Shown: piece by piece, positions 1 to 64,000 of the stretch
Numbering within the stretch: the stretch's first letter is position 1
Layout of the letters: each line of letters starts with the position of its first letter
Source: Larkinella terrae
Lineage (GTDB): Bacteria > Bacteroidota > Bacteroidia > Cytophagales > Spirosomataceae
Assembly: GCF_009668025.1 (NCBI RefSeq)
Contig: NZ_WJXZ01000012.1
Span: forward strand, 372,001-436,000
Direction: 5' to 3'
DNA length: 64,000 bases
Made by a program: the position numbers and the translations under genes
Notes under the pieces: generated by a model
The model's database searches: none
What the model was told of the DNA's origin: nothing
What the model saw: only the letters and a program-made list of their open reading frames with translations

Positions 1-1120
1 CGGGCCGCGAGGGATACGAAAAATGAATGTTGCTGAATTTGATATCGCCGTGTAACGGAACCGCCAGCGCGATTTGTTCGGTCGCCGGAAGGTCCACTTC
101 GGAGGGTTCCTCCAGAATATCCAGAATCCGTTCCGAAGCGCCGATGGTCCGCTGAATCTGGGCGTACAGATCGCCCAAACCACCGACCGCTCCGCCGATG
201 TACATCGTGTAAATCACAAACGTGACCAGCTGCGCAAACGTCAGTTCGCCCGCCAGCATCAGTTGCGCCCCGTACCAGACCACGCCGACAATTCCGCCAA
301 ACAACGCAAAAACGATGAATGACACAAAACTACCCCGGAAATTGGCCACCCGAAGCGAGTTCTGAACCACTTTATCGAGCGCCGTCGAATACCGCCGGAC
401 CTCGTACGGTTCATTCGTAAAGGCTTTGACGACGCTCACCGACTGTAGGGTTTCTTCGACCACGACGTTGGCCTGCGCCAGTTCGTCCTGGGCTTTTTTC
501 GACAGTTTCCGAATGTATCTTCCGAAAAAAATAGCCGCGATGATCACGACCGGAATCGTGGCCAGCATAAAACCGGTCAGCTTCAACGAGGTGAACGAAA
601 TCAGGGCCACACCGGCCAGCAGGGTGATGATCTGGCGGAGAAATTCGGCGATTGTTGTCGATAAAACGTCCTGCAACTGCGTTACGTCCGACGAAATGCG
701 GCTGGTGAGTTCACCCACGCGCCGTTGTTCGAAGAAATGGATCGGCAGCGTGATGATTTTCTGGTAAACCGCCCGCCGGACATCCGCCATCGACCGCTCG
801 CTGACCTGCGCGAACAGGTACACCCGCGCAAACGAAAATACCGACTGAATCACCAGCAATCCGAACAAAAGCAGCGTTACCTGGTTCAGCGAACCGGCGG
901 CCATCTTGCTCTCAACCACTTTCAGGATATCGCCCAGCAGTTTCGGAAACACCATCGTGGTAGCCGACGACAGCAGCAAAAACACCAGTCCCGTAATGAA
1001 ATACCCCCGGTACGGTTTGATAAACCGGAATAACCGCAGCGATTTCTGCAACGCATCCCGCGTCAGTTTTATTTTTTTATCTTCCTCGTTCCCATCGGAA
1101 CCCCAACCTCGCTTTGCCAT
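1..1120 (-). CDS. ABC exporter (MsbA-like), C-terminus cut by window edge
   Basis: Half-size ABC exporter of the inner membrane, with a fused transmembrane domain and ATPase. The 373 codons present cover a charged N-terminus (MAKRGWGSDGN), the six-helix ABC_membrane domain and only the first residues of the nucleotide-binding domain (FSYPSRP at the very edge). Walker A, the signature and Walker B lie outside the window. The coupling-helix region with TSRISSDVTQLQD near residue 130 is typical of lipid or peptide exporters of the MsbA/BmrA group. The start is the first ATG in frame, in a gene-free gap after gldB. Substrate cannot be deduced. Confidence 0.9.
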   Translation of the reverse strand, partial: MAKRGWGSDGNEEDKKIKLTRDALQKSLRLFRFIKPYRGYFITGLVFLLLSSATTMVFPKLLGDILKVVESKMAAGSLNQVTLLLFGLLVIQSVFSFARVYLFAQVSERSMADVRRAVYQKIITLPIHFFEQRRVGELTSRISSDVTQLQDVLSTTIAEFLRQIITLLAGVALISFTSLKLTGFMLATIPVVIIAAIFFGRYIRKLSKKAQDELAQANVVVEETLQSVSVVKAFTNEPYEVRRYSTALDKVVQNSLRVANFRGSFVSFIVFALFGGIVGVVWYGAQLMLAGELTFAQLVTFVIYTMYIGGAVGGLGDLYAQIQRTIGASERILDILEEPSEVDLPATEQIALAVPLHGDIKFSNIHFSYPSRP

Positions 1121-1165
1121 TTTTAATGTTTCTGACAGGGTCGGCTAACCGCCCATTTTATTGTA

Positions 1166-2140
1166 TTAGTTATCGTCTTTTAATCCCTTGTACCCGGATT
1201 TTTCGAAAATATCCCGGGCATTGCTATTGTCCATCAGGGCTTTAATGCCCGGATCTTTTTCATCGTAATATTTCCCGACAATCCGCCAGCCCAGCCAGCG
1301 GCCAATGGCGCCGGGGCTTTTGTTGCTGATTTCGGCGGTGAAAGGCCGCTCGGACATATACCGGTTTTTAATCGCCGGATTTACTTCAAAAAGCAGTTTG
1401 GCGTCGATGAAATAGGCCCAGATGTCGGATTGAACGTTGTTCGTTTGCGTCAGTTGCTGATCCGTATAGCCAATAATCAGGCTGTCGGGTGTTTCGGGCA
1501 GCATCTCTTTCGTGAAAACGTAGCCTTTTCCGTAATAAATCATATCGGCCAGCAGCGTCTGGTCCTGCTGATTGGTTTTGTTAAACCGGTCGGACAGGGC
1601 GAAGACAATGGTGGGCACGATGAACTCTTTCTGATACCGGCGCAAAATGTAGGCCGGTAGCCCCCGGGGGCGGTATTTGGCCTTCGGTCCCGCGAAATAA
1701 TCCAATCCGATCACGACCAGCGTGTCGCTGATGACCAGGTCCGGGCCCATAAAACCGGAGATCATGGTAGCTACCTTCGGCGGTTTGAAATCCGGGAAAT
1801 TTTCGTGAATCCGGTTGAACGATTCCGACAGCAAACCCTGAATGTCGCCGAGGGTTCCAAACTCCGCATTTACCTGCTTGTACAATACGTCAAGCTCCTT
1901 ATCGTTAACTCGTTTGAGTAATTCGCTCACCAGAGCCGTGTCTTTGCCGAAGGTGGTTGTGCCGAAGTAGACCTGAGCAATGTCCTTGTGTTTGTCCAGC
2001 CACTGACTGACGTCGGCCGGTTTTCGCGACGCAAAAAGCTCCTGCTCGGGCTGTTCGACGGTTACCAGTTCCTCGGTTTTGGAACACGCGTTGAAAATGA
2101 GTATACTTACTAACGAAAAAATAACCGGCGAAATCTTCAT
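1166..2140 (-). CDS. gldB: gliding motility lipoprotein GldB
   Basis: Predicted outer-membrane or periplasmic lipoprotein of 324 residues, needed for gliding and type IX secretion-linked motility where it has been studied in Flavobacterium. The chosen ATG gives a classic lipoprotein signal, with the lipobox LIFNAC and the lipidated Cys at residue 19. An upstream in-frame ATG (2170) would put ten charged residues ahead of it and is less likely. The body has the family segment IGLDYFAGPKAKYRPRGLPAY followed by an ILRRY motif. The divergent barrel gene starts only 38 bp away, so the two promoters must overlap each other's 5' ends. Confidence 0.82.
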   Translation of the reverse strand: MKISPVIFSLVSILIFNACSKTEELVTVEQPEQELFASRKPADVSQWLDKHKDIAQVYFGTTTFGKDTALVSELLKRVNDKELDVLYKQVNAEFGTLGDIQGLLSESFNRIHENFPDFKPPKVATMISGFMGPDLVISDTLVVIGLDYFAGPKAKYRPRGLPAYILRRYQKEFIVPTIVFALSDRFNKTNQQDQTLLADMIYYGKGYVFTKEMLPETPDSLIIGYTDQQLTQTNNVQSDIWAYFIDAKLLFEVNPAIKNRYMSERPFTAEISNKSPGAIGRWLGWRIVGKYYDEKDPGIKALMDNSNARDIFEKSGYKGLKDDN

Positions 2141-2178
2141 CCTTGCTAGTGGGCGTTCTCTTGGAAACATACAAATTT

Positions 2179-3072
2179 ATGAAAAAGTTGGGTTCATACC
2201 GGCGTTTGGGGCAGATGATTGCAGGAACGGCTCTGCTTTTGGGATTGGTCTGGAACGCTCGTGCGCAGGGCCGCGTGACGGTGCAGGAACCCAACAAAAC
2301 GAATCGGACATCGGACGACGACGGCTGGGGTCAGCCAGCTCCCCGGAAAAATAACCGCCGGAATGACAACCAGCCGCGCCCGAACCGGGAGACGGAGCGG
2401 GTTTTTCGCCGGATTCAGGGCGACGAAATCGATTACGCGCCCCCGCAAAAGCTGATTGAAATGAGTTTTCGGGTGGCGCCGTCCGTGACGTTCAACACCG
2501 CCGAGGGGTTCAATTCGTACGCCGGTTTTCGGACCAATGGCGCGGCCATGCGGATGAGCATCGGGCCGAGCATCGATTATTTCTTTTTTAAAGACCGCTA
2601 TTCGCTCAGTTCCGGGCTTTGGTACACGATTCAGCGGTCGGGCTACCGGATTCCCGGACAATTCGGGCAAACCGTGTGGGACCCCGGCGCCAAAATTCAG
2701 CAATCTTCTTACAATTTGCAGCTTTTACAACTGCCGGTCGCGGTCAAGATGTACGCCAACAACCTGTTTCCAAATACCCGGTTTTACATCCAGACTGGCG
2801 GGCTGATCAACATCAAACTGGCCGAAAAACCGCTCGATTCGGCCCATAATGCCTTGTTTCAATTCGCGGAAGATGGCGGTAATTACAGTCGGCAATACAG
2901 CCGCGCCAGCCTGAGCCTGTTACTGGGAACGGGCATTCAATACCGCCTGAACCAGAGTCAGGCGTTGATCATGGGGATTAGTTATCAACGCGGGTTGACG
3001 GATGTGGCGCGGGCCCGGGATCTGGTTTCGAAAAACCATATCGTTTCGCTCGATCTGGGGCTGAAATTCTAG
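2179..3072 (+). CDS. PorT-family outer-membrane beta-barrel protein
   Basis: Secreted protein of 297 residues with a signal peptide (MKKLGSYRRLGQMIAGTALL, cleaved after NARAQ), a Pro/Asn/Arg-rich linker to about residue 80, and a C-terminal outer-membrane beta-barrel of the OMP_b-brl_2/PorT type. Strands such as SYNLQLLQLPVAVKMYANN and the terminal HIVSLDLGLKF ending in an aromatic residue are typical. The start at ATG 2179 was chosen over an upstream codon because it places the lysines directly before the hydrophobic core. It is divergent from gldB. PorT proteins are part of or associated with type IX secretion, but this broad family also contains unrelated barrels, so the role is open. Confidence 0.75.
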   Translation: MKKLGSYRRLGQMIAGTALLLGLVWNARAQGRVTVQEPNKTNRTSDDDGWGQPAPRKNNRRNDNQPRPNRETERVFRRIQGDEIDYAPPQKLIEMSFRVAPSVTFNTAEGFNSYAGFRTNGAAMRMSIGPSIDYFFFKDRYSLSSGLWYTIQRSGYRIPGQFGQTVWDPGAKIQQSSYNLQLLQLPVAVKMYANNLFPNTRFYIQTGGLINIKLAEKPLDSAHNALFQFAEDGGNYSRQYSRASLSLLLGTGIQYRLNQSQALIMGISYQRGLTDVARARDLVSKNHIVSLDLGLKF

Positions 3073-3746
3073 CGGTTTTGTTCCTGCAATAAAATATCGA
3101 TGTCGTGGATAATGCGGTCGGCTTCGACGGCCAGCGTACCGTTGTACAATCCGCGAATATGCCCCCGCTGATCGACCAGAATCAGGTTTTCGGTGTGTAA
3201 AAACTGCGCGGAATCCTTCAGAAAACCCTGCTCTTTTTCAATGAAATAACTCAGTCGGGCAATGGCGTTGATCGACTTCCGTTTACCGGTTAACAAATGC
3301 CACTGCTGCCCGTCAATGCCCTTCCGATCGGCGTATTTCTTCAAAACGCTGACGCTGTCGCGCTCGGGCGTTACACTGTGTGACAGGAATTTCACCGCCG
3401 GATTACCACGGTATTGGTTGTAAACAAGCCGAACGGTTTCCATCATTTTCGGACAAACGGAGGGACAGGCCGTAAAGAAAAAGTTGGTCAGATACACCGA
3501 ATTTTCGACATCTTCCTGCGTAAACGCATTGCCAAACTGGTCGGTAAACCGGAAAGGCAAAACCGTATGCAGGGTATCGATCCGGTTTTGATCCTGCGTC
3601 CAGATGGGTGTAAAATCCGGCGTGTGGTAGTACGGAACCGCATCCGGTTTTGAGCAGCCCGCCAGCAACAGCCAGCTACTCAGCAGCAACCCGAACCGAA
3701 TCGTTTTGCCAAACCGATCGGCAGTTTTTCCGGCCAATGTTTCCAT
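3069..3746 (-). CDS. SCO1/SenC/PrrC family lipoprotein
   Basis: Membrane-anchored thioredoxin-fold protein of 225 residues that in known relatives delivers copper to the CuA site of cytochrome oxidase or acts as a thiol reductase. It has a lipobox (LLLAGC, Cys31), the metal-binding pair C94-x3-C98 in FFFTACPSVCPK, and the distal His (LHTEN, about residue 184), so all three copper ligands are present. It is the last gene of a trio with the MORN-repeat and YHYH lipoproteins. Its start lies 71 nt inside the upstream MORN gene in another frame, which implies translational coupling. Confidence 0.9.
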   Translation of the reverse strand: METLAGKTADRFGKTIRFGLLLSSWLLLAGCSKPDAVPYYHTPDFTPIWTQDQNRIDTLHTVLPFRFTDQFGNAFTQEDVENSVYLTNFFFTACPSVCPKMMETVRLVYNQYRGNPAVKFLSHSVTPERDSVSVLKKYADRKGIDGQQWHLLTGKRKSINAIARLSYFIEKEQGFLKDSAQFLHTENLILVDQRGHIRGLYNGTLAVEADRIIHDIDILLQEQNR

Positions 3747-4278
3747 AATTCCGTCCGTTTCGGGCTTCGTAATTCGCGATGATCGCGCCGTCGGTATCCC
3801 AGATCTGCTGTAGACCCTGCTCGTAGCCCGCCCGGTACTGCATGTGTTTGAAACGTCGCCCGTTGGCATGCCATTCTTTTTGAATCCCGTTAAATAAATC
3901 CCGCTCAAACAGGTATTCAAACCGCTTTTTACCATTTTTCCAGTAACCGACGTGTCGGCCTTCTTTTTCCCCATTGTTAAAAAGTCGCACCTCCTGTAAC
4001 CGCCCCTTGAAGTACCAGACTTTCTGAATGCCATGTTCCCGTCCGTTCCGGTATTGGTACAGAAAAACCGTATCGGCGTGGTCGTTCAGCCGAAACAGGC
4101 TGCCGGTAAACGGTTTTTCATCCCGGTAACAGCGCCCGTTTTTCTGCGAAACCGCTACCGAATCGATGTTCAGCGGAAGCCGGTTCCGGGCGAATTCTCC
4201 CGTGCAGGAAACCAGTTGGACAACGACAAAAACCAGCAGCGCGAGCGGGCTATCTGGTGTACGTGCCCGGCGTTCCAT
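3676..4278 (-). CDS. MORN-repeat (YwqK-type) lipoprotein
   Basis: Predicted lipoprotein of 200 residues, with a lipobox at LVSC about 30 residues in, followed by several MORN/YwqK-like repeats with the pattern (Y/W)xNGxxxG, for example YRNGREHGIQKVWYFKGRL and YWKNGKKRFEYLF. Databases often label this repeat class 'YwqK family antitoxin', but nothing here supports a toxin-antitoxin role. The start at 4278 overlaps the end of the YHYH gene by 29 nt and the 3' end overlaps the SCO gene by 71 nt, so the three genes form one tightly packed transcription unit. Confidence 0.72.
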   Translation of the reverse strand: MERRARTPDSPLALLVFVVVQLVSCTGEFARNRLPLNIDSVAVSQKNGRCYRDEKPFTGSLFRLNDHADTVFLYQYRNGREHGIQKVWYFKGRLQEVRLFNNGEKEGRHVGYWKNGKKRFEYLFERDLFNGIQKEWHANGRRFKHMQYRAGYEQGLQQIWDTDGAIIANYEARNGRNYGNIGRKNCRSVWQNDSVRVAAE

Positions 4279-5014
4279 AATAGCCACTGCCGTTGATGTA
4301 AGGATCGGCGGCTGTAATGTGATAATGGTAAATTCCGGACGGGAAATCCGCCGTTGCGTGGCTGTGGCCGTGGTATTTGTCCAGATCAGTGACCAGCTTG
4401 CCATTTTCAACCGGGCCGTAAACCGGAAAACCATCGAGCAGAAAACCGAGCAGGGCTTCTTTGCCTTTGTTGGTGGTCAGGAACGTCGGTTCGGCGTGGT
4501 AATGATAATCGCCCGCCGGAGCAGGGTGGCCATTGTATTGATCAAAACTGTTCACCTCGTCCGTCAACGGAGCCTGCATGGCAGCATATTGGTTGAAGAA
4601 AGGAACGCCGTTCAGCGAAACGCCAATGGGGCCGCCCGCCGTCGCCGATTTAGTGGTTGCCTCTTTGGGCGCAACCGGTATTCGAAACGTGTAGGAATAA
4701 GACGCAATTCTGTTCGGATTCTGCTTCCAGGCGGCATTGGCTCCGTTATACGCTTCGTATTTCGTGCTGGCCCATTCCGTATTCTGAAAATAAGGGCTTT
4801 TGTGATCGGGAATGCCCGTTGTTTTGATCAGGACGTAATCCCCGGATCGCGTAATGCTGCTTGCTCCGTAGATTTTCTTGTATACAGCCGGAACCTCCGT
4901 GACTTCCGTTGCCGACTCCGGATCGTCGTCATTCTTCATACAGGAAACGGTCAGTGCGGTTCCGGCCAGTAGGGTACATGCCGTCAGAAAGAGCGACAGA
5001 ACAGTCTTATTCAT
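4250..5014 (-). CDS. YHYH domain lipoprotein
   Basis: Secreted lipoprotein of 254 residues with signal peptide and a late lipobox (TALTVSC, Cys25) followed by an acidic linker. The YHYH domain is clear: the name-giving tetrapeptide occurs twice (AGDYHYHAEPT and GIYHYHITA) together with GFLLDGFPVYGP and a His-rich HGHSHA stretch, suggesting metal binding. It is first in an overlapping trio with a MORN lipoprotein and a SCO copper chaperone, which makes a shared role in copper handling at the cell envelope plausible. That role is inference. The biochemical function of YHYH proteins is not established. Confidence 0.83.
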   Translation of the reverse strand: MNKTVLSLFLTACTLLAGTALTVSCMKNDDDPESATEVTEVPAVYKKIYGASSITRSGDYVLIKTTGIPDHKSPYFQNTEWASTKYEAYNGANAAWKQNPNRIASYSYTFRIPVAPKEATTKSATAGGPIGVSLNGVPFFNQYAAMQAPLTDEVNSFDQYNGHPAPAGDYHYHAEPTFLTTNKGKEALLGFLLDGFPVYGPVENGKLVTDLDKYHGHSHATADFPSGIYHYHITAADPYINGSGYYGTPGTYTR

Positions 5015-5143
5015 GCCTCAGTTAGCTTTTGATTTTTCTTTTAGACGCAGAGAATCGGCAAAAGCACATTTTACGGCAAAAAAACTTCCAAACTGGAAAA
5101 ATCAAGGCGAGAGCGAAGAGGTAATTATTTATATATCAACTGA

Positions 5144-5815
5144 TTAGTAATTCAAATACCCCATATCTTTTAAATCCTGCTCCGGCGAAGCCAGCCGAAT
5201 CGTTCGCCCGCCGGGATGGAGATAATAAACGGAATCGCTGAGGTCGAGCACCGTGCGGTAGAGGTGATCGGACAAAAGAATGCCTTTCCGCCGGGATTCC
5301 TGCCGGATGGTTTCCTGTAGCAGCTCCACCTGAACCGGCATCAGGTGTGAAAACGGCTCATCCAGCAGGACAAAAGCCGAATCGGATTTCAGGATCAGCA
5401 AAATTTCGACCAGCCGCCTTTCTCCGCCCGACAATTTCCCGATCCGCTGGTTTTTCAGTTTATCAATCAGGGCATACTCCTGCGCAATTTCGTCCCGGTT
5501 TACGCCGTACCAGTCAAAAACCGCCTGAATCGTCAGGGACGGCGGAACGAATGGGTGCTGGGGCAAATACCGAATCAAACCGGGTTGCTGATACGGTTTT
5601 TCGACGAATTGTCCATTCATCCGGACCGATTGCCATTCGGTTGGCATCAGGCCCATGATGCTTTTCAGCAGGCAGGATTTACCACTGCCGTTGCGGCCCA
5701 GCAAACCGGTAATCCGGCCGGTTTCCAGCTTGATATAAACGCTCTGGAGAATTTTCTGGTTGCCAAATTGCAGCCAGATGCCGTCAGCTTCCAGGGTAGA
5801 GGGTTCGCAATTCAT
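5144..5815 (-). CDS. ABC transporter ATP-binding protein
   Basis: Stand-alone ABC ATPase of 223 residues. Walker A is GRNGSGKS (about residues 40-47), the Q-loop lies in YLPQHPF, the signature is LSGGERR, Walker B is FVLLDEP and the H-loop is LLSDHLYR, so the site is complete. It starts 4 nt inside the upstream 108-residue membrane protein, which is the only candidate permease nearby. The pair could be an unusual small ABC system or one component of a larger transporter encoded elsewhere. Substrate unknown. Confidence 0.88.
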   Translation of the reverse strand: MNCEPSTLEADGIWLQFGNQKILQSVYIKLETGRITGLLGRNGSGKSCLLKSIMGLMPTEWQSVRMNGQFVEKPYQQPGLIRYLPQHPFVPPSLTIQAVFDWYGVNRDEIAQEYALIDKLKNQRIGKLSGGERRLVEILLILKSDSAFVLLDEPFSHLMPVQVELLQETIRQESRRKGILLSDHLYRTVLDLSDSVYYLHPGGRTIRLASPEQDLKDMGYLNY

Positions 5816-6138
5816 AAAAGCAACAGCAACTGGTAGGTGCTAAACGCCAGCAGGAAACCAATGAGTAAGTCGATGAGAAAAGCCCCGCCAAAGAGGACTC
5901 TTTCAGACAGGCCCAGGTTGTGATAAAACCAGAATTGCGCTTTGTAGATTTTCCGGATTAAATACCAGATGCCGGCTGCGGAAAGCAGTTTAAACCACAA
6001 AAAAATGACGATAAAGAGGTGGAAATATGCCGTAAGCTGCAGAAAAAAAGCCCAGATTATGCCCACCGTCAGCGCGTTGCTGAATGGCCAGAAGGTTCGG
6101 TAAAAAAGCAGAATTGCCCGTAATTTAAGATTGGCCAT
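5812..6138 (-). CDS. small membrane protein paired with ABC ATPase
   Basis: Hydrophobic protein of 108 residues with about three transmembrane segments (roughly residues 20-37, 40-60 and 83-107) and aromatic-rich loops (KAQFWFYHNLGLS). Not recognised as a named family. The last four nucleotides overlap the start of the downstream ABC ATPase, the classic sign of translational coupling, so it probably provides a membrane anchor for that ATPase. It is short for an ABC-2 permease (usually over 200 residues). The first ATG of the frame was taken as the start. Confidence 0.7.
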   Translation of the reverse strand: MANLKLRAILLFYRTFWPFSNALTVGIIWAFFLQLTAYFHLFIVIFLWFKLLSAAGIWYLIRKIYKAQFWFYHNLGLSERVLFGGAFLIDLLIGFLLAFSTYQLLLLL

Positions 6139-6341
6139 AGGTGGCTGATTTTGGGCAAAATAGCGGTATTCGGTGGGAAATGGGAAGCCTTAACAAAGTT
6201 TAACACTATCGAAAAACCGCTCAGACAATTTACGTGCAAACCGACGGAAGCCACAACTTCAAATCCGTATGTTGCGGGATGCTGAAACCGCTTATGACTC
6301 ATTTTTTGTAAATTTCGGCGCTGAAATTTTTGCATCCACCC

Positions 6342-7805
6342 ATGAAACCTTGCTTTTACATCCTGTTTTGGCTGTTTATAGCGCTATCCACCCAGGCCCA
6401 GACCATTTATAAAGAATACGAAGTGGACTCCGTTGCGCGACCGATCGGCGGCTTGCCGATGCTGGAGAAATTCATCAACGTCAACCGGCGAATGCCCTAT
6501 GCAGCCGAAGTAAACCGCACCAATGGGGTAGTTATTTTAACGACGATAGTTGAACCCAACGGGACGATTTCGGACGTCAGGACGCTCCGCAGCCTCCGCC
6601 CGGACTGCGACCGGGAAGCCATTCGGGTTCTCAGTCTGTTCAACGCCTGGAAACCGGCCCTGAAAAATGGTCAGCCGGTTCGGCAGCAACTGACGTATAC
6701 AGTCCGGTTTACTCCCAATGGCTGGGATTGTCAACCGGATCGGCTGATCCGGTATTTCAACGCGAAAGGTGATTTAACAACGGACGCCAGCAAAGCCCGC
6801 TATTCGCTGAATGTGCCGGTCGACTCGCTCGGTTATCCCAACGCCGACCCGGTCATTTACCAGAAGGCCGGAAAAAAATGGAAAGAATTTGAGCGGTTGC
6901 AACTCAAAAAGGAAGCCTTCATTCACTACAATAACGACGATCCGGCCCTGCCCGATTCGGTCGATGCTTACCGGCTGAAAATTGTGGATGGAAAAGGCGC
7001 CAGTCAGGACATTCATTATTCATTCCTGACGGACGGAACGCTGCTTGCGACGGAGCCCTACAGCGATGGAAGACACGTCCAGTCGTCGGTTTATTATTAC
7101 CGGAACGGTATGGTGAAGCGCATTGAAGAAAATACCGTGGCCCGTACGTTTCAACAATGGAATTGGTATCCCAGTGGCTCGCTCCGCCACGTTTCCCGGC
7201 ATAATCTGGCTGCAGAACTCTCTGATGACGAGATAATTAGCCAATGGGATTCGGCTGGTGCGCCCACGGTGATCGATGGAACCGGTATTGCGACCAAAGT
7301 TTCCCGGATGGACGGCCAGGTGTTTCTGGAAAGCGGCCCCCTGAAAGCCGCTCTGAAAACCGGGGAGTGGACCGGGCGGTTTAAAAGCGGTGCATTGGTT
7401 TACCGGGAAACCTACGAAAACAGCAAGTTTATTTCCGGTAAACACTACGAAGCAAACGGTGATCTCATCACGTACCATGAACCGAATACGCCCGCGGAAT
7501 TCGAGGGTGGTATGACCGGATTGGGCAAGTTTCTGGCAACGAATCTACGATATCCCGCCGAGGCTGCCCAGGCAGGGATTGAGGGCAGGGTGACTGTGAG
7601 CTTTGTGGTTGATACCGAAGGCAATGTGGATGACCTGAAGGTTTTGAAAGAGATTGGCTACGGAACCAGCGAAGAAGCGATGCGGGTACTAAAAGCCACC
7701 AGCGGCAAATGGAAACCCGCCATTCAGCAGGGGCGCAAGGTAAAAGTTAGATATGTTATTCCCATTTTTTTCGCGGGCAAAAGAATACTTGTTCTCGTAA
7801 ACTGA
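6342..7805 (+). CDS. secreted protein with two TonB_C domains flanking MORN-like repeats (copy 1)
   Basis: Protein of 487 residues with a signal peptide (MKPCFYILFWLF, ending STQAQT). A first TonB_C-type domain spans about residues 30-115 (MLEKFINVNRRMPYAAEV, then SLFNAWKPALKNGQPV), a middle part has YwqK/MORN-like strands (YYYRNGMVKRIEENT), and a second TonB_C-type domain occupies about residues 390-485 (GLGKFLATNLRYPAEAAQAG). It lacks the N-terminal membrane anchor and proline-rich spacer of true TonB, so it is probably a periplasmic relative. ATG 6342 precedes the signal peptide directly. The next gene is a tandem copy. Confidence 0.75.
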   Translation: MKPCFYILFWLFIALSTQAQTIYKEYEVDSVARPIGGLPMLEKFINVNRRMPYAAEVNRTNGVVILTTIVEPNGTISDVRTLRSLRPDCDREAIRVLSLFNAWKPALKNGQPVRQQLTYTVRFTPNGWDCQPDRLIRYFNAKGDLTTDASKARYSLNVPVDSLGYPNADPVIYQKAGKKWKEFERLQLKKEAFIHYNNDDPALPDSVDAYRLKIVDGKGASQDIHYSFLTDGTLLATEPYSDGRHVQSSVYYYRNGMVKRIEENTVARTFQQWNWYPSGSLRHVSRHNLAAELSDDEIISQWDSAGAPTVIDGTGIATKVSRMDGQVFLESGPLKAALKTGEWTGRFKSGALVYRETYENSKFISGKHYEANGDLITYHEPNTPAEFEGGMTGLGKFLATNLRYPAEAAQAGIEGRVTVSFVVDTEGNVDDLKVLKEIGYGTSEEAMRVLKATSGKWKPAIQQGRKVKVRYVIPIFFAGKRILVLVN

Positions 7806-7922
7806 AGTATTACACTGGTTTATTCATTCTATGGTAAGCTATAATTAACAAAATGCTGGCGCAAACAAGTAATAGTATTACTATTTATTATAAATTTAAT
7901 ACTAAAATTCCCTATCCATACC

Positions 7923-9368
7923 ATGAAGCATTTCATTTTTATACTCTCACTTCTCCTGTTGACACAGTTTACAAACGCCCAAACCGTTTACAAGGAATTT
8001 GAAGTTGATTCCGTTGCGAAACCGCACGGCGGTTTGCCATTGCTGGAGAAGTTTATCGATGTTAACCGGCGAATGCCCTACGCAGCCGATGTAGCCCGCG
8101 TCAAAGGCGCGGTTATTTTGTCGACAGTTATTGAACCGAACGGCACGGTTTCAGACATCACGGTTTTGCGCAGCCTCCGGCCGGATTGCGATCGCGAAGC
8201 GATTCGGTTGCTACGCTCGTTTAAAGCCTGGAAACCGGCCCTAAAAGCCGGCCAACCGGTTCGGCAGAATTTAACCTACACCATCCGGTTTACGCCTTCG
8301 GCCGCCCAAAGTGAACCCGGCGCGATCACCATGTATTATGACAGAGATGGCCGCGCGGTTGCCGACGAAGCACAGGCCCGGTTCAAGCTCATGACTCCTG
8401 TCGATACGCTGGGATTGCCCAACGGAAATCCGGTCATTTCGGAACGGAAAGGAAATAAATGGCAGAAAACCGTGGAAAATAGGTTTGAACGAATACCGTA
8501 TAACCGCGCCAACGAAGACGATCCCTCCCTGCCGGATTCGATCCCGGCAATCCGTCTGGCGATCAAAGACCCGCAGTATAAATTTTTGAATGGAACGATT
8601 TATTCGCTGTATTCGAACGGGGCGGTTATGGCCCGGGAACCGTACGACGATGGTAAGCCAATCGGGCGATCGGTTTATTATTACCGCAATGGCGTGGTCA
8701 AATTGATCAGTGAAATCCGGCCGGATGGAAAAACGGAAGAATGGGCATGGCATCCAAACGGGCAGTTACAGCATGTTTTGATGAGAAAATTGGTGGCGAT
8801 GTCACCTGAGGAAATTGAATTGTTCAGCCAGTGGGATTCAACCGGTAAGCAGTTGGTGCAGAATGGGCAGGGAACCGCCCGGTTTTTGTCCAGACAGGAA
8901 GGCAAATGGGTAACGGAAACCGGCCAGATTAACGAACAACGAAAAGAAGGGCTCTGGCTAGGCCGATTTGACGATGGCAAACTGGCTTTCCGGGAATCGT
9001 ACCAGAACGGCAAATGTGAATCCGGAGTTGCTTATTACGAGTCGGACTCCCTAACGTACACCAATCCGAACCAAAACCCTGAATTTCAGGGCGGTTTAAA
9101 TGGCTTGGGAAAGTTCCTTTCAACCAACATCAGTTATCCACCGGATGCTGCCAGAGCCGGAATCCGGGGTAGAGTTTTTGTCAGTTTTGTCGTTTGTCAG
9201 GATGGCTCACTCTGCGACTACGAAGTGCTGCGGGGTGTTCACCCGAGTGTCGATAACGAGGCCCTGCGGGTCGTGAAAGCATCGAACGGGAAATGGAAAC
9301 CGGGTGCCATCCGGGGGAAGCAAGTGCGGGTTAAATACAACCTGCCGATCAATTTTCAAATGGAATAG
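7923..9368 (+). CDS. secreted protein with two TonB_C domains flanking MORN-like repeats (copy 2)
   Basis: Paralogue of the preceding gene, 481 residues, similar along its whole length and with the same order: signal peptide (MKHFIFILSLLLLTQFTNAQ), first TonB_C-type domain (about 28-112, identical stretch SLRPDCDREAIR), MORN-like centre (YYYRNGVVKLISE) and second TonB_C-type domain (GLGKFLSTNISYPPDAARAG). It begins 117 bp after copy 1 in an AT-rich gap and is followed by a strong hairpin. The copies have diverged most in the central repeats, as expected when a binding surface changes after a tandem duplication. Confidence 0.75.
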   Translation: MKHFIFILSLLLLTQFTNAQTVYKEFEVDSVAKPHGGLPLLEKFIDVNRRMPYAADVARVKGAVILSTVIEPNGTVSDITVLRSLRPDCDREAIRLLRSFKAWKPALKAGQPVRQNLTYTIRFTPSAAQSEPGAITMYYDRDGRAVADEAQARFKLMTPVDTLGLPNGNPVISERKGNKWQKTVENRFERIPYNRANEDDPSLPDSIPAIRLAIKDPQYKFLNGTIYSLYSNGAVMAREPYDDGKPIGRSVYYYRNGVVKLISEIRPDGKTEEWAWHPNGQLQHVLMRKLVAMSPEEIELFSQWDSTGKQLVQNGQGTARFLSRQEGKWVTETGQINEQRKEGLWLGRFDDGKLAFRESYQNGKCESGVAYYESDSLTYTNPNQNPEFQGGLNGLGKFLSTNISYPPDAARAGIRGRVFVSFVVCQDGSLCDYEVLRGVHPSVDNEALRVVKASNGKWKPGAIRGKQVRVKYNLPINFQME

Positions 9369-9377
9369 CGCGGGTTT

Positions 9378-9421
9378 GAAACGGCTCGCAGCTTCTGGTT
9401 TGTAAAGCTGCGAGCCGTTTC
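9378..9421. terminator. bidirectional hairpin terminator
   Basis: Perfect 17-bp inverted repeat (arms 9378-9394 and 9405-9421) with a 10-nt loop, lying between the convergent TonB_C copy 2 and serS genes. The arms begin and end with GAAAC/GTTTC, giving a short U-rich tail in both directions. Confidence 0.75.
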
Positions 9422-9425
9422 GTTA

Positions 9426-10697
9426 TTAGTTAATGGTATCAAAACCGCAATACGGCACCAGCACTTTAGGAATCCGGATGCCTTCGGTCGTCTGGTTATT
9501 CTCCAGAATGGATGCCAGAATCCGGGGCAGCGCCAGCGCCGAACCGTTCAGGGTATGCAGCAGTTGGGTTTTTCCTTCCACGCGTGACCGGAGTTTCAGC
9601 CGGTTGGCCTGAAAGGTTTCAAAATTAGACACGGAGCTCACTTCCAGCCAGCGCTGCTGAGCCGCCGACCACACTTCCATGTCGTAGGTCAGCGCCGACG
9701 CAAAACCCATATCGCCCCCGCAAAGCCGCAACACGCGATACGGCAGTTCCAGTTTCTGCAACAGCGATTGCACGTACTGGCTCATTTCCTCCAGGGCCTG
9801 GTACGATTCTTCCGGTTTGCGGATTTGCACAATCTCCACTTTATCAAACTGGTGCAACCGATTCAGACCGCGAACGTGCGCACCCCAGGAACCGGCTTCG
9901 CGCCGGAAGCAGGGCGTGTGGCCCACGTTCTTAACCGGCAATTGATCGTCCGGCAAAATGACGTCGCGGTACAAATTGGTGATCGGAACTTCGGCCGTCG
10001 GAATCAGGTAGAGTTTGTCTTCCGTAGCGTAATACATCTGGCCTTCTTTGTCCGGTAATTGACCCGTTCCAAAACCGGAATCCTCGTTGATCAGAATCGG
10101 TGGCTGAATCTCGAAATAACCGGCTTTCAGGGCTTCGTCGAGAAAGAAATTGATCATCGCCCGCTGAATCCGTGCGCCTTTTCCCCGGTAAACCGGAAAA
10201 CCGGCACCGGTAATTTTATTGCCCAGATCGAAGTCAATAATGCCGTATTTCTTGATCAGCTCCCAGTGTGGCAAGGCGTTTTCGGGCAAAACCGGGATTT
10301 CGCCGTGTTGCAAAACCACTTCGTTTTCCTCGGGCGTCCGGCCTTCGGGCACGCTGCTGTGGGGCAGATTCGGCAGGGTTACCAGCACTTCCTGCAATTG
10401 CTGCTCGGCGGTTTTCAGGCTTTCTTCCAGTTCTTTCGAGCGCGTTTTCAACTCGGCGGTTTCGGCTTTGGCCGCATCCGCTTCGGCTTTTTGACCGGCT
10501 TTCATCAGGGCTCCGATTTCTTTGGCCTTGGCATTGGAGCGAGCCAGCACATCATCGAGTTCTTTTTGGACATCCCGCCGTTGCTGATCAAGCGCCAGTA
10601 CCTGCTCGACGGCGGTTTCGGCGTTGGCAAACCGTTTCTTTTTCAGGCCCGCCAGCGTGGTTTCTTTGTTATCGCGGATAAAAGGAAGTAAAAGCAT
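9426..10697 (-). CDS. serS: seryl-tRNA synthetase
   Basis: Class II aminoacyl-tRNA synthetase of 423 residues that charges tRNA-Ser in the cytoplasm. The N-terminal helical arm (about residues 30-100, rich in Lys/Glu/Ala) is followed by the catalytic core: TAEVPITNLYRD, motif 2 HTPCFRREAGSWGAH, and motif 3 near LEVSSVSNFETFQANRLKLR. The length is normal. Start: ATG 10697, giving MLLLPFIRDNKE, a typical SerRS beginning; an upstream in-frame codon would add eleven residues inside the HEPN gene. The HEPN gene stops only 1 nt before this ATG, so serS may share its transcript. Confidence 0.97.
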   Translation of the reverse strand: MLLLPFIRDNKETTLAGLKKKRFANAETAVEQVLALDQQRRDVQKELDDVLARSNAKAKEIGALMKAGQKAEADAAKAETAELKTRSKELEESLKTAEQQLQEVLVTLPNLPHSSVPEGRTPEENEVVLQHGEIPVLPENALPHWELIKKYGIIDFDLGNKITGAGFPVYRGKGARIQRAMINFFLDEALKAGYFEIQPPILINEDSGFGTGQLPDKEGQMYYATEDKLYLIPTAEVPITNLYRDVILPDDQLPVKNVGHTPCFRREAGSWGAHVRGLNRLHQFDKVEIVQIRKPEESYQALEEMSQYVQSLLQKLELPYRVLRLCGGDMGFASALTYDMEVWSAAQQRWLEVSSVSNFETFQANRLKLRSRVEGKTQLLHTLNGSALALPRILASILENNQTTEGIRIPKVLVPYCGFDTIN

Positions 10698-10698
10698 G

Positions 10699-11088
10699 TT
10701 ATTCAGGTAATAACTGCCGGACGGCAGCAATGAACTGTTCGGTTTGTTCTAAAAGAGGTAAGATTTCTTCTTCTGTAAAATAGACAAAGTCATCATAATC
10801 ACCTTCTTGTCTGGCTTTAAATAACCTGCTATAAAATTTGCTTGAATCAGTAGATAGCTTGCCGGTTTTAAAAAAATGCAGATCAAGCATGTGCTTGGCA
10901 CCAGAATGCGATTTTAGCCCAATATCTTCCTGCGCCATTAAAGCGGTTACAATCTGAAATGCTGCATAATATAATCGGTTTGCCGCACCGCTCCAGCCAC
11001 CACCCGCAATCAATAATTTTGCCTCCTCCAGAGTTTTAGCGGATTTGGCTATGCGGTATTTGATTATATCCTGCTTATGCCATTTCAT
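10699..11088 (-). CDS. HEPN domain protein (UPF0332 type), putative toxin of MNT/HEPN pair
   Basis: Small all-helical protein of 129 residues of the HEPN/UPF0332 family, partner of the nucleotidyltransferase encoded just upstream (ATGA overlap). The family core is visible as NRLYYAAFQIVTALMAQ, with HSGAKHMLDLHF in the middle and the C-terminal RQEGDYDDFVYFTEEE. In many members the first helix reads RAYYAMFH; here the terminal His is Gln, which may weaken RNase activity at that site, though many UPF0332 members vary there. MNT/HEPN pairs are established toxin-antitoxin modules. The function of this copy is inferred. Confidence 0.82.
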   Translation of the reverse strand: MKWHKQDIIKYRIAKSAKTLEEAKLLIAGGGWSGAANRLYYAAFQIVTALMAQEDIGLKSHSGAKHMLDLHFFKTGKLSTDSSKFYSRLFKARQEGDYDDFVYFTEEEILPLLEQTEQFIAAVRQLLPE

Positions 11089-11402
11089 AGCTTTTTACCG
11101 TCTTCCAGAATGTTTTGATACAAGTCTGTCACCTCATAATTAGGCCATTCTTCTTTAGAACGAATAATCGAACTTATAACTCGTTCTGCTTCTAATTCTA
11201 GCTCATTGAGTTGATCTGAAAACGTAAACTTTAATTCCCACGTTACTTTTTTAGTAGTAAGCACCAAAAAATCCCAATCCGAATCCTTTCGATGATCACC
11301 CCGCGCCCGGGAACCAAACAAGTACACATCAGCCTGTGGATCAATGGAATGAACGGATTCCTTGACCTTTTGCAAAAATGCTTTGTTGGTTAATCGGGCC
11401 AT
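11085..11402 (-). CDS. MNT-type nucleotidyltransferase, putative antitoxin
   Basis: Protein of 105 residues with the minimal nucleotidyltransferase fold. The catalytic signature is intact: YLFGSRARGDHRKDSDWDFLV carries the GS motif and the DxD pair. In characterised MntA/HepT modules such enzymes AMPylate and silence the HEPN toxin. It overlaps the HEPN gene by 4 nt (ATGA). ATG 11402 gives MARLTNKAF; an upstream in-frame codon adds seven residues without a good context. A 33-nt palindromic repeat lies 30 bp upstream. Confidence 0.85.
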   Translation of the reverse strand: MARLTNKAFLQKVKESVHSIDPQADVYLFGSRARGDHRKDSDWDFLVLTTKKVTWELKFTFSDQLNELELEAERVISSIIRSKEEWPNYEVTDLYQNILEDGKKL

Positions 11403-11431
11403 ACCAAAATGGGTAAATCGCAAAGGTAATC

Positions 11432-11464
11432 AGACCTGTCAGGTTTTAAAAACCTGACAGGTCT
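11432..11464. repeat. 33-nt perfect palindrome, interspersed-repeat type
   Basis: Arms AGACCTGTCAGGTTTT (11432-11447) and its exact complement (11449-11464) around a single A. It sits between the lysC stop and the MNT start, where lysC is the upstream gene on the minus strand. It could act as a lysC-independent transcription barrier, but its long GACCTGTCAGG core looks like a mobile intergenic repeat unit rather than an ordinary terminator. Confidence 0.8.
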
Positions 11465-11483
11465 TGAGTGTCCTGGCATATTT

Positions 11484-12818
11484 TTATGCTTCTCCCAGGT
11501 TAAACAAACCTTCGTTCAACGCGTTCAGCGCTTCGGCTTTGTAACGTCCGTGCATCAGCAGCGAGATGTTATGCTCGGTGCCGCCGTACGAAATCATTCG
11601 GATCGGGATGCCTTCCAGCGCTTTCAGCACCTGCAGGGCGATACCGGCGTGATCGGCGCTGAAATTACCCACGATGCAGACAATCGTCTGGTCGTAGTCC
11701 GGTTCTTCCAGATCGCAGAACGTCCGCAGTTCGGCCATCAACTCGGGCAGATTATCGGTTTTGTCGATCGTTACGGAAACCGATACTTCCGAAGTTGCAA
11801 TCAGATCAACCGGCGTTTTGTATTTCTCGAACACCTCAAAGATCCGGCGCAGAAAACCGTAGGCATTCAGCATCCGCAGCGAATGGATGTACAAGGCCGT
11901 AATGCCATCTTTGGCGGCCACGGCTTTGAACACCTGATCGGAGGTTTTGCTGGCAATCAACGTCCCTTCCGCATTCGGGTCCATCGTATTTTTCAACCGC
12001 ACCGGAACACCGAACATCTTCGCCGGAGTGATTGTGGACGGGTGCAGGATTTTGGCCCCGAAATACGCCAATTCAGCCGCTTCTTCAAACGTCAGTGCCC
12101 GAATCGGGAAGGTTTTTTTAACAATCCGCGGATCGTTGTTGTGCATGCCGTCAATGTCGGTCCAGATCTGGATTTCGTCAGCCCGAATCGCTCCGCCGAT
12201 CAGCGAAGCCGTGTAATCGGAACCGCCCCGTTTCAGGTTATCGACTTCTCCACGCGGATTCCGGCAGATAAATCCTTGGGTTACAATGAGTTTCCTATCC
12301 CCATGCGCCCGCAGCAATTCCCGCAATTTGCGCTCCGTAAAGTCCAGCTCGGGTTCGCCGTCGGCGTCGATCCGCATGAATTCCAGCGCGGGCAGCAAAA
12401 CCGAATCCTGATCGCTTTCTTCCAGATACGCCTGAAACAGCTGCGTACTCAGCAATTCGCCTTCGGCCACCAGCTCCTTATCCTGTTTCAGCGTAAACGG
12501 CCGGATGCGCGTCAGCGAACGAATAAACGAAAACTCGTTTTCGATGATTTTCTGACCCTTCGTTAAGCCTTCCGACGTCTTGTACAACTCGCGAACGAAC
12601 GAATCGTAGTGTGCTTTCAGGTGCTCAATTTTTTCGGCCGCTTCATCGGGCTGATCCGCTTTCAGGGATTCGGCGATGGACAACAGCGCGTTGGTGGTAC
12701 CGGACAAAGCCGACAGAACGATGATTTTTTGCTGATCATCGGAAGTAATCAGGTTGCGGATCGAATGCATTCGTTCGGGCTTGCCAACGGACGTTCCGCC
12801 AAATTTCCAGACTTGCAT
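11484..12818 (-). CDS. lysC: aspartate kinase
   Basis: Cytoplasmic enzyme phosphorylating aspartate, the first step to Lys, Thr, Met and diaminopimelate. It has 444 residues: the kinase domain begins with KFGGTSVGKPERM and contains QGFICRNPRGEVDNLKRGGSDYTASL (about 205-225) and the ITPAKMFGVPVRLKNT region; two C-terminal ACT domains (about 310-440, SEVSVSVTIDKTDNLP and MISYGGTEHNISLL) imply feedback control by an amino acid. It is monofunctional, with no homoserine dehydrogenase part. ATG 12818 is the first Met and matches the family start. Confidence 0.96.
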   Translation of the reverse strand: MQVWKFGGTSVGKPERMHSIRNLITSDDQQKIIVLSALSGTTNALLSIAESLKADQPDEAAEKIEHLKAHYDSFVRELYKTSEGLTKGQKIIENEFSFIRSLTRIRPFTLKQDKELVAEGELLSTQLFQAYLEESDQDSVLLPALEFMRIDADGEPELDFTERKLRELLRAHGDRKLIVTQGFICRNPRGEVDNLKRGGSDYTASLIGGAIRADEIQIWTDIDGMHNNDPRIVKKTFPIRALTFEEAAELAYFGAKILHPSTITPAKMFGVPVRLKNTMDPNAEGTLIASKTSDQVFKAVAAKDGITALYIHSLRMLNAYGFLRRIFEVFEKYKTPVDLIATSEVSVSVTIDKTDNLPELMAELRTFCDLEEPDYDQTIVCIVGNFSADHAGIALQVLKALEGIPIRMISYGGTEHNISLLMHGRYKAEALNALNEGLFNLGEA

Positions 12819-12860
12819 CTTTGATTAAATTGTTGAATTGTCGAATGGCTGGATGGCTAA

Positions 12861-12894
12861 ATGGTTAAAAACCGCTACGGCAATTTTTAACCAT
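12861..12894. repeat. inverted repeat between ribH and lysC
   Basis: Perfect 11-bp arms (12861-12871 and 12884-12894; ATGGTTAAAAA) with a 12-nt loop. The flanks repeat the words ATGGCTAAATGG and TTTAGCCATTTAATC, so the whole 12841-12910 gap is one imperfect dyad. It follows the ribH stop on the minus strand and may terminate that transcript. Confidence 0.55.
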
Positions 12895-12913
12895 CTAACT
12901 TTTAGCCATTTAA

Positions 12914-13414
12914 TCATTTGAAACTATAAACTTGTTGCTGTAAGCCTAACATTTTGATGGCGGTTATGGCGGCTTCGTCGCCTTTGTTGCCGTGAATTCC
13001 GCCCGCCCGGTCGATGGCCTGTTGCTGATTATTCGGCGTCAAGACACCGAAAATGACCGGTTTTCCGGTTTGCAGTCCGACGTTCGTCAGGCCCTGCGCA
13101 ACGGCGTGGTTGATGTAATCGTTGTGCTTGGTTTCGCCCTGAATGACACAACCCAGCGCAATTACCGCGTCGATTTCGTCGCGCTGGGCAAACCAACTGG
13201 CTCCCAGGCTGAGTTCGAAACTGCCCGGAACGTTGCCCCGCACGATGTTTTCGGTTAGGGCTCCGTATTGCAGCAAGGTCTGGTAAGCTCCTTCGAACAG
13301 AGCTTCGGTTACTTCGGCATTCCATTCAGCCACTACAATGGCGAATCGCCGGTGGCGGATGTCGGGAAGATTATCAGTGGAAAAAACACTCAGATTTTTT
13401 AATTCACTTGCCAT
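12914..13414 (-). CDS. ribH: 6,7-dimethyl-8-ribityllumazine synthase
   Basis: Penultimate enzyme of riboflavin synthesis, 166 residues, which forms icosahedral or decameric shells. Family landmarks are present: AEWNAEVTEALFEGA near residue 30, VPGSFELSLGASW around 63-75, ALGCVIQGETKHNDYI with the catalytic His (about residue 97), and PVIFGVLTPNNQQQAIDRAGG. It stands alone, with no ribB/ribE next to it, as is usual in Bacteroidota. The 5' end abuts an inverted repeat that starts directly at the base upstream of the ATG (13415). Confidence 0.96.
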   Translation of the reverse strand: MASELKNLSVFSTDNLPDIRHRRFAIVVAEWNAEVTEALFEGAYQTLLQYGALTENIVRGNVPGSFELSLGASWFAQRDEIDAVIALGCVIQGETKHNDYINHAVAQGLTNVGLQTGKPVIFGVLTPNNQQQAIDRAGGIHGNKGDEAAITAIKMLGLQQQVYSFK

Positions 13415-13542
13415 GGACTATGATTACGCTGATTGATAGTGATACTGATGATGGATTATGAATTAAGATGGATTTTGGAGTAACGACAGAGATCAAAAAT
13501 AGAAATCATACTTACCATTTTTAATCACCGTAATCATAGTCC
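13415..13542. repeat. dyad repeat of the GATTACGC(A/T)GATT family, copy A
   Basis: Arms GGACTATGATTACG (13415-13428) and its exact complement (13529-13542). Including the inner TGATT/AATCA the arms pair over 20 positions with one mismatch, around a roughly 90-nt AT-rich centre. The element fills the ribH upstream gap. It shares the word GATTACGC(A/T)GATT with the element at 61201-61306. Confidence 0.75.
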
Positions 13543-13579
13543 AAAAAGAAAGGACAAAACCGGTCGGCTTTGTCCTTTC
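13543..13579 (-). terminator. intrinsic terminator of the TPR gene
   Basis: Perfect 11-bp stem GAAAGGACAAA (13548-13558) with its complement at 13569-13579, loop 10 nt. Read on the minus strand it is followed by five T (13547-13543), the classical rho-independent layout. It lies 24 nt after the TPR gene stop, so ribH is transcribed separately. Confidence 0.82.
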
Positions 13580-13602
13580 GCAATGGGTTGTTTCAACGCT
13601 GC

Positions 13603-14304
13603 TTACGACTCACCGACAGTGCTTTCCAGCACGGATTTATACTTCTTGGCGTTGGCCGCTTCCGAAGAGGTTGGGTATTTGTCGATGATCGAATTATACG
13701 TATCGATGGCGTCCTGATTCTGCTTGCTTTGCTCATAGGCAACCGCCAGTTTCATCAGATAGCCAGGTGTAAATTGGGCATTGGGCTTATAATCAGCCGC
13801 TTTTTTATAATAATCAATGGCGTCGCTATACGATTTCTTTTCCATGTACGCATCCCCGATCAGGGCATACGCACGCGCCTGTACCAGCAGATCCGACGAA
13901 CTGAATTTTTTCAACCGTTCAATGGCGTCGTCGTATTTACCTTGTGCCAGCAAAGCATATCCAGCCCGAAAATTAGAGATATTACCGGCAGGTGTTGCAC
14001 TGTTTTCGTCTGCAATGGTGAGTAAGCCTTCGTTAGCCCCATTGCCGTTCAACGCTTTTTTCAATGAGTCAGCTTCCCACTCGTAGACCGATGGGAACAT
14101 GGCCGTTTGGGCCTCCTGATCCTGACTATCAACCCAGTACCGATAACCAATAAATCCGGCAACGATCAGAACAACCGCGCCCAGCAGACCCAGAACCAGT
14201 TTCTGATTTTTCTCAAAAAACAACTCCGCCTTCCCTAACGAACCCGCCAACGCAGTGGGATCTTCCAGAAACTCCAGTTTGGAGTTTGTTTGTGTCTTAC
14301 TCAT
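13603..14304 (-). CDS. membrane-anchored tetratricopeptide protein
   Basis: Protein of 233 residues with a cytoplasmic N-terminus, one transmembrane helix (about residues 37-54, VLGLLGAVVLIVAGFIGY) and a TPR-rich outer part: NFRAGYALLAQGKYDDAIERL, ARAYALIGDAYMEKKSYSDAIDYYKKA and KLAVAYEQSKQNQDAIDTYNSII. The layout resembles YfgM, which assists folding of exported proteins; assignment is by architecture only. In Bacteroidota this gene is commonly found near ribH and recF, and both are close here. A hairpin terminator follows. Confidence 0.8.
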   Translation of the reverse strand: MSKTQTNSKLEFLEDPTALAGSLGKAELFFEKNQKLVLGLLGAVVLIVAGFIGYRYWVDSQDQEAQTAMFPSVYEWEADSLKKALNGNGANEGLLTIADENSATPAGNISNFRAGYALLAQGKYDDAIERLKKFSSSDLLVQARAYALIGDAYMEKKSYSDAIDYYKKAADYKPNAQFTPGYLMKLAVAYEQSKQNQDAIDTYNSIIDKYPTSSEAANAKKYKSVLESTVGES

Positions 14305-14330
14305 TTATTATTATCCAAAATTTCGGACTG

Positions 14331-14338
14331 CAAATTTA
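14331..14338 (-). promoter_or_regulatory. candidate -7 element for the TPR gene
   Basis: TAAATTTG on the minus strand matches the Bacteroidota -7 consensus TAnnTTTG and lies 27 nt before the ATG at 14304. No good TTTG was seen at -33, so support is limited. Confidence 0.35.
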
Positions 14339-14490
14339 GTAAATCTCTGGATAATAGAAAGAAGAAAGAGAAAGTTTTGATACCAACGCCCAGATAATCG
14401 GCATGAAAAAGGGAAGATATCGAAAAGAAAACAAGCTGTCAGCTCTTTTCTTCCCTTCCTTCTTCCCTCTTTTGCCGGTGCGGTTCTGAC

Positions 14491-15549
14491 TTATTCCAAA
14501 ATAAACGGATAGTCTTTCTGCATGTAAACGTCTTTGAAGGCCTCTTCCGGAGCCGGATAAGGCGATTCTTCGGCAAACTTCACCGACTCATCCACGATGC
14601 CTTTGATTTTCTGATCAATGGCCGCCAGATCGTCTTCGGTCGCCAGTTTCTCTTTCAGAATGGTCGCCCGGACGTTCTCGATCGGGTCACGTTGCTTGTA
14701 TTGCTCCAGCTCGTCTTTCGTGCGGTATTTCTGCGGATCGGACATCGAGTGACCCCGATACCGGTACGTCCGGAATTCCAGGAACGTAGGTCCCTCGCCT
14801 TTGCGGGCGCGCTCGGCGGCCCGACTAACGGCTTCGTGAACGGCTTCCACATCCATCGCATCGACGGGTTCCGACGGCATGTCGTAGGCTTCGCCCAGGG
14901 TGTAGAGGTCGGTTACGTTGGAGGTACGCGCCACGGAGGTTCCCATGGCATAACCGTTGTTTTCAACCACGAAAATAACCGGCAGTTTCCACGTCATGGC
15001 GATGTTGAGCGTTTCGTGGAACGAACCCTGCCGAACCGCACCATCACCCATGAAGGTAATGCAGAGATTCGTGGTCTTGTTGTATTTCTCGGCGAAAGCA
15101 ATCCCCGCTCCCATCGGAATCTGGCCGCCCACGATTCCGTGGCCACCCATGAAGTTAACCGACTTATCAAAAATGTGCATCGAACCGCCTTTGCCTTTCG
15201 ACGAACCGGTTTGTTTGCCGAATAATTCAGCCATGATAGCGTTCGGATCGGAGCCCAGTGCCAGCGGAATACCGTGGTCGCGGTAGGCCGTAATCCATTT
15301 ATCATCTTTGGTCAGAGCGGAGTATGACCCTGACGAGCAGGCTTCCTGCCCGATGTAGAGGTGACAAAAACCCCGGATTTTCTGCTGTCCGTAGAGCTGA
15401 CCGGCTTTTTCTTCAAATTTACGTTGCAACATCATCGACTCGTACCAATACAGGTAGCGTTCTTTGGGATGTTTGGTTTTTGCAGCGGCTGGCGATGCGT
15501 CGCCCGGCGAACCGTCGCCCGGCTTAGATTTTTCCTTTACACTTGCCAT
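14491..15549 (-). CDS. pdhA: pyruvate dehydrogenase E1 component, alpha subunit
   Basis: Thiamine-diphosphate-binding subunit (352 residues) of the pyruvate dehydrogenase complex, converting pyruvate to acetyl-CoA. The fold is clear from RKFEEKAGQLYGQQKIRGFCHLYIGQEA, the substrate-channel segment KGKGGSMHIF, and the ThDP motif beginning GDGA (MGDGAVRQGSFHE, about 172-184) and ending with the ENNGYAMGTS Asn pair. The RYRGHSMSDP phosphorylation-loop equivalent is present. E1-beta and E2 are not in the window. A Pro/Lys/Ala-rich tail of 25 residues precedes the domain. Confidence 0.95.
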   Translation of the reverse strand: MASVKEKSKPGDGSPGDASPAAAKTKHPKERYLYWYESMMLQRKFEEKAGQLYGQQKIRGFCHLYIGQEACSSGSYSALTKDDKWITAYRDHGIPLALGSDPNAIMAELFGKQTGSSKGKGGSMHIFDKSVNFMGGHGIVGGQIPMGAGIAFAEKYNKTTNLCITFMGDGAVRQGSFHETLNIAMTWKLPVIFVVENNGYAMGTSVARTSNVTDLYTLGEAYDMPSEPVDAMDVEAVHEAVSRAAERARKGEGPTFLEFRTYRYRGHSMSDPQKYRTKDELEQYKQRDPIENVRATILKEKLATEDDLAAIDQKIKGIVDESVKFAEESPYPAPEEAFKDVYMQKDYPFILE

Positions 15550-15640
15550 ATAGTTCGTTGGGCGTAAAAAAAGGATAACCGAATAAAACGGAAATCGTTG
15601 TGCGATATAGATAAGCGGTCATTACGTAACAAACGACCTG

Positions 15641-15648
15641 TATCTTTG
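15641..15648 (+). promoter_or_regulatory. recF promoter -7 element
   Basis: TATCTTTG is an exact match to TAnnTTTG, 70 nt before the recF ATG. The same octamer precedes the PIN toxin-antitoxin operon (19828). The -33 region has only TTACG at a fitting distance. Confidence 0.5.
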
Positions 15649-15718
15649 TTGCTTAAACACGCGGCTGTTACCACCACGATGCCGCGAAAATACGCAATTC
15701 CTGCTAACAACCATACCG

Positions 15719-16804
15719 ATGTATTTGGAAAAACTCAACCTGACCAACTTCAAAAATTACGAGGAAGGGAGTTTTACATTTAGCGAACAGATTAATTGCA
15801 TCGTTGGACCGAACGGGAGCGGCAAAACCAATCTGCTGGACGCGGTTTATTTTTTGTCGCTGAGCAAAAGTGCCTTCCACAACCAGGATGCGTTGAGTAT
15901 TCACCACCAAAGCGATTTCTTTATTATTGACGGTATTTTCCGAACCGGTGACAAATCCACCCAGATCACGTGCAGCCTGCAGCGCGGCCAGCGGAAAGTG
16001 TTGTTGTCAGACAAAAAACCGTACGAGCGAATTAGCGAACACATCGGGCGGTTTCCGGTCGTGATGCTGGCACCGAACGATACCGATCTGGTCCGGGAAC
16101 ACAGTGAGGAACGGCGGCACTTTTTCGACGGCGTTCTGTCGCAACTGGATTCGGATTACCTGCGCGATTATTTGTTCTACCAGCAGATTCTGAAACAGCG
16201 CAACGGCACTCTGAAACTGTTTGCCGAACGGAATTACCTGGACGAAGAACTGCTGGAAACGTACAACGAACCGTTGCTTCAACTGGCCGGGCGCATTTAC
16301 CAACGCCGGAAGCGGTTTGTCAGCGAATTTTTGCCCATCGTTCAAAAACATTACGCCTACCTGAGCGACGCCCGCGAAGCCGTCGATATTATTTATGAAT
16401 CGGAAGTGGGCAACGAGGAATTTCCGAAAGATTTCCGGCGAAACCGCCAGCGGGACATTCAGTTGCAACGTACCAACAAAGGCGTTCACAAGGATGATTA
16501 TGTTTTTGAAGCCAATGGCGTTGCGCTGAAAAAATTCGGTTCGCAGGGGCAGCAGAAGACGTTCGTGATTGCCCTGAAACTGGCGCAGTTCGAGCAGTTG
16601 CAGGCCGAAAAAGGCGTCAAACCGATGCTTTTGCTGGACGATATTTTCGACAAACTCGACGACCGCCGGATCGATAAGCTCATCACCCTAATGGAACACC
16701 ACACCTTCGGCCAGATTTTCATCACCGACGCCCGCCCCGACCGCACCAAAGACCTACTCACTGCCGTGAAAGCCGACGTCGCCTATTTCCGAACGGAAGG
16801 GTGA
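15719..16804 (+). CDS. recF: DNA replication/repair protein RecF
   Basis: SMC-like ATPase of 361 residues that helps load RecA at single-strand gaps. The start MYLEKLNLTNFKNYEEGSF is diagnostic; Walker A is GPNGSGKT (about 33-40), the signature region is FGSQGQQKTFVIALKLAQFE and Walker B is PMLLLDDIFDKLD. Start: ATG 15719 is the first in frame and is preceded by TATCTTTG. In many Bacteroidota recF is grouped with a TPR gene and ribH; here pdhA separates them and recF is divergent. Confidence 0.95.
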   Translation: MYLEKLNLTNFKNYEEGSFTFSEQINCIVGPNGSGKTNLLDAVYFLSLSKSAFHNQDALSIHHQSDFFIIDGIFRTGDKSTQITCSLQRGQRKVLLSDKKPYERISEHIGRFPVVMLAPNDTDLVREHSEERRHFFDGVLSQLDSDYLRDYLFYQQILKQRNGTLKLFAERNYLDEELLETYNEPLLQLAGRIYQRRKRFVSEFLPIVQKHYAYLSDAREAVDIIYESEVGNEEFPKDFRRNRQRDIQLQRTNKGVHKDDYVFEANGVALKKFGSQGQQKTFVIALKLAQFEQLQAEKGVKPMLLLDDIFDKLDDRRIDKLITLMEHHTFGQIFITDARPDRTKDLLTAVKADVAYFRTEG

Positions 16805-16813
16805 TTTAAGTCC

Positions 16814-16844
16814 AAATCCCAAAATATTATGATTTTGTGGGATT
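16814..16844. terminator. hairpin between convergent recF and comM
   Basis: AATCCCAAAAT pairs with ATTTTGTGGGATT except for a 2-nt bulge. The arms are A/T-rich at the loop side, and the site fills the 45-bp gap between two convergent genes. Confidence 0.5.
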
Positions 16845-16849
16845 TTGGT

Positions 16850-18391
16850 TCACCCCGCCCAATTTTCCCGGTCCAGACTCCGGTATTGAATAGCTTCGGC
16901 CAGGTGTTCGATTTCGATGTGTTCAGCGCCCGCCAGATCGGCAATCGTTCGTGAAACTTTCAGAATCCGGTCGTAGGCGCGGGCCGACAAACCCAGTCTT
17001 TCCATCGCGGTTTTCAGCAGCGTCAGCCCTTCCGTGCTGATGACGCAGATTTCTTTCACCATCTGCGACGGCATCATCGCGTTGGAATAAATGCCGGTTT
17101 GCTCCCGAAACCGCTTCGTCTGGATTTCCCGCGCCCGAATCACCCGCTCCCGAATGGTTTCACTGCCTTCGGACGGCCGGTTGGCGGTCATCTGGTCGAA
17201 CGAAACCGGGGTGACTTCCACGTGCAGGTCGATGCGGTCGAGCAGCGGACCGCTGATTTTATTCAAATACCGCTGCACCACGCCCGGTCCGCAAACGCAT
17301 TCTTTTTCGGGGTGATTGTAATACCCGCAGGGACACGGATTCATACTGGCGATCAGCATAAAATTGGCCGGAAACTCTACGGCCCACTTCGCCCGCGAGA
17401 TGCTCACTTTCCGTTCTTCGAGCGGCTGCCGCATCACTTCCAAAGCCGTGCGTTTAAACTCCGGCAGTTCGTCCAGAAACAACACGCCGTTGTGCGACAA
17501 CGAAATTTCGCCGGGTTGCGGAAAACTGCCCCCACCCACCAGAGCCGCATCGCTGATCGTGTGGTGCGGTGACCGGAAGGGCCGGGTCGCAATCAAAGTA
17601 GCCCGACTCCCGAGTTTTCCGGCAACGGAGTGAATCTTGGTGGTTTCCAGCGCTTCGTGCAGCGTCAGAGGTGGCAAAATACTCGGCAGGCGTTTCGCCA
17701 GCATGGTTTTTCCGGCACCCGGCGGCCCGATCATGATGACGTTATGCCCACCGGCAGCGGCAATTTCCATTGCCCGTTTGATGTTTTCCTGGCCCTGAAC
17801 ATGGGCAAAATCGGCCGCGTACGCGTTTTGAGTATTCGTAAACAGTTCCCGCGTATCCGTAACCAGCGGTTCAATTGCTTTTTTCCCTTCGAAAAACTCC
17901 ACGGCATCCATCATGGTTTCAACCCCAATCACATCGAGATTATTGACGATGGCGGCTTCCGGGGCGTTTTCGGCGGGCAGGACAAAGCCTTTAAAACCGC
18001 GTTTGCGTGCTTCAATCGCAATCGGCAAAACGCCTTTGATCGGCCGCAGTTTGCCGTCGAGCGACAGTTCACCCATGATCACGTAGTCTTCCAAGCTGCG
18101 TTCCAGCGTAATTTGTTCCGACGCCTGAAGCACGCAGAGCCCGATCGGCAAATCGTACGACGAGCCTTCTTTGCGAATGTCGGCCGGAGCCAGATTGACC
18201 ACGACTTTTTGCCGGGGCATCCGGTAGCCGAAGTATTTCAGGGATGACTCAACGCGTTGTTCGCTTTCCTTGACGGCACTGTCGGGCAACCCAACCAGGA
18301 AAAAGTGCAGCCCCTGTGCCACCGTGACTTCAATCGTAATGATGGTTGCGCCCACACCGTGAACGGCGCTTCCGAAGGTTTTCGCCAGCAT
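16850..18391 (-). CDS. comM: YifB/ComM family Mg-chelatase-like AAA+ ATPase
   Basis: Cytoplasmic AAA+ protein of 513 residues; ComM is a hexameric helicase that promotes branch migration during natural transformation. An N-terminal Lon-like fold (residues 1-170, GLPDSAVKESEQRVESSLK) precedes the ATPase module with Walker A GPPGAGKTMLAKRLPSILPPL (about 221-228), Walker B GVLFLDELPEF and a Cys-rich segment MNPCPCGYYNHPEKECVCGP typical of the family. The C-terminal Mg_chelatase_C domain ends with LDRENWAG. Full length. Whether this organism is transformable cannot be told from the window. Confidence 0.93.
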   Translation of the reverse strand: MLAKTFGSAVHGVGATIITIEVTVAQGLHFFLVGLPDSAVKESEQRVESSLKYFGYRMPRQKVVVNLAPADIRKEGSSYDLPIGLCVLQASEQITLERSLEDYVIMGELSLDGKLRPIKGVLPIAIEARKRGFKGFVLPAENAPEAAIVNNLDVIGVETMMDAVEFFEGKKAIEPLVTDTRELFTNTQNAYAADFAHVQGQENIKRAMEIAAAGGHNVIMIGPPGAGKTMLAKRLPSILPPLTLHEALETTKIHSVAGKLGSRATLIATRPFRSPHHTISDAALVGGGSFPQPGEISLSHNGVLFLDELPEFKRTALEVMRQPLEERKVSISRAKWAVEFPANFMLIASMNPCPCGYYNHPEKECVCGPGVVQRYLNKISGPLLDRIDLHVEVTPVSFDQMTANRPSEGSETIRERVIRAREIQTKRFREQTGIYSNAMMPSQMVKEICVISTEGLTLLKTAMERLGLSARAYDRILKVSRTIADLAGAEHIEIEHLAEAIQYRSLDRENWAG

Positions 18392-18592
18392 GAAAAGCAG
18401 GTTTCGGTTCTGATTACTCCTCTGTTAGACGCACAACCGGTCGAAAGGACACAGGAAAACCGGGACTTTCTTTTCGATTTTGCGGACCGATTCCCAACTA
18501 ATTTTCGTCAGAATCGACAGATTTACCGCCCGCTTGTTTGTAAACTCTGAAAAGGCAGCAAAATTTGGAGCAAAATTGATATCTCTGTTTTA

Positions 18593-18606
18593 TTAAGATC
18601 TCTTAA
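18593..18606. promoter_or_regulatory. possible operator upstream of galK
   Basis: Short dyad TTAAGA-TC-TCTTAA, 10 nt before the galK ATG and just after an imperfect -7 element TATCTCTG (18580-18587). Position would suit a repressor or transcript-start site. No regulator gene is adjacent. Confidence 0.25.
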
Positions 18607-18616
18607 CGCCGGTACT

Positions 18617-19792
18617 ATGATTGCGCAGCAACCTTACGTCCACCAGATCGAGGCTGTTTTTTGGAAGGAATTTAACCGGCAACCCGAATTGCTGGTGCGT
18701 GGGCCGGGGCGCATCAATTTGCTGGGCGAACATACGGATTACAACGGTGGGCTGGTGTTACCGGCCAGCATCGATAAAGAGATCATTTTTGCTCTCGGCA
18801 AACGCTCCGACCAAACCGGGCGGATTGTGGCCGAAAACCTGAATCAATCATTTTCATTTTCACTCCGCGAGATCACGCCATCTCCGCAAGGCTGGCCGAA
18901 TTATTTGATGGGCGTCGTCGATCAGTTGCAGAAAGCCGGTTATTTCCCGGGCGGTTTTGAGCTGGTTTTCGGCGGAAATATTCCATCCGGCGCGGGTTTG
19001 TCATCGTCGGCGGCTCTGGAATGCGGACTCGCTTTCGGCCTGAATCAATTATACAATTTAGGGCTATCGACCATCGACATGGTGAAGCTGAGCCAGCGCG
19101 CCGAAAACCAGTTTGTCGGCGTCAATTGTGGCATCATGGACCAGTTTGCCTCCATGTTCGGGCGCGACCAGGCCGTGATCCAACTGGATTGCAAGTCTCT
19201 GCACCATGAATATTTTCCGTTTCAGGCGAAGGATTACGTGCTGATTTTGTGCGATACGGGCGTCAAGCACTCCCTCAACGACAGCGAATACAATACCCGG
19301 CGACAGGAATGCGAAACAGGTGTTTCGATCCTGCAGCAATATAATCCCGAAATCCGGTTGCTGCGCGACGCCACAACGGCCCTGGTGGATGCCCACCGCG
19401 ATGAAATGCCGGGGAAAGTTTACCAGCGTTGCCGGTATGTTACCGAAGAAATCCAGCGCGTTCGGGTAGCGTGTCAGTATTTGCTGGAAAACGATCTGAC
19501 GGCTTTTGGCCAGAAAATGTACGAAACCCACGCCGGTTTGCAGCACGATTACGAAGTAAGCTGCGAAGAACTGGATTTTCTGGTTGATCAAACCCGGGCG
19601 GACGATGCGGTTCTGGGCGCCCGGATGATGGGGGGCGGTTTTGGCGGCTGTACCATCAATATTGTCAAACGCGAGGCTGCCGATGCTTTTGTGGCCCGAA
19701 TGAGTGCGGTTTATCAGGAAAAATTCGGCATCGAGCTGAAATGTTACCCGGTCCGGATTACGAATGGGACGTCGGTTTTGGGAAAAGAGTGA
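18617..19792 (+). CDS. galK: galactokinase
   Basis: GHMP-family kinase of 391 residues that phosphorylates galactose at C1 in the Leloir pathway. Substrate motif GRINLLGEHTDYNGGLVLP (about 32-50), phosphate-binding motif 2 IPSGAGLSSSAALECG, and motif 3 ARMMGGGFGGCTINIV near the C-terminus are all intact, as is the catalytic Asp region CGIMDQFAS. No galT, galE or sugar transporter is next to it. Start at ATG 18617 matches family length. Confidence 0.96.
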   Translation: MIAQQPYVHQIEAVFWKEFNRQPELLVRGPGRINLLGEHTDYNGGLVLPASIDKEIIFALGKRSDQTGRIVAENLNQSFSFSLREITPSPQGWPNYLMGVVDQLQKAGYFPGGFELVFGGNIPSGAGLSSSAALECGLAFGLNQLYNLGLSTIDMVKLSQRAENQFVGVNCGIMDQFASMFGRDQAVIQLDCKSLHHEYFPFQAKDYVLILCDTGVKHSLNDSEYNTRRQECETGVSILQQYNPEIRLLRDATTALVDAHRDEMPGKVYQRCRYVTEEIQRVRVACQYLLENDLTAFGQKMYETHAGLQHDYEVSCEELDFLVDQTRADDAVLGARMMGGGFGGCTINIVKREAADAFVARMSAVYQEKFGIELKCYPVRITNGTSVLGKE

Positions 19793-19827
19793 AAAGTGTC
19801 TAGGTGGCGCATCTCCGTTCAAAATGT

Positions 19828-19835
19828 TATCTTTG
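19828..19835 (+). promoter_or_regulatory. promoter -7 element of the PIN toxin-antitoxin operon
   Basis: Exact TATCTTTG, ending 15 nt before the antitoxin ATG at 19851. A start site about 7 nt downstream would leave a leader of only some 9 nt, short even for this phylum. Confidence 0.5.
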
Positions 19836-19850
19836 TAAAAAGCGAAAACG

Positions 19851-20057
19851 ATGGTTATTGAGCGTCAAAATAACGAAATCATTATCCGGCTCAACAGTTC
19901 TCTGATTGATATTGAGGATGTTCAGAAATTTGTCAGCTATTTTAAATTTCTGGAATCCAATGCCGGAAATCAGGGAACGGAAGAACAGGCCGCCGAACTG
20001 GCGCGTGAAGTTGACCAAAAGTGGTGGAAAGAAAACAAACACCGTTTCCTTCCATGA
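19851..20057 (+). CDS. putative antitoxin of a PIN-domain module
   Basis: Acidic protein of 68 residues with no named family that I recognise. The beginning (MVIERQNNEIIIRLNSSLIDIEDVQ) resembles small antitoxins with an N-terminal beta strand and helix, and the C-terminal half (EEQAAELAREVDQKWWKENK) is a helix suited to wrapping a toxin. The stop codon overlaps the start of the PIN toxin gene by the ATGA arrangement, which is the main evidence for the role. Confidence 0.72.
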   Translation: MVIERQNNEIIIRLNSSLIDIEDVQKFVSYFKFLESNAGNQGTEEQAAELAREVDQKWWKENKHRFLP

Positions 20058-20506
20058 TTGTTATCGTTGATGCGAATATTTTATTTAGTGCCCTTATTTC
20101 GGCCAATGGCAAAATAGCACGACTGCTTACCGATCCCACTCTTTCTATCCGGCGTGTAAGCTGCCATTACGCGGTGGTGGAGCTTTTCAAACACCAGCCT
20201 AAAATTGTTAAATACGCTAAAAAACCGCTGGAAGAAGTGATTGATGACCTTTCCACGCTCATCAATAATCTGAAATTATACAATGAAACCTTGATTGAGT
20301 TGCAACATTGGCAAGAAGCCGCACGCCTTACGGCAAATGTGGATCATTTCGATGTCAGCTATGTTGCGCTGACCCTACAAACCGACGGCTGGTTGTGGAC
20401 CGGCGATAAAAAACTAACTACACATTTGCAGGCAATGGGTTTTAATCGGGTCATCAATACGGAAGAATTGTATCAAATACTGAATCAGCCTGAGAAAGAA
20501 AGCTGA
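20054..20506 (+). CDS. PIN domain toxin (VapC-like ribonuclease)
   Basis: Protein of 150 residues with the PIN fold of VapC-type tRNA/rRNA-cleaving toxins. The acidic residues that hold the metal ions are visible: Asp in IVDANILFSAL (residue 6), Glu in HYAVVELFK, Asp in DHFDVSYVALTL and Asp in TGDKKL. It starts at ATG 20054, overlapping the antitoxin stop (ATGA). A hairpin ends the operon. The toxin looks intact, so the module is probably active. Confidence 0.82.
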   Translation: MIVIVDANILFSALISANGKIARLLTDPTLSIRRVSCHYAVVELFKHQPKIVKYAKKPLEEVIDDLSTLINNLKLYNETLIELQHWQEAARLTANVDHFDVSYVALTLQTDGWLWTGDKKLTTHLQAMGFNRVINTEELYQILNQPEKES

Positions 20507-20525
20507 TTTTTCTCTCAGGCTGATT
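20483..20525. terminator. hairpin at the end of the PIN operon
   Basis: Perfect 13-bp arms AATCAGCCTGAGA (20483-20495) and complement (20513-20525), loop rich in A and T. The left arm uses the last codons of the toxin gene. It lies between convergent genes. Confidence 0.65.
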
Positions 20526-20548
20526 CGTACTAAAAACCGCTCCACTAT

Positions 20549-21997
20549 TTACACCGCCAGGCTCCAGCCTTCGCGGTATTCCCGCTTCACGTACTGATTA
20601 GCCAGGTCGTAATTGGTGACCTTCATATTGGCGGCATCCCACAACAGTTTTTTCCGTCCGTTGTAGCGATCGGTCGATTTTTTGGCGGTCGGATTGTCGC
20701 GCAGCATCCAGCTTCGCAGGGCCAGATTTCCGATCAGAATACTTTCGGCAAACGGTGCCGCATATTCAAACGGCGAGCTCGTCACGCCTTTGCCGTAGCC
20801 GGCAATGCAGGCATCGACCCACTGCAGATAGTGATCTTCGTTCGGTACGCGGGCAATCGTTTCCGGAATATTGATCGATTCATTGGCTTTCAGCGGCAGC
20901 AAACGCGGATTCGCGCCGTAGCAGTCGGCCATCAGTTTTCCTTTCGAACCGATGAACAACACCCCGCCGTCGGAGTTTCCGAAGGCTTCGCCCGGCTGCA
21001 GTTCTTCCGGCAGTTCGGGCAAAATGCCACCGTCGTACCAGCTTAATTTGATGTCACCCTTGTTGTCTTTCCGGGGATAATTCAGGTGAATCGATGAGGA
21101 GAAGGGCGTCCAGTCGGGGTTGTTGTCCTGCTCGCGGAGCGTGAATGTCCAGGTTCCGGCCACGCTGCATTCGACTGAATTGGGGTAATCGAGCGGCAAA
21201 ATCCGGAAAACCGGGTCCAGAATGTGGCAGGCCATATCGCCCAGTGCACCCGTACCATACGGCCACCAACCGCGCCAGTTCCAGGGCAGATACGCCTGAT
21301 TATAAGGCACTTTCTTGGCCGGTCCGAGCCACAGGTCAAAGTCCAGTTCTTTCGGAATGTCGTAGGATTGGTCGGTTGGAACGGCCTGCGGCCAAACCGG
21401 ACGATTGGTCCAGGCCAGCACTTTATGCACGTCGCCGATTGTGCCCGCGTCGTAAATTTCCTTCATCCGGCGAACACCGTTCCCCGAGCCGCCCTGGTTG
21501 CCCATTTGGGTAATAACCTTGTATTTTTTAGCCGCCTGCCCCAAAATCCGGGATTCGTAGATGTCGTGCGTCAGCGGTTTTTGCGTATAAACGTGCTTGC
21601 CGAGCTGCATCGCAGCCAGGGTGGCCACGGCGTGCGTATTGTCGGGCGTTGAAATGGAGCAGGCGTCGATCGTCTTGCGTTCTTTGGCCAGCATTTCCCG
21701 AAAATCCTTGTAATACGTCGCTTTCGGAAAGCGGTTTCGGGATTCAACCGCCTGACGATCATCCACATCGCACAGCGCCACAATGTTTACATTCGGACTT
21801 TTCGAAAACGCGGCCAGGTCACTTTTTCCTTTGCCGCCGACGCCAATTCCGGCAATGTTGAGCTTATCGCTCGGGGCAACAAACCCTTTTCCCAGCACGT
21901 GCCGGGGAACGATCATAAACGAAGTGGCCGCCAGTGTCGATGTTTTGAGGAAATCCCGGCGGCTGGAATTCTCCGTAGGTACGTGGTTGTCTTCCAT
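20549..21997 (-). CDS. Gfo/Idh/MocA family oxidoreductase, Tat-exported
   Basis: NAD(P)-dependent dehydrogenase of 482 residues, probably acting on a sugar or sugar derivative outside the cytoplasm. A Tat signal is clear (SSRRDFLKTSTLAATSFM), followed by a Rossmann fold (LNIAGIGVGGKGKSDL), the KPL motif (YTQKPLTHDIYESR) and the large C-terminal GFO_IDH_MocA domain (AWTNRPVWPQ, NWRGWWPYGTGALGDMACH). The ATG at 21997 gives MEDNHVPTENSSRRDF; an upstream in-frame codon would add a hydrophobic stretch before the twin arginines. Substrate unknown; the standalone context gives no hint. Confidence 0.88.
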   Translation of the reverse strand: MEDNHVPTENSSRRDFLKTSTLAATSFMIVPRHVLGKGFVAPSDKLNIAGIGVGGKGKSDLAAFSKSPNVNIVALCDVDDRQAVESRNRFPKATYYKDFREMLAKERKTIDACSISTPDNTHAVATLAAMQLGKHVYTQKPLTHDIYESRILGQAAKKYKVITQMGNQGGSGNGVRRMKEIYDAGTIGDVHKVLAWTNRPVWPQAVPTDQSYDIPKELDFDLWLGPAKKVPYNQAYLPWNWRGWWPYGTGALGDMACHILDPVFRILPLDYPNSVECSVAGTWTFTLREQDNNPDWTPFSSSIHLNYPRKDNKGDIKLSWYDGGILPELPEELQPGEAFGNSDGGVLFIGSKGKLMADCYGANPRLLPLKANESINIPETIARVPNEDHYLQWVDACIAGYGKGVTSSPFEYAAPFAESILIGNLALRSWMLRDNPTAKKSTDRYNGRKKLLWDAANMKVTNYDLANQYVKREYREGWSLAV

Positions 21998-22146
21998 GAA
22001 AAAGAGGTTTAGAAAAAGGGTATTTAAGCCCAACGTAAGTTTTAATGAGCTAAGGCTGAAATCAATACGAAAAAAGGCGCCAATTGGGCTAGTTCAACGG
22101 CAAAATTCTTGTCAGATTTTTGATCACGACGTCGAAATACAGGCGC

Positions 22147-22192
22147 AAAAAATAAGCCCCGTTAAACCGGCTGCGGTCAACGGGGCTTATTT
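22147..22192 (-). terminator. intrinsic terminator of the M28 peptidase gene
   Basis: Perfect 14-bp stem (22150-22163 with 22179-22192; core AAGCCCCGTT), loop 15 nt, followed on the minus strand by a short T run. It lies 19 nt after the peptidase stop. Confidence 0.72.
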
Positions 22193-22210
22193 CAGTTTAT
22201 TAGCGTTAAA

Positions 22211-23719
22211 TTACTCCTTCCAGCGCCATTCATTGGCGATTTGCAGCGAGGTCCGCAGGCCCTGGGCGATCAGAAAATCGCGGGTTTTCGTGTCGTCCAT
22301 CCGCTGCGTCGGAATCGCGTCGGCATTCGCGAGCGCGTAGAGCAGCATCGCCGAGTAGCGAACGGTATTTTTCAGCTGGTCCTTATTCACCAGATTCATC
22401 CGGTCGCAATTGGCGTGGTAACAATCCAGTACGTTCCGGTCCAGATGTCCGCTCATGCCAACCACCGGTACCCCTTCCATCATAAACGGCTGATGATCAC
22501 TGTGTAAACCGGCCTGATTTGATAAGGTGTTCTGGAAAGCCGGTTCGATTTGCTTGATTTTGTCGCCAACTTCGGTCAGAAACGGCATCATTTCGTTGCG
22601 GCCAAACGCGTTAAAACCGCTGGGATCGTTGGTCATGTCCAGATTCAGCATATAGCGGACCTGATCCAGCTGACCGGTTTTCTTCAAATCTTCAACCAGG
22701 CTCCGCGAACCGAGCAAACCCTGCTCCTCACCCATGAACATGACAAACTCGATCGTGCGTTTCGGCTTGATTTTCAACGCCTTGAAGGTTCGGGCAATGT
22801 CCAGAATCGAGAACGAACCGATGCCGTTGTCGATCGCACCCGTCGCCAGATCCCAGGAATCGAGGTGGCCGCCGACGATGATTTTTTCGTCGGGAAACTG
22901 CGAGCCTTTCAGTGTTGCCACCACGTTCCGCGCCTTGATTTTCTTGCTCACGTTGGTCATGTCGATCACCGCGTGCAGGTTTTTTTCGTCGTGCATCCAC
23001 TGGCGAATTTCCTGCCCGCTTTCCAGCGAAATACAAACCGACGGAATCGATATGAGCTTTCCGGTTACGGAAGCCGTTCCGGTCAGCAGCACATTGCCCG
23101 GCACCAGATTGACCATAATGACGCCGATTGCGCCGTGCTGAATCGCCAGAGCGGTTTTTTCGGAGCGGTGGAGATTCCGGGCGCCCTTCGTCGGAGCGGC
23201 CAGGCCGATGTTGACGAGGGCAACCTTCCCTTTCAGCCGTTCTTTCGCAGCTGCAAAATCGCCTTCCAGGCCGTTGCCCAAGTCGACAATCTCGCCCTGA
23301 ATGTGGGCTTCGACGGGCGAATGCGCCAGGGCTACGACCTGCACATCCCGGAAATTATCACTTTTGTAGGGCACCACCGCCAGCGTAACGGTATCGCGCA
23401 TCCACGATTCGACTTCAAAAGGCGCGTATTGGGTGTCCGAATACCCGTAGTCTTTCAGCAGATTGTGGGTGTATTCTTCGGCCTTGCTGCCGTTGGGGCT
23501 GCCCGTCAGCCGGTGGCCGATTCGCTGCGTGGCATCGGTGAGGGTTTCATACACCCGGCTGTTTTTCAGGACTTCCTGATTGATTTTCGCAAATACTTTT
23601 TCAAGCGACGGACGGGCCGGTTCGCCGTCGATCCGGTCGCCCGGTTTTTTCAGGGTGTAGGCACTTAGCAAATAAATACCGCCCGAAAGCAGCAGATAAA
23701 CGTAGACTTTTTTTCGCAT
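22211..23719 (-). CDS. M28 family metallopeptidase with PA domain
   Basis: Secreted aminopeptidase or carboxypeptidase of 502 residues. A signal anchor (VYVYLLLSGGIYLLSAYTL) is followed by a protease-associated domain (about 130-260) and the M28 catalytic domain with all di-zinc ligands in order: GGHLDSWD (His), AIDNGIGS (bridging Asp), GEEQGLLGS (catalytic and metal Glu), NLDMTND (Asp) and CYHANCD (His). It probably digests peptides in the periplasm or outside. It is divergent from an S9 peptidase gene 129 bp away, suggesting a shared role in peptide use. Confidence 0.9.
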   Translation of the reverse strand: MRKKVYVYLLLSGGIYLLSAYTLKKPGDRIDGEPARPSLEKVFAKINQEVLKNSRVYETLTDATQRIGHRLTGSPNGSKAEEYTHNLLKDYGYSDTQYAPFEVESWMRDTVTLAVVPYKSDNFRDVQVVALAHSPVEAHIQGEIVDLGNGLEGDFAAAKERLKGKVALVNIGLAAPTKGARNLHRSEKTALAIQHGAIGVIMVNLVPGNVLLTGTASVTGKLISIPSVCISLESGQEIRQWMHDEKNLHAVIDMTNVSKKIKARNVVATLKGSQFPDEKIIVGGHLDSWDLATGAIDNGIGSFSILDIARTFKALKIKPKRTIEFVMFMGEEQGLLGSRSLVEDLKKTGQLDQVRYMLNLDMTNDPSGFNAFGRNEMMPFLTEVGDKIKQIEPAFQNTLSNQAGLHSDHQPFMMEGVPVVGMSGHLDRNVLDCYHANCDRMNLVNKDQLKNTVRYSAMLLYALANADAIPTQRMDDTKTRDFLIAQGLRTSLQIANEWRWKE

Positions 23720-23771
23720 AGTGAGGATTGCAATACAACTCCCAAAATAACTAAAAACCGGCTGAATGCCA

Positions 23772-23801
23772 TTTGTAAATCCCTAAAAATCTTTAAGTTT
23801 C
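23772..23801 (+). promoter_or_regulatory. candidate promoter of the S9 peptidase
   Basis: TTTG (23772-23775), an 18-nt spacer and TAAGTTTC (23794-23801), one mismatch from TAnnTTTG. Spacing is near the Bacteroidota norm. Confidence 0.35.
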
Positions 23802-23848
23802 TTTGCCAAACCAAAACTCCTCAACGAATCCTGAAAAAAAGGTGTTTA

Positions 23849-25951
23849 TTGGGTTTATTATTCGTTCCATTCCTTTTTATGACAAACGCGCAGACGACAC
23901 CGGTTTTACCCAAAGCGGCCATCAAACCGACCGAACTGACCACTCACGGCCATACCCGCATCGATAATTATTACTGGCTCAACGAACGGGAAAACCCCGA
24001 AGTTTTGGATTACCTGAAAGCCGAAAACGACTATCTGGAGGAAATTCTGGCTCCCGTCAAAGACTTTCGGGTGAAACTGTTCGAGGAAATGAAAGGCCGG
24101 ATCAAGCAGCAGGATGAATCGGTGCCGTATAAAGAAGGCAATTATTATTACTATACCCGGTTTATGGAAGGGGGCGAATACCCGGTTTATTGCCGGAAAC
24201 CCGGTTCGCTGGATGCCGAAGAGGAAATCGTGCTGGACGTCAACGAAATGGCCAAACCGTATTCGTATTACAACGTCGGCGGTCTGGAAGTAGCTGATAA
24301 TGAGGAACTGGTGGCTTATGGCGAAGATACCGTCAGTCGGCGGATGTACACGCTGCGGATCAAAAACCTGAAAACCGGGGAGATTTATCCCGACGCGATT
24401 CCGGATACCGAAGGCGAAAGTTACGCCTGGGCCGCTGACAATCAGACGCTTTTCTACATTCGGAAAGATCCGCAGACGCTGCTGGGCTATCAGGTATATC
24501 GCCATACGCTCGGCACCGATCCGGCCGAAGACGTGCTGATGTACGAGGAAACCGACAACCAGTATTACATGGGCCTGGGGCGCATGAAGTCGAAGAAATA
24601 CATCGCCGTGGTGTCGGATCACAACGGTGTGGCGACGGAATACCGACTGCTGGAAGCGGCCAATCCAACCGGCGAGTTTGCGGTTTTTCTGCCCCGCGAA
24701 AAAGGGCACGAGTACGACGTTCAGCACCTGGAAACCAGTTTTTACGTCCGCACGAACTGGAAAGCCGACAATTTCCGGCTGATGGAGGTGAAGGAAAACA
24801 AAACCAACGACCGCTCGGCCTGGAAAGAAGTCATTCCGCACCGGCCCAACGTGTATTTGCAGCAACTGGACGCGTTCAAAAACCACCTGGTGCTGGGCGA
24901 ACGGAAGGACGGGCTGATTCATCTGCGGGTTCTGGATCAGAAAAATAAGCAGGAACACTACCTTGATTTCGGCGAACCGGCCTACGTCGCCGGGATTGGC
25001 TACAACCCGGATTTCAACACCAATATCCTGCGCTTCGGTTATTCGTCGCTGACCACGCCCGGTTCGACCTTTGACTATAATATGGATACGCGGGAAAAAA
25101 CGCTGATGAAGCAGCAGGCCGTTCTGGGCGGTTTCGACCCGACGAACTACACCTCGGAGCGGTTTTTTGTCAAGTCGCGCGACGGCGCGAAGGTGCCGGT
25201 TTCGGTAGTGTACCGGAAGGATACGAAGAAAGACGGTTCGGCTCCGCTCCTGCAATATTCCTACGGTTCGTACGGCTATTCGACCGAACCCGGTTTTAGC
25301 TCCACGCGCCTGAGCCTGCTCGACCGTGGTTTTCTGTTTGCCATCGCCCACATTCGCGGGGGTCAGGAAATGGGCCGGAAGTGGTACGACAACGGTAAAA
25401 TGCTGAAGAAGAAAAACACCTTCAACGATTTTGTGGACGTTTCGGACTACCTGATTCAGCACAACTACACCAGCGCGGACCGGCTGTTTGCGATGGGCGG
25501 CAGCGCGGGCGGTTTGCTCATGGGTGCGGTGGTAAACCAGAAACCGGAGCTGTACCGGGGCGTGGTGGCTTCCGTGCCGTTTGTCGATGTCGTGACGACG
25601 ATGCTGGACGAAAGCATTCCGCTGACGACTGGTGAGTTTGAGGAATGGGGCAATCCGAAGATCAAGAAATATTACGATTACATGCTTTCGTATTCGCCCT
25701 ACGATAACGTCAAGGAAAAAGCCTACCCCAACATGCTGGTGATGACCGGTTTGCACGACTCGCAGGTGCAATACTGGGAACCGGCCAAGTGGGTTGCCAA
25801 ACTCCGCGCGCTGAAAACCGATACCAACCAGTTGCTGTTGCAAACCAACCTGGAAGCCGGTCACGGCGGGGCATCGGGGCGGTTTGAGGCCCTGAAGGAA
25901 ATTGCGCTGGAATACGCCTTCATGCTGAATCTGGTCGGGATTCGGGAGTAA
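23849..25951 (+). CDS. S9 family prolyl oligopeptidase (oligopeptidase B type)
   Basis: Serine peptidase of about 700 residues, probably exported. An N-terminal seven-bladed propeller (about 60-410) is followed by an alpha/beta-hydrolase domain with Ser in GGSAGGLLMGAVV (about residue 550), Asp in TGLHDSQVQYWEPAKW and His in EAGHGGASGR. No ATG starts the signal peptide: TTG 23849 is taken here, but CTG 23831 would read M-KKRCLLGLLFVPFLF, a much better signal sequence, and ATG 23879 would destroy it. The end of the signal is TNAQ. Confidence 0.88.
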   Translation: MGLLFVPFLFMTNAQTTPVLPKAAIKPTELTTHGHTRIDNYYWLNERENPEVLDYLKAENDYLEEILAPVKDFRVKLFEEMKGRIKQQDESVPYKEGNYYYYTRFMEGGEYPVYCRKPGSLDAEEEIVLDVNEMAKPYSYYNVGGLEVADNEELVAYGEDTVSRRMYTLRIKNLKTGEIYPDAIPDTEGESYAWAADNQTLFYIRKDPQTLLGYQVYRHTLGTDPAEDVLMYEETDNQYYMGLGRMKSKKYIAVVSDHNGVATEYRLLEAANPTGEFAVFLPREKGHEYDVQHLETSFYVRTNWKADNFRLMEVKENKTNDRSAWKEVIPHRPNVYLQQLDAFKNHLVLGERKDGLIHLRVLDQKNKQEHYLDFGEPAYVAGIGYNPDFNTNILRFGYSSLTTPGSTFDYNMDTREKTLMKQQAVLGGFDPTNYTSERFFVKSRDGAKVPVSVVYRKDTKKDGSAPLLQYSYGSYGYSTEPGFSSTRLSLLDRGFLFAIAHIRGGQEMGRKWYDNGKMLKKKNTFNDFVDVSDYLIQHNYTSADRLFAMGGSAGGLLMGAVVNQKPELYRGVVASVPFVDVVTTMLDESIPLTTGEFEEWGNPKIKKYYDYMLSYSPYDNVKEKAYPNMLVMTGLHDSQVQYWEPAKWVAKLRALKTDTNQLLLQTNLEAGHGGASGRFEALKEIALEYAFMLNLVGIRE

Positions 25952-25969
25952 CAAAATCCGTTCCTAAAT

Positions 25970-26005
25970 AAAGTCCCCGCTTGCTGTGACAATCGGGGAC
26001 TTTTT
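25970..26005 (+). terminator. intrinsic terminator of the S9 peptidase gene
   Basis: Perfect 10-bp stem AAAGTCCCCG (25970-25979) with 25994-26003 and a run of five T (26001-26005), 18 nt after the stop codon. Confidence 0.78.
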
Positions 26006-26054
26006 ACTTCCAAAGGGTAATGCCCCGGCACACATCTCCGGTGCGCATCCCTTC

Positions 26055-26882
26055 ATGAAATTTGCTAAACTCCTGATTCTTGTTTTTTTCGTCGGTGTGT
26101 CCAGCGGTTATGGGCAAAATACACCCGCGCCGGTTAAACAGGGCGGTGTTCTCCGGTGGACCGACAACTGCGTTCGTTGCGCAATGGGCAATCACCGCTG
26201 GCGGGCCGTAGACGGCACCTGCTATTTCCCCATCGATTTGATCGAAAAAACGGGTTACCACCGCGTCTATCGCTGGACGAAAACCGGTCGGCGGAAAACC
26301 CGGACGATTCTGGTGGCGAAAGGCGAATTCAAGAACGAAGATTTCAAGGATTTTGAGAAAAAGGAATACGTGAACGTTTCGGCGGCTAACCAGCGACGCC
26401 AGCGCCGGGAACAGGCCCAGATCTGGCCGTTGTTTACGCGTCCGGAAACCAAACCGCTCTTTACGCTGCCATTGGGTAAACCCGCCAATCCGCTTCCGGC
26501 TACGGAAGGTAATTTTGGTGCCTACCGAACGTTCGACGGCAGTCCCCGAAACCGCCACACCGGAACCGATTACCCGATTGGAACCGGCCAGCCGGTTTTG
26601 AGCATGGCTGACGGCAAAGTGGTGCTGACGGCCAATCACTTTTTTGGCGGAAATTCCGTCTTTGTCGATCACGGCAACGGTCTCGTCACGATGTATCTGC
26701 ACCTGAGCGGTTTTGCCGTTAAAAAGGGAGATCGCGTGAAAAAAGGCCAGAAAATCGGCGAGGTGGGCGAAACGGGTCGGGCAACGGGACCGCATCTGCA
26801 CCTCGGTGTGCGCTGGCACAACGCCCGCATCGACCCGGCTGTTCTGCTGGAAGATCCGGCTAAATTGCCCGCACTTGATTGA
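26055..26882 (+). CDS. M23 family metallopeptidase (LytM/NlpD type)
   Basis: Secreted peptidoglycan endopeptidase or amidase activator, 275 residues. A signal peptide (MKFAKLLILVFFVGVSSGYGQ) leads to a Cys-containing linker domain (WTDNCVRCAMGNHRW, about 35-110) and a C-terminal M23 domain with Zn ligands His in RHTGTDYPIG (with the Asp), and the HLHLG motif in GPHLHLGVRW. Both ligand motifs are complete, so it may be catalytic. ATG 26055 fits the signal peptide; the longer in-frame start lies in the terminator loop region. Confidence 0.88.
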   Translation: MKFAKLLILVFFVGVSSGYGQNTPAPVKQGGVLRWTDNCVRCAMGNHRWRAVDGTCYFPIDLIEKTGYHRVYRWTKTGRRKTRTILVAKGEFKNEDFKDFEKKEYVNVSAANQRRQRREQAQIWPLFTRPETKPLFTLPLGKPANPLPATEGNFGAYRTFDGSPRNRHTGTDYPIGTGQPVLSMADGKVVLTANHFFGGNSVFVDHGNGLVTMYLHLSGFAVKKGDRVKKGQKIGEVGETGRATGPHLHLGVRWHNARIDPAVLLEDPAKLPALD

Positions 26883-26891
26883 TGAGCCGGG

Positions 26892-26931
26892 AAAACCGCA
26901 TGGTCGCGCAAAAACCGTGCGGTTTTTTATT
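26892..26931 (+). terminator. intrinsic terminator of the M23 peptidase gene
   Basis: Nine-bp stem AAAACCGCA (26892-26900) with TGCGGTTTT (26918-26926), then a T-rich tail (TTATTTTT), starting 9 nt after the stop codon. Confidence 0.72.
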
Positions 26932-26970
26932 TTTTGCCGGTTTTGCTCTCTTTGGCAACGGCGACCGGTT

Positions 26971-29001
26971 TTATTTTTTGTAAAATAACTCCCCGATCTT
27001 TTGCAGATCAAACGCAACACCATCCTGCGAATTGGCTAAAAAGGCAATTACGAGCTGATCGTCGGGGTAAATCAATAAATACGAACTACTGCTGAACGAG
27101 TCACCGGCGTGGTACCAGATCCGGTGGCCGTTCTTATCTTTCCCGACATACCAGCCCAAACCGTATCCGGTTTCCTGGCCGTCCGTCGTCCGTTGTGATG
27201 TAAACAGAATATCCCGGTATTTTGGAGGAATCGTATTTCCGTACAACAACGCATTACCCAGTTTGACCAGATCCTGGGTCGTTGAAAGAAGGCCGCCCCC
27301 GGCGTATTTGTAACTCCAGTCGCCCAATTCATTTTCCTGCCCGGTTGCATCATAAAATTTACTGCGGTTGGTCTTCGCATGACGGATATCATCACCGGAA
27401 GTATGATGCAAACCCAGCGGTTTCCAAACGTTTTTGGCCATGTAGTCCAGGTAGTTGTTGCCACTGACGCTTTCGATGACGGCACCGATCAGATTCCAGC
27501 CAAAGGTCGAATATCCGAATGTTGATCCGGGTTTGAACAACAGCGTATCATTTTCGAAAACCCGCAGGGCTTGTATTGCATTCTCAAAATGTTCCGTTCG
27601 GACAAAATCATTCCAATCCATCTCGTTGTAATCCCTGAATCCGGCCAGATGACCGGCCAACTGCCGGGTGGTAACCGGGTATTTTTTCACCGGAAAAGCC
27701 GGAACGTAGGTTTGAATGGGTGCATCCAGATCCAGTTTTCCCTCCGAAACCAGTTGAATCAAGGCGAGCGAGGTAAGGGATTTCGACACGCTGTTGATCC
27801 GGAAAAGCGTGGAGTCGGTTACGGCAATTTGGTTTTTCACATCGGCAAACCCCAGCGCGGCCGACCAGATCGGTTTATTCGCCACGCTGACGCTAATCTG
27901 CATCCCGTTCAGGCCCGTATCGTCCATAAAATCCCGGCAAAGCTGCTCGGCTACACATTCTGGCTGATTACCCTGACACGGTTTTTCAGAAACGGGCGGT
28001 GCCGTTGGGTTAAGCTGGTTACTCACCGTAACTGTCGCGGCTACAATGCCGCGAACCTTTTTCCATTCGCCAAAACTGGTTTCTTGGACATAACTCGTAA
28101 ACTGATCGGCAGCAGCCGACGAATTAACGATGCCAATAAACGTTCCGGGCAAATCAATACCGCCCCGCAGCAACTGGCGAACTTCCTTTTTCCCTTCAAA
28201 TTCAACGGTATCGATTTTTAGTCTTTCAGGATGTTCCTGAATGTACTTCCGGTATCCGTCCGCGATGTCGGTCCGGTCCTGTAAATCCACAATCTGCTCA
28301 AACGTAACAAAGAACGGTTTTGAAACCGGATAGTTTAGCGCCGACAGATCAAACGCCAGCCAGCCGTTTTTCATCGTCGATTCCATCACAATGCTTTGCT
28401 GAAGGAGGTCTTCGCCGGGCTGGCCGGTCAGCGGATCGACATTGTTTAACCGGATTCGGAATCGGAACGACTTCAGGTTATTTCTGAAAATACGAAGGTT
28501 CACTTTTTCGAGAAAAACCGGAAACGTAAACCCTTTCTTCCAATCCGATTCGTTGGGCTTGATCAACAGCGCGATGGATCGCCCGGCATAGGTTGTATCG
28601 GTTTCGAGCACACTACCCCGAAAGCTGCGGTTTCCCAACTCAAACGTCTGATTCCGTTCCTTTTTTCCGGTTATCGTAATGGTATTTAACGTTTTAGTCC
28701 GTTCCGAAAGAAAAATAGTAACCGGTTTTTCGCCTTGAAAAAACCGCACGGGTACCGCTTTTTTCCCAAAGCCGAGCGCCGAAAAACGGATGGTACCTGC
28801 CAGAAGTTTCTGCGGAATCCGGATCGAAAAACTACCGTCTGGATTGGACAATGTGCCGACATTCGAATGGAGAATTCCGATGTTGGCGTACGGAACCGGC
28901 TGTTGGGTCGTCCGGTTTAAAACCGTGCCGTTGATGATCTGCTGCCCAAAACCGGCCGTCGATAAATTAAAAAGAAGGATGATCTGGACAATTTTCTTCA
29001 T
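26971..29001 (-). CDS. serine hydrolase: CarboxypepD_reg-like plus beta-lactamase domain
   Basis: Secreted protein of 676 residues. After a signal peptide (ends GFGQ) there is a CarboxypepD_reg-like domain (about 21-100, NGTVLNRTTQQPVPYANIGI), a beta-rich middle domain (about 110-330) and a class C beta-lactamase/LACTB-type domain (about 350-676). Active-site residues: S404-x-x-K407 in INSVSKSLTSLALIQL, Tyr497 in FGYSTFGWNLIG (YST in place of the class C YSN, common in LACTB relatives) and HAG in IWYHAGDSFS. It likely cleaves peptides or D-amino-acid esters rather than antibiotics. Start ATG 29001 fits the signal peptide. Confidence 0.85.
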   Translation of the reverse strand: MKKIVQIILLFNLSTAGFGQQIINGTVLNRTTQQPVPYANIGILHSNVGTLSNPDGSFSIRIPQKLLAGTIRFSALGFGKKAVPVRFFQGEKPVTIFLSERTKTLNTITITGKKERNQTFELGNRSFRGSVLETDTTYAGRSIALLIKPNESDWKKGFTFPVFLEKVNLRIFRNNLKSFRFRIRLNNVDPLTGQPGEDLLQQSIVMESTMKNGWLAFDLSALNYPVSKPFFVTFEQIVDLQDRTDIADGYRKYIQEHPERLKIDTVEFEGKKEVRQLLRGGIDLPGTFIGIVNSSAAADQFTSYVQETSFGEWKKVRGIVAATVTVSNQLNPTAPPVSEKPCQGNQPECVAEQLCRDFMDDTGLNGMQISVSVANKPIWSAALGFADVKNQIAVTDSTLFRINSVSKSLTSLALIQLVSEGKLDLDAPIQTYVPAFPVKKYPVTTRQLAGHLAGFRDYNEMDWNDFVRTEHFENAIQALRVFENDTLLFKPGSTFGYSTFGWNLIGAVIESVSGNNYLDYMAKNVWKPLGLHHTSGDDIRHAKTNRSKFYDATGQENELGDWSYKYAGGGLLSTTQDLVKLGNALLYGNTIPPKYRDILFTSQRTTDGQETGYGLGWYVGKDKNGHRIWYHAGDSFSSSSYLLIYPDDQLVIAFLANSQDGVAFDLQKIGELFYKK

Positions 29002-29091
29002 GTAGTAGAGCTTCCTATCGTGAAACTGCCATTCACGACATTTATTGCTCAGCAATGATCCCTCTTTTCAAACTTCCAATTTGCCCTGCAA

Positions 29092-29250
29092 TTACTTTGT
29101 TGGTAGGGTTTGCTCGCTTTCTTTAGCGAGAATGTCCCGTAAAGTCATAAATTCCCCTTCATGCGAAACCAGTCGTTCTCCCGATTTTTTTAGCTGTTGA
29201 AGGGTATGCGCATTTTTAATGACCGCTTTCTTTTTTTCTGACTGCTTCAT
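29092..29250 (-). CDS. putative BrnA-type antitoxin
   Basis: Small protein of 52 residues, lysine-rich at the N-terminus (MKQSEKKKAVIKNAH), encoded directly after the BrnT-type toxin and overlapping it by 35 nt in another frame. It lacks a clear ribbon-helix-helix that I can point to, so the antitoxin role rests on position, size and the conserved brnT-brnA order. The end of the gene is close to, but separate from, the hydrolase gene downstream. Confidence 0.6.
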   Translation of the reverse strand: MKQSEKKKAVIKNAHTLQQLKKSGERLVSHEGEFMTLRDILAKESEQTLPTK

Positions 29251-29527
29251 CGTATTTCGATCGTTCTTTCCGGCTGGCAGTCCGGCAACTGATTGGTCTA
29301 ATTTCGTCGTTTCTGATAACAAAAACAACATATTTTACGGTATTTAGGCTGCTCATTCCCAGCCCGTGATATTGTTGTTCACCAAATCGATCTATCCGAT
29401 CAGGGATGGCTATAAAGTTTTTGTCGTAAAATACACTTTCAACTTCCTCAATCGTATTGTTACGATCTGGGTAATCGTCAACAATATGCTTCACGTTACC
29501 AGTATCCCATTGAAAGTTAAATTCCAT
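29216..29527 (-). CDS. brnT: BrnT family ribonuclease toxin
   Basis: Protein of 103 residues of the BrnT toxin family (RelE-like fold). Family motifs: an N-terminal FNFQWDTGNVKHI (usual F-x-WDxxK-x-N-x-x-KH), a middle segment ending VFYD, GMSSLNTVKYVVFVI, and the C-terminal arginine/lysine cluster RPISCRTASRKERSKYDE. Start chosen at ATG 29527 because the family begins two residues before the FxW motif; a longer in-frame ATG (29563) would add twelve residues. Paired with a short downstream gene, as expected for brnTA. Confidence 0.83.
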   Translation of the reverse strand: MEFNFQWDTGNVKHIVDDYPDRNNTIEEVESVFYDKNFIAIPDRIDRFGEQQYHGLGMSSLNTVKYVVFVIRNDEIRPISCRTASRKERSKYDEAVRKKESGH

Positions 29528-29609
29528 TTTGCCAGAGAGAAGGCTGCTGTTAAACAACTTCATATATGACGAAAACGAGTCTGGCAAGTAACAGCCCACG
29601 GCACATTCG

Positions 29610-29640
29610 TTTGCCTAACTTCTCCGCGCTGCGTACTTTG
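29610..29640 (+). promoter_or_regulatory. candidate promoter of the FGGY kinase gene
   Basis: TTTG (29610-29613), 20-nt spacer and TACTTTG (29634-29640), followed by the ATG 33 nt later. Spacing fits the Bacteroidota pattern; the -7 box is one base short of TAnnTTTG. Confidence 0.45.
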
Positions 29641-29672
29641 CACCTCGTTTTATCACTGAACCTTGCGCTGTA

Positions 29673-31151
29673 ATGTATCTTCTTGGATTTGATGTCGGCA
29701 GTTCGTCCGTAAAAGCCTGTTTGCTTGAAGTTGAAACCGGTGCGGTGGTGGCCTCCGCGTTTTTTCCCGAATCGGAAATGCCGATCGACGCACCCTTGCC
29801 GGGATTTGCCGAACAAAATCCCGATGCGTGGTGGAAAAACGCGTGTCTGGCGTCGAAAACCGTGTTATCAAAAACCGGCGTAAAACCGGAAGACGTCAAA
29901 GCCATCGGTATTTCCTACCAGATGCACGGCCTGGTCGTCGTTGATAAAGGGTTGAATGTGCTGCGTCCGTCGATTATCTGGTGCGACAGCCGGGCGGTTT
30001 CCTACGGCGAAAAAGCGTTCGAAACCGTTGGCCGGACCAAAAGTCTTCAGCATCTGCTCAACTCGCCGGGCAACTTTACGGCCGCCAAACTGGCGTGGGT
30101 GAAGGAAAATGAACCGGCGGTTTATGACAAAATTCACAAATTCATGCTGCCGGGCGATTACCTGGCCGCCCGCATGACCGGCGAAATCGTCACCACACCC
30201 TCCGGCTTGTCGGAAGGGATTCTCTGGGATTTTCAGGGCGAAAAACCGGCGGATTTTCTCCTCGATTATTTCGGCTTCGATCCGTCGCTCGTCGCCAATC
30301 TGAAACCGACGTTCTCCGTTCAGGGCGAACTGACTTCCCAGGCTGCCAGCGAGTTGGGGCTGGCCGCTGGAACCCCCGTTACGTACCGCGCGGGCGATCA
30401 GCCGAACAACGCGTTCTCGCTCAACGTACTGGAACCCAACGAGATTGCCGCCACCGCCGGAACGTCGGGCGTGGTCTACGGCGTCAGCGATCAGGCCAAA
30501 TACGATCCACAATCCCGCGTCAATACGTTTCTACACGTCAGCCATACGCCCGAAGCTCCGCGTTACGGCGTGTTGCTCTGCATCAACGGAACCGGTATTT
30601 TGAACAGCTGGCTGCGGAATCAGTTGCTGCGCGGCACGGTCAGTTACCCCGAAATGAACGAACTGGCGAGTCACGCGCCGGTCGGAGCCGACGGGTTGCT
30701 GTGTTTGCCGTTCGGCAACGGAGCCGAGCGTGTCCTCGAAAACCGCGACCCGGGCGCTTCATTTCACGGTTTGCAACTCACCCGCCACGGATTGCCGCAC
30801 TGGATTCGGGCGGCTCAGGAAGGCATCGTTTTTGCGTTTTACTACGGTATTCAGGTCATGGAGCAAGTCGGCGTTGGCCTGAAAACCATCCGCGCGGGCG
30901 AAGCCAATATGTTCCTCAGTCCGCTTTTCCGCGATACGCTGGCCAACCTGACCGGGGCCGAAATCCAGCTTTTCAATACCGACGGCGCGCAGGGAGCCGC
31001 CCGTGGAGCCGGTTTGGGACTGGGAATTTACAAAAACCGCCAGGAAGCCTTCACCGGTCTAAAAGTAACCCGGACCATTGAACCGGATATGCGGGCACAG
31101 GAAGCCTACCGGGAAGCGTACGAAAAATGGCAGAGCGTTCTGAAAAGCTAA
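29673..31151 (+). CDS. xylB: FGGY family carbohydrate kinase, xylulokinase-like
   Basis: Sugar kinase of 492 residues. The N-terminal FGGY domain starts MYLLGFDVGSSSVKACLLE (phosphate-1 motif), with the substrate region YQMHGLVVVDKG and IIWCDSRAVSYGE typical of xylulokinases; the C-terminal domain has AGDQPNNAFSLNVLEPNEIAATAGTSGVV and ARGAGLGLGI. Xylulose is the best guess but other ketoses or pentitols are possible, since no xylose isomerase or transporter is adjacent. It is bounded by its own promoter and a strong terminator. Confidence 0.85.
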   Translation: MYLLGFDVGSSSVKACLLEVETGAVVASAFFPESEMPIDAPLPGFAEQNPDAWWKNACLASKTVLSKTGVKPEDVKAIGISYQMHGLVVVDKGLNVLRPSIIWCDSRAVSYGEKAFETVGRTKSLQHLLNSPGNFTAAKLAWVKENEPAVYDKIHKFMLPGDYLAARMTGEIVTTPSGLSEGILWDFQGEKPADFLLDYFGFDPSLVANLKPTFSVQGELTSQAASELGLAAGTPVTYRAGDQPNNAFSLNVLEPNEIAATAGTSGVVYGVSDQAKYDPQSRVNTFLHVSHTPEAPRYGVLLCINGTGILNSWLRNQLLRGTVSYPEMNELASHAPVGADGLLCLPFGNGAERVLENRDPGASFHGLQLTRHGLPHWIRAAQEGIVFAFYYGIQVMEQVGVGLKTIRAGEANMFLSPLFRDTLANLTGAEIQLFNTDGAQGAARGAGLGLGIYKNRQEAFTGLKVTRTIEPDMRAQEAYREAYEKWQSVLKS

Positions 31152-31180
31152 TGCTGAACTGATTTCGGAGAACATTTTAT

Positions 31181-31234
31181 AAAACCGCAACGGCTTGACA
31201 GTTCCTTGGTGGGCTGTCAAGCCGTTGCGGTTTT
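31181..31234. terminator. strong bidirectional hairpin terminator
   Basis: Perfect 21-bp stem (31181-31201 with 31214-31234), 12-nt loop, flanked by AAAA and TTTT so it can stop transcription from both directions. It separates the convergent kinase and FMN reductase genes. Confidence 0.82.
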
Positions 31235-31245
31235 AGCTATTTCGA

Positions 31246-31815
31246 TTATTTATTTTCCCGAATCACCAGCATTCCTTTCGTCCAGCGAACCAGCTCGTTC
31301 AGCATGGTTTGGGCGGATCGTTGACTGGTTTCATTCGGCTGAAACTCGGATTCGTCGTTGATAAACTGATCGAAAAACGGAACATTCACGGCTTCGAAGA
31401 GCGGAACAATTTTCAGCGCGATCAGATCGCTTTTCAGTTGCACACTCGCCCGGGTTCCGGCCGAAATCCCGCCGTAACTGACAATTCCGGCAGCTTTGTA
31501 GGCCCATTCCTGCAGAAGATATTCCAGCGCGTTTTTCAGCGGAGCCGGATATCCGTGATCGTATTCGGCCGTTACGAAAATAAACGCATCGGCTTCGTCA
31601 ATTTTGGCACTCCATTTTTTCGTGTGCTCGTGTTCGTACTGCTTCAGGCGCGGGTGGGCGGGCTCGTCCATGAGCGGCAGCTTGATTTCGGCCAGATCCA
31701 GCACTTCGACGTTAAATTCGCCGTGATTTCGGGCGATTTCCGCAATCCAGGCGGTGACCAGCGGCCCTTTGCGACTGGGCCGGACGGTCGAGTTAATAAT
31801 TTTCAGGTTGTACAT
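31246..31815 (-). CDS. NADPH-dependent FMN reductase
   Basis: Flavodoxin-fold oxidoreductase of 189 residues (FMN_red family, similar to chromate/azo reductases). FMN-binding loops are visible: IINSTVRPSRKGPLVTAWIAE near the N-terminus and VTAEYDHGYPAPLKNALEYL around residue 85, followed by the GGISAGTRASVQLK segment. ATG 31815 gives MYNLKIINSTVRPS, the canonical start. The deaminase gene lies 33 nt upstream in the same direction, so both may be co-transcribed. Confidence 0.88.
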   Translation of the reverse strand: MYNLKIINSTVRPSRKGPLVTAWIAEIARNHGEFNVEVLDLAEIKLPLMDEPAHPRLKQYEHEHTKKWSAKIDEADAFIFVTAEYDHGYPAPLKNALEYLLQEWAYKAAGIVSYGGISAGTRASVQLKSDLIALKIVPLFEAVNVPFFDQFINDESEFQPNETSQRSAQTMLNELVRWTKGMLVIRENK

Positions 31816-31847
31816 ACGATTGGTTAAATTGAATTCGCTGAATGCGC

Positions 31848-32285
31848 TTACAATTCTCCAATGTCTTCGTTCCAAACCTCCGGTTTTTGAGCGATAAATT
31901 GGTTCATCATGTCGACGCACTCCGGCAAATCGAGGTCAATGACTTCGACGCCGTGTTGTTCCATGAACTCCCGCGCTCCGGCAAAGGTTCGCGACTCGCC
32001 CACAATTACCTTCGGAATTTTGAATTGCACAATCGTTCCGGCGCACATGTAACACGGCATGAGTGTCGAATAAATAACCGTGTTGCGGAACGAACCGACG
32101 CGCCCGGCGTTGTTGAGGCAATCCATTTCGCCGTGCAGAATCGGGTTGTTTTCCTGCACCCGCTTGTTGTGGCCCGAAGCCACCAGTTCGCCATTTTTGA
32201 CCAGCGCCGAGCCGATGGGAATACCGCCCTCCGACAGGCTTTTCCGAGCCTGCCGAATGGCTTCCTGCATGAATTCGTCGTTCAT
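31848..32285 (-). CDS. nucleoside/nucleobase deaminase (cytidine deaminase-like)
   Basis: Zinc-dependent deaminase of 145 residues. Zn ligands and proton shuttle are all present: HGEMDCLNNAG (His and catalytic Glu) and PCYMCAGTIV (two Cys). The segment VVSGHNKRVQENN matches the cytosine/guanine deaminase branch rather than TadA, which usually has HAE. Cytosine or related pyrimidines are likely substrates. Same strand as and 33 nt ahead of the FMN reductase. Confidence 0.85.
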   Translation of the reverse strand: MNDEFMQEAIRQARKSLSEGGIPIGSALVKNGELVASGHNKRVQENNPILHGEMDCLNNAGRVGSFRNTVIYSTLMPCYMCAGTIVQFKIPKVIVGESRTFAGAREFMEQHGVEVIDLDLPECVDMMNQFIAQKPEVWNEDIGEL

Positions 32286-32342
32286 TGTAAAACCGGTTTT
32301 ATATGAATTTGCCCACAGTCTAGACCGTGGGCTGGTGCAAAA

Positions 32343-34703
32343 TCAACGCCGTTTTCGATCTTTTTTCGCTTTTACGGCTTTTTCCTGCCTGCCGGACGAG
32401 CGACGTTGCGCCCGGCTGTCGCCTTCGTTGTTTTCCCGGCGCGTCAGGCGGTTTTTGAGGGATAATTTTGCCGCACCTTTATCCTCGACCAGCCACAAAT
32501 CCAGACTCCGGCGGGCTAGATTGGCTTCTTTCACGCGCACCGTCACGGCGTCGCCAAAGGCAAAAACCCGCTTGTTCCGTTTGCCGATCAGGCGGTAATT
32601 GTCTTTATCGAATTCGTAGAAATCGTCGCCCAAATCGGTCATCCGCACCAGTCCTTCCGCGCTGGTTTCGGTGATTTCGACAAACAGACCAAAATCCGTG
32701 ACGCCCGTAATGATGCCTTTGAATTCCTGATCCTGATCCATGCGGTTCATGAATTCGACCTGCTTGTACTTGATCGACGCTCGTTCGGCTTCCACGGCCA
32801 CGCGCTCGCGGTCGGACGAATGCTTGCATTTGGCTTCGTATTCCTCTTTGTCGACCGATTTGCCGCCGTCCAGGTAATGCTGCAACAATCGGTGAGCCAT
32901 CATGTCGGGGTAGCGACGGATTGGCGACGTAAAGTGCGAATAGCGCCGGAACGACAGGCCAAAGTGGCCGATGTCTTCGGTACTGTACCGCGCCTTGGCC
33001 ATCGTCCGAATGGCGAGTTGCTGCAACGCATTCTGTTCGGGCTGCCCTTCCAGGCTTTCCATCATCGTGTTGAACGACTTCGACAGTTGCCGTTCGTCAT
33101 CGACTTTGAGTTTGTAACCAAACCGCCCGGCAAACGTCGCAAAGGTTTTCAGTTTCTCGAAATCCGGCGAATCGTGCACCCGGTACACCATCACGTTCGG
33201 GTGGTCTCCGCGCGACAGACCGTGGACAAATTCGGCGACCCGCTTGTTGGCGAGCAGCATAAATTCCTCGATCAGTTTGTGCGCATCTTTCCGGATTTTC
33301 GGGTATACCGACAACGGAACGCCGTTTTCGTCGAGTTTAAATTTCACCTCAACGGTTTCAAAGTTGATGGCGCCGTTCCGAAAGCGCTCGTCGCGAAACT
33401 TGAAAGCCAGCTCGTTCAACAACCGCAATTCTTCCAGGTAATCGCCCTGGCCGCGATCGACAATGTCCTGGGCTTCCTCGTAGGCAAACCGGCGGTCGGA
33501 ATGAATCACCGTCCGGCCAAACCATTCTTTTTTGATTTTAGCATCGGGCGTTAGTTCAAAAACCGCCGAAAACGTCAGCTTATCCTCGTTCGGACGCAGC
33601 GAACACAGGTTATTCGACAGTTTTTCGGGCAGCATAGGCACCACGCGATCCACCAGATAAACCGAGGTTCCGCGCTTGAACGCTTCGTCTTCCAGGGGCG
33701 TGCCGGGCTTGATGTAGTGGGTGACGTCGGCGATGTGCACTCCGATTTCGTAATTACCATTATCCAAATGCCTGATTGACAGCGCATCATCGAAATCTTT
33801 GGCGTCGTCGGGGTCAATCGTGAAGGTTGTCACACTGCGCATGTCGCGCCGTTTGCTGATTTCGGCCTCCGGTATTTTTTCCGAAATGGCTTCCGACTGC
33901 TGTTCGACGGCATCCGGGAAATGGACCGGCAACCCGAATTCGGCCAGAATAGCGTGCATTTCAGTATTGTTCTGCCCGGCCTGCCCCAAAACCGTCGTTA
34001 CTTCGCCCTCGGGCCGGTGACGACCGTCGGGGAAGCGCGTGAGCTTCACAATGACCTTGTCGCCATCCTTGGCAGCACCCAATTTGTCTTTTGGAATATA
34101 AATCTCTTCGTAAATCTTCTTGCTGTCGGGAATCACCTGCCCGTAATTCGGCCAGGTCGAAATCCGGCCGACGATCTCCGAACGGCCGCGTTCGACAATC
34201 CCAACAACTTTGCCTTCAATCCGGCGGCTGCGGTTTTGCGACCCGCGCGAAGAACCGCCGTAATTCGACGATCCACTCAGCCGGGCCACTTTCACTTTAT
34301 CGCCGTCGATGGCTCCGTTCAGGTCTTCGGTGCTGACGTAAACGTCCGTATCCCGATCTCCGTTGCCGACAAAGGCAAACCGGGGATTCACGTGATCGAC
34401 GGTTCCTTCAATCGTGCGATCGTTTTCGTTAAACTGGTAGGTTCCGTCGGGGTGGCGGGTCAGTTGGCCTTCGTCGGCCAGTTCGCCCAGCAGGCCGTGG
34501 GTAAGCAGTTTCGTTTTCCGGTCGGTGACGTCAAAATTCTCCAGTACGTCGGTTTGTGAAAAGGATTCCTTGCTGTTTATTTCAAAAAAAGCCGCAATGT
34601 CGTTCTTCATTTCATCCAGAAATGAGTCGGCGGACGAAACCGCGCGGTTCTGCGGGCTTCTGCGGCTGTGTTGTTCTCGTGGTTTATTTCGGTTATTTCT
34701 CAT
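32343..34703 (-). CDS. rnr: ribonuclease R
   Basis: Processive 3'-5' exoribonuclease of 786 residues, for structured RNA, tmRNA-tagged mRNA and rRNA quality control. Order: basic N-terminal tail (MRNNRNKPREQHSRRSPQ), helix-turn-helix region, cold-shock domains (about 80-240), the RNB catalytic domain with TIDPDDAKDFDDALSI carrying the metal-binding aspartates, an S1 domain (about 660-740, FKGIITGVTDFGLFVEI) and a basic tail ending KAKKDRKRR. ATG 34703 is preferred because the longer form adds Cys-rich residues from the intergenic repeat. Confidence 0.95.
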   Translation of the reverse strand: MRNNRNKPREQHSRRSPQNRAVSSADSFLDEMKNDIAAFFEINSKESFSQTDVLENFDVTDRKTKLLTHGLLGELADEGQLTRHPDGTYQFNENDRTIEGTVDHVNPRFAFVGNGDRDTDVYVSTEDLNGAIDGDKVKVARLSGSSNYGGSSRGSQNRSRRIEGKVVGIVERGRSEIVGRISTWPNYGQVIPDSKKIYEEIYIPKDKLGAAKDGDKVIVKLTRFPDGRHRPEGEVTTVLGQAGQNNTEMHAILAEFGLPVHFPDAVEQQSEAISEKIPEAEISKRRDMRSVTTFTIDPDDAKDFDDALSIRHLDNGNYEIGVHIADVTHYIKPGTPLEDEAFKRGTSVYLVDRVVPMLPEKLSNNLCSLRPNEDKLTFSAVFELTPDAKIKKEWFGRTVIHSDRRFAYEEAQDIVDRGQGDYLEELRLLNELAFKFRDERFRNGAINFETVEVKFKLDENGVPLSVYPKIRKDAHKLIEEFMLLANKRVAEFVHGLSRGDHPNVMVYRVHDSPDFEKLKTFATFAGRFGYKLKVDDERQLSKSFNTMMESLEGQPEQNALQQLAIRTMAKARYSTEDIGHFGLSFRRYSHFTSPIRRYPDMMAHRLLQHYLDGGKSVDKEEYEAKCKHSSDRERVAVEAERASIKYKQVEFMNRMDQDQEFKGIITGVTDFGLFVEITETSAEGLVRMTDLGDDFYEFDKDNYRLIGKRNKRVFAFGDAVTVRVKEANLARRSLDLWLVEDKGAAKLSLKNRLTRRENNEGDSRAQRRSSGRQEKAVKAKKDRKRR

Positions 34704-34713
34704 GTGTTTTTTT

Positions 34714-34790
34714 AGACAAAAGAGACAAGACATGAGATTCGGGACAATGACCGCAAGTCTGTTGTCTTTATTCTATTGTCTATCTTCTAA
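34714..34790. repeat. GAGACAA/TTGTCTC-type intergenic repeat, copy 1
   Basis: The gap between the exonuclease stop and rnr start contains AGACAAAAGAGACAAGAC (34714-34731) and, inverted, TTGTCTTTATTCTATTGTCT followed by ATCTTCTAATTC (from 34762). The words recur at 40047-40140 and 48684-48717. Confidence 0.55.
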
Positions 34791-34791
34791 T

Positions 34792-35523
34792 TCACTCCAA
34801 TCGCGTGATGTGCTGGTCTTTCACCAGCGGGGCGCCCAGGAGTCGCAGATACACCTGCACCAGCGTCACGATGGACGAGCGGGCGTATTCGCGCACTTTG
34901 GCCAGGCCCTGTTTCTGGTAATACACTAAACTGGTTTGGTCGCCTGTCAGTTCGAGCGGCTGGGTGGGCAGGTTCAAAACCGCAGCCAGCAAATCGAGCG
35001 GAACGTAATGGCGGCTATCGCCGAACCGCCACATTTCCAGAACATCCTGGTGCGGAATGTCCCACGGTTTGCGTCCCGACAGCCGGAGCGTGGCCGGGAG
35101 TTGGTGTTCGTGAACCAGCATTCGGCGGCACAGGTACGGATAGTCAAATTCCTTGCCATTGTGGGCGCAGAGAATCAACTCATTGGTCGGGTATTTTTCA
35201 ATCAGGCTGATAAACTCGCCGAGCAGGGCCTCTTCGTTGTCATTGGCCAGCGTTTTTACTTTCAGGAAAACATTCTCTTCGTCGTCCCAGTACAAACCTC
35301 CGATGCCAATGCAGACGATTTTGCCGTATTCGGCGTAGTAGGAAGCCCGGTTATCGTACCATTTGGCGACCGACCAGTTCTCTTCGTTCTGAAAATAGCT
35401 GGTTTTCTGTCCCCACTGCTGCCGTATTCGCTCGTCCAGCTCGTTATAGGATGGCGCTCCGGCAACGGTTTTAATGTCGATAAACAACAGATTTTTAAGG
35501 CGTTTTTTCCAGGATACGGGCAT
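34792..35523 (-). CDS. 3'-5' exonuclease (DNA_pol_B_exo2 type), probably inactive
   Basis: Protein of 243 residues with the RNase H-like DEDD exonuclease fold of the predicted PolB-like 3'-5' exonuclease family. Motif I, normally DIET, reads FIDIKTVAGAP, so the metal-binding Glu is Lys. Motif II is intact (CAHNGKEFDYPYL). Motif III, normally YC-x-x-D-V, reads REYARSSIVTLVQ, so the catalytic Asp is Ser. Two of four acidic ligands are therefore missing although the rest of the fold is well conserved (IPHQDVLEMWRFGDSRHY). Start ATG 35523. It lies between rnr and a conserved hypothetical gene. Confidence 0.8.
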   Translation of the reverse strand: MPVSWKKRLKNLLFIDIKTVAGAPSYNELDERIRQQWGQKTSYFQNEENWSVAKWYDNRASYYAEYGKIVCIGIGGLYWDDEENVFLKVKTLANDNEEALLGEFISLIEKYPTNELILCAHNGKEFDYPYLCRRMLVHEHQLPATLRLSGRKPWDIPHQDVLEMWRFGDSRHYVPLDLLAAVLNLPTQPLELTGDQTSLVYYQKQGLAKVREYARSSIVTLVQVYLRLLGAPLVKDQHITRLE

Positions 35524-35553
35524 GGTAATGGCAAAAATGGAGGATGGCAACGA

Positions 35554-35967
35554 TTAGGTGTGCAGGATTCCTTCCAGCCCCAGTTCATGGATCTGAATCA
35601 GGTTCTGTTCGGTAATGCTGTCCGGCACGAAGATAAACTTTTTGTCAAAAATCTGGTCGCCAATGTAGTAGCTAACCCAATATTGGTTGTTGAGATGAAA
35701 CACATCGGGCATGATGGTTTCAACGGCTACGTGCTCATTGGGCTGCAATTCCGGGAAGTAATGCCGCAGCGTGGACGTTGTCTGTTGCTGCTGCTGGGTT
35801 TCATCCCGAAAACCGTATCCCTTCGAGGTCACGAACACGTTGCGAATCGCCACCTCATTTTGATTAATCAGATAAACCTGCCAATCGTACTGATTCAGTT
35901 CAGTCGGTTTTCGCACAATCACGACCTGGATTCCTTCTACCGGTAAAAACGAAATATCTCTCTTCAT
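35554..35967 (-). CDS. conserved hypothetical protein
   Basis: Not recognised as a named family. Cytoplasmic by appearance (no signal or membrane segment), 137 residues, mostly predicted beta strands (IQVVIVRKP, QVYLINQNE, YWVSYYIGDQIF, KKFIFVPDS) with a Gln-run QQQQQTTST in the middle. It sits 1 nt after the lipB stop and 30 nt before the exonuclease gene on the same strand, so it belongs to a lipB-led transcript. No function can be assigned. Confidence 0.72.
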   Translation of the reverse strand: MKRDISFLPVEGIQVVIVRKPTELNQYDWQVYLINQNEVAIRNVFVTSKGYGFRDETQQQQQTTSTLRHYFPELQPNEHVAVETIMPDVFHLNNQYWVSYYIGDQIFDKKFIFVPDSITEQNLIQIHELGLEGILHT

Positions 35968-35968
35968 T

Positions 35969-36703
35969 CTAACTAATTAACTCCATTTCAAACAATTCGG
36001 CCAGGTGCCGACTGACGCGTTCGGTCACTTCCTCCATCGACACTTCCCGGCCCAGTTCAACCTGCATCGACGTCACGGCTTTGTCCGCAATGCCGCAGGG
36101 CACGATGTGATTAAAGTAACTCAAATCCGTGTTCACATTCAAGGCAAAACCGTGCATCGTTACCCAACGGCTCGCTTTCACGCCCATCGCACAGATTTTT
36201 CGGGGACTACCATTCGGGCGGTTTTCCGACGTTTCGTAATCCAGCCAGACGCCCGTTAAGCCGTCGATCCGGCCCGCATCCAGCCCGTAATCGGCCAGTG
36301 TTCGAATGACGGCTTCTTCCAGCAGCCGCATGTAGCGGTGAATGTCCGTGAAGAAATTATCCAGATCCAGAATCGGGTACCCCACCAGTTGGCCCGGTCC
36401 GTGGTAGGTGATGTCGCCCCCCCGGTTTATTTTGTAATACGTCGCCCCGATAGTTTCCAGAAAGCCGTCGTTGGCAAGCAGATGACTTTCTTTTCCGCTC
36501 TTCCCCAGCGTATACACGTGCGGATGCTGACAGAATAAAACGTAATTGGGCGTCAGGCTCTGCTGGTTGGAAGGCTGATTTCGGTTGGCAATTTTGGTCG
36601 CGATAACGTCGGCCAGCAAGTGCTCCTGGTAATCCCAACCCGACTGATAATCAATGAGTCCCAGGTTTTGTACCCGTACCTGTTTATTACAAATGCTGTT
36701 CAT
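35969..36703 (-). CDS. lipB: octanoyltransferase LipB
   Basis: Transfers octanoyl groups from acyl carrier protein to lipoyl domains, the first step of de novo lipoylation; partner substrates would include the pyruvate dehydrogenase E2. 244 residues. Diagnostic segments: GGDITYHGPGQLVGYPILDL, RKICAMGVKASRWVTMHGFALNVN with the catalytic Lys, and HIVPCGI with the catalytic Cys. ATG 36703 is the first start close to the family's usual beginning; the longer in-frame ORF runs back through the intergenic hairpin. Confidence 0.95.
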   Translation of the reverse strand: MNSICNKQVRVQNLGLIDYQSGWDYQEHLLADVIATKIANRNQPSNQQSLTPNYVLFCQHPHVYTLGKSGKESHLLANDGFLETIGATYYKINRGGDITYHGPGQLVGYPILDLDNFFTDIHRYMRLLEEAVIRTLADYGLDAGRIDGLTGVWLDYETSENRPNGSPRKICAMGVKASRWVTMHGFALNVNTDLSYFNHIVPCGIADKAVTSMQVELGREVSMEEVTERVSRHLAELFEMELIS

Positions 36704-36718
36704 TCTAGCGTATTCCTT

Positions 36719-36777
36719 GACGAAAAAACACCAAAACCGCCTGTTTTCGTTCGTATCCATTCGGGCGGTTTTTCGTC
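36719..36777. other. hairpin in the divergent lipB-yraN spacer
   Basis: Two nested complementary pairs: GACGAAAAA (36719-36727) with TTTTTCGTC (36769-36777) and AAAACCGCC (36733-36741) with GGCGGTTTT (36764-36772). Because both neighbours point away, this is not an end-of-gene terminator; it would lie in a 5' leader. Confidence 0.5.
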
Positions 36778-36795
36778 TAATAGGAAAAACGACCA

Positions 36796-37149
36796 ATGGC
36801 ACAGCACAATGAGACCGGCAAACGGGGCGAAGACGAAGCCGTTCGCTACCTCCAGCAGAAGGGATACCAGATTCTGGAACGCAATTACCGGCACCAGCAC
36901 GCCGAAATTGATCTAATCGCCCAAAAAGGCAAACTCCTGATTTTTGCGGAAGTAAAAACCCGAACCAGCACCCGGTTTGGCAATCCGGAAGAGTTTGTCA
37001 CCTACACCAAAGCCCGGCTGGTCATGAAAGCCGCCGAACACTACATTTTCACCAAAGACTGGAACCACGATGTCCGTTTCGACATTGTAGCCGTTACGGT
37101 TTTGCCGGACGAGGTGACTATCAAGCACATCGAAGATGCGTTTTACTAA
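36796..37149 (+). CDS. yraN: YraN family protein (UPF0102)
   Basis: Small protein of 117 residues of the UPF0102/YraN family, with a Holliday-junction-resolvase-like (PD-(D/E)xK) nuclease fold. Core residues are visible: GKRGEDEAVRYLQQKGY, then the acidic site HAEIDLIAQKGKLLIFAEVKTRT, in which Glu-Ile-Asp and Glu-Val-Lys correspond to the D-ExK motif. Cellular role unsettled. Start at ATG 36796 (MAQHNETGKRGE) fits the family. Confidence 0.9.
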   Translation: MAQHNETGKRGEDEAVRYLQQKGYQILERNYRHQHAEIDLIAQKGKLLIFAEVKTRTSTRFGNPEEFVTYTKARLVMKAAEHYIFTKDWNHDVRFDIVAVTVLPDEVTIKHIEDAFY

Positions 37150-37215
37150 TTTTGTTTCCCATAAAAAAAAGGGTAGTTTCGGGAACGGATTTTACTGATT
37201 AGTCAGAAATGTAGT

Positions 37216-38742
37216 ATGCGGTTCCTGGTGTGGCTGATGGCATTGACTATCAGCACGGTTTATTGTTTTCCGGCCCATCCGAAAAGCGCGCCCTACCGCC
37301 CCCGGATATACACGGTCGAACAGTTGCGGAGCGACTTTGCGGTGCTTCGGAAGACGCTGGAAGAGCGCCATCCGAGTTTGTACCGCTATGTCTCGCGCGA
37401 GGAAATGAACCGCCAGTTCGACGCGGTTTCCCGGCAGCTTTACCGCCCGATGACCGAAAGTGAGTTCCGCGAATTGCTCCGCCCGCTGATTGTCCAGATT
37501 CGCTGCGGTCATACCGACGTGCAGGAATCGCTTTATTCCAGCCGTTCTGGAAAAAAACCGCAGCCGGAATGGTTACCGTTCGATATCATTCTGCAAAACG
37601 ACCGGATGTTTATCGGCCGAAACCGCAGCACCGATTCGTCGCTGATCTGTGGCACGGAGGTGCTCAAACTGGGTAAGCATCCCGTTAAGGAGATTATTCA
37701 GGCTGCCCGCGACCGCTGGCCGTCAGACGGTTATAACCAAACATTCAAAAATTATTTTCTGGAATTATACCACCTGGAAGAAACCTACTGGCGGCATTTC
37801 GATGGCCATTCGCCCTGGACATTGACCGTGCGCGACACAACTTCGACCGAGCGCATCACCACCGTTCGTCGGCGGCCGGTCAGTTCCGGTGATATTCCTA
37901 CAACCCCAATGCCCGAGACGGCGAAGCGGAGCCGAAAAAGCCGCCACAAAACCGAAACGTCCTTTTACGATGAAGATGCGAAACTGCAACTCATGCGTTC
38001 GCTGCATTTCCTGAACGGCGATTCGACGGCGGCCATGCTGATCATCAACGGTTTTGCTTACGACCACTACGAATCCTACCACCGCGAAGTTTTTGAAACC
38101 CTCGAAAAGCTGAAAGTGCAGGATCTGGTGATCGACTTGCGGCAAAATACCGGCGGCAATGCCGAAATCGGCTCGGATTTGATGTCGTATCTGATGAAAT
38201 CCGATTTCCGCCAGGTCGACCGGGCCGAAAGCCGCGTTCGCCGACCTAATTCCTGCGCGTATTTCGATCGGAAAGAAAAGCGGCTTTTGCGGCAGAATTT
38301 CCGGTTTATGAAATCGGAAGGTGGTCGTTATCAGTTTGGTAAATCCAATGTTGGCTGGAATAAACCGGCATCCGACCACCGGTTTAGCGGAAAAGTCTAC
38401 ATTCTGACCAGCGGCCGGACGTTCTCGGCAGCTTCCATTTTTACGGCCAGTCTGAAAGCTCAGCGCCCCGTTACGGTCATTGGTCAGGAAACCGGCGGGG
38501 GCGAAGCGGGCTGCAACGGTGGCATTATTCAAACCCTGACGTTGCCCGAAACCCGGCTGCGGGTGCGGTTTCCGGTTTTCTGGATTGCCACCGCCAGCCG
38601 GAACCCCGACCAGGGCCGGGGCGTCATGCCCGATTATCCGGTTGATTATTCCGTTACTGACCGGATCAAACAACGCGACCGCGATCTGGAAAAAGCCCTG
38701 GAACTGATTCAGGACGGCAAGCGGAAAGTGACGGTGCGGTGA
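37216..38742 (+). CDS. S41 family peptidase
   Basis: Exported serine peptidase of the tail-specific protease group, 508 residues. Signal peptide (MRFLVWLMALTISTVYCF), an N-terminal helical region (about 30-110), no clear PDZ domain, then the S41 domain: LVIDLRQNTGGNAEIGSDL, YILTSGRTFSAASIFTASLKA with the catalytic Ser, and GQETGGGEAGCNGG. The insertion after residue 215 is Lys/Arg-rich. A perfect -7 box TAATTTTG overlaps the yraN stop (37147-37154), but without a -33 element. Substrate unknown. Confidence 0.85.
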   Translation: MRFLVWLMALTISTVYCFPAHPKSAPYRPRIYTVEQLRSDFAVLRKTLEERHPSLYRYVSREEMNRQFDAVSRQLYRPMTESEFRELLRPLIVQIRCGHTDVQESLYSSRSGKKPQPEWLPFDIILQNDRMFIGRNRSTDSSLICGTEVLKLGKHPVKEIIQAARDRWPSDGYNQTFKNYFLELYHLEETYWRHFDGHSPWTLTVRDTTSTERITTVRRRPVSSGDIPTTPMPETAKRSRKSRHKTETSFYDEDAKLQLMRSLHFLNGDSTAAMLIINGFAYDHYESYHREVFETLEKLKVQDLVIDLRQNTGGNAEIGSDLMSYLMKSDFRQVDRAESRVRRPNSCAYFDRKEKRLLRQNFRFMKSEGGRYQFGKSNVGWNKPASDHRFSGKVYILTSGRTFSAASIFTASLKAQRPVTVIGQETGGGEAGCNGGIIQTLTLPETRLRVRFPVFWIATASRNPDQGRGVMPDYPVDYSVTDRIKQRDRDLEKALELIQDGKRKVTVR

Positions 38743-38828
38743 GTTATGATCAAATTTGTGTAGATTTCCTTACAAAAACCTATAATTAAAAAATCAAACC
38801 TTATGGCATTAAAATAAAGAACATCTAA

Positions 38829-39305
38829 ATGGAAGACTTACCATACAAAGAAATATTACTTCTTTTATTAGGCACATTAAGTACCTATTTATTATGGCGT
38901 GTTCAATATCAGAAAGATAGATTGAAATCTATTGAAAGCCAATTGTCTGATAAAAAATACAAGATGTATTCAGAAGTTATTTACATATTTTTTGATATTA
39001 CGCTTGGTTCAAAAACAGAAACACAAATTTCTCAAGATGAGTTAGTTAAAAGGATTATTGGCATAAAGAAAGATATGTATTTATATGCTCCAGATTTGAT
39101 ATTCAAAAAAATCACAGAGTGGCTATTAAATTTGACCACTTATGATAATCCTACAAAGCACTTCAATGATTATTATGAGTTGATTAAATTAATTCGTAAA
39201 GATATGGGCAATAAAAAGACGAAAATAACGCGTGACGAATTCATGCTTTTTTATATGCAAAATAGAGAGGAATACGAAAAATTTAAGGCTCAAAATAATT
39301 GGTAA
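38829..39305 (+). CDS. AT-rich orphan gene, single-pass membrane protein
   Basis: Not recognised. 158 residues with a transmembrane helix near the N-terminus (about 8-24, ILLLLLGTLSTYLLWRV) followed by a charged, Lys/Asp/Tyr-rich soluble part (KKYKMYSEVIYIFFDI, KITRDEFMLFYMQNREEYEKF). Codon use is A/T-ending and strikingly different from the surrounding GC-rich genes (ATA, AAA, TTA common), which points to recent transfer. It sits in an AT-rich insert with a truncated gene. Confidence 0.62.
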   Translation: MEDLPYKEILLLLLGTLSTYLLWRVQYQKDRLKSIESQLSDKKYKMYSEVIYIFFDITLGSKTETQISQDELVKRIIGIKKDMYLYAPDLIFKKITEWLLNLTTYDNPTKHFNDYYELIKLIRKDMGNKKTKITRDEFMLFYMQNREEYEKFKAQNNW

Positions 39306-39311
39306 GCCATT

Positions 39312-39688
39312 GAATAAACGAATTTGATGAGCAAGTAACTGATCTTGAAACCGATTTAGAAAAATTGGTTTATACAATAAAAACGCTACACACAACCATC
39401 CCCACGCAATATCCGGACTTCTGGAATGAAGAGTGGCTTAAGCGTGCGATTAACGAACTGGACACCCGCAGGATGACACCTGAAGAACGGGCTTATTTTG
39501 CCAGGGTAACAGCCGCCAATGCGGAGGCAGTGAAAGCGGAAAACAAGAGAATTGAAGAAGTGAAAGAATCTATTGTCATCAACCTGCTCCAACAAACAGA
39601 TTTCGAGATGACTAAAGTTTCTACCATTGCCGGAGTTTCAATTGAATTCGTCGAAAAAGTCAAGTCTAAAATTTCTCCTGGCAAGTAA
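39312..39688 (+). pseudogene. C-terminal remnant, possibly of an Rpn/PD-(D/E)xK transposase-like protein
   Basis: An open frame runs from the stop at 39311 to 39688 without an ATG near its beginning (TTG 39365 is the first usable start, 107 residues). The translation looks like the tail of a longer protein: a helical segment (FDEQVTDLETDLEKLVYTIK), then EEWLKRAINELDTRRMTPEER, a coiled helix of Glu/Ala/Lys, and an end IVINLLQQTDFEMTKVSTIAGVSIEFVEKVK, which resembles the helical C-terminus of Rpn-type nucleases of Bacteroidota. The catalytic N-terminus is absent. The family call is by resemblance only. Confidence 0.4.
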
Positions 39689-39784
39689 TTTCGGGCCGAT
39701 ACATCTGCCAATGTTTGAGGATAGTAATAAAAAAGGACAAGCCTTTACGGACCTGCCCTCTTCGTATAAAGCTAATGACCGGTT

Positions 39785-40033
39785 TTAAGCCGCAATAACC
39801 GCTTCGGCCAACACCAGCACGTTGTTATTCAATACTTCCACAACGCCACCATCGACGGTAAACGTCTGCGTGCCGGTTCCGGTCGCAATGGTAACCGGAC
39901 CTTTCGCCAGCGTACTGACAATGGGTGCGTGGTCGTTCAAAACCTGAAACTGGCCTTCGGTGCCCGGAAATGTAACCGCCGTTGCTTCGCCGGTAAAGAC
40001 CTTCTTATCGGGTGTAATGATTTCCAGATGCAT
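39785..40033 (-). CDS. atpC: ATP synthase F1 epsilon subunit (short form)
   Basis: Subunit of the F1 sector, 82 residues, beginning MHLEIITPDKKVFTGEATAVTFPGTEGQFQVLNDHAPIVSTLAKGPV. It consists of the beta-sandwich domain only and lacks the C-terminal helical domain that inhibits the enzyme in E. coli, as is usual in Bacteroidota. Start ATG 40033 fits the family; an upstream in-frame codon lies in a repeat. It follows atpD but is separated from it by 110 bp carrying an inverted repeat. Confidence 0.94.
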   Translation of the reverse strand: MHLEIITPDKKVFTGEATAVTFPGTEGQFQVLNDHAPIVSTLAKGPVTIATGTGTQTFTVDGGVVEVLNNNVLVLAEAVIAA

Positions 40034-40046
40034 TTTTCTTTTATAT

Positions 40047-40140
40047 AAGATGAAAGATAATAGACGTGAGACAAAAGACAACTAGCACTGTATGAATGCG
40101 TAAGAGGTCTCTTGTCTCACATCTCTTTTCTTCTAATCTG
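40047..40140. repeat. GAGACAA/TTGTCTC-type repeat, copy 2, hairpin between atpD and atpC
   Basis: Arms GTGAGACAAAAGAC (40066-40079) and GTCTCTTGTCTCAC (40107-40120) are complementary at 13 of 14 positions; the outer flanks (AAGATGAAAGAT and ATCTCTTTTCTTCT) also partly pair. It may weaken atpC expression relative to atpD. Confidence 0.6.
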
Positions 40141-40143
40141 CCA

Positions 40144-41685
<1,542 letters not shown>

Positions 41686-41715
41686 TTAATAGGAAAAGCG
41701 TATTAAATGCGACCG

Positions 41716-41746
41716 CAAAATTAGATGATAATTTGCTTAAACCCAA
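41716..41746 (-). promoter_or_regulatory. atpDC promoter
   Basis: On the minus strand: TTG (41746-41744), 20-nt spacer, TAATTTTG (41723-41716), an exact TAnnTTTG. Predicted start about 7 nt further gives a leader of roughly 40 nt before atpD. Confidence 0.6.
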
Positions 41747-41975
41747 GTTGACTTTTAATCTATTTTTAAGATTTTGAAGACGAAATCGTTTTTGTTCCAG
41801 TTAGTTCGCTGAGAATAGGCTCCGTTGCCGCGTTTGCACAAAACAAAGATTTCGGGGGCAAACCGGTTTATTCGTATGCAGACAGTATAATCGGCTGTTG
41901 TTCTGACCGATAGTGCCGATCTTTGCCCGCATCAAACCGGCTATTTACAAAATAATTGGAATGAGCGGATAGAAA

Positions 41976-41984
41976 TTATCCACA
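41976..41984 (+). promoter_or_regulatory. isolated DnaA-box-like site
   Basis: TTATCCACA equals the strong E. coli DnaA box. Only one copy was found in the intergenic stretch, so this is not evidence of an origin; it could be a chance match or a DnaA regulatory or titration site. Confidence 0.3.
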
Positions 41985-42066
41985 GGCACTAACAAACCGG
42001 TTGCAGCGTTGCTATTGGTAGTTTAACCGACACAAATCAACCCGCTGCCGGTTTATTTTTTAACGT

Positions 42067-45000
42067 ATGCTTTTTTTCTGGAAAAACTGGAATACCGCCC
42101 ATCGAACAACGTATTGGACGGGTTTAGTGCTTTTTTGTGCGGCCATTATCGGCCTGATCTGGACCTGGGTGCAGGGCCTGCAGAACGTCGTTCGCTGGGA
42201 TGTGCTGAGCGACCTGACGGAACTCCCGGCTTCGATCGGTACCTTTACCGACGGACTTTTCGATTATTCCGTTTCGGGCAAATCGTACATCGTTACGGAA
42301 CAGTTTGCGGCTTCCGTCATGCAGGTCAATGTGCTGGCGGCCCGGCTGGTAACGCTGGGTATCTGCGTAGGGCTGGCCTTTATTCTGGCCGCCGTTACGC
42401 GTCTGTCGCGCTGGTCGTACCTGATCGTAATGGCGGTTTTGATCGTGCTCGTGGCCACGTTCCGGCTGGAAGTGTTGCAGCTACCCGGTTTTTTGGGAAC
42501 GGCTTTCGGCGGTCGTTTGCCGTTTGTGGTGGTCATTCTTGCTTTTGGTTTGGCCAGTTACTATTTCCACGCTTTTCGGTCGGAAGTCGAATTGCCCGCT
42601 CGTCTCACCGTTTTCGCGGCCATGACGCTGCTGGGCTGGCTGCTGGTCGATCGGCTGGCCGGGCAACCGCTGCCCGCGCTGGCGTTTGTCGGTTATTCGC
42701 TGCCGGGTTTGCTGGTGGTTTCGCTGGGCTTTATTTTCTGGATTTCACCCGAAATCATCGCGGCACTGGTGTACGTCACCTCGGTAGCCCGGACTAACCG
42801 CAGCGACGGATCGGGGCGTCCGCTGGGCCTGAACAATTTTCTGATTATCGGCTCGCTTTATCTGGTGAACCTAGCGTTGATCTGGCTGACCAATACCAAA
42901 GTAATTGCCTGGAATCCGGTGGTAATCAGTCCCTTTATTCTGTTTCTGATTTCGTTGCTTTTGGGCATTTGGGGATTTCGGCAGCAGCTGCGCCAGAACG
43001 AAACTGCGCTTTCGTTTCGCGATGCCGGGGCGTATTTGTATCTGGGGCTGGCGCTGATTACCCTCATGACCATCGCGTATGCCTTTGCGTCGGCCAATGA
43101 CCCGCTCGTCGAAGCGCTGGAGGACGTGATTGTCTATACCCATCTGGCCGCCGGTCTGGCGTTCGTGGCCTACGTCATTTTTAACTTTTTACCGCTGTAT
43201 CGGCAAGGGCTACCGGTTTACAAGGTCCTCTATAAACCAACGCGGTTTTCGGTTTTACAAGCTCGTCTGGTAACGGCCATTATAACCGTTGTGATCGTGG
43301 CGTTCGAAAATTTCTTCCCGCTCAGTCAGGCGGCTGCCGGTTATTTCAACAGCGTCGGTGATTTTCACGCCGGAACGGGCGAAATCCGGGTGGCCGAACA
43401 ATATTATACCCTGGCTCTGAACAGCGAGTTTCAGAATCATAAATCCAATTACGCACTGGCTTCGCTGGCCTTGTCGCAGGACGATAAGGTTACGGCGGTT
43501 CATTTCTTTCAACAGGCGTTGTTGAAGCAACCGTCGCCCCAGGCGTATGCCGGATTATCGGCGGTTTTGTTGCAGGACAATCTGCTGTTCGAAGCGATTA
43601 AAATGCTGCAGCGCGGCATCCGTGCCTTTCCGAAAAACGGCGAATTGCAGAATAACCTGGGCTATCTCTACGCCAGGACCAGCGTGGCCGACTCGGCCTA
43701 TTATTACCTGGCCGCAGCCGCCGGTAATACCGCCCGGGAAGAGATTCCGCAGACAAACCTGCTGGCTTTCTGGGCGCGCAATCCGCGGCTGATTTCGCTC
43801 GATTCCCTGGCACGCGCGACGGAAAACCGCTCCTATGAATCGTACGAAGCCAACCGCTCGGCGCTGGCATTTTTCCGAAATCCCGCCGACAGCGCCCGGA
43901 TTCAGCGTCCAGCCTGGCTCGATGCGCCACTCACCGACGAGGGCCTGAACGTATCCCGGTTTGCGCAGTTGTATAATTATTCCGTCCAGAACCGCACGAA
44001 AGACACGACCTTGCTGAACGTTCTGAATCGATTGGGGCAGAATCTGGCCAATCAGGATTTTACGGACGATTTGCTGTTTGCGCGGGCCGCCTGCCAATAT
44101 TATACGGGTAACAAACGCACGGCTTTTGAACTGACCGACCAGATTGCCCGCGACAACCAGCGGACCGGGGCTTTTTACAATTTCATTACCGGCCTCTGGA
44201 TGATGGAACAGGGCCTGAACCGCAAAGCCGCCGACATTCTAAGCAAGAATGCCGATACGCTTTCCATTTATTATCAGGCACTGGCACTGACCAAATCCGG
44301 CGATCCGCTCATTGCCCGATCGCTTTGGGAAACCGCCGGACAGAACGATCCCGGTGTGCAAACACTGACCGAGGTTTTGTACGAAAAAAGACAACCGGCA
44401 ACCGATCTCGAAAAAGCTTTTGTGCTGCTGTATAATCCGCTGCTCGATCAGACCGAACCGCAGCGGGTTTTGTACCGTTCGATGCGGGACGATAATCTGA
44501 AAACCATTGTTGCCTCCGCTTTTGTTAGCCGGTATCTGGGTTTCAGTCAGCCGGTTATTGCCGAGAACTGGTACGAGCAAATCCCGCAGGAAGCCCGGCT
44601 GAATCCTTACGCCGGTTCGGCGATGACGATCGCGTACCTGCGTTTGCGCAATGCGAAAGGGCAATACGACCAAACCATCACCGACGCCCGGCAGCCCGTG
44701 GTAGCGGCTTTTCAGGCCGAAAAAGATTTTGTTCTGGCTCAGGCTTACCAGGCCAAACGCCAAACCGCCCCGGCCCGACGCGCTTACGAAGCGGCTCTGG
44801 AGCGGGCGCCGTTCAACGCCGAAATGGTGGCGGCTGCAGCCGGTTTTGAACAGCAGAACGGCCAGGCCGAAAAGGCCTACAACCGGGTTCTGGAAGCCCT
44901 GCCGCTGAACGAACGCAACCCGGATTTGCTGAAAATATACGCCTTGCTTTGCCTCGATCTGAGCCTGACCGACTACGCCGAAGAGAGCCTGGCCCGGCTG

Positions 45001-45096
45001 CGGTCGGCTACCTCGCCCGCCGATTATCAGGCATTTATGGCCCGCTATCAGGCCAAACGTGCGTTGATTAAAAAACAGCGGGAGGCATTTCAATAA
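42067..45096 (+). CDS. large polytopic membrane protein with C-terminal TPR repeats
   Basis: Protein of 1009 residues. The first 430 residues hold about ten transmembrane segments (for example 17-37, 102-120, 123-141, 151-170, 260-275), followed by a long tail of tetratricopeptide-like helices facing one side: AGYFNSVGDFHAGTGEIRVAEQYYTLAL, ALASLALSQDDKVTAVHFFQQALLKQ, LEAIKMLQRGIRAFPKNGELQNNLGYLYA and more near the end (AYQAKRQTAPARRAYEAALERAP). No catalytic motif was recognised. Probably an envelope scaffold. It stands alone after a long spacer, convergent with nothing, with a small hypothetical gene 41 bp later. Confidence 0.78.
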   Translation: MLFFWKNWNTAHRTTYWTGLVLFCAAIIGLIWTWVQGLQNVVRWDVLSDLTELPASIGTFTDGLFDYSVSGKSYIVTEQFAASVMQVNVLAARLVTLGICVGLAFILAAVTRLSRWSYLIVMAVLIVLVATFRLEVLQLPGFLGTAFGGRLPFVVVILAFGLASYYFHAFRSEVELPARLTVFAAMTLLGWLLVDRLAGQPLPALAFVGYSLPGLLVVSLGFIFWISPEIIAALVYVTSVARTNRSDGSGRPLGLNNFLIIGSLYLVNLALIWLTNTKVIAWNPVVISPFILFLISLLLGIWGFRQQLRQNETALSFRDAGAYLYLGLALITLMTIAYAFASANDPLVEALEDVIVYTHLAAGLAFVAYVIFNFLPLYRQGLPVYKVLYKPTRFSVLQARLVTAIITVVIVAFENFFPLSQAAAGYFNSVGDFHAGTGEIRVAEQYYTLALNSEFQNHKSNYALASLALSQDDKVTAVHFFQQALLKQPSPQAYAGLSAVLLQDNLLFEAIKMLQRGIRAFPKNGELQNNLGYLYARTSVADSAYYYLAAAAGNTAREEIPQTNLLAFWARNPRLISLDSLARATENRSYESYEANRSALAFFRNPADSARIQRPAWLDAPLTDEGLNVSRFAQLYNYSVQNRTKDTTLLNVLNRLGQNLANQDFTDDLLFARAACQYYTGNKRTAFELTDQIARDNQRTGAFYNFITGLWMMEQGLNRKAADILSKNADTLSIYYQALALTKSGDPLIARSLWETAGQNDPGVQTLTEVLYEKRQPATDLEKAFVLLYNPLLDQTEPQRVLYRSMRDDNLKTIVASAFVSRYLGFSQPVIAENWYEQIPQEARLNPYAGSAMTIAYLRLRNAKGQYDQTITDARQPVVAAFQAEKDFVLAQAYQAKRQTAPARRAYEAALERAPFNAEMVAAAAGFEQQNGQAEKAYNRVLEALPLNERNPDLLKIYALLCLDLSLTDYAEESLARLRSATSPADYQAFMARYQAKRALIKKQREAFQ

Positions 45097-45137
45097 AATC
45101 CGTAAGTTTAAGAGGTGGTTTCTCCCCGCTATCGTGT

Positions 45138-45638
45138 ATGGAAAAGCAGCTTCACTGGGTTAAGGAAGCGTTCAGTCGCAGTATCGTTATCATGGACGGT
45201 GAAAAGGTGGTTGGTGGCATGCACCGCGACCTGCTGGTTCGGGATGTCGACGCGCACCTGAACGGGGTTCACATTTTTTTCGATGTCGCCGGTTTTCTGG
45301 TCCATTCGGTCAATATTCACGACAAAGACGCCGGGGATAAAATCATCGGCCGGATTGAATTTGAAGGGTTCAACGGCGCGGTTGTCCGGCTGGAAACCGG
45401 AGAAAAGTACACCTGGCAGCGGGAAAATTTTATGATGCACGAATGGAGCATCGTGGCCGGTAATGCAGAATCAAAAACCGGTCACGAAATCATCCATTAC
45501 GATCGCACCCGCCTGTTTCTGGCTGACGAAGGAACCATTGAACTCGTCTCCGCGCTGCCGAACGCTGAAATGCTGATCCTGACGGGTTTGTTCGTCCGAA
45601 ACTATTTTCTGCGTCGACGCAAAATTGCCGCTACGTAG
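45138..45638 (+). CDS. hypothetical protein
   Basis: Not recognised. 166 residues, soluble until a hydrophobic patch near the end (ELVSALPNAEMLILTGLFVRNYF), mostly beta structure in the first 100 residues (RSIVIMDGEKVVGGM, IIGRIEFEGFNGAVVRLETGEKYTW). The pattern resembles small Bacteroidota proteins of unknown function with a beta-rich domain and a short C-terminal membrane-proximal helix. It lies 47 bp before a LolD-like ATPase in the same direction; co-transcription is possible. Confidence 0.62.
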   Translation: MEKQLHWVKEAFSRSIVIMDGEKVVGGMHRDLLVRDVDAHLNGVHIFFDVAGFLVHSVNIHDKDAGDKIIGRIEFEGFNGAVVRLETGEKYTWQRENFMMHEWSIVAGNAESKTGHEIIHYDRTRLFLADEGTIELVSALPNAEMLILTGLFVRNYFLRRRKIAAT

Positions 45639-45685
45639 CCACCTTTGTCATGCGGTTTTTCGTATGATGCTGTTCCCAACTGATC

Positions 45686-46420
45686 ATGAGCAAAAATATT
45701 ATTGAAACCAACGAAATCTCGAAGCGGTACGTAATGGGCAGCGAAGTAATCGAAGCGCTGAAATCGGTAACCATTACCATTAAAAAAGGAGAATATGTTG
45801 CCTTCATGGGGCCGTCGGGTTCGGGAAAATCGACGCTGATGAACATCGTTGGCTGTCTGGATACGCCGACTTCCGGCACCTACATCCTGAACGGACTGGA
45901 TGTCAGTAATATGAGCGAAAACGCGTTGGCCGAAGTTCGGAATAAAGAAATCGGGTTTGTGTTTCAGACCTTTAACCTGCTGCCCCGCCAGACGTCGCTG
46001 GAAAATGTGGCCCTGCCGCTGATTTACGCGGGTTTTAACAAAGCCGACCGGACCGAAAAGGCCATGCAGGCGCTCAAAAACGTCGGATTGGAACACCGGG
46101 CGGGCCACCGGCCGAACGAGCTTTCGGGTGGGCAGCGCCAGCGCGTGGCCGTGGCGCGGGCGCTGGTGAACGATCCGAGTATTCTGCTGGCGGATGAACC
46201 CACGGGTAACCTCGACAGCAAGACGTCGTACGAAATCATGGATTTGTTCGATCAGATTCACAGCAAAGGCAATACGGTGATCATGGTAACGCACGAAGAA
46301 GACATTGCCGAATACGCCCACCGCATTGTCCGGCTGCGCGATGGCCTGATCGAAACCGACCTGATCAACACCAATATCCGCAAGGCCAAAGCGTTCATTC
46401 AGACTACTGAGGAGTTGTAA
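45686..46420 (+). CDS. ABC transporter ATPase, LolD/MacB type
   Basis: ATP-binding subunit of 244 residues of the LolD/MacB/FtsE branch, which drives type VII ABC mechanotransmission systems. Walker [19 protein letters not shown] (about 45-55), Q-loop [19 protein letters not shown], signature [16 protein letters not shown], Walker [13 protein letters not shown] and H-loop [11 protein letters not shown] are intact. No FtsX/MacB-like permease lies next to it, so its partner must be elsewhere. The start [18 protein letters not shown] is typical. Confidence 0.92.
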
Positions 46421-46543
46421 AGGAGCGGTTTTATTCGTTTCAGCTGACCGCTGGAAACCCTAAAAAATGTTAAAACCGGGTGGGCTACCCTAAAAACGGT
46501 TAGCTTGCGTTCGGATGATCGTACAGACGGGTTTTCGGAGGAT

Positions 46544-47308
46544 ATGAAAAAAGCACTACTTTTTGGTTTGGTTTTGATATTGGCAACGGCCGCTGGCTAC
46601 GCTCAGAGCATCCGGAGCGGTTCGGTAGTCGATAAAAGCACGCAAAAACCGGTCGTTTCGGCTACGATACAGAATGCCACGCTCCGGCGGGCGACTATGA
46701 GTACGGAATCCGGCCACTTTCGAATTACAGCCTCCCCGACTGACACGCTACTGATTTCGTGTATTGGTTATAAAACCGTTCAGGTAATCGTTCCGGCCGA
46801 GGAGCAGGAACTGTTGGTAGAGCTGGTTCAGGAGGTAAAACTGCTGAATGAAGTCGTGATCAAAGGCTGGACCGAAAGCCGTTTCAAGCAGGAATTCATG
46901 AAACTGGATATTGCCGAAAAACCGGTCATCGAGATCAAAACCGCCCCGGAACTGGTGGGTGTATCCCTCGGTAACGTCGGACGAATGGGATATGATTACA
47001 CGACTTTGGCGCCCAAAATGACGCTAAAAGGGCCGATTTCCGCGCTCTACGGCAAATTCAGCAAAGAAGCCAAAAATGAGAAGAAACTGCAGCAATTCAA
47101 CCAGGCTGAACAGAATAAAAAACGCTATCAGGCGCGCCTTGACCCGGTCTGGATTGCGCGGATTACAGACCTGAAAGAAGATCGGCTGACGGCCTTCATG
47201 CAGTTTTGCAAACTACCCGAAAAATTCGTGCTGGAAGCCAATGAATACGACCTGATCGTGGCGATTCGCGGCTGCCTGAAGGATTTTCTGGTGCAGGAAA
47301 AAGGCTAA
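46544..47308 (+). CDS. secreted protein with CarboxypepD_reg-like domain
   Basis: Protein of 254 residues with a signal peptide (MKKALLFGLVLILATAAGYAQS) followed directly by a CarboxypepD_reg-like (beta-sandwich) domain (about 23-105: IRSGSVVDKSTQKPVVSATIQNATL, ISCIGYKTVQVIV), usually found at the N-terminus of TonB receptors. The rest (about 110-254) is helical and charged, ending with a segment KLPEKFVLEANEYDLIVAI common to small Bacteroidota proteins of this kind. One of the few genes here with a purine-rich GGAGG before its ATG (46544). Confidence 0.75.
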   Translation: MKKALLFGLVLILATAAGYAQSIRSGSVVDKSTQKPVVSATIQNATLRRATMSTESGHFRITASPTDTLLISCIGYKTVQVIVPAEEQELLVELVQEVKLLNEVVIKGWTESRFKQEFMKLDIAEKPVIEIKTAPELVGVSLGNVGRMGYDYTTLAPKMTLKGPISALYGKFSKEAKNEKKLQQFNQAEQNKKRYQARLDPVWIARITDLKEDRLTAFMQFCKLPEKFVLEANEYDLIVAIRGCLKDFLVQEKG

Positions 47309-47364
47309 CGTACCCACGGACCGGGGCGTCAACAAATTGCCTTTTTATTGGTTGTTGGTTTAGT

Positions 47365-47372
47365 TACATTTG
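47365..47372 (+). promoter_or_regulatory. candidate -7 element of the DUF6152 gene
   Basis: TACATTTG matches TAnnTTTG, 31 nt before the ATG at 47404. Several TTG trinucleotides lie upstream, none at the ideal 19-20-nt spacing. Confidence 0.4.
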
Positions 47373-47403
47373 AATAACCCGCAATTTCTAAACCTCATCA
47401 GCC

Positions 47404-47760
47404 ATGAACTTACTGAAAACCACGTCATTTGCGCTGCTTATTTTTTTGGGGACGGCTTTTGCGCCCCTGCACCACGGCTGGGGTGACTACGACCAGACCA
47501 AAGTACTGGATTACACCGGAACCATCGAAGAGTCGAAGTTTGAAAATCCGCATGTGCTGGCCAAAGTAAAAGACAAAAACAAGACCTGGCTGGTGTATCT
47601 CGCGCCCGTTAGCCGAATGCAGGAACGGGGCGTAACGCCGGATATGCTGAAAAAAGGCAGCTCACTGCGCATTGTGGGGTATCCGCACAAAACCGCCAAA
47701 AACGAAATGCGGGCGGAACGTCTATTCATCGGCGACAAAAAATACGAGATGCGGAAATGA
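47404..47760 (+). CDS. DUF6152-like secreted protein
   Basis: Exported protein of 118 residues: signal peptide (MNLLKTTSFALLIFLGTAFA), then HHGWGDYDQTKVLDYTGTIEESKFENPHVLAKVKDKNKTW, a pattern (HH, tryptophan, DYT, NPH) shared with the DUF6152 family, a small beta-barrel of unknown function. The stop overlaps the next gene by 4 nt (ATGA); that gene is a DUF6644-type membrane protein, a partner often seen beside DUF6152. The family assignment is by resemblance. Confidence 0.65.
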   Translation: MNLLKTTSFALLIFLGTAFAPLHHGWGDYDQTKVLDYTGTIEESKFENPHVLAKVKDKNKTWLVYLAPVSRMQERGVTPDMLKKGSSLRIVGYPHKTAKNEMRAERLFIGDKKYEMRK

Positions 47761-48245
47761 GGATGAGCGTTCCCGTCGAGTGGCTGCAGTGGATTGAAAA
47801 CACCGCTCTGGCCGTTGCCATCCGCCAGTCGACGTGGCTTTACCCCGGTCTCGAAATCGTCCACATCGTCGGCATTGTCCTTCTCGTCGGCGGAGCGTTT
47901 CTGTTTGATTTTCGCCTGCTGGGCTTTTCCCGAAAAATACCGGTTACGGAGTTGGCAACGCATGTTTTGCCCTGGTCAAGGCGCGGTTTGGCGCTCGTTG
48001 TTCCGTCCGGTTTACTGCTTTTTACGACCAATGCCGAGTCGCTCGGCAACGATCCGATGTTCGGCTTGAAGCTATTCCTGATTCTGGTCGCGGGAATTAA
48101 CGTGGCTATTTTTCACCGAATCACGTTCCGGTCACGAGCGGGCTGGCAGTCGGGTGCAACGCCAACTGCCGCCAAGGCCACGGCCATTTGCTCGCTGCTG
48201 CTCTGGCTGGCCACCATCGCCTGTGGGCGTTTGCTGGCGTATTAA
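47757..48245 (+). CDS. DUF6644-like integral membrane protein
   Basis: Protein of 162 residues with about four transmembrane helices (residues 35-57, 75-91, 97-117 and 142-160) and the family-type start VEWLQWIENTALAVAIRQSTWLYPGLEIVHIVGI. The conserved His in the first helix (IVHIVG) and RITF with Arg/His after helix 3 could bind haem, as in small cytochrome-b-like proteins; this is speculation. It starts inside the stop of the DUF6152-like gene, so the two proteins are probably made together and cooperate across the inner membrane. Confidence 0.7.
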   Translation: MRMSVPVEWLQWIENTALAVAIRQSTWLYPGLEIVHIVGIVLLVGGAFLFDFRLLGFSRKIPVTELATHVLPWSRRGLALVVPSGLLLFTTNAESLGNDPMFGLKLFLILVAGINVAIFHRITFRSRAGWQSGATPTAAKATAICSLLLWLATIACGRLLAY

Positions 48246-48259
48246 ATCGAAAACCGACT

Positions 48260-48297
48260 AAAAACGAAAAGCCAACGATCTAATCGCTGGCTTTTCG
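48260..48297 (-). terminator. intrinsic terminator of the SAM-riboswitch peptide transcript
   Basis: Stem CGAAAAGCCA (48265-48274) with TGGCTTTTCG (48288-48297), extended inside the loop by CGAT/ATCG. Read on the minus strand it is followed by TTTTT (48264-48260). It is 15 nt after the 22-codon ORF and also lies after the DUF6644 gene on the plus strand, so it may serve both. Confidence 0.78.
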
Positions 48298-48312
48298 CAC
48301 GTGGAAGGTGGA

Positions 48313-48381
48313 TTACCGGATCGGACAAAGATGCCAGTCCTGATCGGGGTCACAACGTTGCTTTGACGTCTGATTGCTCAT
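48313..48381 (-). CDS. 22-residue peptide downstream of a SAM-I riboswitch
   Basis: Small ORF starting ATG 48381, 9 nt after the 3' strand of aptamer helix P1, and ending TAA at 48313. The peptide has an N-terminal polar part (MSNQTSKQ), two Cys (residues 10 and 19) and the tail DWHLCPIR. No signal peptide, no known family. Evidence that it is a real gene: it is the only ORF between a promoter plus aptamer and an intrinsic terminator, it starts at the right distance from P1, and the frame has a proper stop. It could be a micropeptide, a leader peptide or a remnant of a lost gene. Confidence 0.55.
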   Translation of the reverse strand: MSNQTSKQRCDPDQDWHLCPIR

Positions 48382-48390
48382 GATGGTTGT

Positions 48391-48509
48391 TAATTTATAG
48401 TTCCTAATTGATTTAGGCAGGTTAGCACTTATTCCACCGAATCGTCGGACCGTCTGGAAAGTTGCTAAGGGTTCGTTGAGCCTGTCTCTCCCCCTTTCTG
48501 TATAAACCA
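48391..48509 (-). promoter_or_regulatory. SAM-I (S-box) riboswitch
   Basis: S-adenosylmethionine aptamer read on the minus strand. P1: 48509-48501 pairs with 48391-48399 (core TTTATA/TATAAA). P2 and its internal loop carry AGGGGGAGAGACAGG followed by CTCAACGAACCCTTAGCAAC, aligning base for base with the B. subtilis S-box consensus (GAGGGACUGGCCCGAUGAAG...AGCAAC). P3: TTCCA/TGGAA with an inner CCGA/TCGG hairpin. J3/4: AAGTGCTAA. P4: CCTAA-ATCAA-TTAGG. The pseudoknot pairs loop CAGG with CCTG after GTGCTAA, a compensatory change relative to CUGG/CCAG. No terminator stands between P1 and the ORF, so control is probably translational. Confidence 0.85.
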
Positions 48510-48558
48510 TCACACCGGCAACCGGGAATTACTTTTGCAAGTAATCAAGATGATGATG

Positions 48559-48590
48559 CAAATGTAAAAGGCGGTTTTCTGTTTTCCAAA
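48559..48590 (-). promoter_or_regulatory. promoter of the SAM-I riboswitch transcript
   Basis: TTTG (48590-48587), 20-nt spacer, TACATTTG (48566-48559), both exact matches to the Bacteroidota -33/-7 consensus at the preferred spacing; the best promoter found in the window. Transcription would begin near 48552, about 43 nt before aptamer helix P1. Confidence 0.7.
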
Positions 48591-48683
48591 CTAAATCTAT
48601 ATTATTTGTAGAATAATAACTCCAAAAACCCTCAAACTTCTAATAATCAACTTTTTATAAATGTTCTTTGCATTAACGCCACC

Positions 48684-48717
48684 ATCTCACCTTTCTTGTC
48701 TCATCTCTTACTTCTCT
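48684..48717. repeat. TTGTCTCATCTC-type repeat, copy 3
   Basis: CTTTCTTGTCTCATCTCTTA and flanks, the same word set as 40110-40135. It overlaps the final codons of the CehA/McbA gene (stop at 48701-48703). Confidence 0.5.
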
Positions 48718-50344
48718 CCCCAAACCGCTTCTTCAATCCCTCAATCACCTCCCGTGTTTCAGCAATCCGGGTTTTGAGGCCCTTTTTATAGTGCCACAAC
48801 TGCAACTCCGGGTTTGAGCTTTCTTTTTCCAGTTCCTGTTCAATTTCCCGCAAATAACTTTCGCTCAGCTTCAGGTAGCGATCGGCGGTTTCGGGATTGT
48901 GAAAACCGCCCCCGTCGACAGTTACGTAAATCGGCGTGGTGTGCGCGGCTTGCTGCGGACCGGCAAAGCACCGGGCTGCCAGCCAGATGCCCCGCGTCAA
49001 GGTATCCAGATCCAGCTTCAGCGTCAACTGCCTGGCCGACTGTCCCAGCTGATTTTTCTTGACGCTGGCCAGCACTTTTCCGTGACCAACCAGTTCGATG
49101 CGATCCAGCGGTACCTGTTTCGAGTGACCAAAAGCCGTTGCCGAAATCACGAGTTTCGTCTGCTTTTTCACGTCTAACCGATCGCCGGGTCGGGCGTTGT
49201 TCACGCGGAAGTCGAGCATGGGGCCGCTGGTCGCTACGGTATGCCCCGCTTTTAAGCCTTCCTTCCACGACTGATTGGTGAGCGGTTTTTCGGTAAACAC
49301 GTAAAACCGGGCGTTACCGATCCGCGCCGAATGTTCCGGCGAACCGTGCTCGTGATCCTGCCCACACCACGGAAAATCAGAACCCGCCGTGGCCGTGACC
49401 GGAAAGCCCAGATCCAGCAAATGGTAATAGTGATCGGTGCGCAACGGGTTGGCATCCACGCAATACTGCAAAATTTCCAGCACATCGACTTTACCCCGCA
49501 GCCCGTCGAGCGTCAGGCCCCGGTAACCGTGAAAGGTTTCGGCGTGGTGTGCGTAACCGGCGACGCCACCCAGTTCGTGGAGTTTATCAAAAACCGTATC
49601 GTAATGGTAATATTCCTTCGAAAACCGCACCTTGTCGGAAGCGCCGTAGCCCAGCGCATGACCGAGTTCGGGCGTTCGCGGATCTTCCTGTCCGGAAACG
49701 AGCAGGTAATTGTCCCGGCGGAAAACCCCTTTTTCGCCGTACGCATACTGCGGATAATAGGTTTCCCAGAAATCGCCCATACGCAGCAGCACGCCCACCC
49801 GAACATCTTCGGCCTGTAACCAGCTCATCAACAGCGGATCTTCGCGCGGGGAACGCCGGATGTGAATGTGCCCGTCAGTCGAATACCATCCCCGGGCGGC
49901 CATATCGATCCAGCGCGCCAGACGAAACGTTTTCTGCTGGGTCTGACCGGACCGAACGACCAGCGGGTGCTGTTGCTCAACGAACTCCGGTCCTTTCGAA
50001 AGCGACAACTGGTAATTACCCGGCGGCAAGGTCAACCGAAACCGTCCATCGACGTAAAACGAACTATCGGGCTGAAAATCAAACCCGTCGGCGTGGTCCC
50101 ACAATCCGTACATGACGCCAATGGCTTCCGTCGGTAGCCGTTTAACTACCCGGCCCTGCTTCGTCAGCCGCACCCGAACCGGGGTGAGTTTGAGACTGGT
50201 TGCCGTCGTTATTTGGATAACAATCTGGCCGGGTTTAACGGATTGGGCCTGTCCCGAAAAAACCGCCAGCAGACCCAGGCAAAAACCGGTGAGCGCTGAC
50301 AGCCAACGTCGGTGATTCCGACAAAAAACCGGTAGATTATTCAT
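48701..50344 (-). CDS. CehA/McbA family metallohydrolase
   Basis: Secreted hydrolase of 547 residues with the PHP-like metal site of the CehA/McbA family (named after carbaryl hydrolases, but mostly of unknown substrate). Signal peptide ends GQAQ; a beta-sandwich N-terminal domain (about 36-145) precedes the catalytic domain with TDGHIHIRRSPREDP (His-x-His), GGVAGYAHHAET, the ATAGSDFPWCGQDH motif and a C-terminal beta domain. A Lys/Glu-rich helix ends the protein. Substrate could be an ester or phosphoester; the isolated context gives no hint. Confidence 0.85.
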   Translation of the reverse strand: MNNLPVFCRNHRRWLSALTGFCLGLLAVFSGQAQSVKPGQIVIQITTATSLKLTPVRVRLTKQGRVVKRLPTEAIGVMYGLWDHADGFDFQPDSSFYVDGRFRLTLPPGNYQLSLSKGPEFVEQQHPLVVRSGQTQQKTFRLARWIDMAARGWYSTDGHIHIRRSPREDPLLMSWLQAEDVRVGVLLRMGDFWETYYPQYAYGEKGVFRRDNYLLVSGQEDPRTPELGHALGYGASDKVRFSKEYYHYDTVFDKLHELGGVAGYAHHAETFHGYRGLTLDGLRGKVDVLEILQYCVDANPLRTDHYYHLLDLGFPVTATAGSDFPWCGQDHEHGSPEHSARIGNARFYVFTEKPLTNQSWKEGLKAGHTVATSGPMLDFRVNNARPGDRLDVKKQTKLVISATAFGHSKQVPLDRIELVGHGKVLASVKKNQLGQSARQLTLKLDLDTLTRGIWLAARCFAGPQQAAHTTPIYVTVDGGGFHNPETADRYLKLSESYLREIEQELEKESSNPELQLWHYKKGLKTRIAETREVIEGLKKRFGERSKR

Positions 50345-50482
50345 TTCTTTAAACGGACGAACCAGTGATCATTTTCTGACCTAAAACTCAGTATTTTTCC
50401 GTAAAAACTCCGCTTTCTCAATTTCTTTTGCGTACTTACAAGTCCTCTTTTTCTCAAATTTCAGTCGTAATCAGGAATCGGA

Positions 50483-51025
50483 ATGTCAGTTGTACCAGCG
50501 ATTCGAAGCAAATACGGTTTTTACCGAAAACTGTTGCGGGAACATAAATACGTTCTCCGGGATACGGTGGATGTGGTTAAAACCGGCGGACATTCGGCCT
50601 TTCTGGAGGGAAAAGTTGCGGTTTCGCACAGCGATCTGGACGCGGAAATTACGCTCTCGGTTCGGGTGAAAAGCAACGATCACGATTTTTTCCGGTTCGA
50701 ACTGCAGTGCGCCGAACTGAGCGAGGAGCCGTTTTTTCAATTCCGGAGCGATGGCTGCACGCACCGAAACGCCGACGAATCCATTCCACTGGCCGAGCAA
50801 CGCGTGACCACTCCGCACTTCAGTCAATACAATCAGCAGGGTGCCAACGTTACGTTTAAAATGGGCGCGCCGGAAGACGACATAAACCGCAGTATGCTGT
50901 ATTTTTGTCAGGAAGCGAGGCTGAACCTGCGCGACGACGAAATACCGCTCATCCGCATTCTGCCCAACGCACTGCCGCTGCACATAACCCAAAAAGACCC
51001 TAATTCAACGGTTTTGTTTTTGTGA
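50483..51025 (+). CDS. hypothetical protein, first gene of a two-gene cassette
   Basis: Not recognised with confidence. 180 residues, cytoplasmic, beta-rich (DAEITLSVRVKSNDHDFFRFELQCAELSE, GANVTFKMGAPED) with an N-terminal basic helix (YGFYRKLLREHKYVLRDTVDVV). The segment with RSDGCTHRNADESIPLAEQRVTTPHFSQYN resembles proteins labelled DUF6978 that accompany DUF1828 proteins. The stop codon overlaps the ATG of the downstream DUF1828-type gene (TGATG), so the two act as a pair. Confidence 0.62.
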   Translation: MSVVPAIRSKYGFYRKLLREHKYVLRDTVDVVKTGGHSAFLEGKVAVSHSDLDAEITLSVRVKSNDHDFFRFELQCAELSEEPFFQFRSDGCTHRNADESIPLAEQRVTTPHFSQYNQQGANVTFKMGAPEDDINRSMLYFCQEARLNLRDDEIPLIRILPNALPLHITQKDPNSTVLFL

Positions 51026-51843
51026 TGGTATTCGAGGAGATTTATAACGATATCAAAAACGCATTCGGCCAGCTCTGGACGTTTAAGGAGCGGGGTAAGT
51101 CGCTGGAAATCATTACGCCTTACACGACGACGACGCAGAAATTCATTTCCGTTTTTCTGTCCTACAAAGACGACGAATACATCGTTTCCGACGGTGGCTG
51201 GATCGACAACGGTTTTTACGAAAATTCGTATAACCTGGAAGACGATGTATACCGAAAAATCGCGCACCACTACTTCAACGCGTTCGGTATCAAGGAAATA
51301 AAGGGGCCGAGCCAGAAGGCGTATTTCTACAAAAAAACCATTACTCCCATTGCGGTTCCGTCGCTGGTTTTCGACGTTTCCAATTTTATTGCGGCTATGG
51401 TGAGCATGTCCGAAATCGAGTTTGTCGAGCCCGAGGAGCGCGAAACCAAAGAGCAGTTCCGGCGGTCGGCGAACGAGTATTTGCAGGCGGTTTTCCCGAA
51501 AGAAAAAATGGAATTGGGCGCTTACCTCGACGATAAAAAGCAAATCCGGATGCACGCCGTCATCAAACAGTCGTCGTCAAAACTGATCCTGATCAATTAC
51601 ATCACCGGCAGCAATCCGTATTTTTTCAACAACAGCATTACCAAAACCAACTTTCTGTTCGAACTGGCGGAGAAGTCGGTGGTGGGGCGGTTTGTGAAAA
51701 AGAAAATTTCGCTGATCGACAACACGGCGGCCGGCTACGTTCCGACCCGAATTGCGACCTTCATCAATCACCTGCTGGAAAATACCGGCTCCGAAAAAAT
51801 CGACTGGTCGGAGCGCGAAAAGCTGAATGAGCTGATTACTTAA
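51025..51843 (+). CDS. DUF1828-type protein, second gene of the cassette
   Basis: Protein of 272 residues with an N-terminal DUF1828-like domain (residues 1-85: LEIITPYTTTTQKFISVFLSY, then YIVSDGGWIDNGFYENSYN) and a helix-rich C-terminal part of unknown function (NFIAAMVSMSEIEFVEPEERE, GSNPYFFNNSITKTNFLFEL). Paired one-base overlap with the preceding gene suggests a functional complex. DUF1828 proteins are frequent in accessory regions and have been proposed as parts of defence or toxin-antitoxin loci, but no activity is known. The 3' end overlaps the converging receptor-operon gene by 8 bp. Confidence 0.6.
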   Translation: MVFEEIYNDIKNAFGQLWTFKERGKSLEIITPYTTTTQKFISVFLSYKDDEYIVSDGGWIDNGFYENSYNLEDDVYRKIAHHYFNAFGIKEIKGPSQKAYFYKKTITPIAVPSLVFDVSNFIAAMVSMSEIEFVEPEERETKEQFRRSANEYLQAVFPKEKMELGAYLDDKKQIRMHAVIKQSSSKLILINYITGSNPYFFNNSITKTNFLFELAEKSVVGRFVKKKISLIDNTAAGYVPTRIATFINHLLENTGSEKIDWSEREKLNELIT

Positions 51844-54316
51844 TCACTTTCGTCACCTCAAACGAGCCCTGTTTGCCCCCGGCGCGGCCGTCGGCTGTGA
51901 TGCCGTTGATGACAAAGCGGTAAGTTCCGTCCTCATCCGACGTATAAAATTCCAGTTGGGCTTTGCCCTGCGCGTTCAGCTTCACGGACGGCACCCAATG
52001 CAGCAGATTGCGCAGATCCGGTAACCGGCTTCCCGATTTTTGGGGCGTGTCGTAACGCGGAACGTAAAAATCGCGCGGAACCTGCAGGCCTTCGTAGTCG
52101 GCCAGCAACGCTTTCGCATCGGGGCGATAGCCCGCCAGATCGCCCTTGTAAGTCGTAAAACTGATGAGTCCGTCAAAAACCAACGGCCCAACGATGTAGC
52201 GCCGGGTCATGACTTCCAGCTTCTGGACTTTTCGGGGGTCAATTTCCATCACCCGATCCATACTGAAAATCGGGACGCCATCGAGCAAGACCATCGGGCT
52301 GCTGTCGAAAAACAACTTGTGGGGCACATCCAGCACGCTGATCATGTAACCATCCCGGCGTTTGCGGGCCATAACGCCCGGCACATATTCGCGAAAAATC
52401 TCTTCCATCACCGGAAACCGGGTGAAATCGTCGAGCATGTATTTTTCGTTGGCAATGCCGTAAAACGGAATGCTATCGACTTTGGGCGGCTGATAACGGC
52501 TCAGGTTTCCGCGGTAATAGGCGTTCTGGGCCTGCATCGAAATACTGCGGTTCAGCAACGGATCTTTCAGTGCGGGCAAAAAATCGAAAACCGGGGGTCT
52601 CGGCGATGAAAACCGCTCAAAAAACGGGTTTTGCAATTCCATTCGGAAAATGCTGTCTTTCGGGTTGATCTGCCCGACGAGGTCTTTGGGGCCGTAAAAA
52701 TCCTTCGTTTCAAAGTGAATCCGCCCTTCTGAATCCGAGCGCGAACCGTACAGCAAAATGTGTTTTCCCGGCACCGACAGATACGAACTGATGCCTCTTC
52801 CGGGCATTCCCGTGCCGGAATGAACGATTTTCCCGCGAATAAAATGCCCGTTTACTTCGGGTAAATACTCTTCCTGCGGCTGATTGGGCTGCTGCACCGT
52901 CTCCCAGCGAAACCGGCGCCAGCCCTGCGTCAGCATCAGGTTGTCGGTGGCTTCGGCAACTTCCGGCCCGCTGGCCGAAAAATAATACTCCGGCGATTCG
53001 ACCGCGCCCCGCAAATCGGACGTCAGCAGCAGATAAGTCTGAATATCACCGGATTCGGCCGGTTGCAGCGAATCCAGCCGGTAAACCGCCACGGAAAGAT
53101 CGGCCAGTGCGGCTTTGCCGGTTTCGTCCTGCGCCGTCAGGTCAACCACGGCTTTTTCGCGGGTCGATAAGACGCCACTCGTGAGTTTGGCATCGATGGC
53201 GAGTCGGCGCTCCGGTCGCTTGAAATACAACCGTTCGCAAACCGGCTTCCGGCTGGCGTCGAAAACCGTCAGGTGCGAAATGCCTTCGCCCAGCGTTTTT
53301 TTGTCGATTACGAACGAAGCCGTGTTGTCGCGGAATGATTGCTGGTCGGCCTGAATGGCCGCCAGCCGCGTGTGTGCCAGCAAATAAACCGTGGCTGCGT
53401 TGGTGTTTGAGTTGACCGTGATCCGCAGTTGTCCGTTGCTGCTTTCCGCAAGCTGCATCGTATAGCCCTGCTCCTGAATGGCCGGGAAGGGTCTCGTAAT
53501 TGTTTTTCCGTTCGCATCGGTCAAAACCGCCCGGTATTGCCTGCCTTCGGCGGGCGTAAATTCAAAACGCCCCATGCCGAACTTCAGCGGCTTGAAGCGA
53601 ACCACCGTGTCGTTGGTCTGATCGACAACTGCGCCCCGTACATCGACGCCTTTGCCGCGACTCCCAACGGTTTTGAACGCCACCGTGCTGGTCAGTTTCC
53701 GAACGAGGTTTCCGCCTTCGGGAAAAAACTGAATGTCGGTCGCCAGCGAGTCTTTCAGCGGGGGTAGCTCCAGTTTGCGAAACGTGTTGACAATCGTGAC
53801 CGTTTTTTCAAAAAAATAATCGGGACTGAAATTTTTCATCCAGTTCGTATAGGCCCGAACCAGGTAATTTCCTGACGCTAACGTGGTTGGAATGAATAAA
53901 GAACCGTCTCCGGCGCCGTCGGCCATCGCCACTTTCGTTTGCAAAACCGGGCGGTTTTCTTTGTCGAGCACTTCCAGGTACGTGACCTTGCTCAGCGACA
54001 GCGGTTTATGAAACGAGCCATCGACGTAATTGATCTTGAACCACATCAGCTCCCCGGCGACGTAGAACGTTCGGTCGATGTGGAGAAACAGTTTTTCCTG
54101 CAACGCCCGGTTTCGGTACGCTTCGAGTTGCTTCTGTGGATCAACCTGCGCCCAAACCGGTAGCGAACAGAATTGGATTAACAGGAGAAAAACCGCATAC
54201 AATTTACGGCTAGCCGCTCCTAAATTCCCTAAAGGGGACTTGGACTCAGCAACATCCGGATGCCAAAAGTCCCCCTTAGGAGATTCAGTGGTGGCAGATG
54301 TAAGTAGTAAACTCAT
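51836..54316 (-). CDS. MG2-domain outer-membrane protein with plug-like C-terminus
   Basis: Last gene of the receptor operon, 826 residues. A macroglobulin-like MG2 domain (about 60-160, EKLFLHIDRTFYVAGELMWF) and further beta domains are followed by a region resembling a TonB-receptor plug (MVLLDGVPIFSMDRVMEIDPRKVQKLEV, near 680-710) and a short C-terminus. The signal peptide (KLYAVFLLLIQFCSLPVWAQ) begins only at residue 37: the preceding 36 residues are encoded largely by an interspersed palindromic repeat. It follows the DUF4249 gene after 14 nt. Role: probably ligand capture with the receptor. Confidence 0.75.
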   Translation of the reverse strand: MSLLLTSATTESPKGDFWHPDVAESKSPLGNLGAASRKLYAVFLLLIQFCSLPVWAQVDPQKQLEAYRNRALQEKLFLHIDRTFYVAGELMWFKINYVDGSFHKPLSLSKVTYLEVLDKENRPVLQTKVAMADGAGDGSLFIPTTLASGNYLVRAYTNWMKNFSPDYFFEKTVTIVNTFRKLELPPLKDSLATDIQFFPEGGNLVRKLTSTVAFKTVGSRGKGVDVRGAVVDQTNDTVVRFKPLKFGMGRFEFTPAEGRQYRAVLTDANGKTITRPFPAIQEQGYTMQLAESSNGQLRITVNSNTNAATVYLLAHTRLAAIQADQQSFRDNTASFVIDKKTLGEGISHLTVFDASRKPVCERLYFKRPERRLAIDAKLTSGVLSTREKAVVDLTAQDETGKAALADLSVAVYRLDSLQPAESGDIQTYLLLTSDLRGAVESPEYYFSASGPEVAEATDNLMLTQGWRRFRWETVQQPNQPQEEYLPEVNGHFIRGKIVHSGTGMPGRGISSYLSVPGKHILLYGSRSDSEGRIHFETKDFYGPKDLVGQINPKDSIFRMELQNPFFERFSSPRPPVFDFLPALKDPLLNRSISMQAQNAYYRGNLSRYQPPKVDSIPFYGIANEKYMLDDFTRFPVMEEIFREYVPGVMARKRRDGYMISVLDVPHKLFFDSSPMVLLDGVPIFSMDRVMEIDPRKVQKLEVMTRRYIVGPLVFDGLISFTTYKGDLAGYRPDAKALLADYEGLQVPRDFYVPRYDTPQKSGSRLPDLRNLLHWVPSVKLNAQGKAQLEFYTSDEDGTYRFVINGITADGRAGGKQGSFEVTKVIK
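54220..54288. repeat. palindromic element inserted in frame in the MG2 gene
   Basis: Imperfect dyad: CTAAATTCCCTAAAGGGGACTT (22 nt including the AAGGGGACTT/AAGTCCCCCTT pairing) on one side, its approximate complement ending at 54288 on the other, and a perfect CATCCGGATG (54253-54262) at the centre. It lies between codons 10 and 33 of the gene and keeps the frame open. Confidence 0.65.
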
Positions 54317-54330
54317 AGTCTTTTGAACAA

Positions 54331-55485
54331 TTACCAAAAACTCGGTTTGACATTGGTGCCGACAACCCGGCAATCGACGCAGGCCGACGACGCCATCCGG
54401 TAGCCGTGGACATTGCCGATCGAATTCAAAACCGCATCGATCGGAATAAAACCGGCCTCTCCCATCGCGATGGCCGACACTTCGGTGGGTGGGGGCATCA
54501 GCAGGTACGTATCGGCGTCACAGGCTTCGTATCCGTTCGGAATCCGCCAGGGCGGCAATTCCGACGCATCGATAAAAACACGCTTCTCGTCCATCGAATG
54601 ACTACTCAAATAACCCACTACCGGCTCAGTCGGATCGGTGACACTGTGAATATTTCCCGTGACCTGATACGGCTGCGGATCGAACAGCGACCCCAGCATT
54701 TCGGTGTTTCTCTTCAGATTCTGCCAGTAATCGAACGCTTCCGCCGTTAACGCATATTGCTTGACCAGGATGCTGTACCGAACTTTCAGCCGGTTGGACG
54801 CCGAACCCGAAACAAAGGTCAGCGGAAACCGCGAAATGACATCTTCCGTCAATTTGTTCGACGTAGCGACCGCAACACTGCTCGATTTTTCGGTCCGCCA
54901 GCAATGGTTAATATTATCCTCCCGATACAAAAACTGGGTTTTCTGGTATTTAAACTGCGAATAATAAGCGGAATAATATTCCCAGGTTTCCTCAAATTCC
55001 CAGCGGTAATACCGGGTGCTGTTGGTCTCGTCGTGCGTACTGACGTAAAACTGTACGCCATCTTCCAGGGCTTTCCAGCTTACCTCATCGATTTTCGGCG
55101 TTCGTTTAATCGTCACAAAATCCGACCGGTAACTGCGTCCGGCGGCTGTCCGAATCGTCAGCCGGTAGTTCTGCCCAATCTGCAAATTGCCGTTGTCCAG
55201 CGTATAACTCCCATCGCCTTTGTCGACAAAGGTTTGGCCATTGCCTTTTTCATCTTCGACCTGAACGATGGCCCGGGTTTCGATTGGCGGCTTTTTACTT
55301 TCCGTCAGGTTTTGCGTGCGCGACAACCGAATCGTGCTGGTTCCCAGGCCGTTCAGAAAACCGTCGACCACCAGAAATTTGTTAGGCGCCGAAATCTCCG
55401 GCGGACGATACGGATCGACGCAGCTCCCGGCCAGGAACATGACGACCAGCACAATACGAATCAATCTCTTTCCAGCGCCAACCAT
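54331..55485 (-). CDS. DUF4249 family lipoprotein (copy 2)
   Basis: Surface or periplasmic lipoprotein of 384 residues, usually encoded beside TonB-dependent receptors where it replaces SusD as the partner. Lipobox FLAGSC with Cys near residue 21, then VDPYRPPEISAPNKFLVVDGFLNG, a beta-sandwich region and the DUF4249 C-terminal domain with SACVDCRVVGTNVKPSFW at the end. It is similar along its length to the gene upstream (55513-56655). The order receptor, two DUF4249 genes, MG2 protein suggests a single uptake or biogenesis system. Confidence 0.85.
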   Translation of the reverse strand: MVGAGKRLIRIVLVVMFLAGSCVDPYRPPEISAPNKFLVVDGFLNGLGTSTIRLSRTQNLTESKKPPIETRAIVQVEDEKGNGQTFVDKGDGSYTLDNGNLQIGQNYRLTIRTAAGRSYRSDFVTIKRTPKIDEVSWKALEDGVQFYVSTHDETNSTRYYRWEFEETWEYYSAYYSQFKYQKTQFLYREDNINHCWRTEKSSSVAVATSNKLTEDVISRFPLTFVSGSASNRLKVRYSILVKQYALTAEAFDYWQNLKRNTEMLGSLFDPQPYQVTGNIHSVTDPTEPVVGYLSSHSMDEKRVFIDASELPPWRIPNGYEACDADTYLLMPPPTEVSAIAMGEAGFIPIDAVLNSIGNVHGYRMASSACVDCRVVGTNVKPSFW

Positions 55486-55512
55486 ATTCGAATCAGAATC
55501 ACGCCGACAATC

Positions 55513-56655
55513 TTACCAGAAACTCGGCCTCACGTTGCTGCCCGCTGTCCGGCAATCGACACAATACGGCGAACTCATCCGATAGCCGATGATGGCCCCA
55601 AAGGGCGAAAAAACCTCGTCGATGGGAATGGCGCCCGCTTCGGCCTGCTGAGCCGCCGACTGCTTCTCCCGCGTCGGAAATAGAGGAGCAGTATCGGGCA
55701 GGCAGGACTCATACATACTCGGAACATTCCATTCGTTCGGCAGTTCGGAGCCGTTGACAAAAATCCGTTTCTCTTCCACGGAATAACCGCTCAGATAACC
55801 GACGACGGATTCGTTCGGATCGGTCACGCCGTGAATATTGCCGATGACCTGAAACGGCTGCGGATCGAAAATGGACCCCAGACTTTCGGTATTTTTCTTC
55901 AGATTCTGCCAGTACTCGAACGACTCGGCGGTTTGGGCATACTGCTTTACCAGCAGGCTATAGCGGTATTTGAGTCGGTTGGAAGCGGTGTTGGACACAA
56001 ACAATAACGGCGCTTTATTGACTACATCCTGTGTCAGTTGCGTTGTCGATCCCACAAAAATACCGCTCGATTTGGCGGAACCCCAGCAGTGGTTGATGTC
56101 GTCTAGCCGGGTAACAAACGCTTTTTTGACGTAGTCGACGCGGGAATAAAAGGCGGAATAAAACTCCCAGGTTTCTTCGTATTCCCAACGGTAATATTTG
56201 GTGCTGTTCGTTTCGTCGTGGGTGCTGACGTAAAACTGGAGGCCCTCATTCTGAAAAACTTTCCAGCTTACCTCGTCAATTTTGGGCGTCTTTTTGATGA
56301 CGACGTAATCGGACTGGTAATTGCGGCCAGCGGCCGTTTTGATGGTCACCCGGTATTTCTGGCCGAACTGCAAATTGCCGTTATCCAGCGTATAACTTCC
56401 GTCGCCCTTGTCGACAAAGGTCTGGCTCCCTCCTTTTTCGCCTTCAACTTTAACCGTGGCCTTGGTTTCGACGGTCGGTTTCTTGCCATCCGACAGGTTT
56501 TGCGTGCGCGACAAGCGAATGGTGCTGGTGCCCGCGCCGTTCAAAAAACCGTCGACGACCAGGTAGGTGTTAGGGGCCGAAATCGCGGGGGGGCGGTAGG
56601 GATCGACGCAACTCCCGATGATCAGCGAAACCAGTATAACGAGGTATTTCTTCAT
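55513..56655 (-). CDS. DUF4249 family lipoprotein (copy 1)
   Basis: Lipoprotein of 380 residues. ATG 56655 gives MKKYLVILVSLIIGSC, with the lipobox at residue 16, better than a TTG start nine nt earlier. The protein shares the sequence VDPYRPP, DKGDGSYTLDNGNLQ and STHDETNSTxYYRWE with the next gene, showing a tandem duplication; the variable parts lie in the last third. It starts 5 nt after the receptor stop, so translation is tightly coupled to it. Confidence 0.87.
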   Translation of the reverse strand: MKKYLVILVSLIIGSCVDPYRPPAISAPNTYLVVDGFLNGAGTSTIRLSRTQNLSDGKKPTVETKATVKVEGEKGGSQTFVDKGDGSYTLDNGNLQFGQKYRVTIKTAAGRNYQSDYVVIKKTPKIDEVSWKVFQNEGLQFYVSTHDETNSTKYYRWEYEETWEFYSAFYSRVDYVKKAFVTRLDDINHCWGSAKSSGIFVGSTTQLTQDVVNKAPLLFVSNTASNRLKYRYSLLVKQYAQTAESFEYWQNLKKNTESLGSIFDPQPFQVIGNIHGVTDPNESVVGYLSGYSVEEKRIFVNGSELPNEWNVPSMYESCLPDTAPLFPTREKQSAAQQAEAGAIPIDEVFSPFGAIIGYRMSSPYCVDCRTAGSNVRPSFW

Positions 56656-56660
56656 CACGC

Positions 56661-59435
56661 TCAAAATTTGAAATTGTAGGTAACCGTCGGGATCGCCTGC
56701 CCAAAAATGGACAGTTTGTAACCCCGAACAATACCGCCAACTGAGTTAAAATACACCGAATAAGCATTCCGGCGGCCCGTCAGGTTATAAGCCGCCACCG
56801 TCCAGGAACTGTGCGCCAGCTTCTTGACTTTGTGATTGCCCTCGATGTTGAGCGATAGATCGGTGCGGTAATAATCCGGAATGCGGTACTGGTTTCGTTC
56901 GGAATAATACACCCGCTGCGAACCGGCCAACTCGTATTTCGCCAGCGGCAGCGTAATGGGCCGCCCTGTGCTGTACGTAAAGTTGAGCGAAATACTAAAC
57001 CGGCGGTTGATGCGGTAATTGCCGACCCAGGTCACGTCGTGGGGTTTATCGAAATTGCTCGGGTAATAGTCGCCCTTGTTGATGACTTCCTGCGGAACGC
57101 TCCTGTCGACGCGCAAAAACGTGCGGGAATACGTGTAACTCAGCCAGCCGTTAAACCGCCCGGTGAGTTTTTTGATCAGAAATTCAACCCCGTAGGCAAT
57201 GCCGTTGGCCCGAACGACCTCCGTTTCGGGGTGGTGATTCATGATCAGGACGGCTCCACTCCGGAAATCCAGCACGTTTTCCATCGTTTTGTAATACGCT
57301 TCGACCGAGGTTTCAATCGTGTTATTCCGCAGATTTTTGTACAACCCGAGCGAAAACTGATCGCCGATCTGCGGCAGGATATTCGGGTCGCTCAGCTTCC
57401 AGATGGCCGTCGGTGCAATGGCCGTGGTGTTCGAGAGCATGTGCAGATACTGCCGCATCCGGTTGAAACTGACCTTGATCGATGCGTCGGGCGTGAAGGC
57501 GTAACGCGCCGAAATGCGGTATTCGGGGCCGTGATAGGTCTGAATGTTTTTTCCGGCTCCGTACGAAAGCGTATCCTGAATGTTGGCTTCCGTCCGGGGA
57601 GAACCGTTCGGGTACACGTACACATCCTTCGGGCCGAGGTAATTGAACAGGGAATAGCGCAACCCAAAGCTGATCGAAAACCTGGGCGAAATATCAAACC
57701 GGTCGCCGATGTAAAGCGCACTTTCCAGCGCCTTTTCGTTCGAAACCTGATCCGGTCGAACCAGCGACGCCGTGCCGAGCGGTTCGAATGTTCCCGGATG
57801 CAGTTTGTAAAGGCTTGTGCTGACGCCAAAATCAATTGTGTGTTTGGCCGTCGGATAGTAGTTGAAATCGGTTTTAAACGTCGACTGATCGACCTGAAAC
57901 TTCAGCTTATAGGCGTTGACCGGGTTTTCTTCGCTCGAAACCGAATAGCCGTAGCGGCTCGTGGTGGCCGTAAAAACGCTGTAGAGTTTCGTATTGAAGA
58001 TGTGCTTCCACTTCAGGGTCGCATTCAGGTTGTTGTAGTCGTAAAGCGTATCGCTGTTGAGCTTGAACGCATCCTGGCTGTAATAACCGGTCAGGTAAAG
58101 GGTATTTTTTTCGTTGAATTCATGGGTAATGTGCGCGTTCAGATCGTAGAAATTCGCCCGGCTGTTTTTGAACGATTTGTTATTCAGGCTTTTCAGCAAC
58201 CAATCCGAGTATGTCGAGCGAGCGCCAATCAGAAACGACGATTTCTCCTTGATAATCGGCCCTTCGAGCGTCAAACGGCCCGTCAGAACGCCAATCCCGC
58301 CCGAGCCTTCCAGTTTTTTCTTGTTGCCATCGCGCGTGGTCACTTCCAGCACCGACGACAGCCGCCCGCCATACCGCGACGGAATACCGCTTTTATACAG
58401 CTCGACACTCTTGATCATGTCGGGGTTGAAGGCCGAAAAGAAACCGAACAAGTGCGACGGATTGTAAATCGTGGCGTCGTTGTATAAAATCAGGTTCTGG
58501 TCGGTCGAGCCGCCCCGCACGTTCAGCCCCACGCTGCTTTCCCCCACCGACTTCACGCCCGGCAGCGTCAGCACCACTTTCAGCAGATCGGCTTCGCCAA
58601 AGGCCGTGGGCACCTGTTTCAGCGTCCGGATGTCGAGCCGTTCCAGCCCCATCTGCAAACCCGACACGTTGACGTCCTTCTCGGCTTCGATCAGCACTTC
58701 CTTCAGAGCAATCACGTCGTCTTCCATCTCAATTTCCAGCTTGCCGTCCGAATACAGCATCACCTGCCGCTTCGTATCCTTCATGCCGATGCTGCGCACC
58801 TTGAGTTCGTGCCGACCGCGCGGCAGCGTAATCGAATAATAACCAAATTGATCGGTTACAACGCCAATGCGCGGTTTTTCGATGTAAACCGCCACGCCGA
58901 TCACCGGCTCACCCGACGCGGCATTGCGGATGTGACCCGCCAGATTGGCGTTGCCGGGGCGGATCGGGTTGGTCGGGCGTCCGATGTTGAACAGCCGGGT
59001 TTCGAGCGTAATCCGCCGTTTTTCTTTTTCCGCCAGGTAATCAACAATCGAGGTGTCGGGCTCGGTTGATGTGCTGCCTCCCCGGTCAAAAAAACCGATC
59101 GGTAAATCCGTCCGAATGGCGCGTTCGGGCGTAATGAAAACCTGTTTCTTGGCGTCGATGGCGTAAAACAGACTCGTACCTTCGAGCACCTGCCGCAAAA
59201 CCGCCGGTAGCAACTGGTTGGTATTCTGATAATTGACCCGGATGCTGTCGACGTCGCGGAGGTTGTAAAAAAACCGGTAGCTGCTCTGGTTTTCGACCTC
59301 GCGCACAAACTCCACGAACGACACGTTGGTAAACGGCCCGCGGATCGGTTTTTCGGCGGTTTGCTGCGCGAAAGTGGTGGTCAGCGAAACCACAAAACAG
59401 GACAGAAGGAAGAAGGTGCGGTAGCAATTCGTCAT
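56661..59435 (-). CDS. TonB-dependent outer-membrane receptor with STN and CarboxypepD_reg domains
   Basis: Receptor of 924 residues. Order: signal peptide (ends TTFAQQ), an STN-like domain (about 37-110: FVEFVREVENQSSYRFFYNLRDVDSIRV), a CarboxypepD_reg-like domain (about 170-250: GHIRNAASGEPVIGVAVYIEKPRIG), the plug (about 270-360: LKEVLIEAEKDVNVSGLQMGLERLD, VNVRGGSTDQNLILYNDATIYNPS) and a 22-strand barrel. It starts 4 nt inside the upstream hypothetical gene (ATGA). No SusD is encoded; DUF4249 lipoproteins follow instead. The substrate is not evident. Confidence 0.93.
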   Translation of the reverse strand: MTNCYRTFFLLSCFVVSLTTTFAQQTAEKPIRGPFTNVSFVEFVREVENQSSYRFFYNLRDVDSIRVNYQNTNQLLPAVLRQVLEGTSLFYAIDAKKQVFITPERAIRTDLPIGFFDRGGSTSTEPDTSIVDYLAEKEKRRITLETRLFNIGRPTNPIRPGNANLAGHIRNAASGEPVIGVAVYIEKPRIGVVTDQFGYYSITLPRGRHELKVRSIGMKDTKRQVMLYSDGKLEIEMEDDVIALKEVLIEAEKDVNVSGLQMGLERLDIRTLKQVPTAFGEADLLKVVLTLPGVKSVGESSVGLNVRGGSTDQNLILYNDATIYNPSHLFGFFSAFNPDMIKSVELYKSGIPSRYGGRLSSVLEVTTRDGNKKKLEGSGGIGVLTGRLTLEGPIIKEKSSFLIGARSTYSDWLLKSLNNKSFKNSRANFYDLNAHITHEFNEKNTLYLTGYYSQDAFKLNSDTLYDYNNLNATLKWKHIFNTKLYSVFTATTSRYGYSVSSEENPVNAYKLKFQVDQSTFKTDFNYYPTAKHTIDFGVSTSLYKLHPGTFEPLGTASLVRPDQVSNEKALESALYIGDRFDISPRFSISFGLRYSLFNYLGPKDVYVYPNGSPRTEANIQDTLSYGAGKNIQTYHGPEYRISARYAFTPDASIKVSFNRMRQYLHMLSNTTAIAPTAIWKLSDPNILPQIGDQFSLGLYKNLRNNTIETSVEAYYKTMENVLDFRSGAVLIMNHHPETEVVRANGIAYGVEFLIKKLTGRFNGWLSYTYSRTFLRVDRSVPQEVINKGDYYPSNFDKPHDVTWVGNYRINRRFSISLNFTYSTGRPITLPLAKYELAGSQRVYYSERNQYRIPDYYRTDLSLNIEGNHKVKKLAHSSWTVAAYNLTGRRNAYSVYFNSVGGIVRGYKLSIFGQAIPTVTYNFKF

Positions 59436-60169
59436 AACGATCGGGTAGCTTCGTCGTACTGTTGGGCAAGTTTGACAATCGCCTGTTCCCGGTTCTGTCT
59501 AAACTTGATGCGGTTTTCGCGGAGGTATTTTCGGAGCGCTTTCTTCTGATCGGCAAACAGGTTCAACACCGATCGTTTGGATTTAACCGAATAAAAAAGG
59601 CCGTTTTTCTCAATGTAATAGAAGTTATCCGACAGATACTCTTCCTTGACGGCATTTTGCACCAGCTCGGTTTTGATGGTTTTGATCCGCCGGGCCAGCA
59701 CTGTCGACCGGCCGTCGTAGAGCTGGTCGTAAAAACCGGTACGCAGCCCGACGTTGTGGGCCGTGTCGCGCACGATGCGAACGAAGGTGTGATTGGGAAT
59801 CGAAAACCGGCTGATTTTGATGCTTTGTAACTGCATGCGGTATACGCTGTCGATGTGCGGCACCACCACCACATCGTCGACCAGATCGTAGAGCAACCGA
59901 ATGTTTTCGTACGTAACGCCGTCGTACGTCACGGTTCCGACCCGCCAGAGCGAATCGACGTACGGGTAGCCTTTGATGCTTGGCAGGTGCCCGACGTATT
60001 CCGCGCCGTTGTACAAACGCGCCTGGTCGGCGGTGGATCGGACGTAGCGGGCGTGGGCGTAGTTAACCGCCTGTTCCCGGAATGCACTATCTGCTGAAGC
60101 CTTTTGTCCGAAAACCGCGCTTCCCGGAAAAATGGCTATCAGGATAACCAGTACAACAATACGATTCAT
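59432..60169 (-). CDS. secreted hypothetical protein, first gene of the receptor operon
   Basis: Exported protein of 245 residues: signal peptide (MNRIVVLVILIAIFPGSAVFGQ), then a domain rich in aromatic and charged residues with NAHNVGLRTGFYDQLYDGRSTVLARRIKT in the middle, and a C-terminal basic helix (KKALRKYLRENRIKFRQNREQ). Not a named family to me, though short proteins of this type commonly precede TonB receptors with STN domains in Bacteroidota. ATG 60169 fits the signal peptide. Its stop overlaps the receptor start, so it is translated with the receptor and likely interacts with it. Confidence 0.68.
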   Translation of the reverse strand: MNRIVVLVILIAIFPGSAVFGQKASADSAFREQAVNYAHARYVRSTADQARLYNGAEYVGHLPSIKGYPYVDSLWRVGTVTYDGVTYENIRLLYDLVDDVVVVPHIDSVYRMQLQSIKISRFSIPNHTFVRIVRDTAHNVGLRTGFYDQLYDGRSTVLARRIKTIKTELVQNAVKEEYLSDNFYYIEKNGLFYSVKSKRSVLNLFADQKKALRKYLRENRIKFRQNREQAIVKLAQQYDEATRSL

Positions 60170-60305
60170 CAGGTAAGGGTGAACAGTCTGGACGTTTAGG
60201 TTGTATTTAAACCAGATTAACTTAGCAAGTATACTATTTTTTCGGATTTTTCCCGTTAATTCCGGGCTCACTTTAGTCCTATAGACAACTTTTCGCGCCA
60301 ATCCG

Positions 60306-61205
60306 TTGGAAACCCAACCGTCTAAATTTCCCGCTGATTTTCAGGAGCTTCTTTCCGGTGAACTTGCGCTTGAGCCATTTGTAACCACCGAAAAGACGCC
60401 GTTTCGGCTGTTGCGCGTGGCAGACACCCCCATTATTCTTCACTGTATTGATTTTGAGACCTATGAAACCATTCGGCAGCGGGCGGATCTGCCGGTTTTT
60501 TTTCAGCAACTCACCGACCGGTTTTTGGCGAAAAGCCTGCAACTGATTCACCTCTGGGAGGATGTCTGGCGAAGTGAACCGGTCATTGTCCGGTCGCGGC
60601 TCCGGGCTATGGTGGGGCTTTCCGAGCGGATTCCGGCCCGGTTGACGCAGGTTCGTCGCATTGACAAACCCACGGCGGGGCGGTTTTTGCAGGAAAATCA
60701 TTTACAGGTCGTGACGCACTCGAAATACAAATACGGTTTGTTTCTACCCGCCCGGTATTTTCGGGTTTTACCGAGCGGTTTTGCCATCGAACCCGCCAAT
60801 GCAACGGAGCTTTTGGTAGCCGTGGCTACGTTCAGTTATCCGCGTCAGGTGATTCGCGACGGTAGTTCGTACCGCTCGGTGGAACTGGTAAGGTTTGCCA
60901 ACCGGCTGAATGTCACGGTGGTGGGCGGATTGGACAAACTCCTGAAAGCCTTCACGACCGACGCCCGGCCCGACGACATCATGACCTACGCCGACCGCGA
61001 CTGGTCGAACGGACGGAGTTACGAAAAATTGGGCTTTACGCGGCTGGAAGAAACCGCTCCCAACCGGTTCTGGGTTCGGCCGGACGAGTGGATTCGCCAC
61101 TATCCCAGCCGCCTGCCCGCCGGTTTAACGGAAAACGAAATGCCCGCCAAAGGTTATATTCCGGTTTATAATTCGGGGAGTGTTAAGTTTGTGAAACTGT
61201 CTTGA
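60306..61205 (+). CDS. hypothetical protein with phage-like C-terminal domain
   Basis: Protein of 299 residues, first usable start TTG 60306 (no ATG precedes the domain). Residues 1-100 are helical without recognisable motifs. Residues 110-270 contain KPTAGRFLQENHLQ, LLVAVATFSYPRQVIRD, SVELVRFANRLNVTVVGGLDKLLKAF and the striking MTYADRDWSNGRSYEKLGF followed by FWVRPDEWIRHY. The last block resembles the C-terminal domain of many phage homing endonuclease and related GNAT-like (Mom-type) proteins. Host role unknown. The gene stop lies within the left arm of a 26-bp inverted repeat. Confidence 0.6.
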   Translation: METQPSKFPADFQELLSGELALEPFVTTEKTPFRLLRVADTPIILHCIDFETYETIRQRADLPVFFQQLTDRFLAKSLQLIHLWEDVWRSEPVIVRSRLRAMVGLSERIPARLTQVRRIDKPTAGRFLQENHLQVVTHSKYKYGLFLPARYFRVLPSGFAIEPANATELLVAVATFSYPRQVIRDGSSYRSVELVRFANRLNVTVVGGLDKLLKAFTTDARPDDIMTYADRDWSNGRSYEKLGFTRLEETAPNRFWVRPDEWIRHYPSRLPAGLTENEMPAKGYIPVYNSGSVKFVKLS

Positions 61206-61306
61206 ACTGGGATTACGCAGATTAAAGGATTAAGAGGATAAAAAAATTAAAAAGATTTCGGCAGCCATCCTAGTTAATCGTTTAATCTGCGTAATCCCAG
61301 TTCAAG
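61201..61306. repeat. dyad repeat of the GATTACGC(A/T)GATT family, copy B
   Basis: Perfect 26-bp arms (61201-61226 and 61281-61306; core GGGATTACGCAGATTAAA) around an A-rich 54-nt centre. The left arm includes the stop of the preceding gene and the right arm ends 10 nt before the miaA ATG, so the element forms the whole intergenic region. Confidence 0.8.
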
Positions 61307-61316
61307 AAACTATCTT

Positions 61317-62240
61317 ATGCCAAAAACCGTCGTCATTCTGGGGCCGACTGCGAGCGGCAAAACGCGGCTGGCCGTGCAGGTGGCGCAGCGGCTCCATGGC
61401 GAAATCATCAGCGTGGATTCCCGGCAGGTATACCGCGACATGGACATCGGTACCGGAAAAGACCTGGACGAATACCGTGTTGGTAATCAATCCATTCCGT
61501 ATCATTTGATCAATATTGTCGATGCGGGAGCAGAATACAATCTCTATCAGTTTCAGCAGGATTTCAATACCGTTTACCACCAGATTCTGGAGCGCGGCCG
61601 GACTCCCATCCTTTGCGGAGGAACCGGTTTGTATCTCGAAGCCGTGCTGAAAGGACACCAATTTACCGCCATCCCGGTCAATGACGACCTGCGTGCGGAG
61701 CTGCAAAAGCACCCCGATGACGAACTCCACGACCGGTTTCGACAAATACCGTCCGCTTACACGGTTTTGGCCGATACCTCCACCCGCAAGCGGCTGATTC
61801 GCGCGATTGAAATTGCAACTTATCTGACCGAAAACCCCAGCGTCGAGCTTCCCGGCCCGGTTTCGCTCCCCGATGCGGTTATTTTCGGGATTGATTTACC
61901 CGTTGAGATACGTCGTCAGCGGATCACCGAGCGGTTGCAGCAGCGGCTTCAGAACGGCATGATCGAGGAAGTGCAGCGGTTATTGGAAAGCGGTATTCCG
62001 GCGGAAAAGCTGATTTTTTACGGCCTGGAATACAAATTCATTACCCAATACCTGAATGGCAACCTGGATTATCCGACTATGACTGCTCGGCTGGAAACCG
62101 CCATTCACCAGTTTGCCAAGCGCCAGATGACGTTTTTTCGCAAGATGGAGCGCGACGGTTTCGTCATTCACTGGCTCGACGGTCAGCAACCACTTACTCA
62201 CTTAGTCGACCTCACCATCAATGAGTTGCAGGCACTTTAA
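61317..62240 (+). CDS. miaA: tRNA dimethylallyltransferase
   Basis: Adds the dimethylallyl group to A37 of tRNAs reading UNN codons. 307 residues. P-loop GPTASGKTRLAVQVA (about 9-17), substrate region SVDSRQVYRDMDIGTGK, PYHLINIVDAGAEYN, CGGTGLYLEAVLKG and the C-terminal TRKRLIRAIEIATYL plus KRQMTFFRKM are all characteristic. Full length, ATG 61317 directly after the repeat. Confidence 0.96.
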   Translation: MPKTVVILGPTASGKTRLAVQVAQRLHGEIISVDSRQVYRDMDIGTGKDLDEYRVGNQSIPYHLINIVDAGAEYNLYQFQQDFNTVYHQILERGRTPILCGGTGLYLEAVLKGHQFTAIPVNDDLRAELQKHPDDELHDRFRQIPSAYTVLADTSTRKRLIRAIEIATYLTENPSVELPGPVSLPDAVIFGIDLPVEIRRQRITERLQQRLQNGMIEEVQRLLESGIPAEKLIFYGLEYKFITQYLNGNLDYPTMTARLETAIHQFAKRQMTFFRKMERDGFVIHWLDGQQPLTHLVDLTINELQAL

Positions 62241-62255
62241 CACTGGAAAACCCGG

Positions 62256-62283
62256 CTCTTAACTCTTAACTCTTAACTCCTAA
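62256..62283 (+). repeat. tandem 7-nt repeat CTCTTAA
   Basis: Three exact copies of CTCTTAA and a fourth CTCCTAA end to end in the miaA-prenyl synthase gap. Low-complexity AT-rich intergenic repeat of the kind scattered through Cytophagales genomes. Confidence 0.7.
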
Positions 62284-62317
62284 TTCGAATCCCGTCAGTT
62301 TTCCGTATTTTTGGGGC

Positions 62318-63301
62318 ATGACCCAAACAACAAACCCGCTTGTTTTTCTGGAAGCGCTTCATCAGGAGATTCAACAAACCGATTACGGCCAGCAACCCGC
62401 CGAATTATACGATCCCATCAGTTACATCATGAACCTGGGCGGTAAGCGAATGCGGCCGCTGCTCACCCTCATGGCGGCCTACCTCTTCGGTGACAACTGG
62501 CAGAAGGCGCTCAAACCCGCCGTTGCGGTGGAGGTTTTCCATAATTTTACGCTCATGCACGACGACATCATGGATCAGGCGCCCCTGCGCCGGGGCCAGC
62601 CGACGGTGCACGAAAAATGGAACCACAACATCGCAATTCTGTCGGGCGACGTCATGCTCGTGAATGCCTACGAACTGCTGCTGGATGTGGAAACCCCGTA
62701 CCTGAAAAAAGTGCTGTCCCGTTTCAACCGCACAGCCGCCGAAGTCTGCGAAGGTCAGCAACTCGATATGAATTTTGAAACCCGCTGGGACGTCACGGAA
62801 GCGGAATACATCGAGATGATCAAGCTGAAAACCTCGGTTTTACTCGGTTTTGCGCTCGAAATGGGAGCAATCATTGCCGGTGCCGACGATGAAAACAGCC
62901 AGTTACTCCGCGAAGGCGGCATTGACATCGGCCTGGGTTTTCAGCTGAAAGACGATCTGCTGGATGTTTACGGCGATCCGGCGAAATTCGGGAAACAGGT
63001 GGGTGGAGATATTATTGCCAACAAAAAAACGTTTTTATTGATCGAAGCCCTGCAACAGGCCAGTGGTCCGTTGAAAGACGAACTGATCGGCTGGCTGCGG
63101 GCAACGGATTTCGACAAGCAGGAAAAAGTCCGGGCCGTAACCGGTATTTACGACCAGTTGGGCATCCGGCAATTGACCGAAAACCGCATTAATGATTATT
63201 TCACCCGGGGTTTTGCCAACTTCCAGCAGGTGGTTGCCGACCCGGCCCGCAAGGCGCTGTTGCTGGATTTTACCGAGCAGCTCATTGAACGGGAAAGCTG
63301 A
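62318..63301 (+). CDS. polyprenyl (trans-isoprenyl) diphosphate synthase
   Basis: Class I prenyltransferase of 327 residues, probably making the all-trans side chain of menaquinone. First aspartate motif LMHDDIMDQAPLRRG (about 84-88, DDxxD), second motif GFQLKDDLLDVYGD (about 210-216), with MNLGGKRMRPLLTLMAAYLF near the start. The residues just before the first motif (VEVFHNFTLMHDD) contain bulky side chains that would favour C35-C45 rather than longer products, but chain length cannot be fixed from sequence alone. Start ATG 62318. Confidence 0.93.
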   Translation: MTQTTNPLVFLEALHQEIQQTDYGQQPAELYDPISYIMNLGGKRMRPLLTLMAAYLFGDNWQKALKPAVAVEVFHNFTLMHDDIMDQAPLRRGQPTVHEKWNHNIAILSGDVMLVNAYELLLDVETPYLKKVLSRFNRTAAEVCEGQQLDMNFETRWDVTEAEYIEMIKLKTSVLLGFALEMGAIIAGADDENSQLLREGGIDIGLGFQLKDDLLDVYGDPAKFGKQVGGDIIANKKTFLLIEALQQASGPLKDELIGWLRATDFDKQEKVRAVTGIYDQLGIRQLTENRINDYFTRGFANFQQVVADPARKALLLDFTEQLIERES

Positions 63302-63339
63302 CCAGATCCACACGCACCCACCTAACCGACCCGAACTGT

Positions 63340-63960
63340 ATGAGTGTTACGCTTGCTATTATCGTCATAACCGTACTTGTTAGCTTATATGCCTGGCGCA
63401 ACGAATCGTTCTTGCTAAGCACCATTCTGAATCCGCAAAAAGTGCTCCGGCGCGGGCAGTGGTACCGGCTGCTAACCTCCGGTTTTATCCACGCCGACAT
63501 GAGTCACCTGCTCTTCAATATGTTCACGCTCTATTTTTTCGGAACACTGCTCGAGCGGGTTTTCAGCATCCTTTTCGGCGGATCAGGACCAATTTATTTG
63601 TTGATTTTTTACCTGGTTGCGATTGTGGTTTCCGATATTCCCACGCTGATCCGGCAGCGCAATAATTCGAACTACAACTCATTGGGAGCCTCGGGGGGCG
63701 TGTCGGCACTGCTGTTCGGTGCCATCATGTTTCAGCCGACCGAAAAAATTTACCTCATGGCCGTCATTGGCATACCCGGTTTTATTTTTGGAGCGCTTTA
63801 CATGGCGTATTCCTTCTACGAATCCCGGCGTGGACGCGGCCACATCAATCACGACGCCCACTTATACGGGGCCGCTTTCGGAATCATTGTCGTTATTCTT
63901 CTGTACCCACCCGTCGTTTCGACTTTTGTCCAGGAAATTGCAAACTGGAGGTTGTTTTGA
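63340..63960 (+). CDS. rhomboid family intramembrane serine protease
   Basis: Integral membrane protease of 206 residues with six transmembrane segments. The catalytic Ser is in LGASGGVSALLFGAI and the His in HINHDAHLYGAAFGI, with the usual spacing; RGQWYRLLTSGFIHADMSHLLFNM carries the conserved first-loop residues (including HxxxN). It lies 39 bp after the prenyl synthase gene on the same strand, without a visible terminator between them. Substrates are unknown. Confidence 0.92.
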   Translation: MSVTLAIIVITVLVSLYAWRNESFLLSTILNPQKVLRRGQWYRLLTSGFIHADMSHLLFNMFTLYFFGTLLERVFSILFGGSGPIYLLIFYLVAIVVSDIPTLIRQRNNSNYNSLGASGGVSALLFGAIMFQPTEKIYLMAVIGIPGFIFGALYMAYSFYESRRGRGHINHDAHLYGAAFGIIVVILLYPPVVSTFVQEIANWRLF

Positions 63961-63972
63961 GAATTGACGGCT

Positions 63973-64000
63973 GACCATCGACGATTGACCATCGACGGTT
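63973..64000 (+). repeat. tandem 14-nt repeat GACCATCGACG(A/G)TT
   Basis: Two adjacent copies, differing at one base, at the window edge, preceded by a related GAATTGACGGCT. Possibly the beginning of a longer array outside the window. Confidence 0.7.

Follow-up and report, generated by a model that had tools for sequence, protein, structure and literature searches.

SAM-I aptamer RNAs reportedly can act on their own, as SreA and SreB of Listeria are said to do, and we know of no selected open reading frame (ORF) in either. Nor do we know of a mycobacterial poly-cysteine attenuator ORF that lies behind a riboswitch. Several systems share one or another part with the locus presented here. In Mycobacterium tuberculosis, riboswitches first control a small conserved ORF, as in Mbox-rv1805A (PMC12810186) and B12-metE/ppe2 (PMC11260477), joining a riboswitch to a translational platform; the upstream ORF leads an operon, and the ligand is another. 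Leaderless short poly-cysteine ORFs of mycobacteria are described as cysteine-responsive attenuators (Canestrari et al. 2020, via PMC13236596 and PMC9094748), and in Rhodobacterales an upstream ORF with tandem Cys codons precedes cysS (PMC8632094). The leader peptide peTrpL of Sinorhizobium meliloti is functional in trans (PMC7298713), a precedent for a trans-active leader peptide, although one that derives from a Trp attenuator and involves no riboswitch. Small ORFs under riboswitch control and leader ORFs with poly-Cys are each known; their combination, and a riboswitch-micropeptide unit without any further gene, are apparently unreported. Neither was among the matches listed in a literature search that covered few subscription journals, and the one match on SAM riboswitches, leader peptides and cysteine in Bacteroidota concerned, by its title, SAM-II in alpha-proteobacteria.

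The locus described here, from the soil bacterium Larkinella terrae, appears to be a complete small gene, in which a predicted SAM-sensing RNA switch is followed by a 22-amino-acid peptide as its only apparent product. It occupies 48264-48611 on the minus strand of the window, the whole 64,000-nucleotide stretch that was analysed, and all parts given below lie on that strand. A candidate operator palindrome, CTAYA-N5-TATAGA (48596..48611), lies just 5′ of a −33 box TTTG (48587..48590), which together with the −7 box TACATTTG (48559..48566) makes up TTTG-N20-TACATTTG (48559-48590), the pattern that we take to be the Bacteroidota-type promoter consensus; a sigma-70 site scan of 48100-48800 found none. 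A 5′ hairpin element, GATTACT...AGTAAT (48528..48546), precedes the SAM-I (S-box) riboswitch aptamer (48392..48508), which has P1-P4 and a pseudoknot, P1 being formed by 48508-48501 paired with 48399-48392. The aptamer scores 69.6 bits with the Rfam model RF00162 (gathering score 44.4, E 3.5e-14), is the sole Rfam match at gathering threshold within the window and is predicted to bind SAM. The ATG of a 22-codon ORF, MSNQTSKQRCDPDQDWHLCPIR (48313..48381 with its stop), follows 10 nt past P1, with A at −3 and −6 and Cys at residues 10 and 19. After 14 nt comes an intrinsic terminator (48264..48298) with a 16-pair stem of dG −23.5 and then T's; scanning 701 bases gave 2 terminator-like sites against 0.7 expected.

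The neighbouring DUF6644 gene (47757-48245, plus strand) is convergent to the peptide unit, so that nothing further belongs to its transcript; no gene lies downstream of the ORF on the minus strand and no regulated gene was found in the same transcript. The upstream neighbour (48701-50344, minus strand) encodes a CehA/McbA family metallohydrolase. A preliminary description of this DNA had named the Bacteroidota-type promoter, the S-box aptamer with P1-P4, the 22-codon ORF with two Cys and the lack of an attached methionine or SAM gene, and all of these are borne out; its ATG close behind P1 and its terminator behind the ORF are likewise present, though at 10 and 14 nt rather than the 9 and 15 nt it gave.

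Set beside the known systems, the unit has an aptamer that meets the SAM-I family model, yet what follows is no methionine or SAM gene but a 22-codon ORF with its terminator. It differs from the M. tuberculosis upstream ORFs in belonging to another phylum and in ending, gene-less, at an intrinsic terminator. The mycobacterial poly-Cys ORFs resemble leaders of related Cytophagales in being Cys-rich ahead of sulfur genes, whereas MSNQTSKQRCDPDQDWHLCPIR has two single Cys and lacks the run of Cys codons that marks a cysteine attenuator.

The stand-alone unit is real and conserved. In a DNA search covering 59 genomes it turned up in all nine Larkinella genomes, with near full-length matches of 80-89% identity in seven of the eight other than L. 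terrae and a partial match of 73% in the eighth (G016). Among 222 family genomes, and with no more than two mismatches allowed, CDPDQDWHL was matched in the nine Larkinella, in one genome of genus g26 (G048) and, as a false positive, in G172, whose two-mismatch match was rejected as a peptide unit, being by eye a terminator-like palindrome without an aptamer. The exact string CDPDQDWH was confined to the L. terrae genome among 296 genomes across the phylum, a draw that included no other Larkinella, and the pattern CDPDQDW across the genome collection gave 26 stretches, seven in Larkinella and 19 elsewhere, with an RF00162 match at 0 of these 19. The order promoter-aptamer-ORF-terminator, proposed beforehand as the thing to look for in relatives, is kept in all nine Larkinella and in G048, and the opposite outcome, an aptamer in front of a full met gene with the ORF frame lost, was looked for in relatives and not seen. 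The promoter pattern is recognised in nine of the ten units, as TTTG in eight and as TTGG in G048, but not in G016. Seven of the eight other Larkinella loci retain the convergent DUF6644 gene, which is absent at G016 and at G048, where a co-oriented M28-type peptidase gene lies downstream. The G016 unit (L018) is divergent from a methionine aminotransferase-type gene, a neighbour that none of the other units was seen to have.

All ten aptamers exceed the RF00162 cut-off, and standard pairs fill 99.7% of 340 pair cells (P1-P4 and pseudoknot, ten units). Two-sided changes occur in 2 of 34 pairs, one of them in the pseudoknot, a result matched by 7 of 500 shuffles. The pseudoknot had been called covarying; it pairs in all ten units, but since a two-sided change is confined to one pair of the four, AU to CG in one sequence, the word is weakly true.

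The decapeptide RCDPDQDWHL is identical in all ten units, and codons 9-18 contain at least 12 nucleotide changes, all of them synonymous as against ~20% expected at random (p 4e-9 if random, with the ten units being related, so that this is no formal tree-based test). pN/pS is 0.017 in codons 9-18 and 0.55 in codons 2-8. This is the synonymous bias that had been suggested as a check on related genomes, and judged by these substitutions the RCDPDQDWHL core is under protein-level purifying selection, mostly on non-Cys residues, which lends indirect support to translation of the ORF. Outside the core, two species have a WHLAPIR ending, G016 ends in ...WHLVPVVVCRPAR and G048 in ...WHLSPLSRCKVHRP; the second Cys is lost in two of the ten units and displaced in two. 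The peptide matched no family in NCBIfam or Pfam, and a PDB sequence search gave two matches only (E 0.1 and 0.15), both to designed proteins.

From the sequences alone, then, the anatomy of the unit, its conservation and the selection on its peptide can be read off, and the reading they support best, to which we give a probability of about 0.68, is a free-standing gene for a SAM-repressed micropeptide. Among the three readings offered at the outset it is favoured by the part order kept in all nine Larkinella and G048 together with the purifying selection on the peptide. Transcription would start at the Bacteroidota-type promoter, possibly with a transcription factor bound to the palindrome 5′ of it, and give an RNA with a predicted length of ~290 nt. 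With SAM plentiful the aptamer would close P1, whose 3′ strand (−18 to −13) falls in the ribosome landing zone, and translation would be blocked; with SAM low P1 would open and the 22-residue peptide with its RCDPDQDWHL core would be made. The terminator would then end transcription, so that nothing else would be expressed. Translational rather than transcriptional control is the likeliest mode, because the terminator, placed past the ORF, shares no sequence with the aptamer. Relative to the ATG, the P1 3′ arm spans −18 to −13, and the ATG lies at +10 from P1, in all ten units, and this constant spacing makes it most likely that SAM represses translation of a real micropeptide. The peptide may act in trans on sulfur or SAM metabolism. 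A metabolite riboswitch that served a single tiny peptide would be evidence that riboswitch-linked leader ORFs can develop into independent genes, and the RCDPDQDWHL peptide would be a low-SAM signal peptide open to testing.

All ten units carry A at −3, −6 and −13 and T at −12; initiation in Flavobacterium johnsoniae is reportedly favoured by little structure between −20 and +20 and by A at −3, −6, −12 and −13 (PMC6847099). In folding models of the ten units the unpaired share of −20..−8 is 0.67-0.96 in unconstrained folds and 0.10-0.49 when P1 is forced, a drop that is partly true by construction. The P1-forced and P1-open ensembles are 0.5-2.8 kcal/mol apart in nine of the ten units; the exception is G048, where closing P1 is unfavourable by 12 kcal/mol. 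Without P1 the unpaired share of the start region (−7..+15) is higher in six units, equal in one and lower in three, among them that of L. terrae (0.29 with P1 vs 0.19 free); as modelled, start-region folding counts against a simple on-off picture.

The upstream palindrome CTAYA-N5-TATAGA has a single match in the window and none in shuffles. The pattern has four matches at three places in the L. terrae genome, the same number as a reversed control pattern, and no sulfur gene could be recognised at the two places outside the unit. By eye, CTATA-N5-TATAG-like sites recur upstream of the peptide unit in related genomes and close to genes of the YceI, thioredoxin-like and cysteine desulfurase kinds (L312, L019, L133, L135), and the palindrome is a possible operator for a shared transcription factor.

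To place the unit among other SAM-I leaders we searched 121 genomes of the family with RF00162, obtaining 173 matches in 117 genomes, and analysed 166 of them (110 genomes; the seven left out were single hits). Simple motif rules, with one protein per kind verified by family search, divide the 166 into 61 metY, 49 metX and 20 metH leaders, 22 leaders of cysteine desulfurase, thioredoxin-like or YceI genes (the desulfurase group), 10 RCDPDQDWHL units and 4 others. The L. terrae genome has two other SAM-I aptamers, before metH (methionine synthase) and metY (O-acetylhomoserine sulfhydrylase), to which the peptide-unit aptamer has identities of 0.76 and 0.77. The nearest aptamers outside the peptide set (0.87-0.92 identity) mostly belong to the desulfurase group, with two unclassed. 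The 5′ element (AATTACT, GATTACT or AATGACT) is present in 10/10 peptide units and 10/22 desulfurase-group leaders, in 5/49 metX, 0/61 metY and 0/20 metH leaders and in 1/4 others. That the desulfurase-group aptamers are nearest and often share this element suggests that the peptide unit descends from a sulfur-gene leader; it would probably have arisen when the Cys-containing ORF of a SAM-I leader turned into the gene itself. In G048, two equal-score metH SAM-I aptamers lie near contig ends (C1:17642-17747 and C1:4919303-4919408) and may represent two copies of an overlap that was left uncollapsed in a circular genome.

Closed ORFs of 10-60 aa whose start lies at +8 to +12 are present in all 10 peptide units, 41/61 metY, 9/22 desulfurase-group, 8/49 metX, 0/20 metH and 2/4 other leaders. 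Cys per residue in these aptamer-adjacent ORFs is 0.087 for metY, 0.143 for the desulfurase group and 0.081 for the peptide units, against 0.039, 0.041 and 0.010 in control ORFs taken from further along each set's leaders; metX leader ORFs have no such excess (0.028 vs 0.028 control). Cys codons also outnumber those in dinucleotide shuffles (metY 94 vs 55.3, desulfurase group 22 vs 8.7, peptide units 18 vs 6.4). Behind a UUAUA-type P1, 65 of 140 family leaders have an ORF at +7 to +14 (58 with Cys, 22 with CC, 4 with CCC), compared with 123, 8 and 1 among 264 control ORFs; the Fisher p of 2e-11 for CC is optimistic, the genomes being related. Behind a UUAUC-type P1, 6 of 26 have an ORF, all six with Cys. 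The metY leader of L. terrae (L003, minus strand) has the mini-ORF MTNIRCCMPSAGN at +10 after the aptamer, and ..CMP.. mini-ORFs like it recur in metY leaders of g5, g9, g18, g26 and g29.

Across the order, RF00162 had matches in 62 of 79 genomes; outside the family we analysed 73 of 134 matches (39 genomes), preferring best hits and multi-match genomes. A short ORF (7-60 aa) at +7 to +14 follows 39 of 51 UUAUA-type P1 stems, 35 of these ORFs having Cys, 29 CC and 25 CCC, and 1 of 21 UUAUC-type stems, that one without Cys; the split by P1 type is thus cleaner here than within the family. Control ORFs (n=90) include 43 with Cys, 5 with CC and 1 with CCC (Fisher p 1e-15 for CCC, again optimistic with related genomes), and a first-ATG rule gave identical ORF counts. 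Endings such as ...SIRMCCCCCCC, ...NNFYCCCCCCC and ...NVACCCCCCC are examples of the poly-Cys ORFs that follow SAM-I in L243, L244, L246, L254, L255, L256, L262, L267, L269, L270, L276, L286, L287, L290, L292, L295 and others. The genes behind them include metY, PAPS/APS reductase (L270, L296), sulfite/nitrite reductase (L286) and cysteine desulfurase (L298), and also genes of Na+/H+-antiporter type (L267) and TonB-receptor type (L290); exceptions among metY leaders, with an ORF lacking a Cys run, are L245, L247, L259, L273 and L294. In four leaders of family f12 (L281, L283, L285, L304) with a TTTTTATA P1, GTG replaces ATG ~10 nt past P1, and these possibly have GTG-started leader ORFs, which fall outside the present counts.

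The pairing of aptamer and ORF noted in the preliminary description extends beyond this unit, Cys-containing short ORFs after SAM-I being common in the order and present in the metY leader of L. terrae itself. A wider proposal, which we hold tentatively and rate a little under an even chance, is that throughout the order SAM-I gates a Cys-containing leader ORF 7-14 nt past P1, giving two-input control of sulfur genes by SAM and cysteine, and that this ORF has evolved into an independent micropeptide gene in Larkinella, in the genus to which G048 belongs and perhaps also in g32, with the peptide carrying the low-SAM signal in trans. If true, SAM-I with cysteine-codon leader ORFs, as at metY, PAPS reductase, sulfite reductase and other genes, would be a riboswitch joined to a ribosome-based amino-acid sensor.

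Such a background of leaders invites other explanations of the Larkinella unit. It might be a remnant, a SAM-I and leader-ORF regulator now drifting after loss of a downstream sulfur gene, and the closest outside aptamers, which mostly head desulfurase-group genes in other genera, are what one would then expect to see. Drift, however, accords poorly with purifying selection on non-Cys residues, with an aptamer intact in 10/10 units, a promoter pattern in 9/10 and a terminator hairpin in 10/10, or with a G048 unit in different surroundings, and we consider a remnant improbable. The best desulfurase matches in Larkinella share 45-47% identity with the g20 copy, and in G064 the riboswitch-linked and unlinked desulfurases are 49% and 48% identical to it, so that identity fails to separate the two kinds. 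The scar of a deleted met gene, one of the readings first offered, does not describe the present state; a loss may be part of the history, but the nearest aptamers mostly head desulfurase, thioredoxin-like and YceI genes and not met genes.

Quite unlikely, too, is that the RNA itself is the product, a SAM-binding small RNA acting in trans like Listeria SreA with an incidental ORF: the self-contained transcript with aptamer and terminator would suit it, as would the reported precedent, but the ORF core is selected at the protein level, and, by eye, the only other conserved parts are the 5′ hairpin element and the initiation region. A peptide acting in cis, by stalling the ribosome near the stop so that the terminator 14 nt on is blocked and read through, would fit the terminator close to the ORF and the Cys-rich leader ORFs common after SAM-I in the order. 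Readthrough in L. terrae would nevertheless run into the convergent gene, a neighbour kept at seven of the eight other Larkinella loci but not in G016 or in G048, which has the co-oriented peptidase gene downstream, and we regard this mechanism as very unlikely.

Terminator hairpins stand past the stop in all ten peptide units (dG −18.7 to −25.5), seven of which also pass a stricter rule; the T-tracts are poor in the G043 and G091 units. A looser rule (hairpin dG <= −10, at least four T in the next nine, at most 70 nt past the stop), used in the same way for every set, is passed by 10/10 peptide units, by L075 and L020 and also by 24 of 100 other leaders, which rules out that terminators are confined to peptide units; they are characteristic of these units, not exclusive to them. 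The hairpins of the other leaders are mostly weak (dG −10.1 to −20.0, one at or below −18.7), and some of these gene-bearing leaders may be attenuators. A strict scan after CC-containing leader ORFs outside the family found terminators in 0/30.

A second conserved peptide, behind an aptamer of the same type, occurs in genus g32 and speaks for the micropeptide reading; in G064 the aptamer is followed by MYNNFCSTRPVLCRSNSKGKCCPNDKWRS, a terminator hairpin and YceI. The pattern KCCPNDKW, with two mismatches allowed, matched six of 222 genomes; in the four from g32 (G064, G134, G186 and G526; L310, L312, L313 and L314) an ORF directly after the SAM-I aptamer ends in KCCPxDKWRS, and at the other two no aptamer was found. 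Among G134, G186 and G526 a terminator-like hairpin lies past the stop in two, one of them weak, and is missing in the third, so that a free-standing KCCPxDKWRS unit is supported at best in part of g32. By eye, though this may be chance, the Larkinella and g32 peptides have the motif [KR]C[CD]PxxxW in common.
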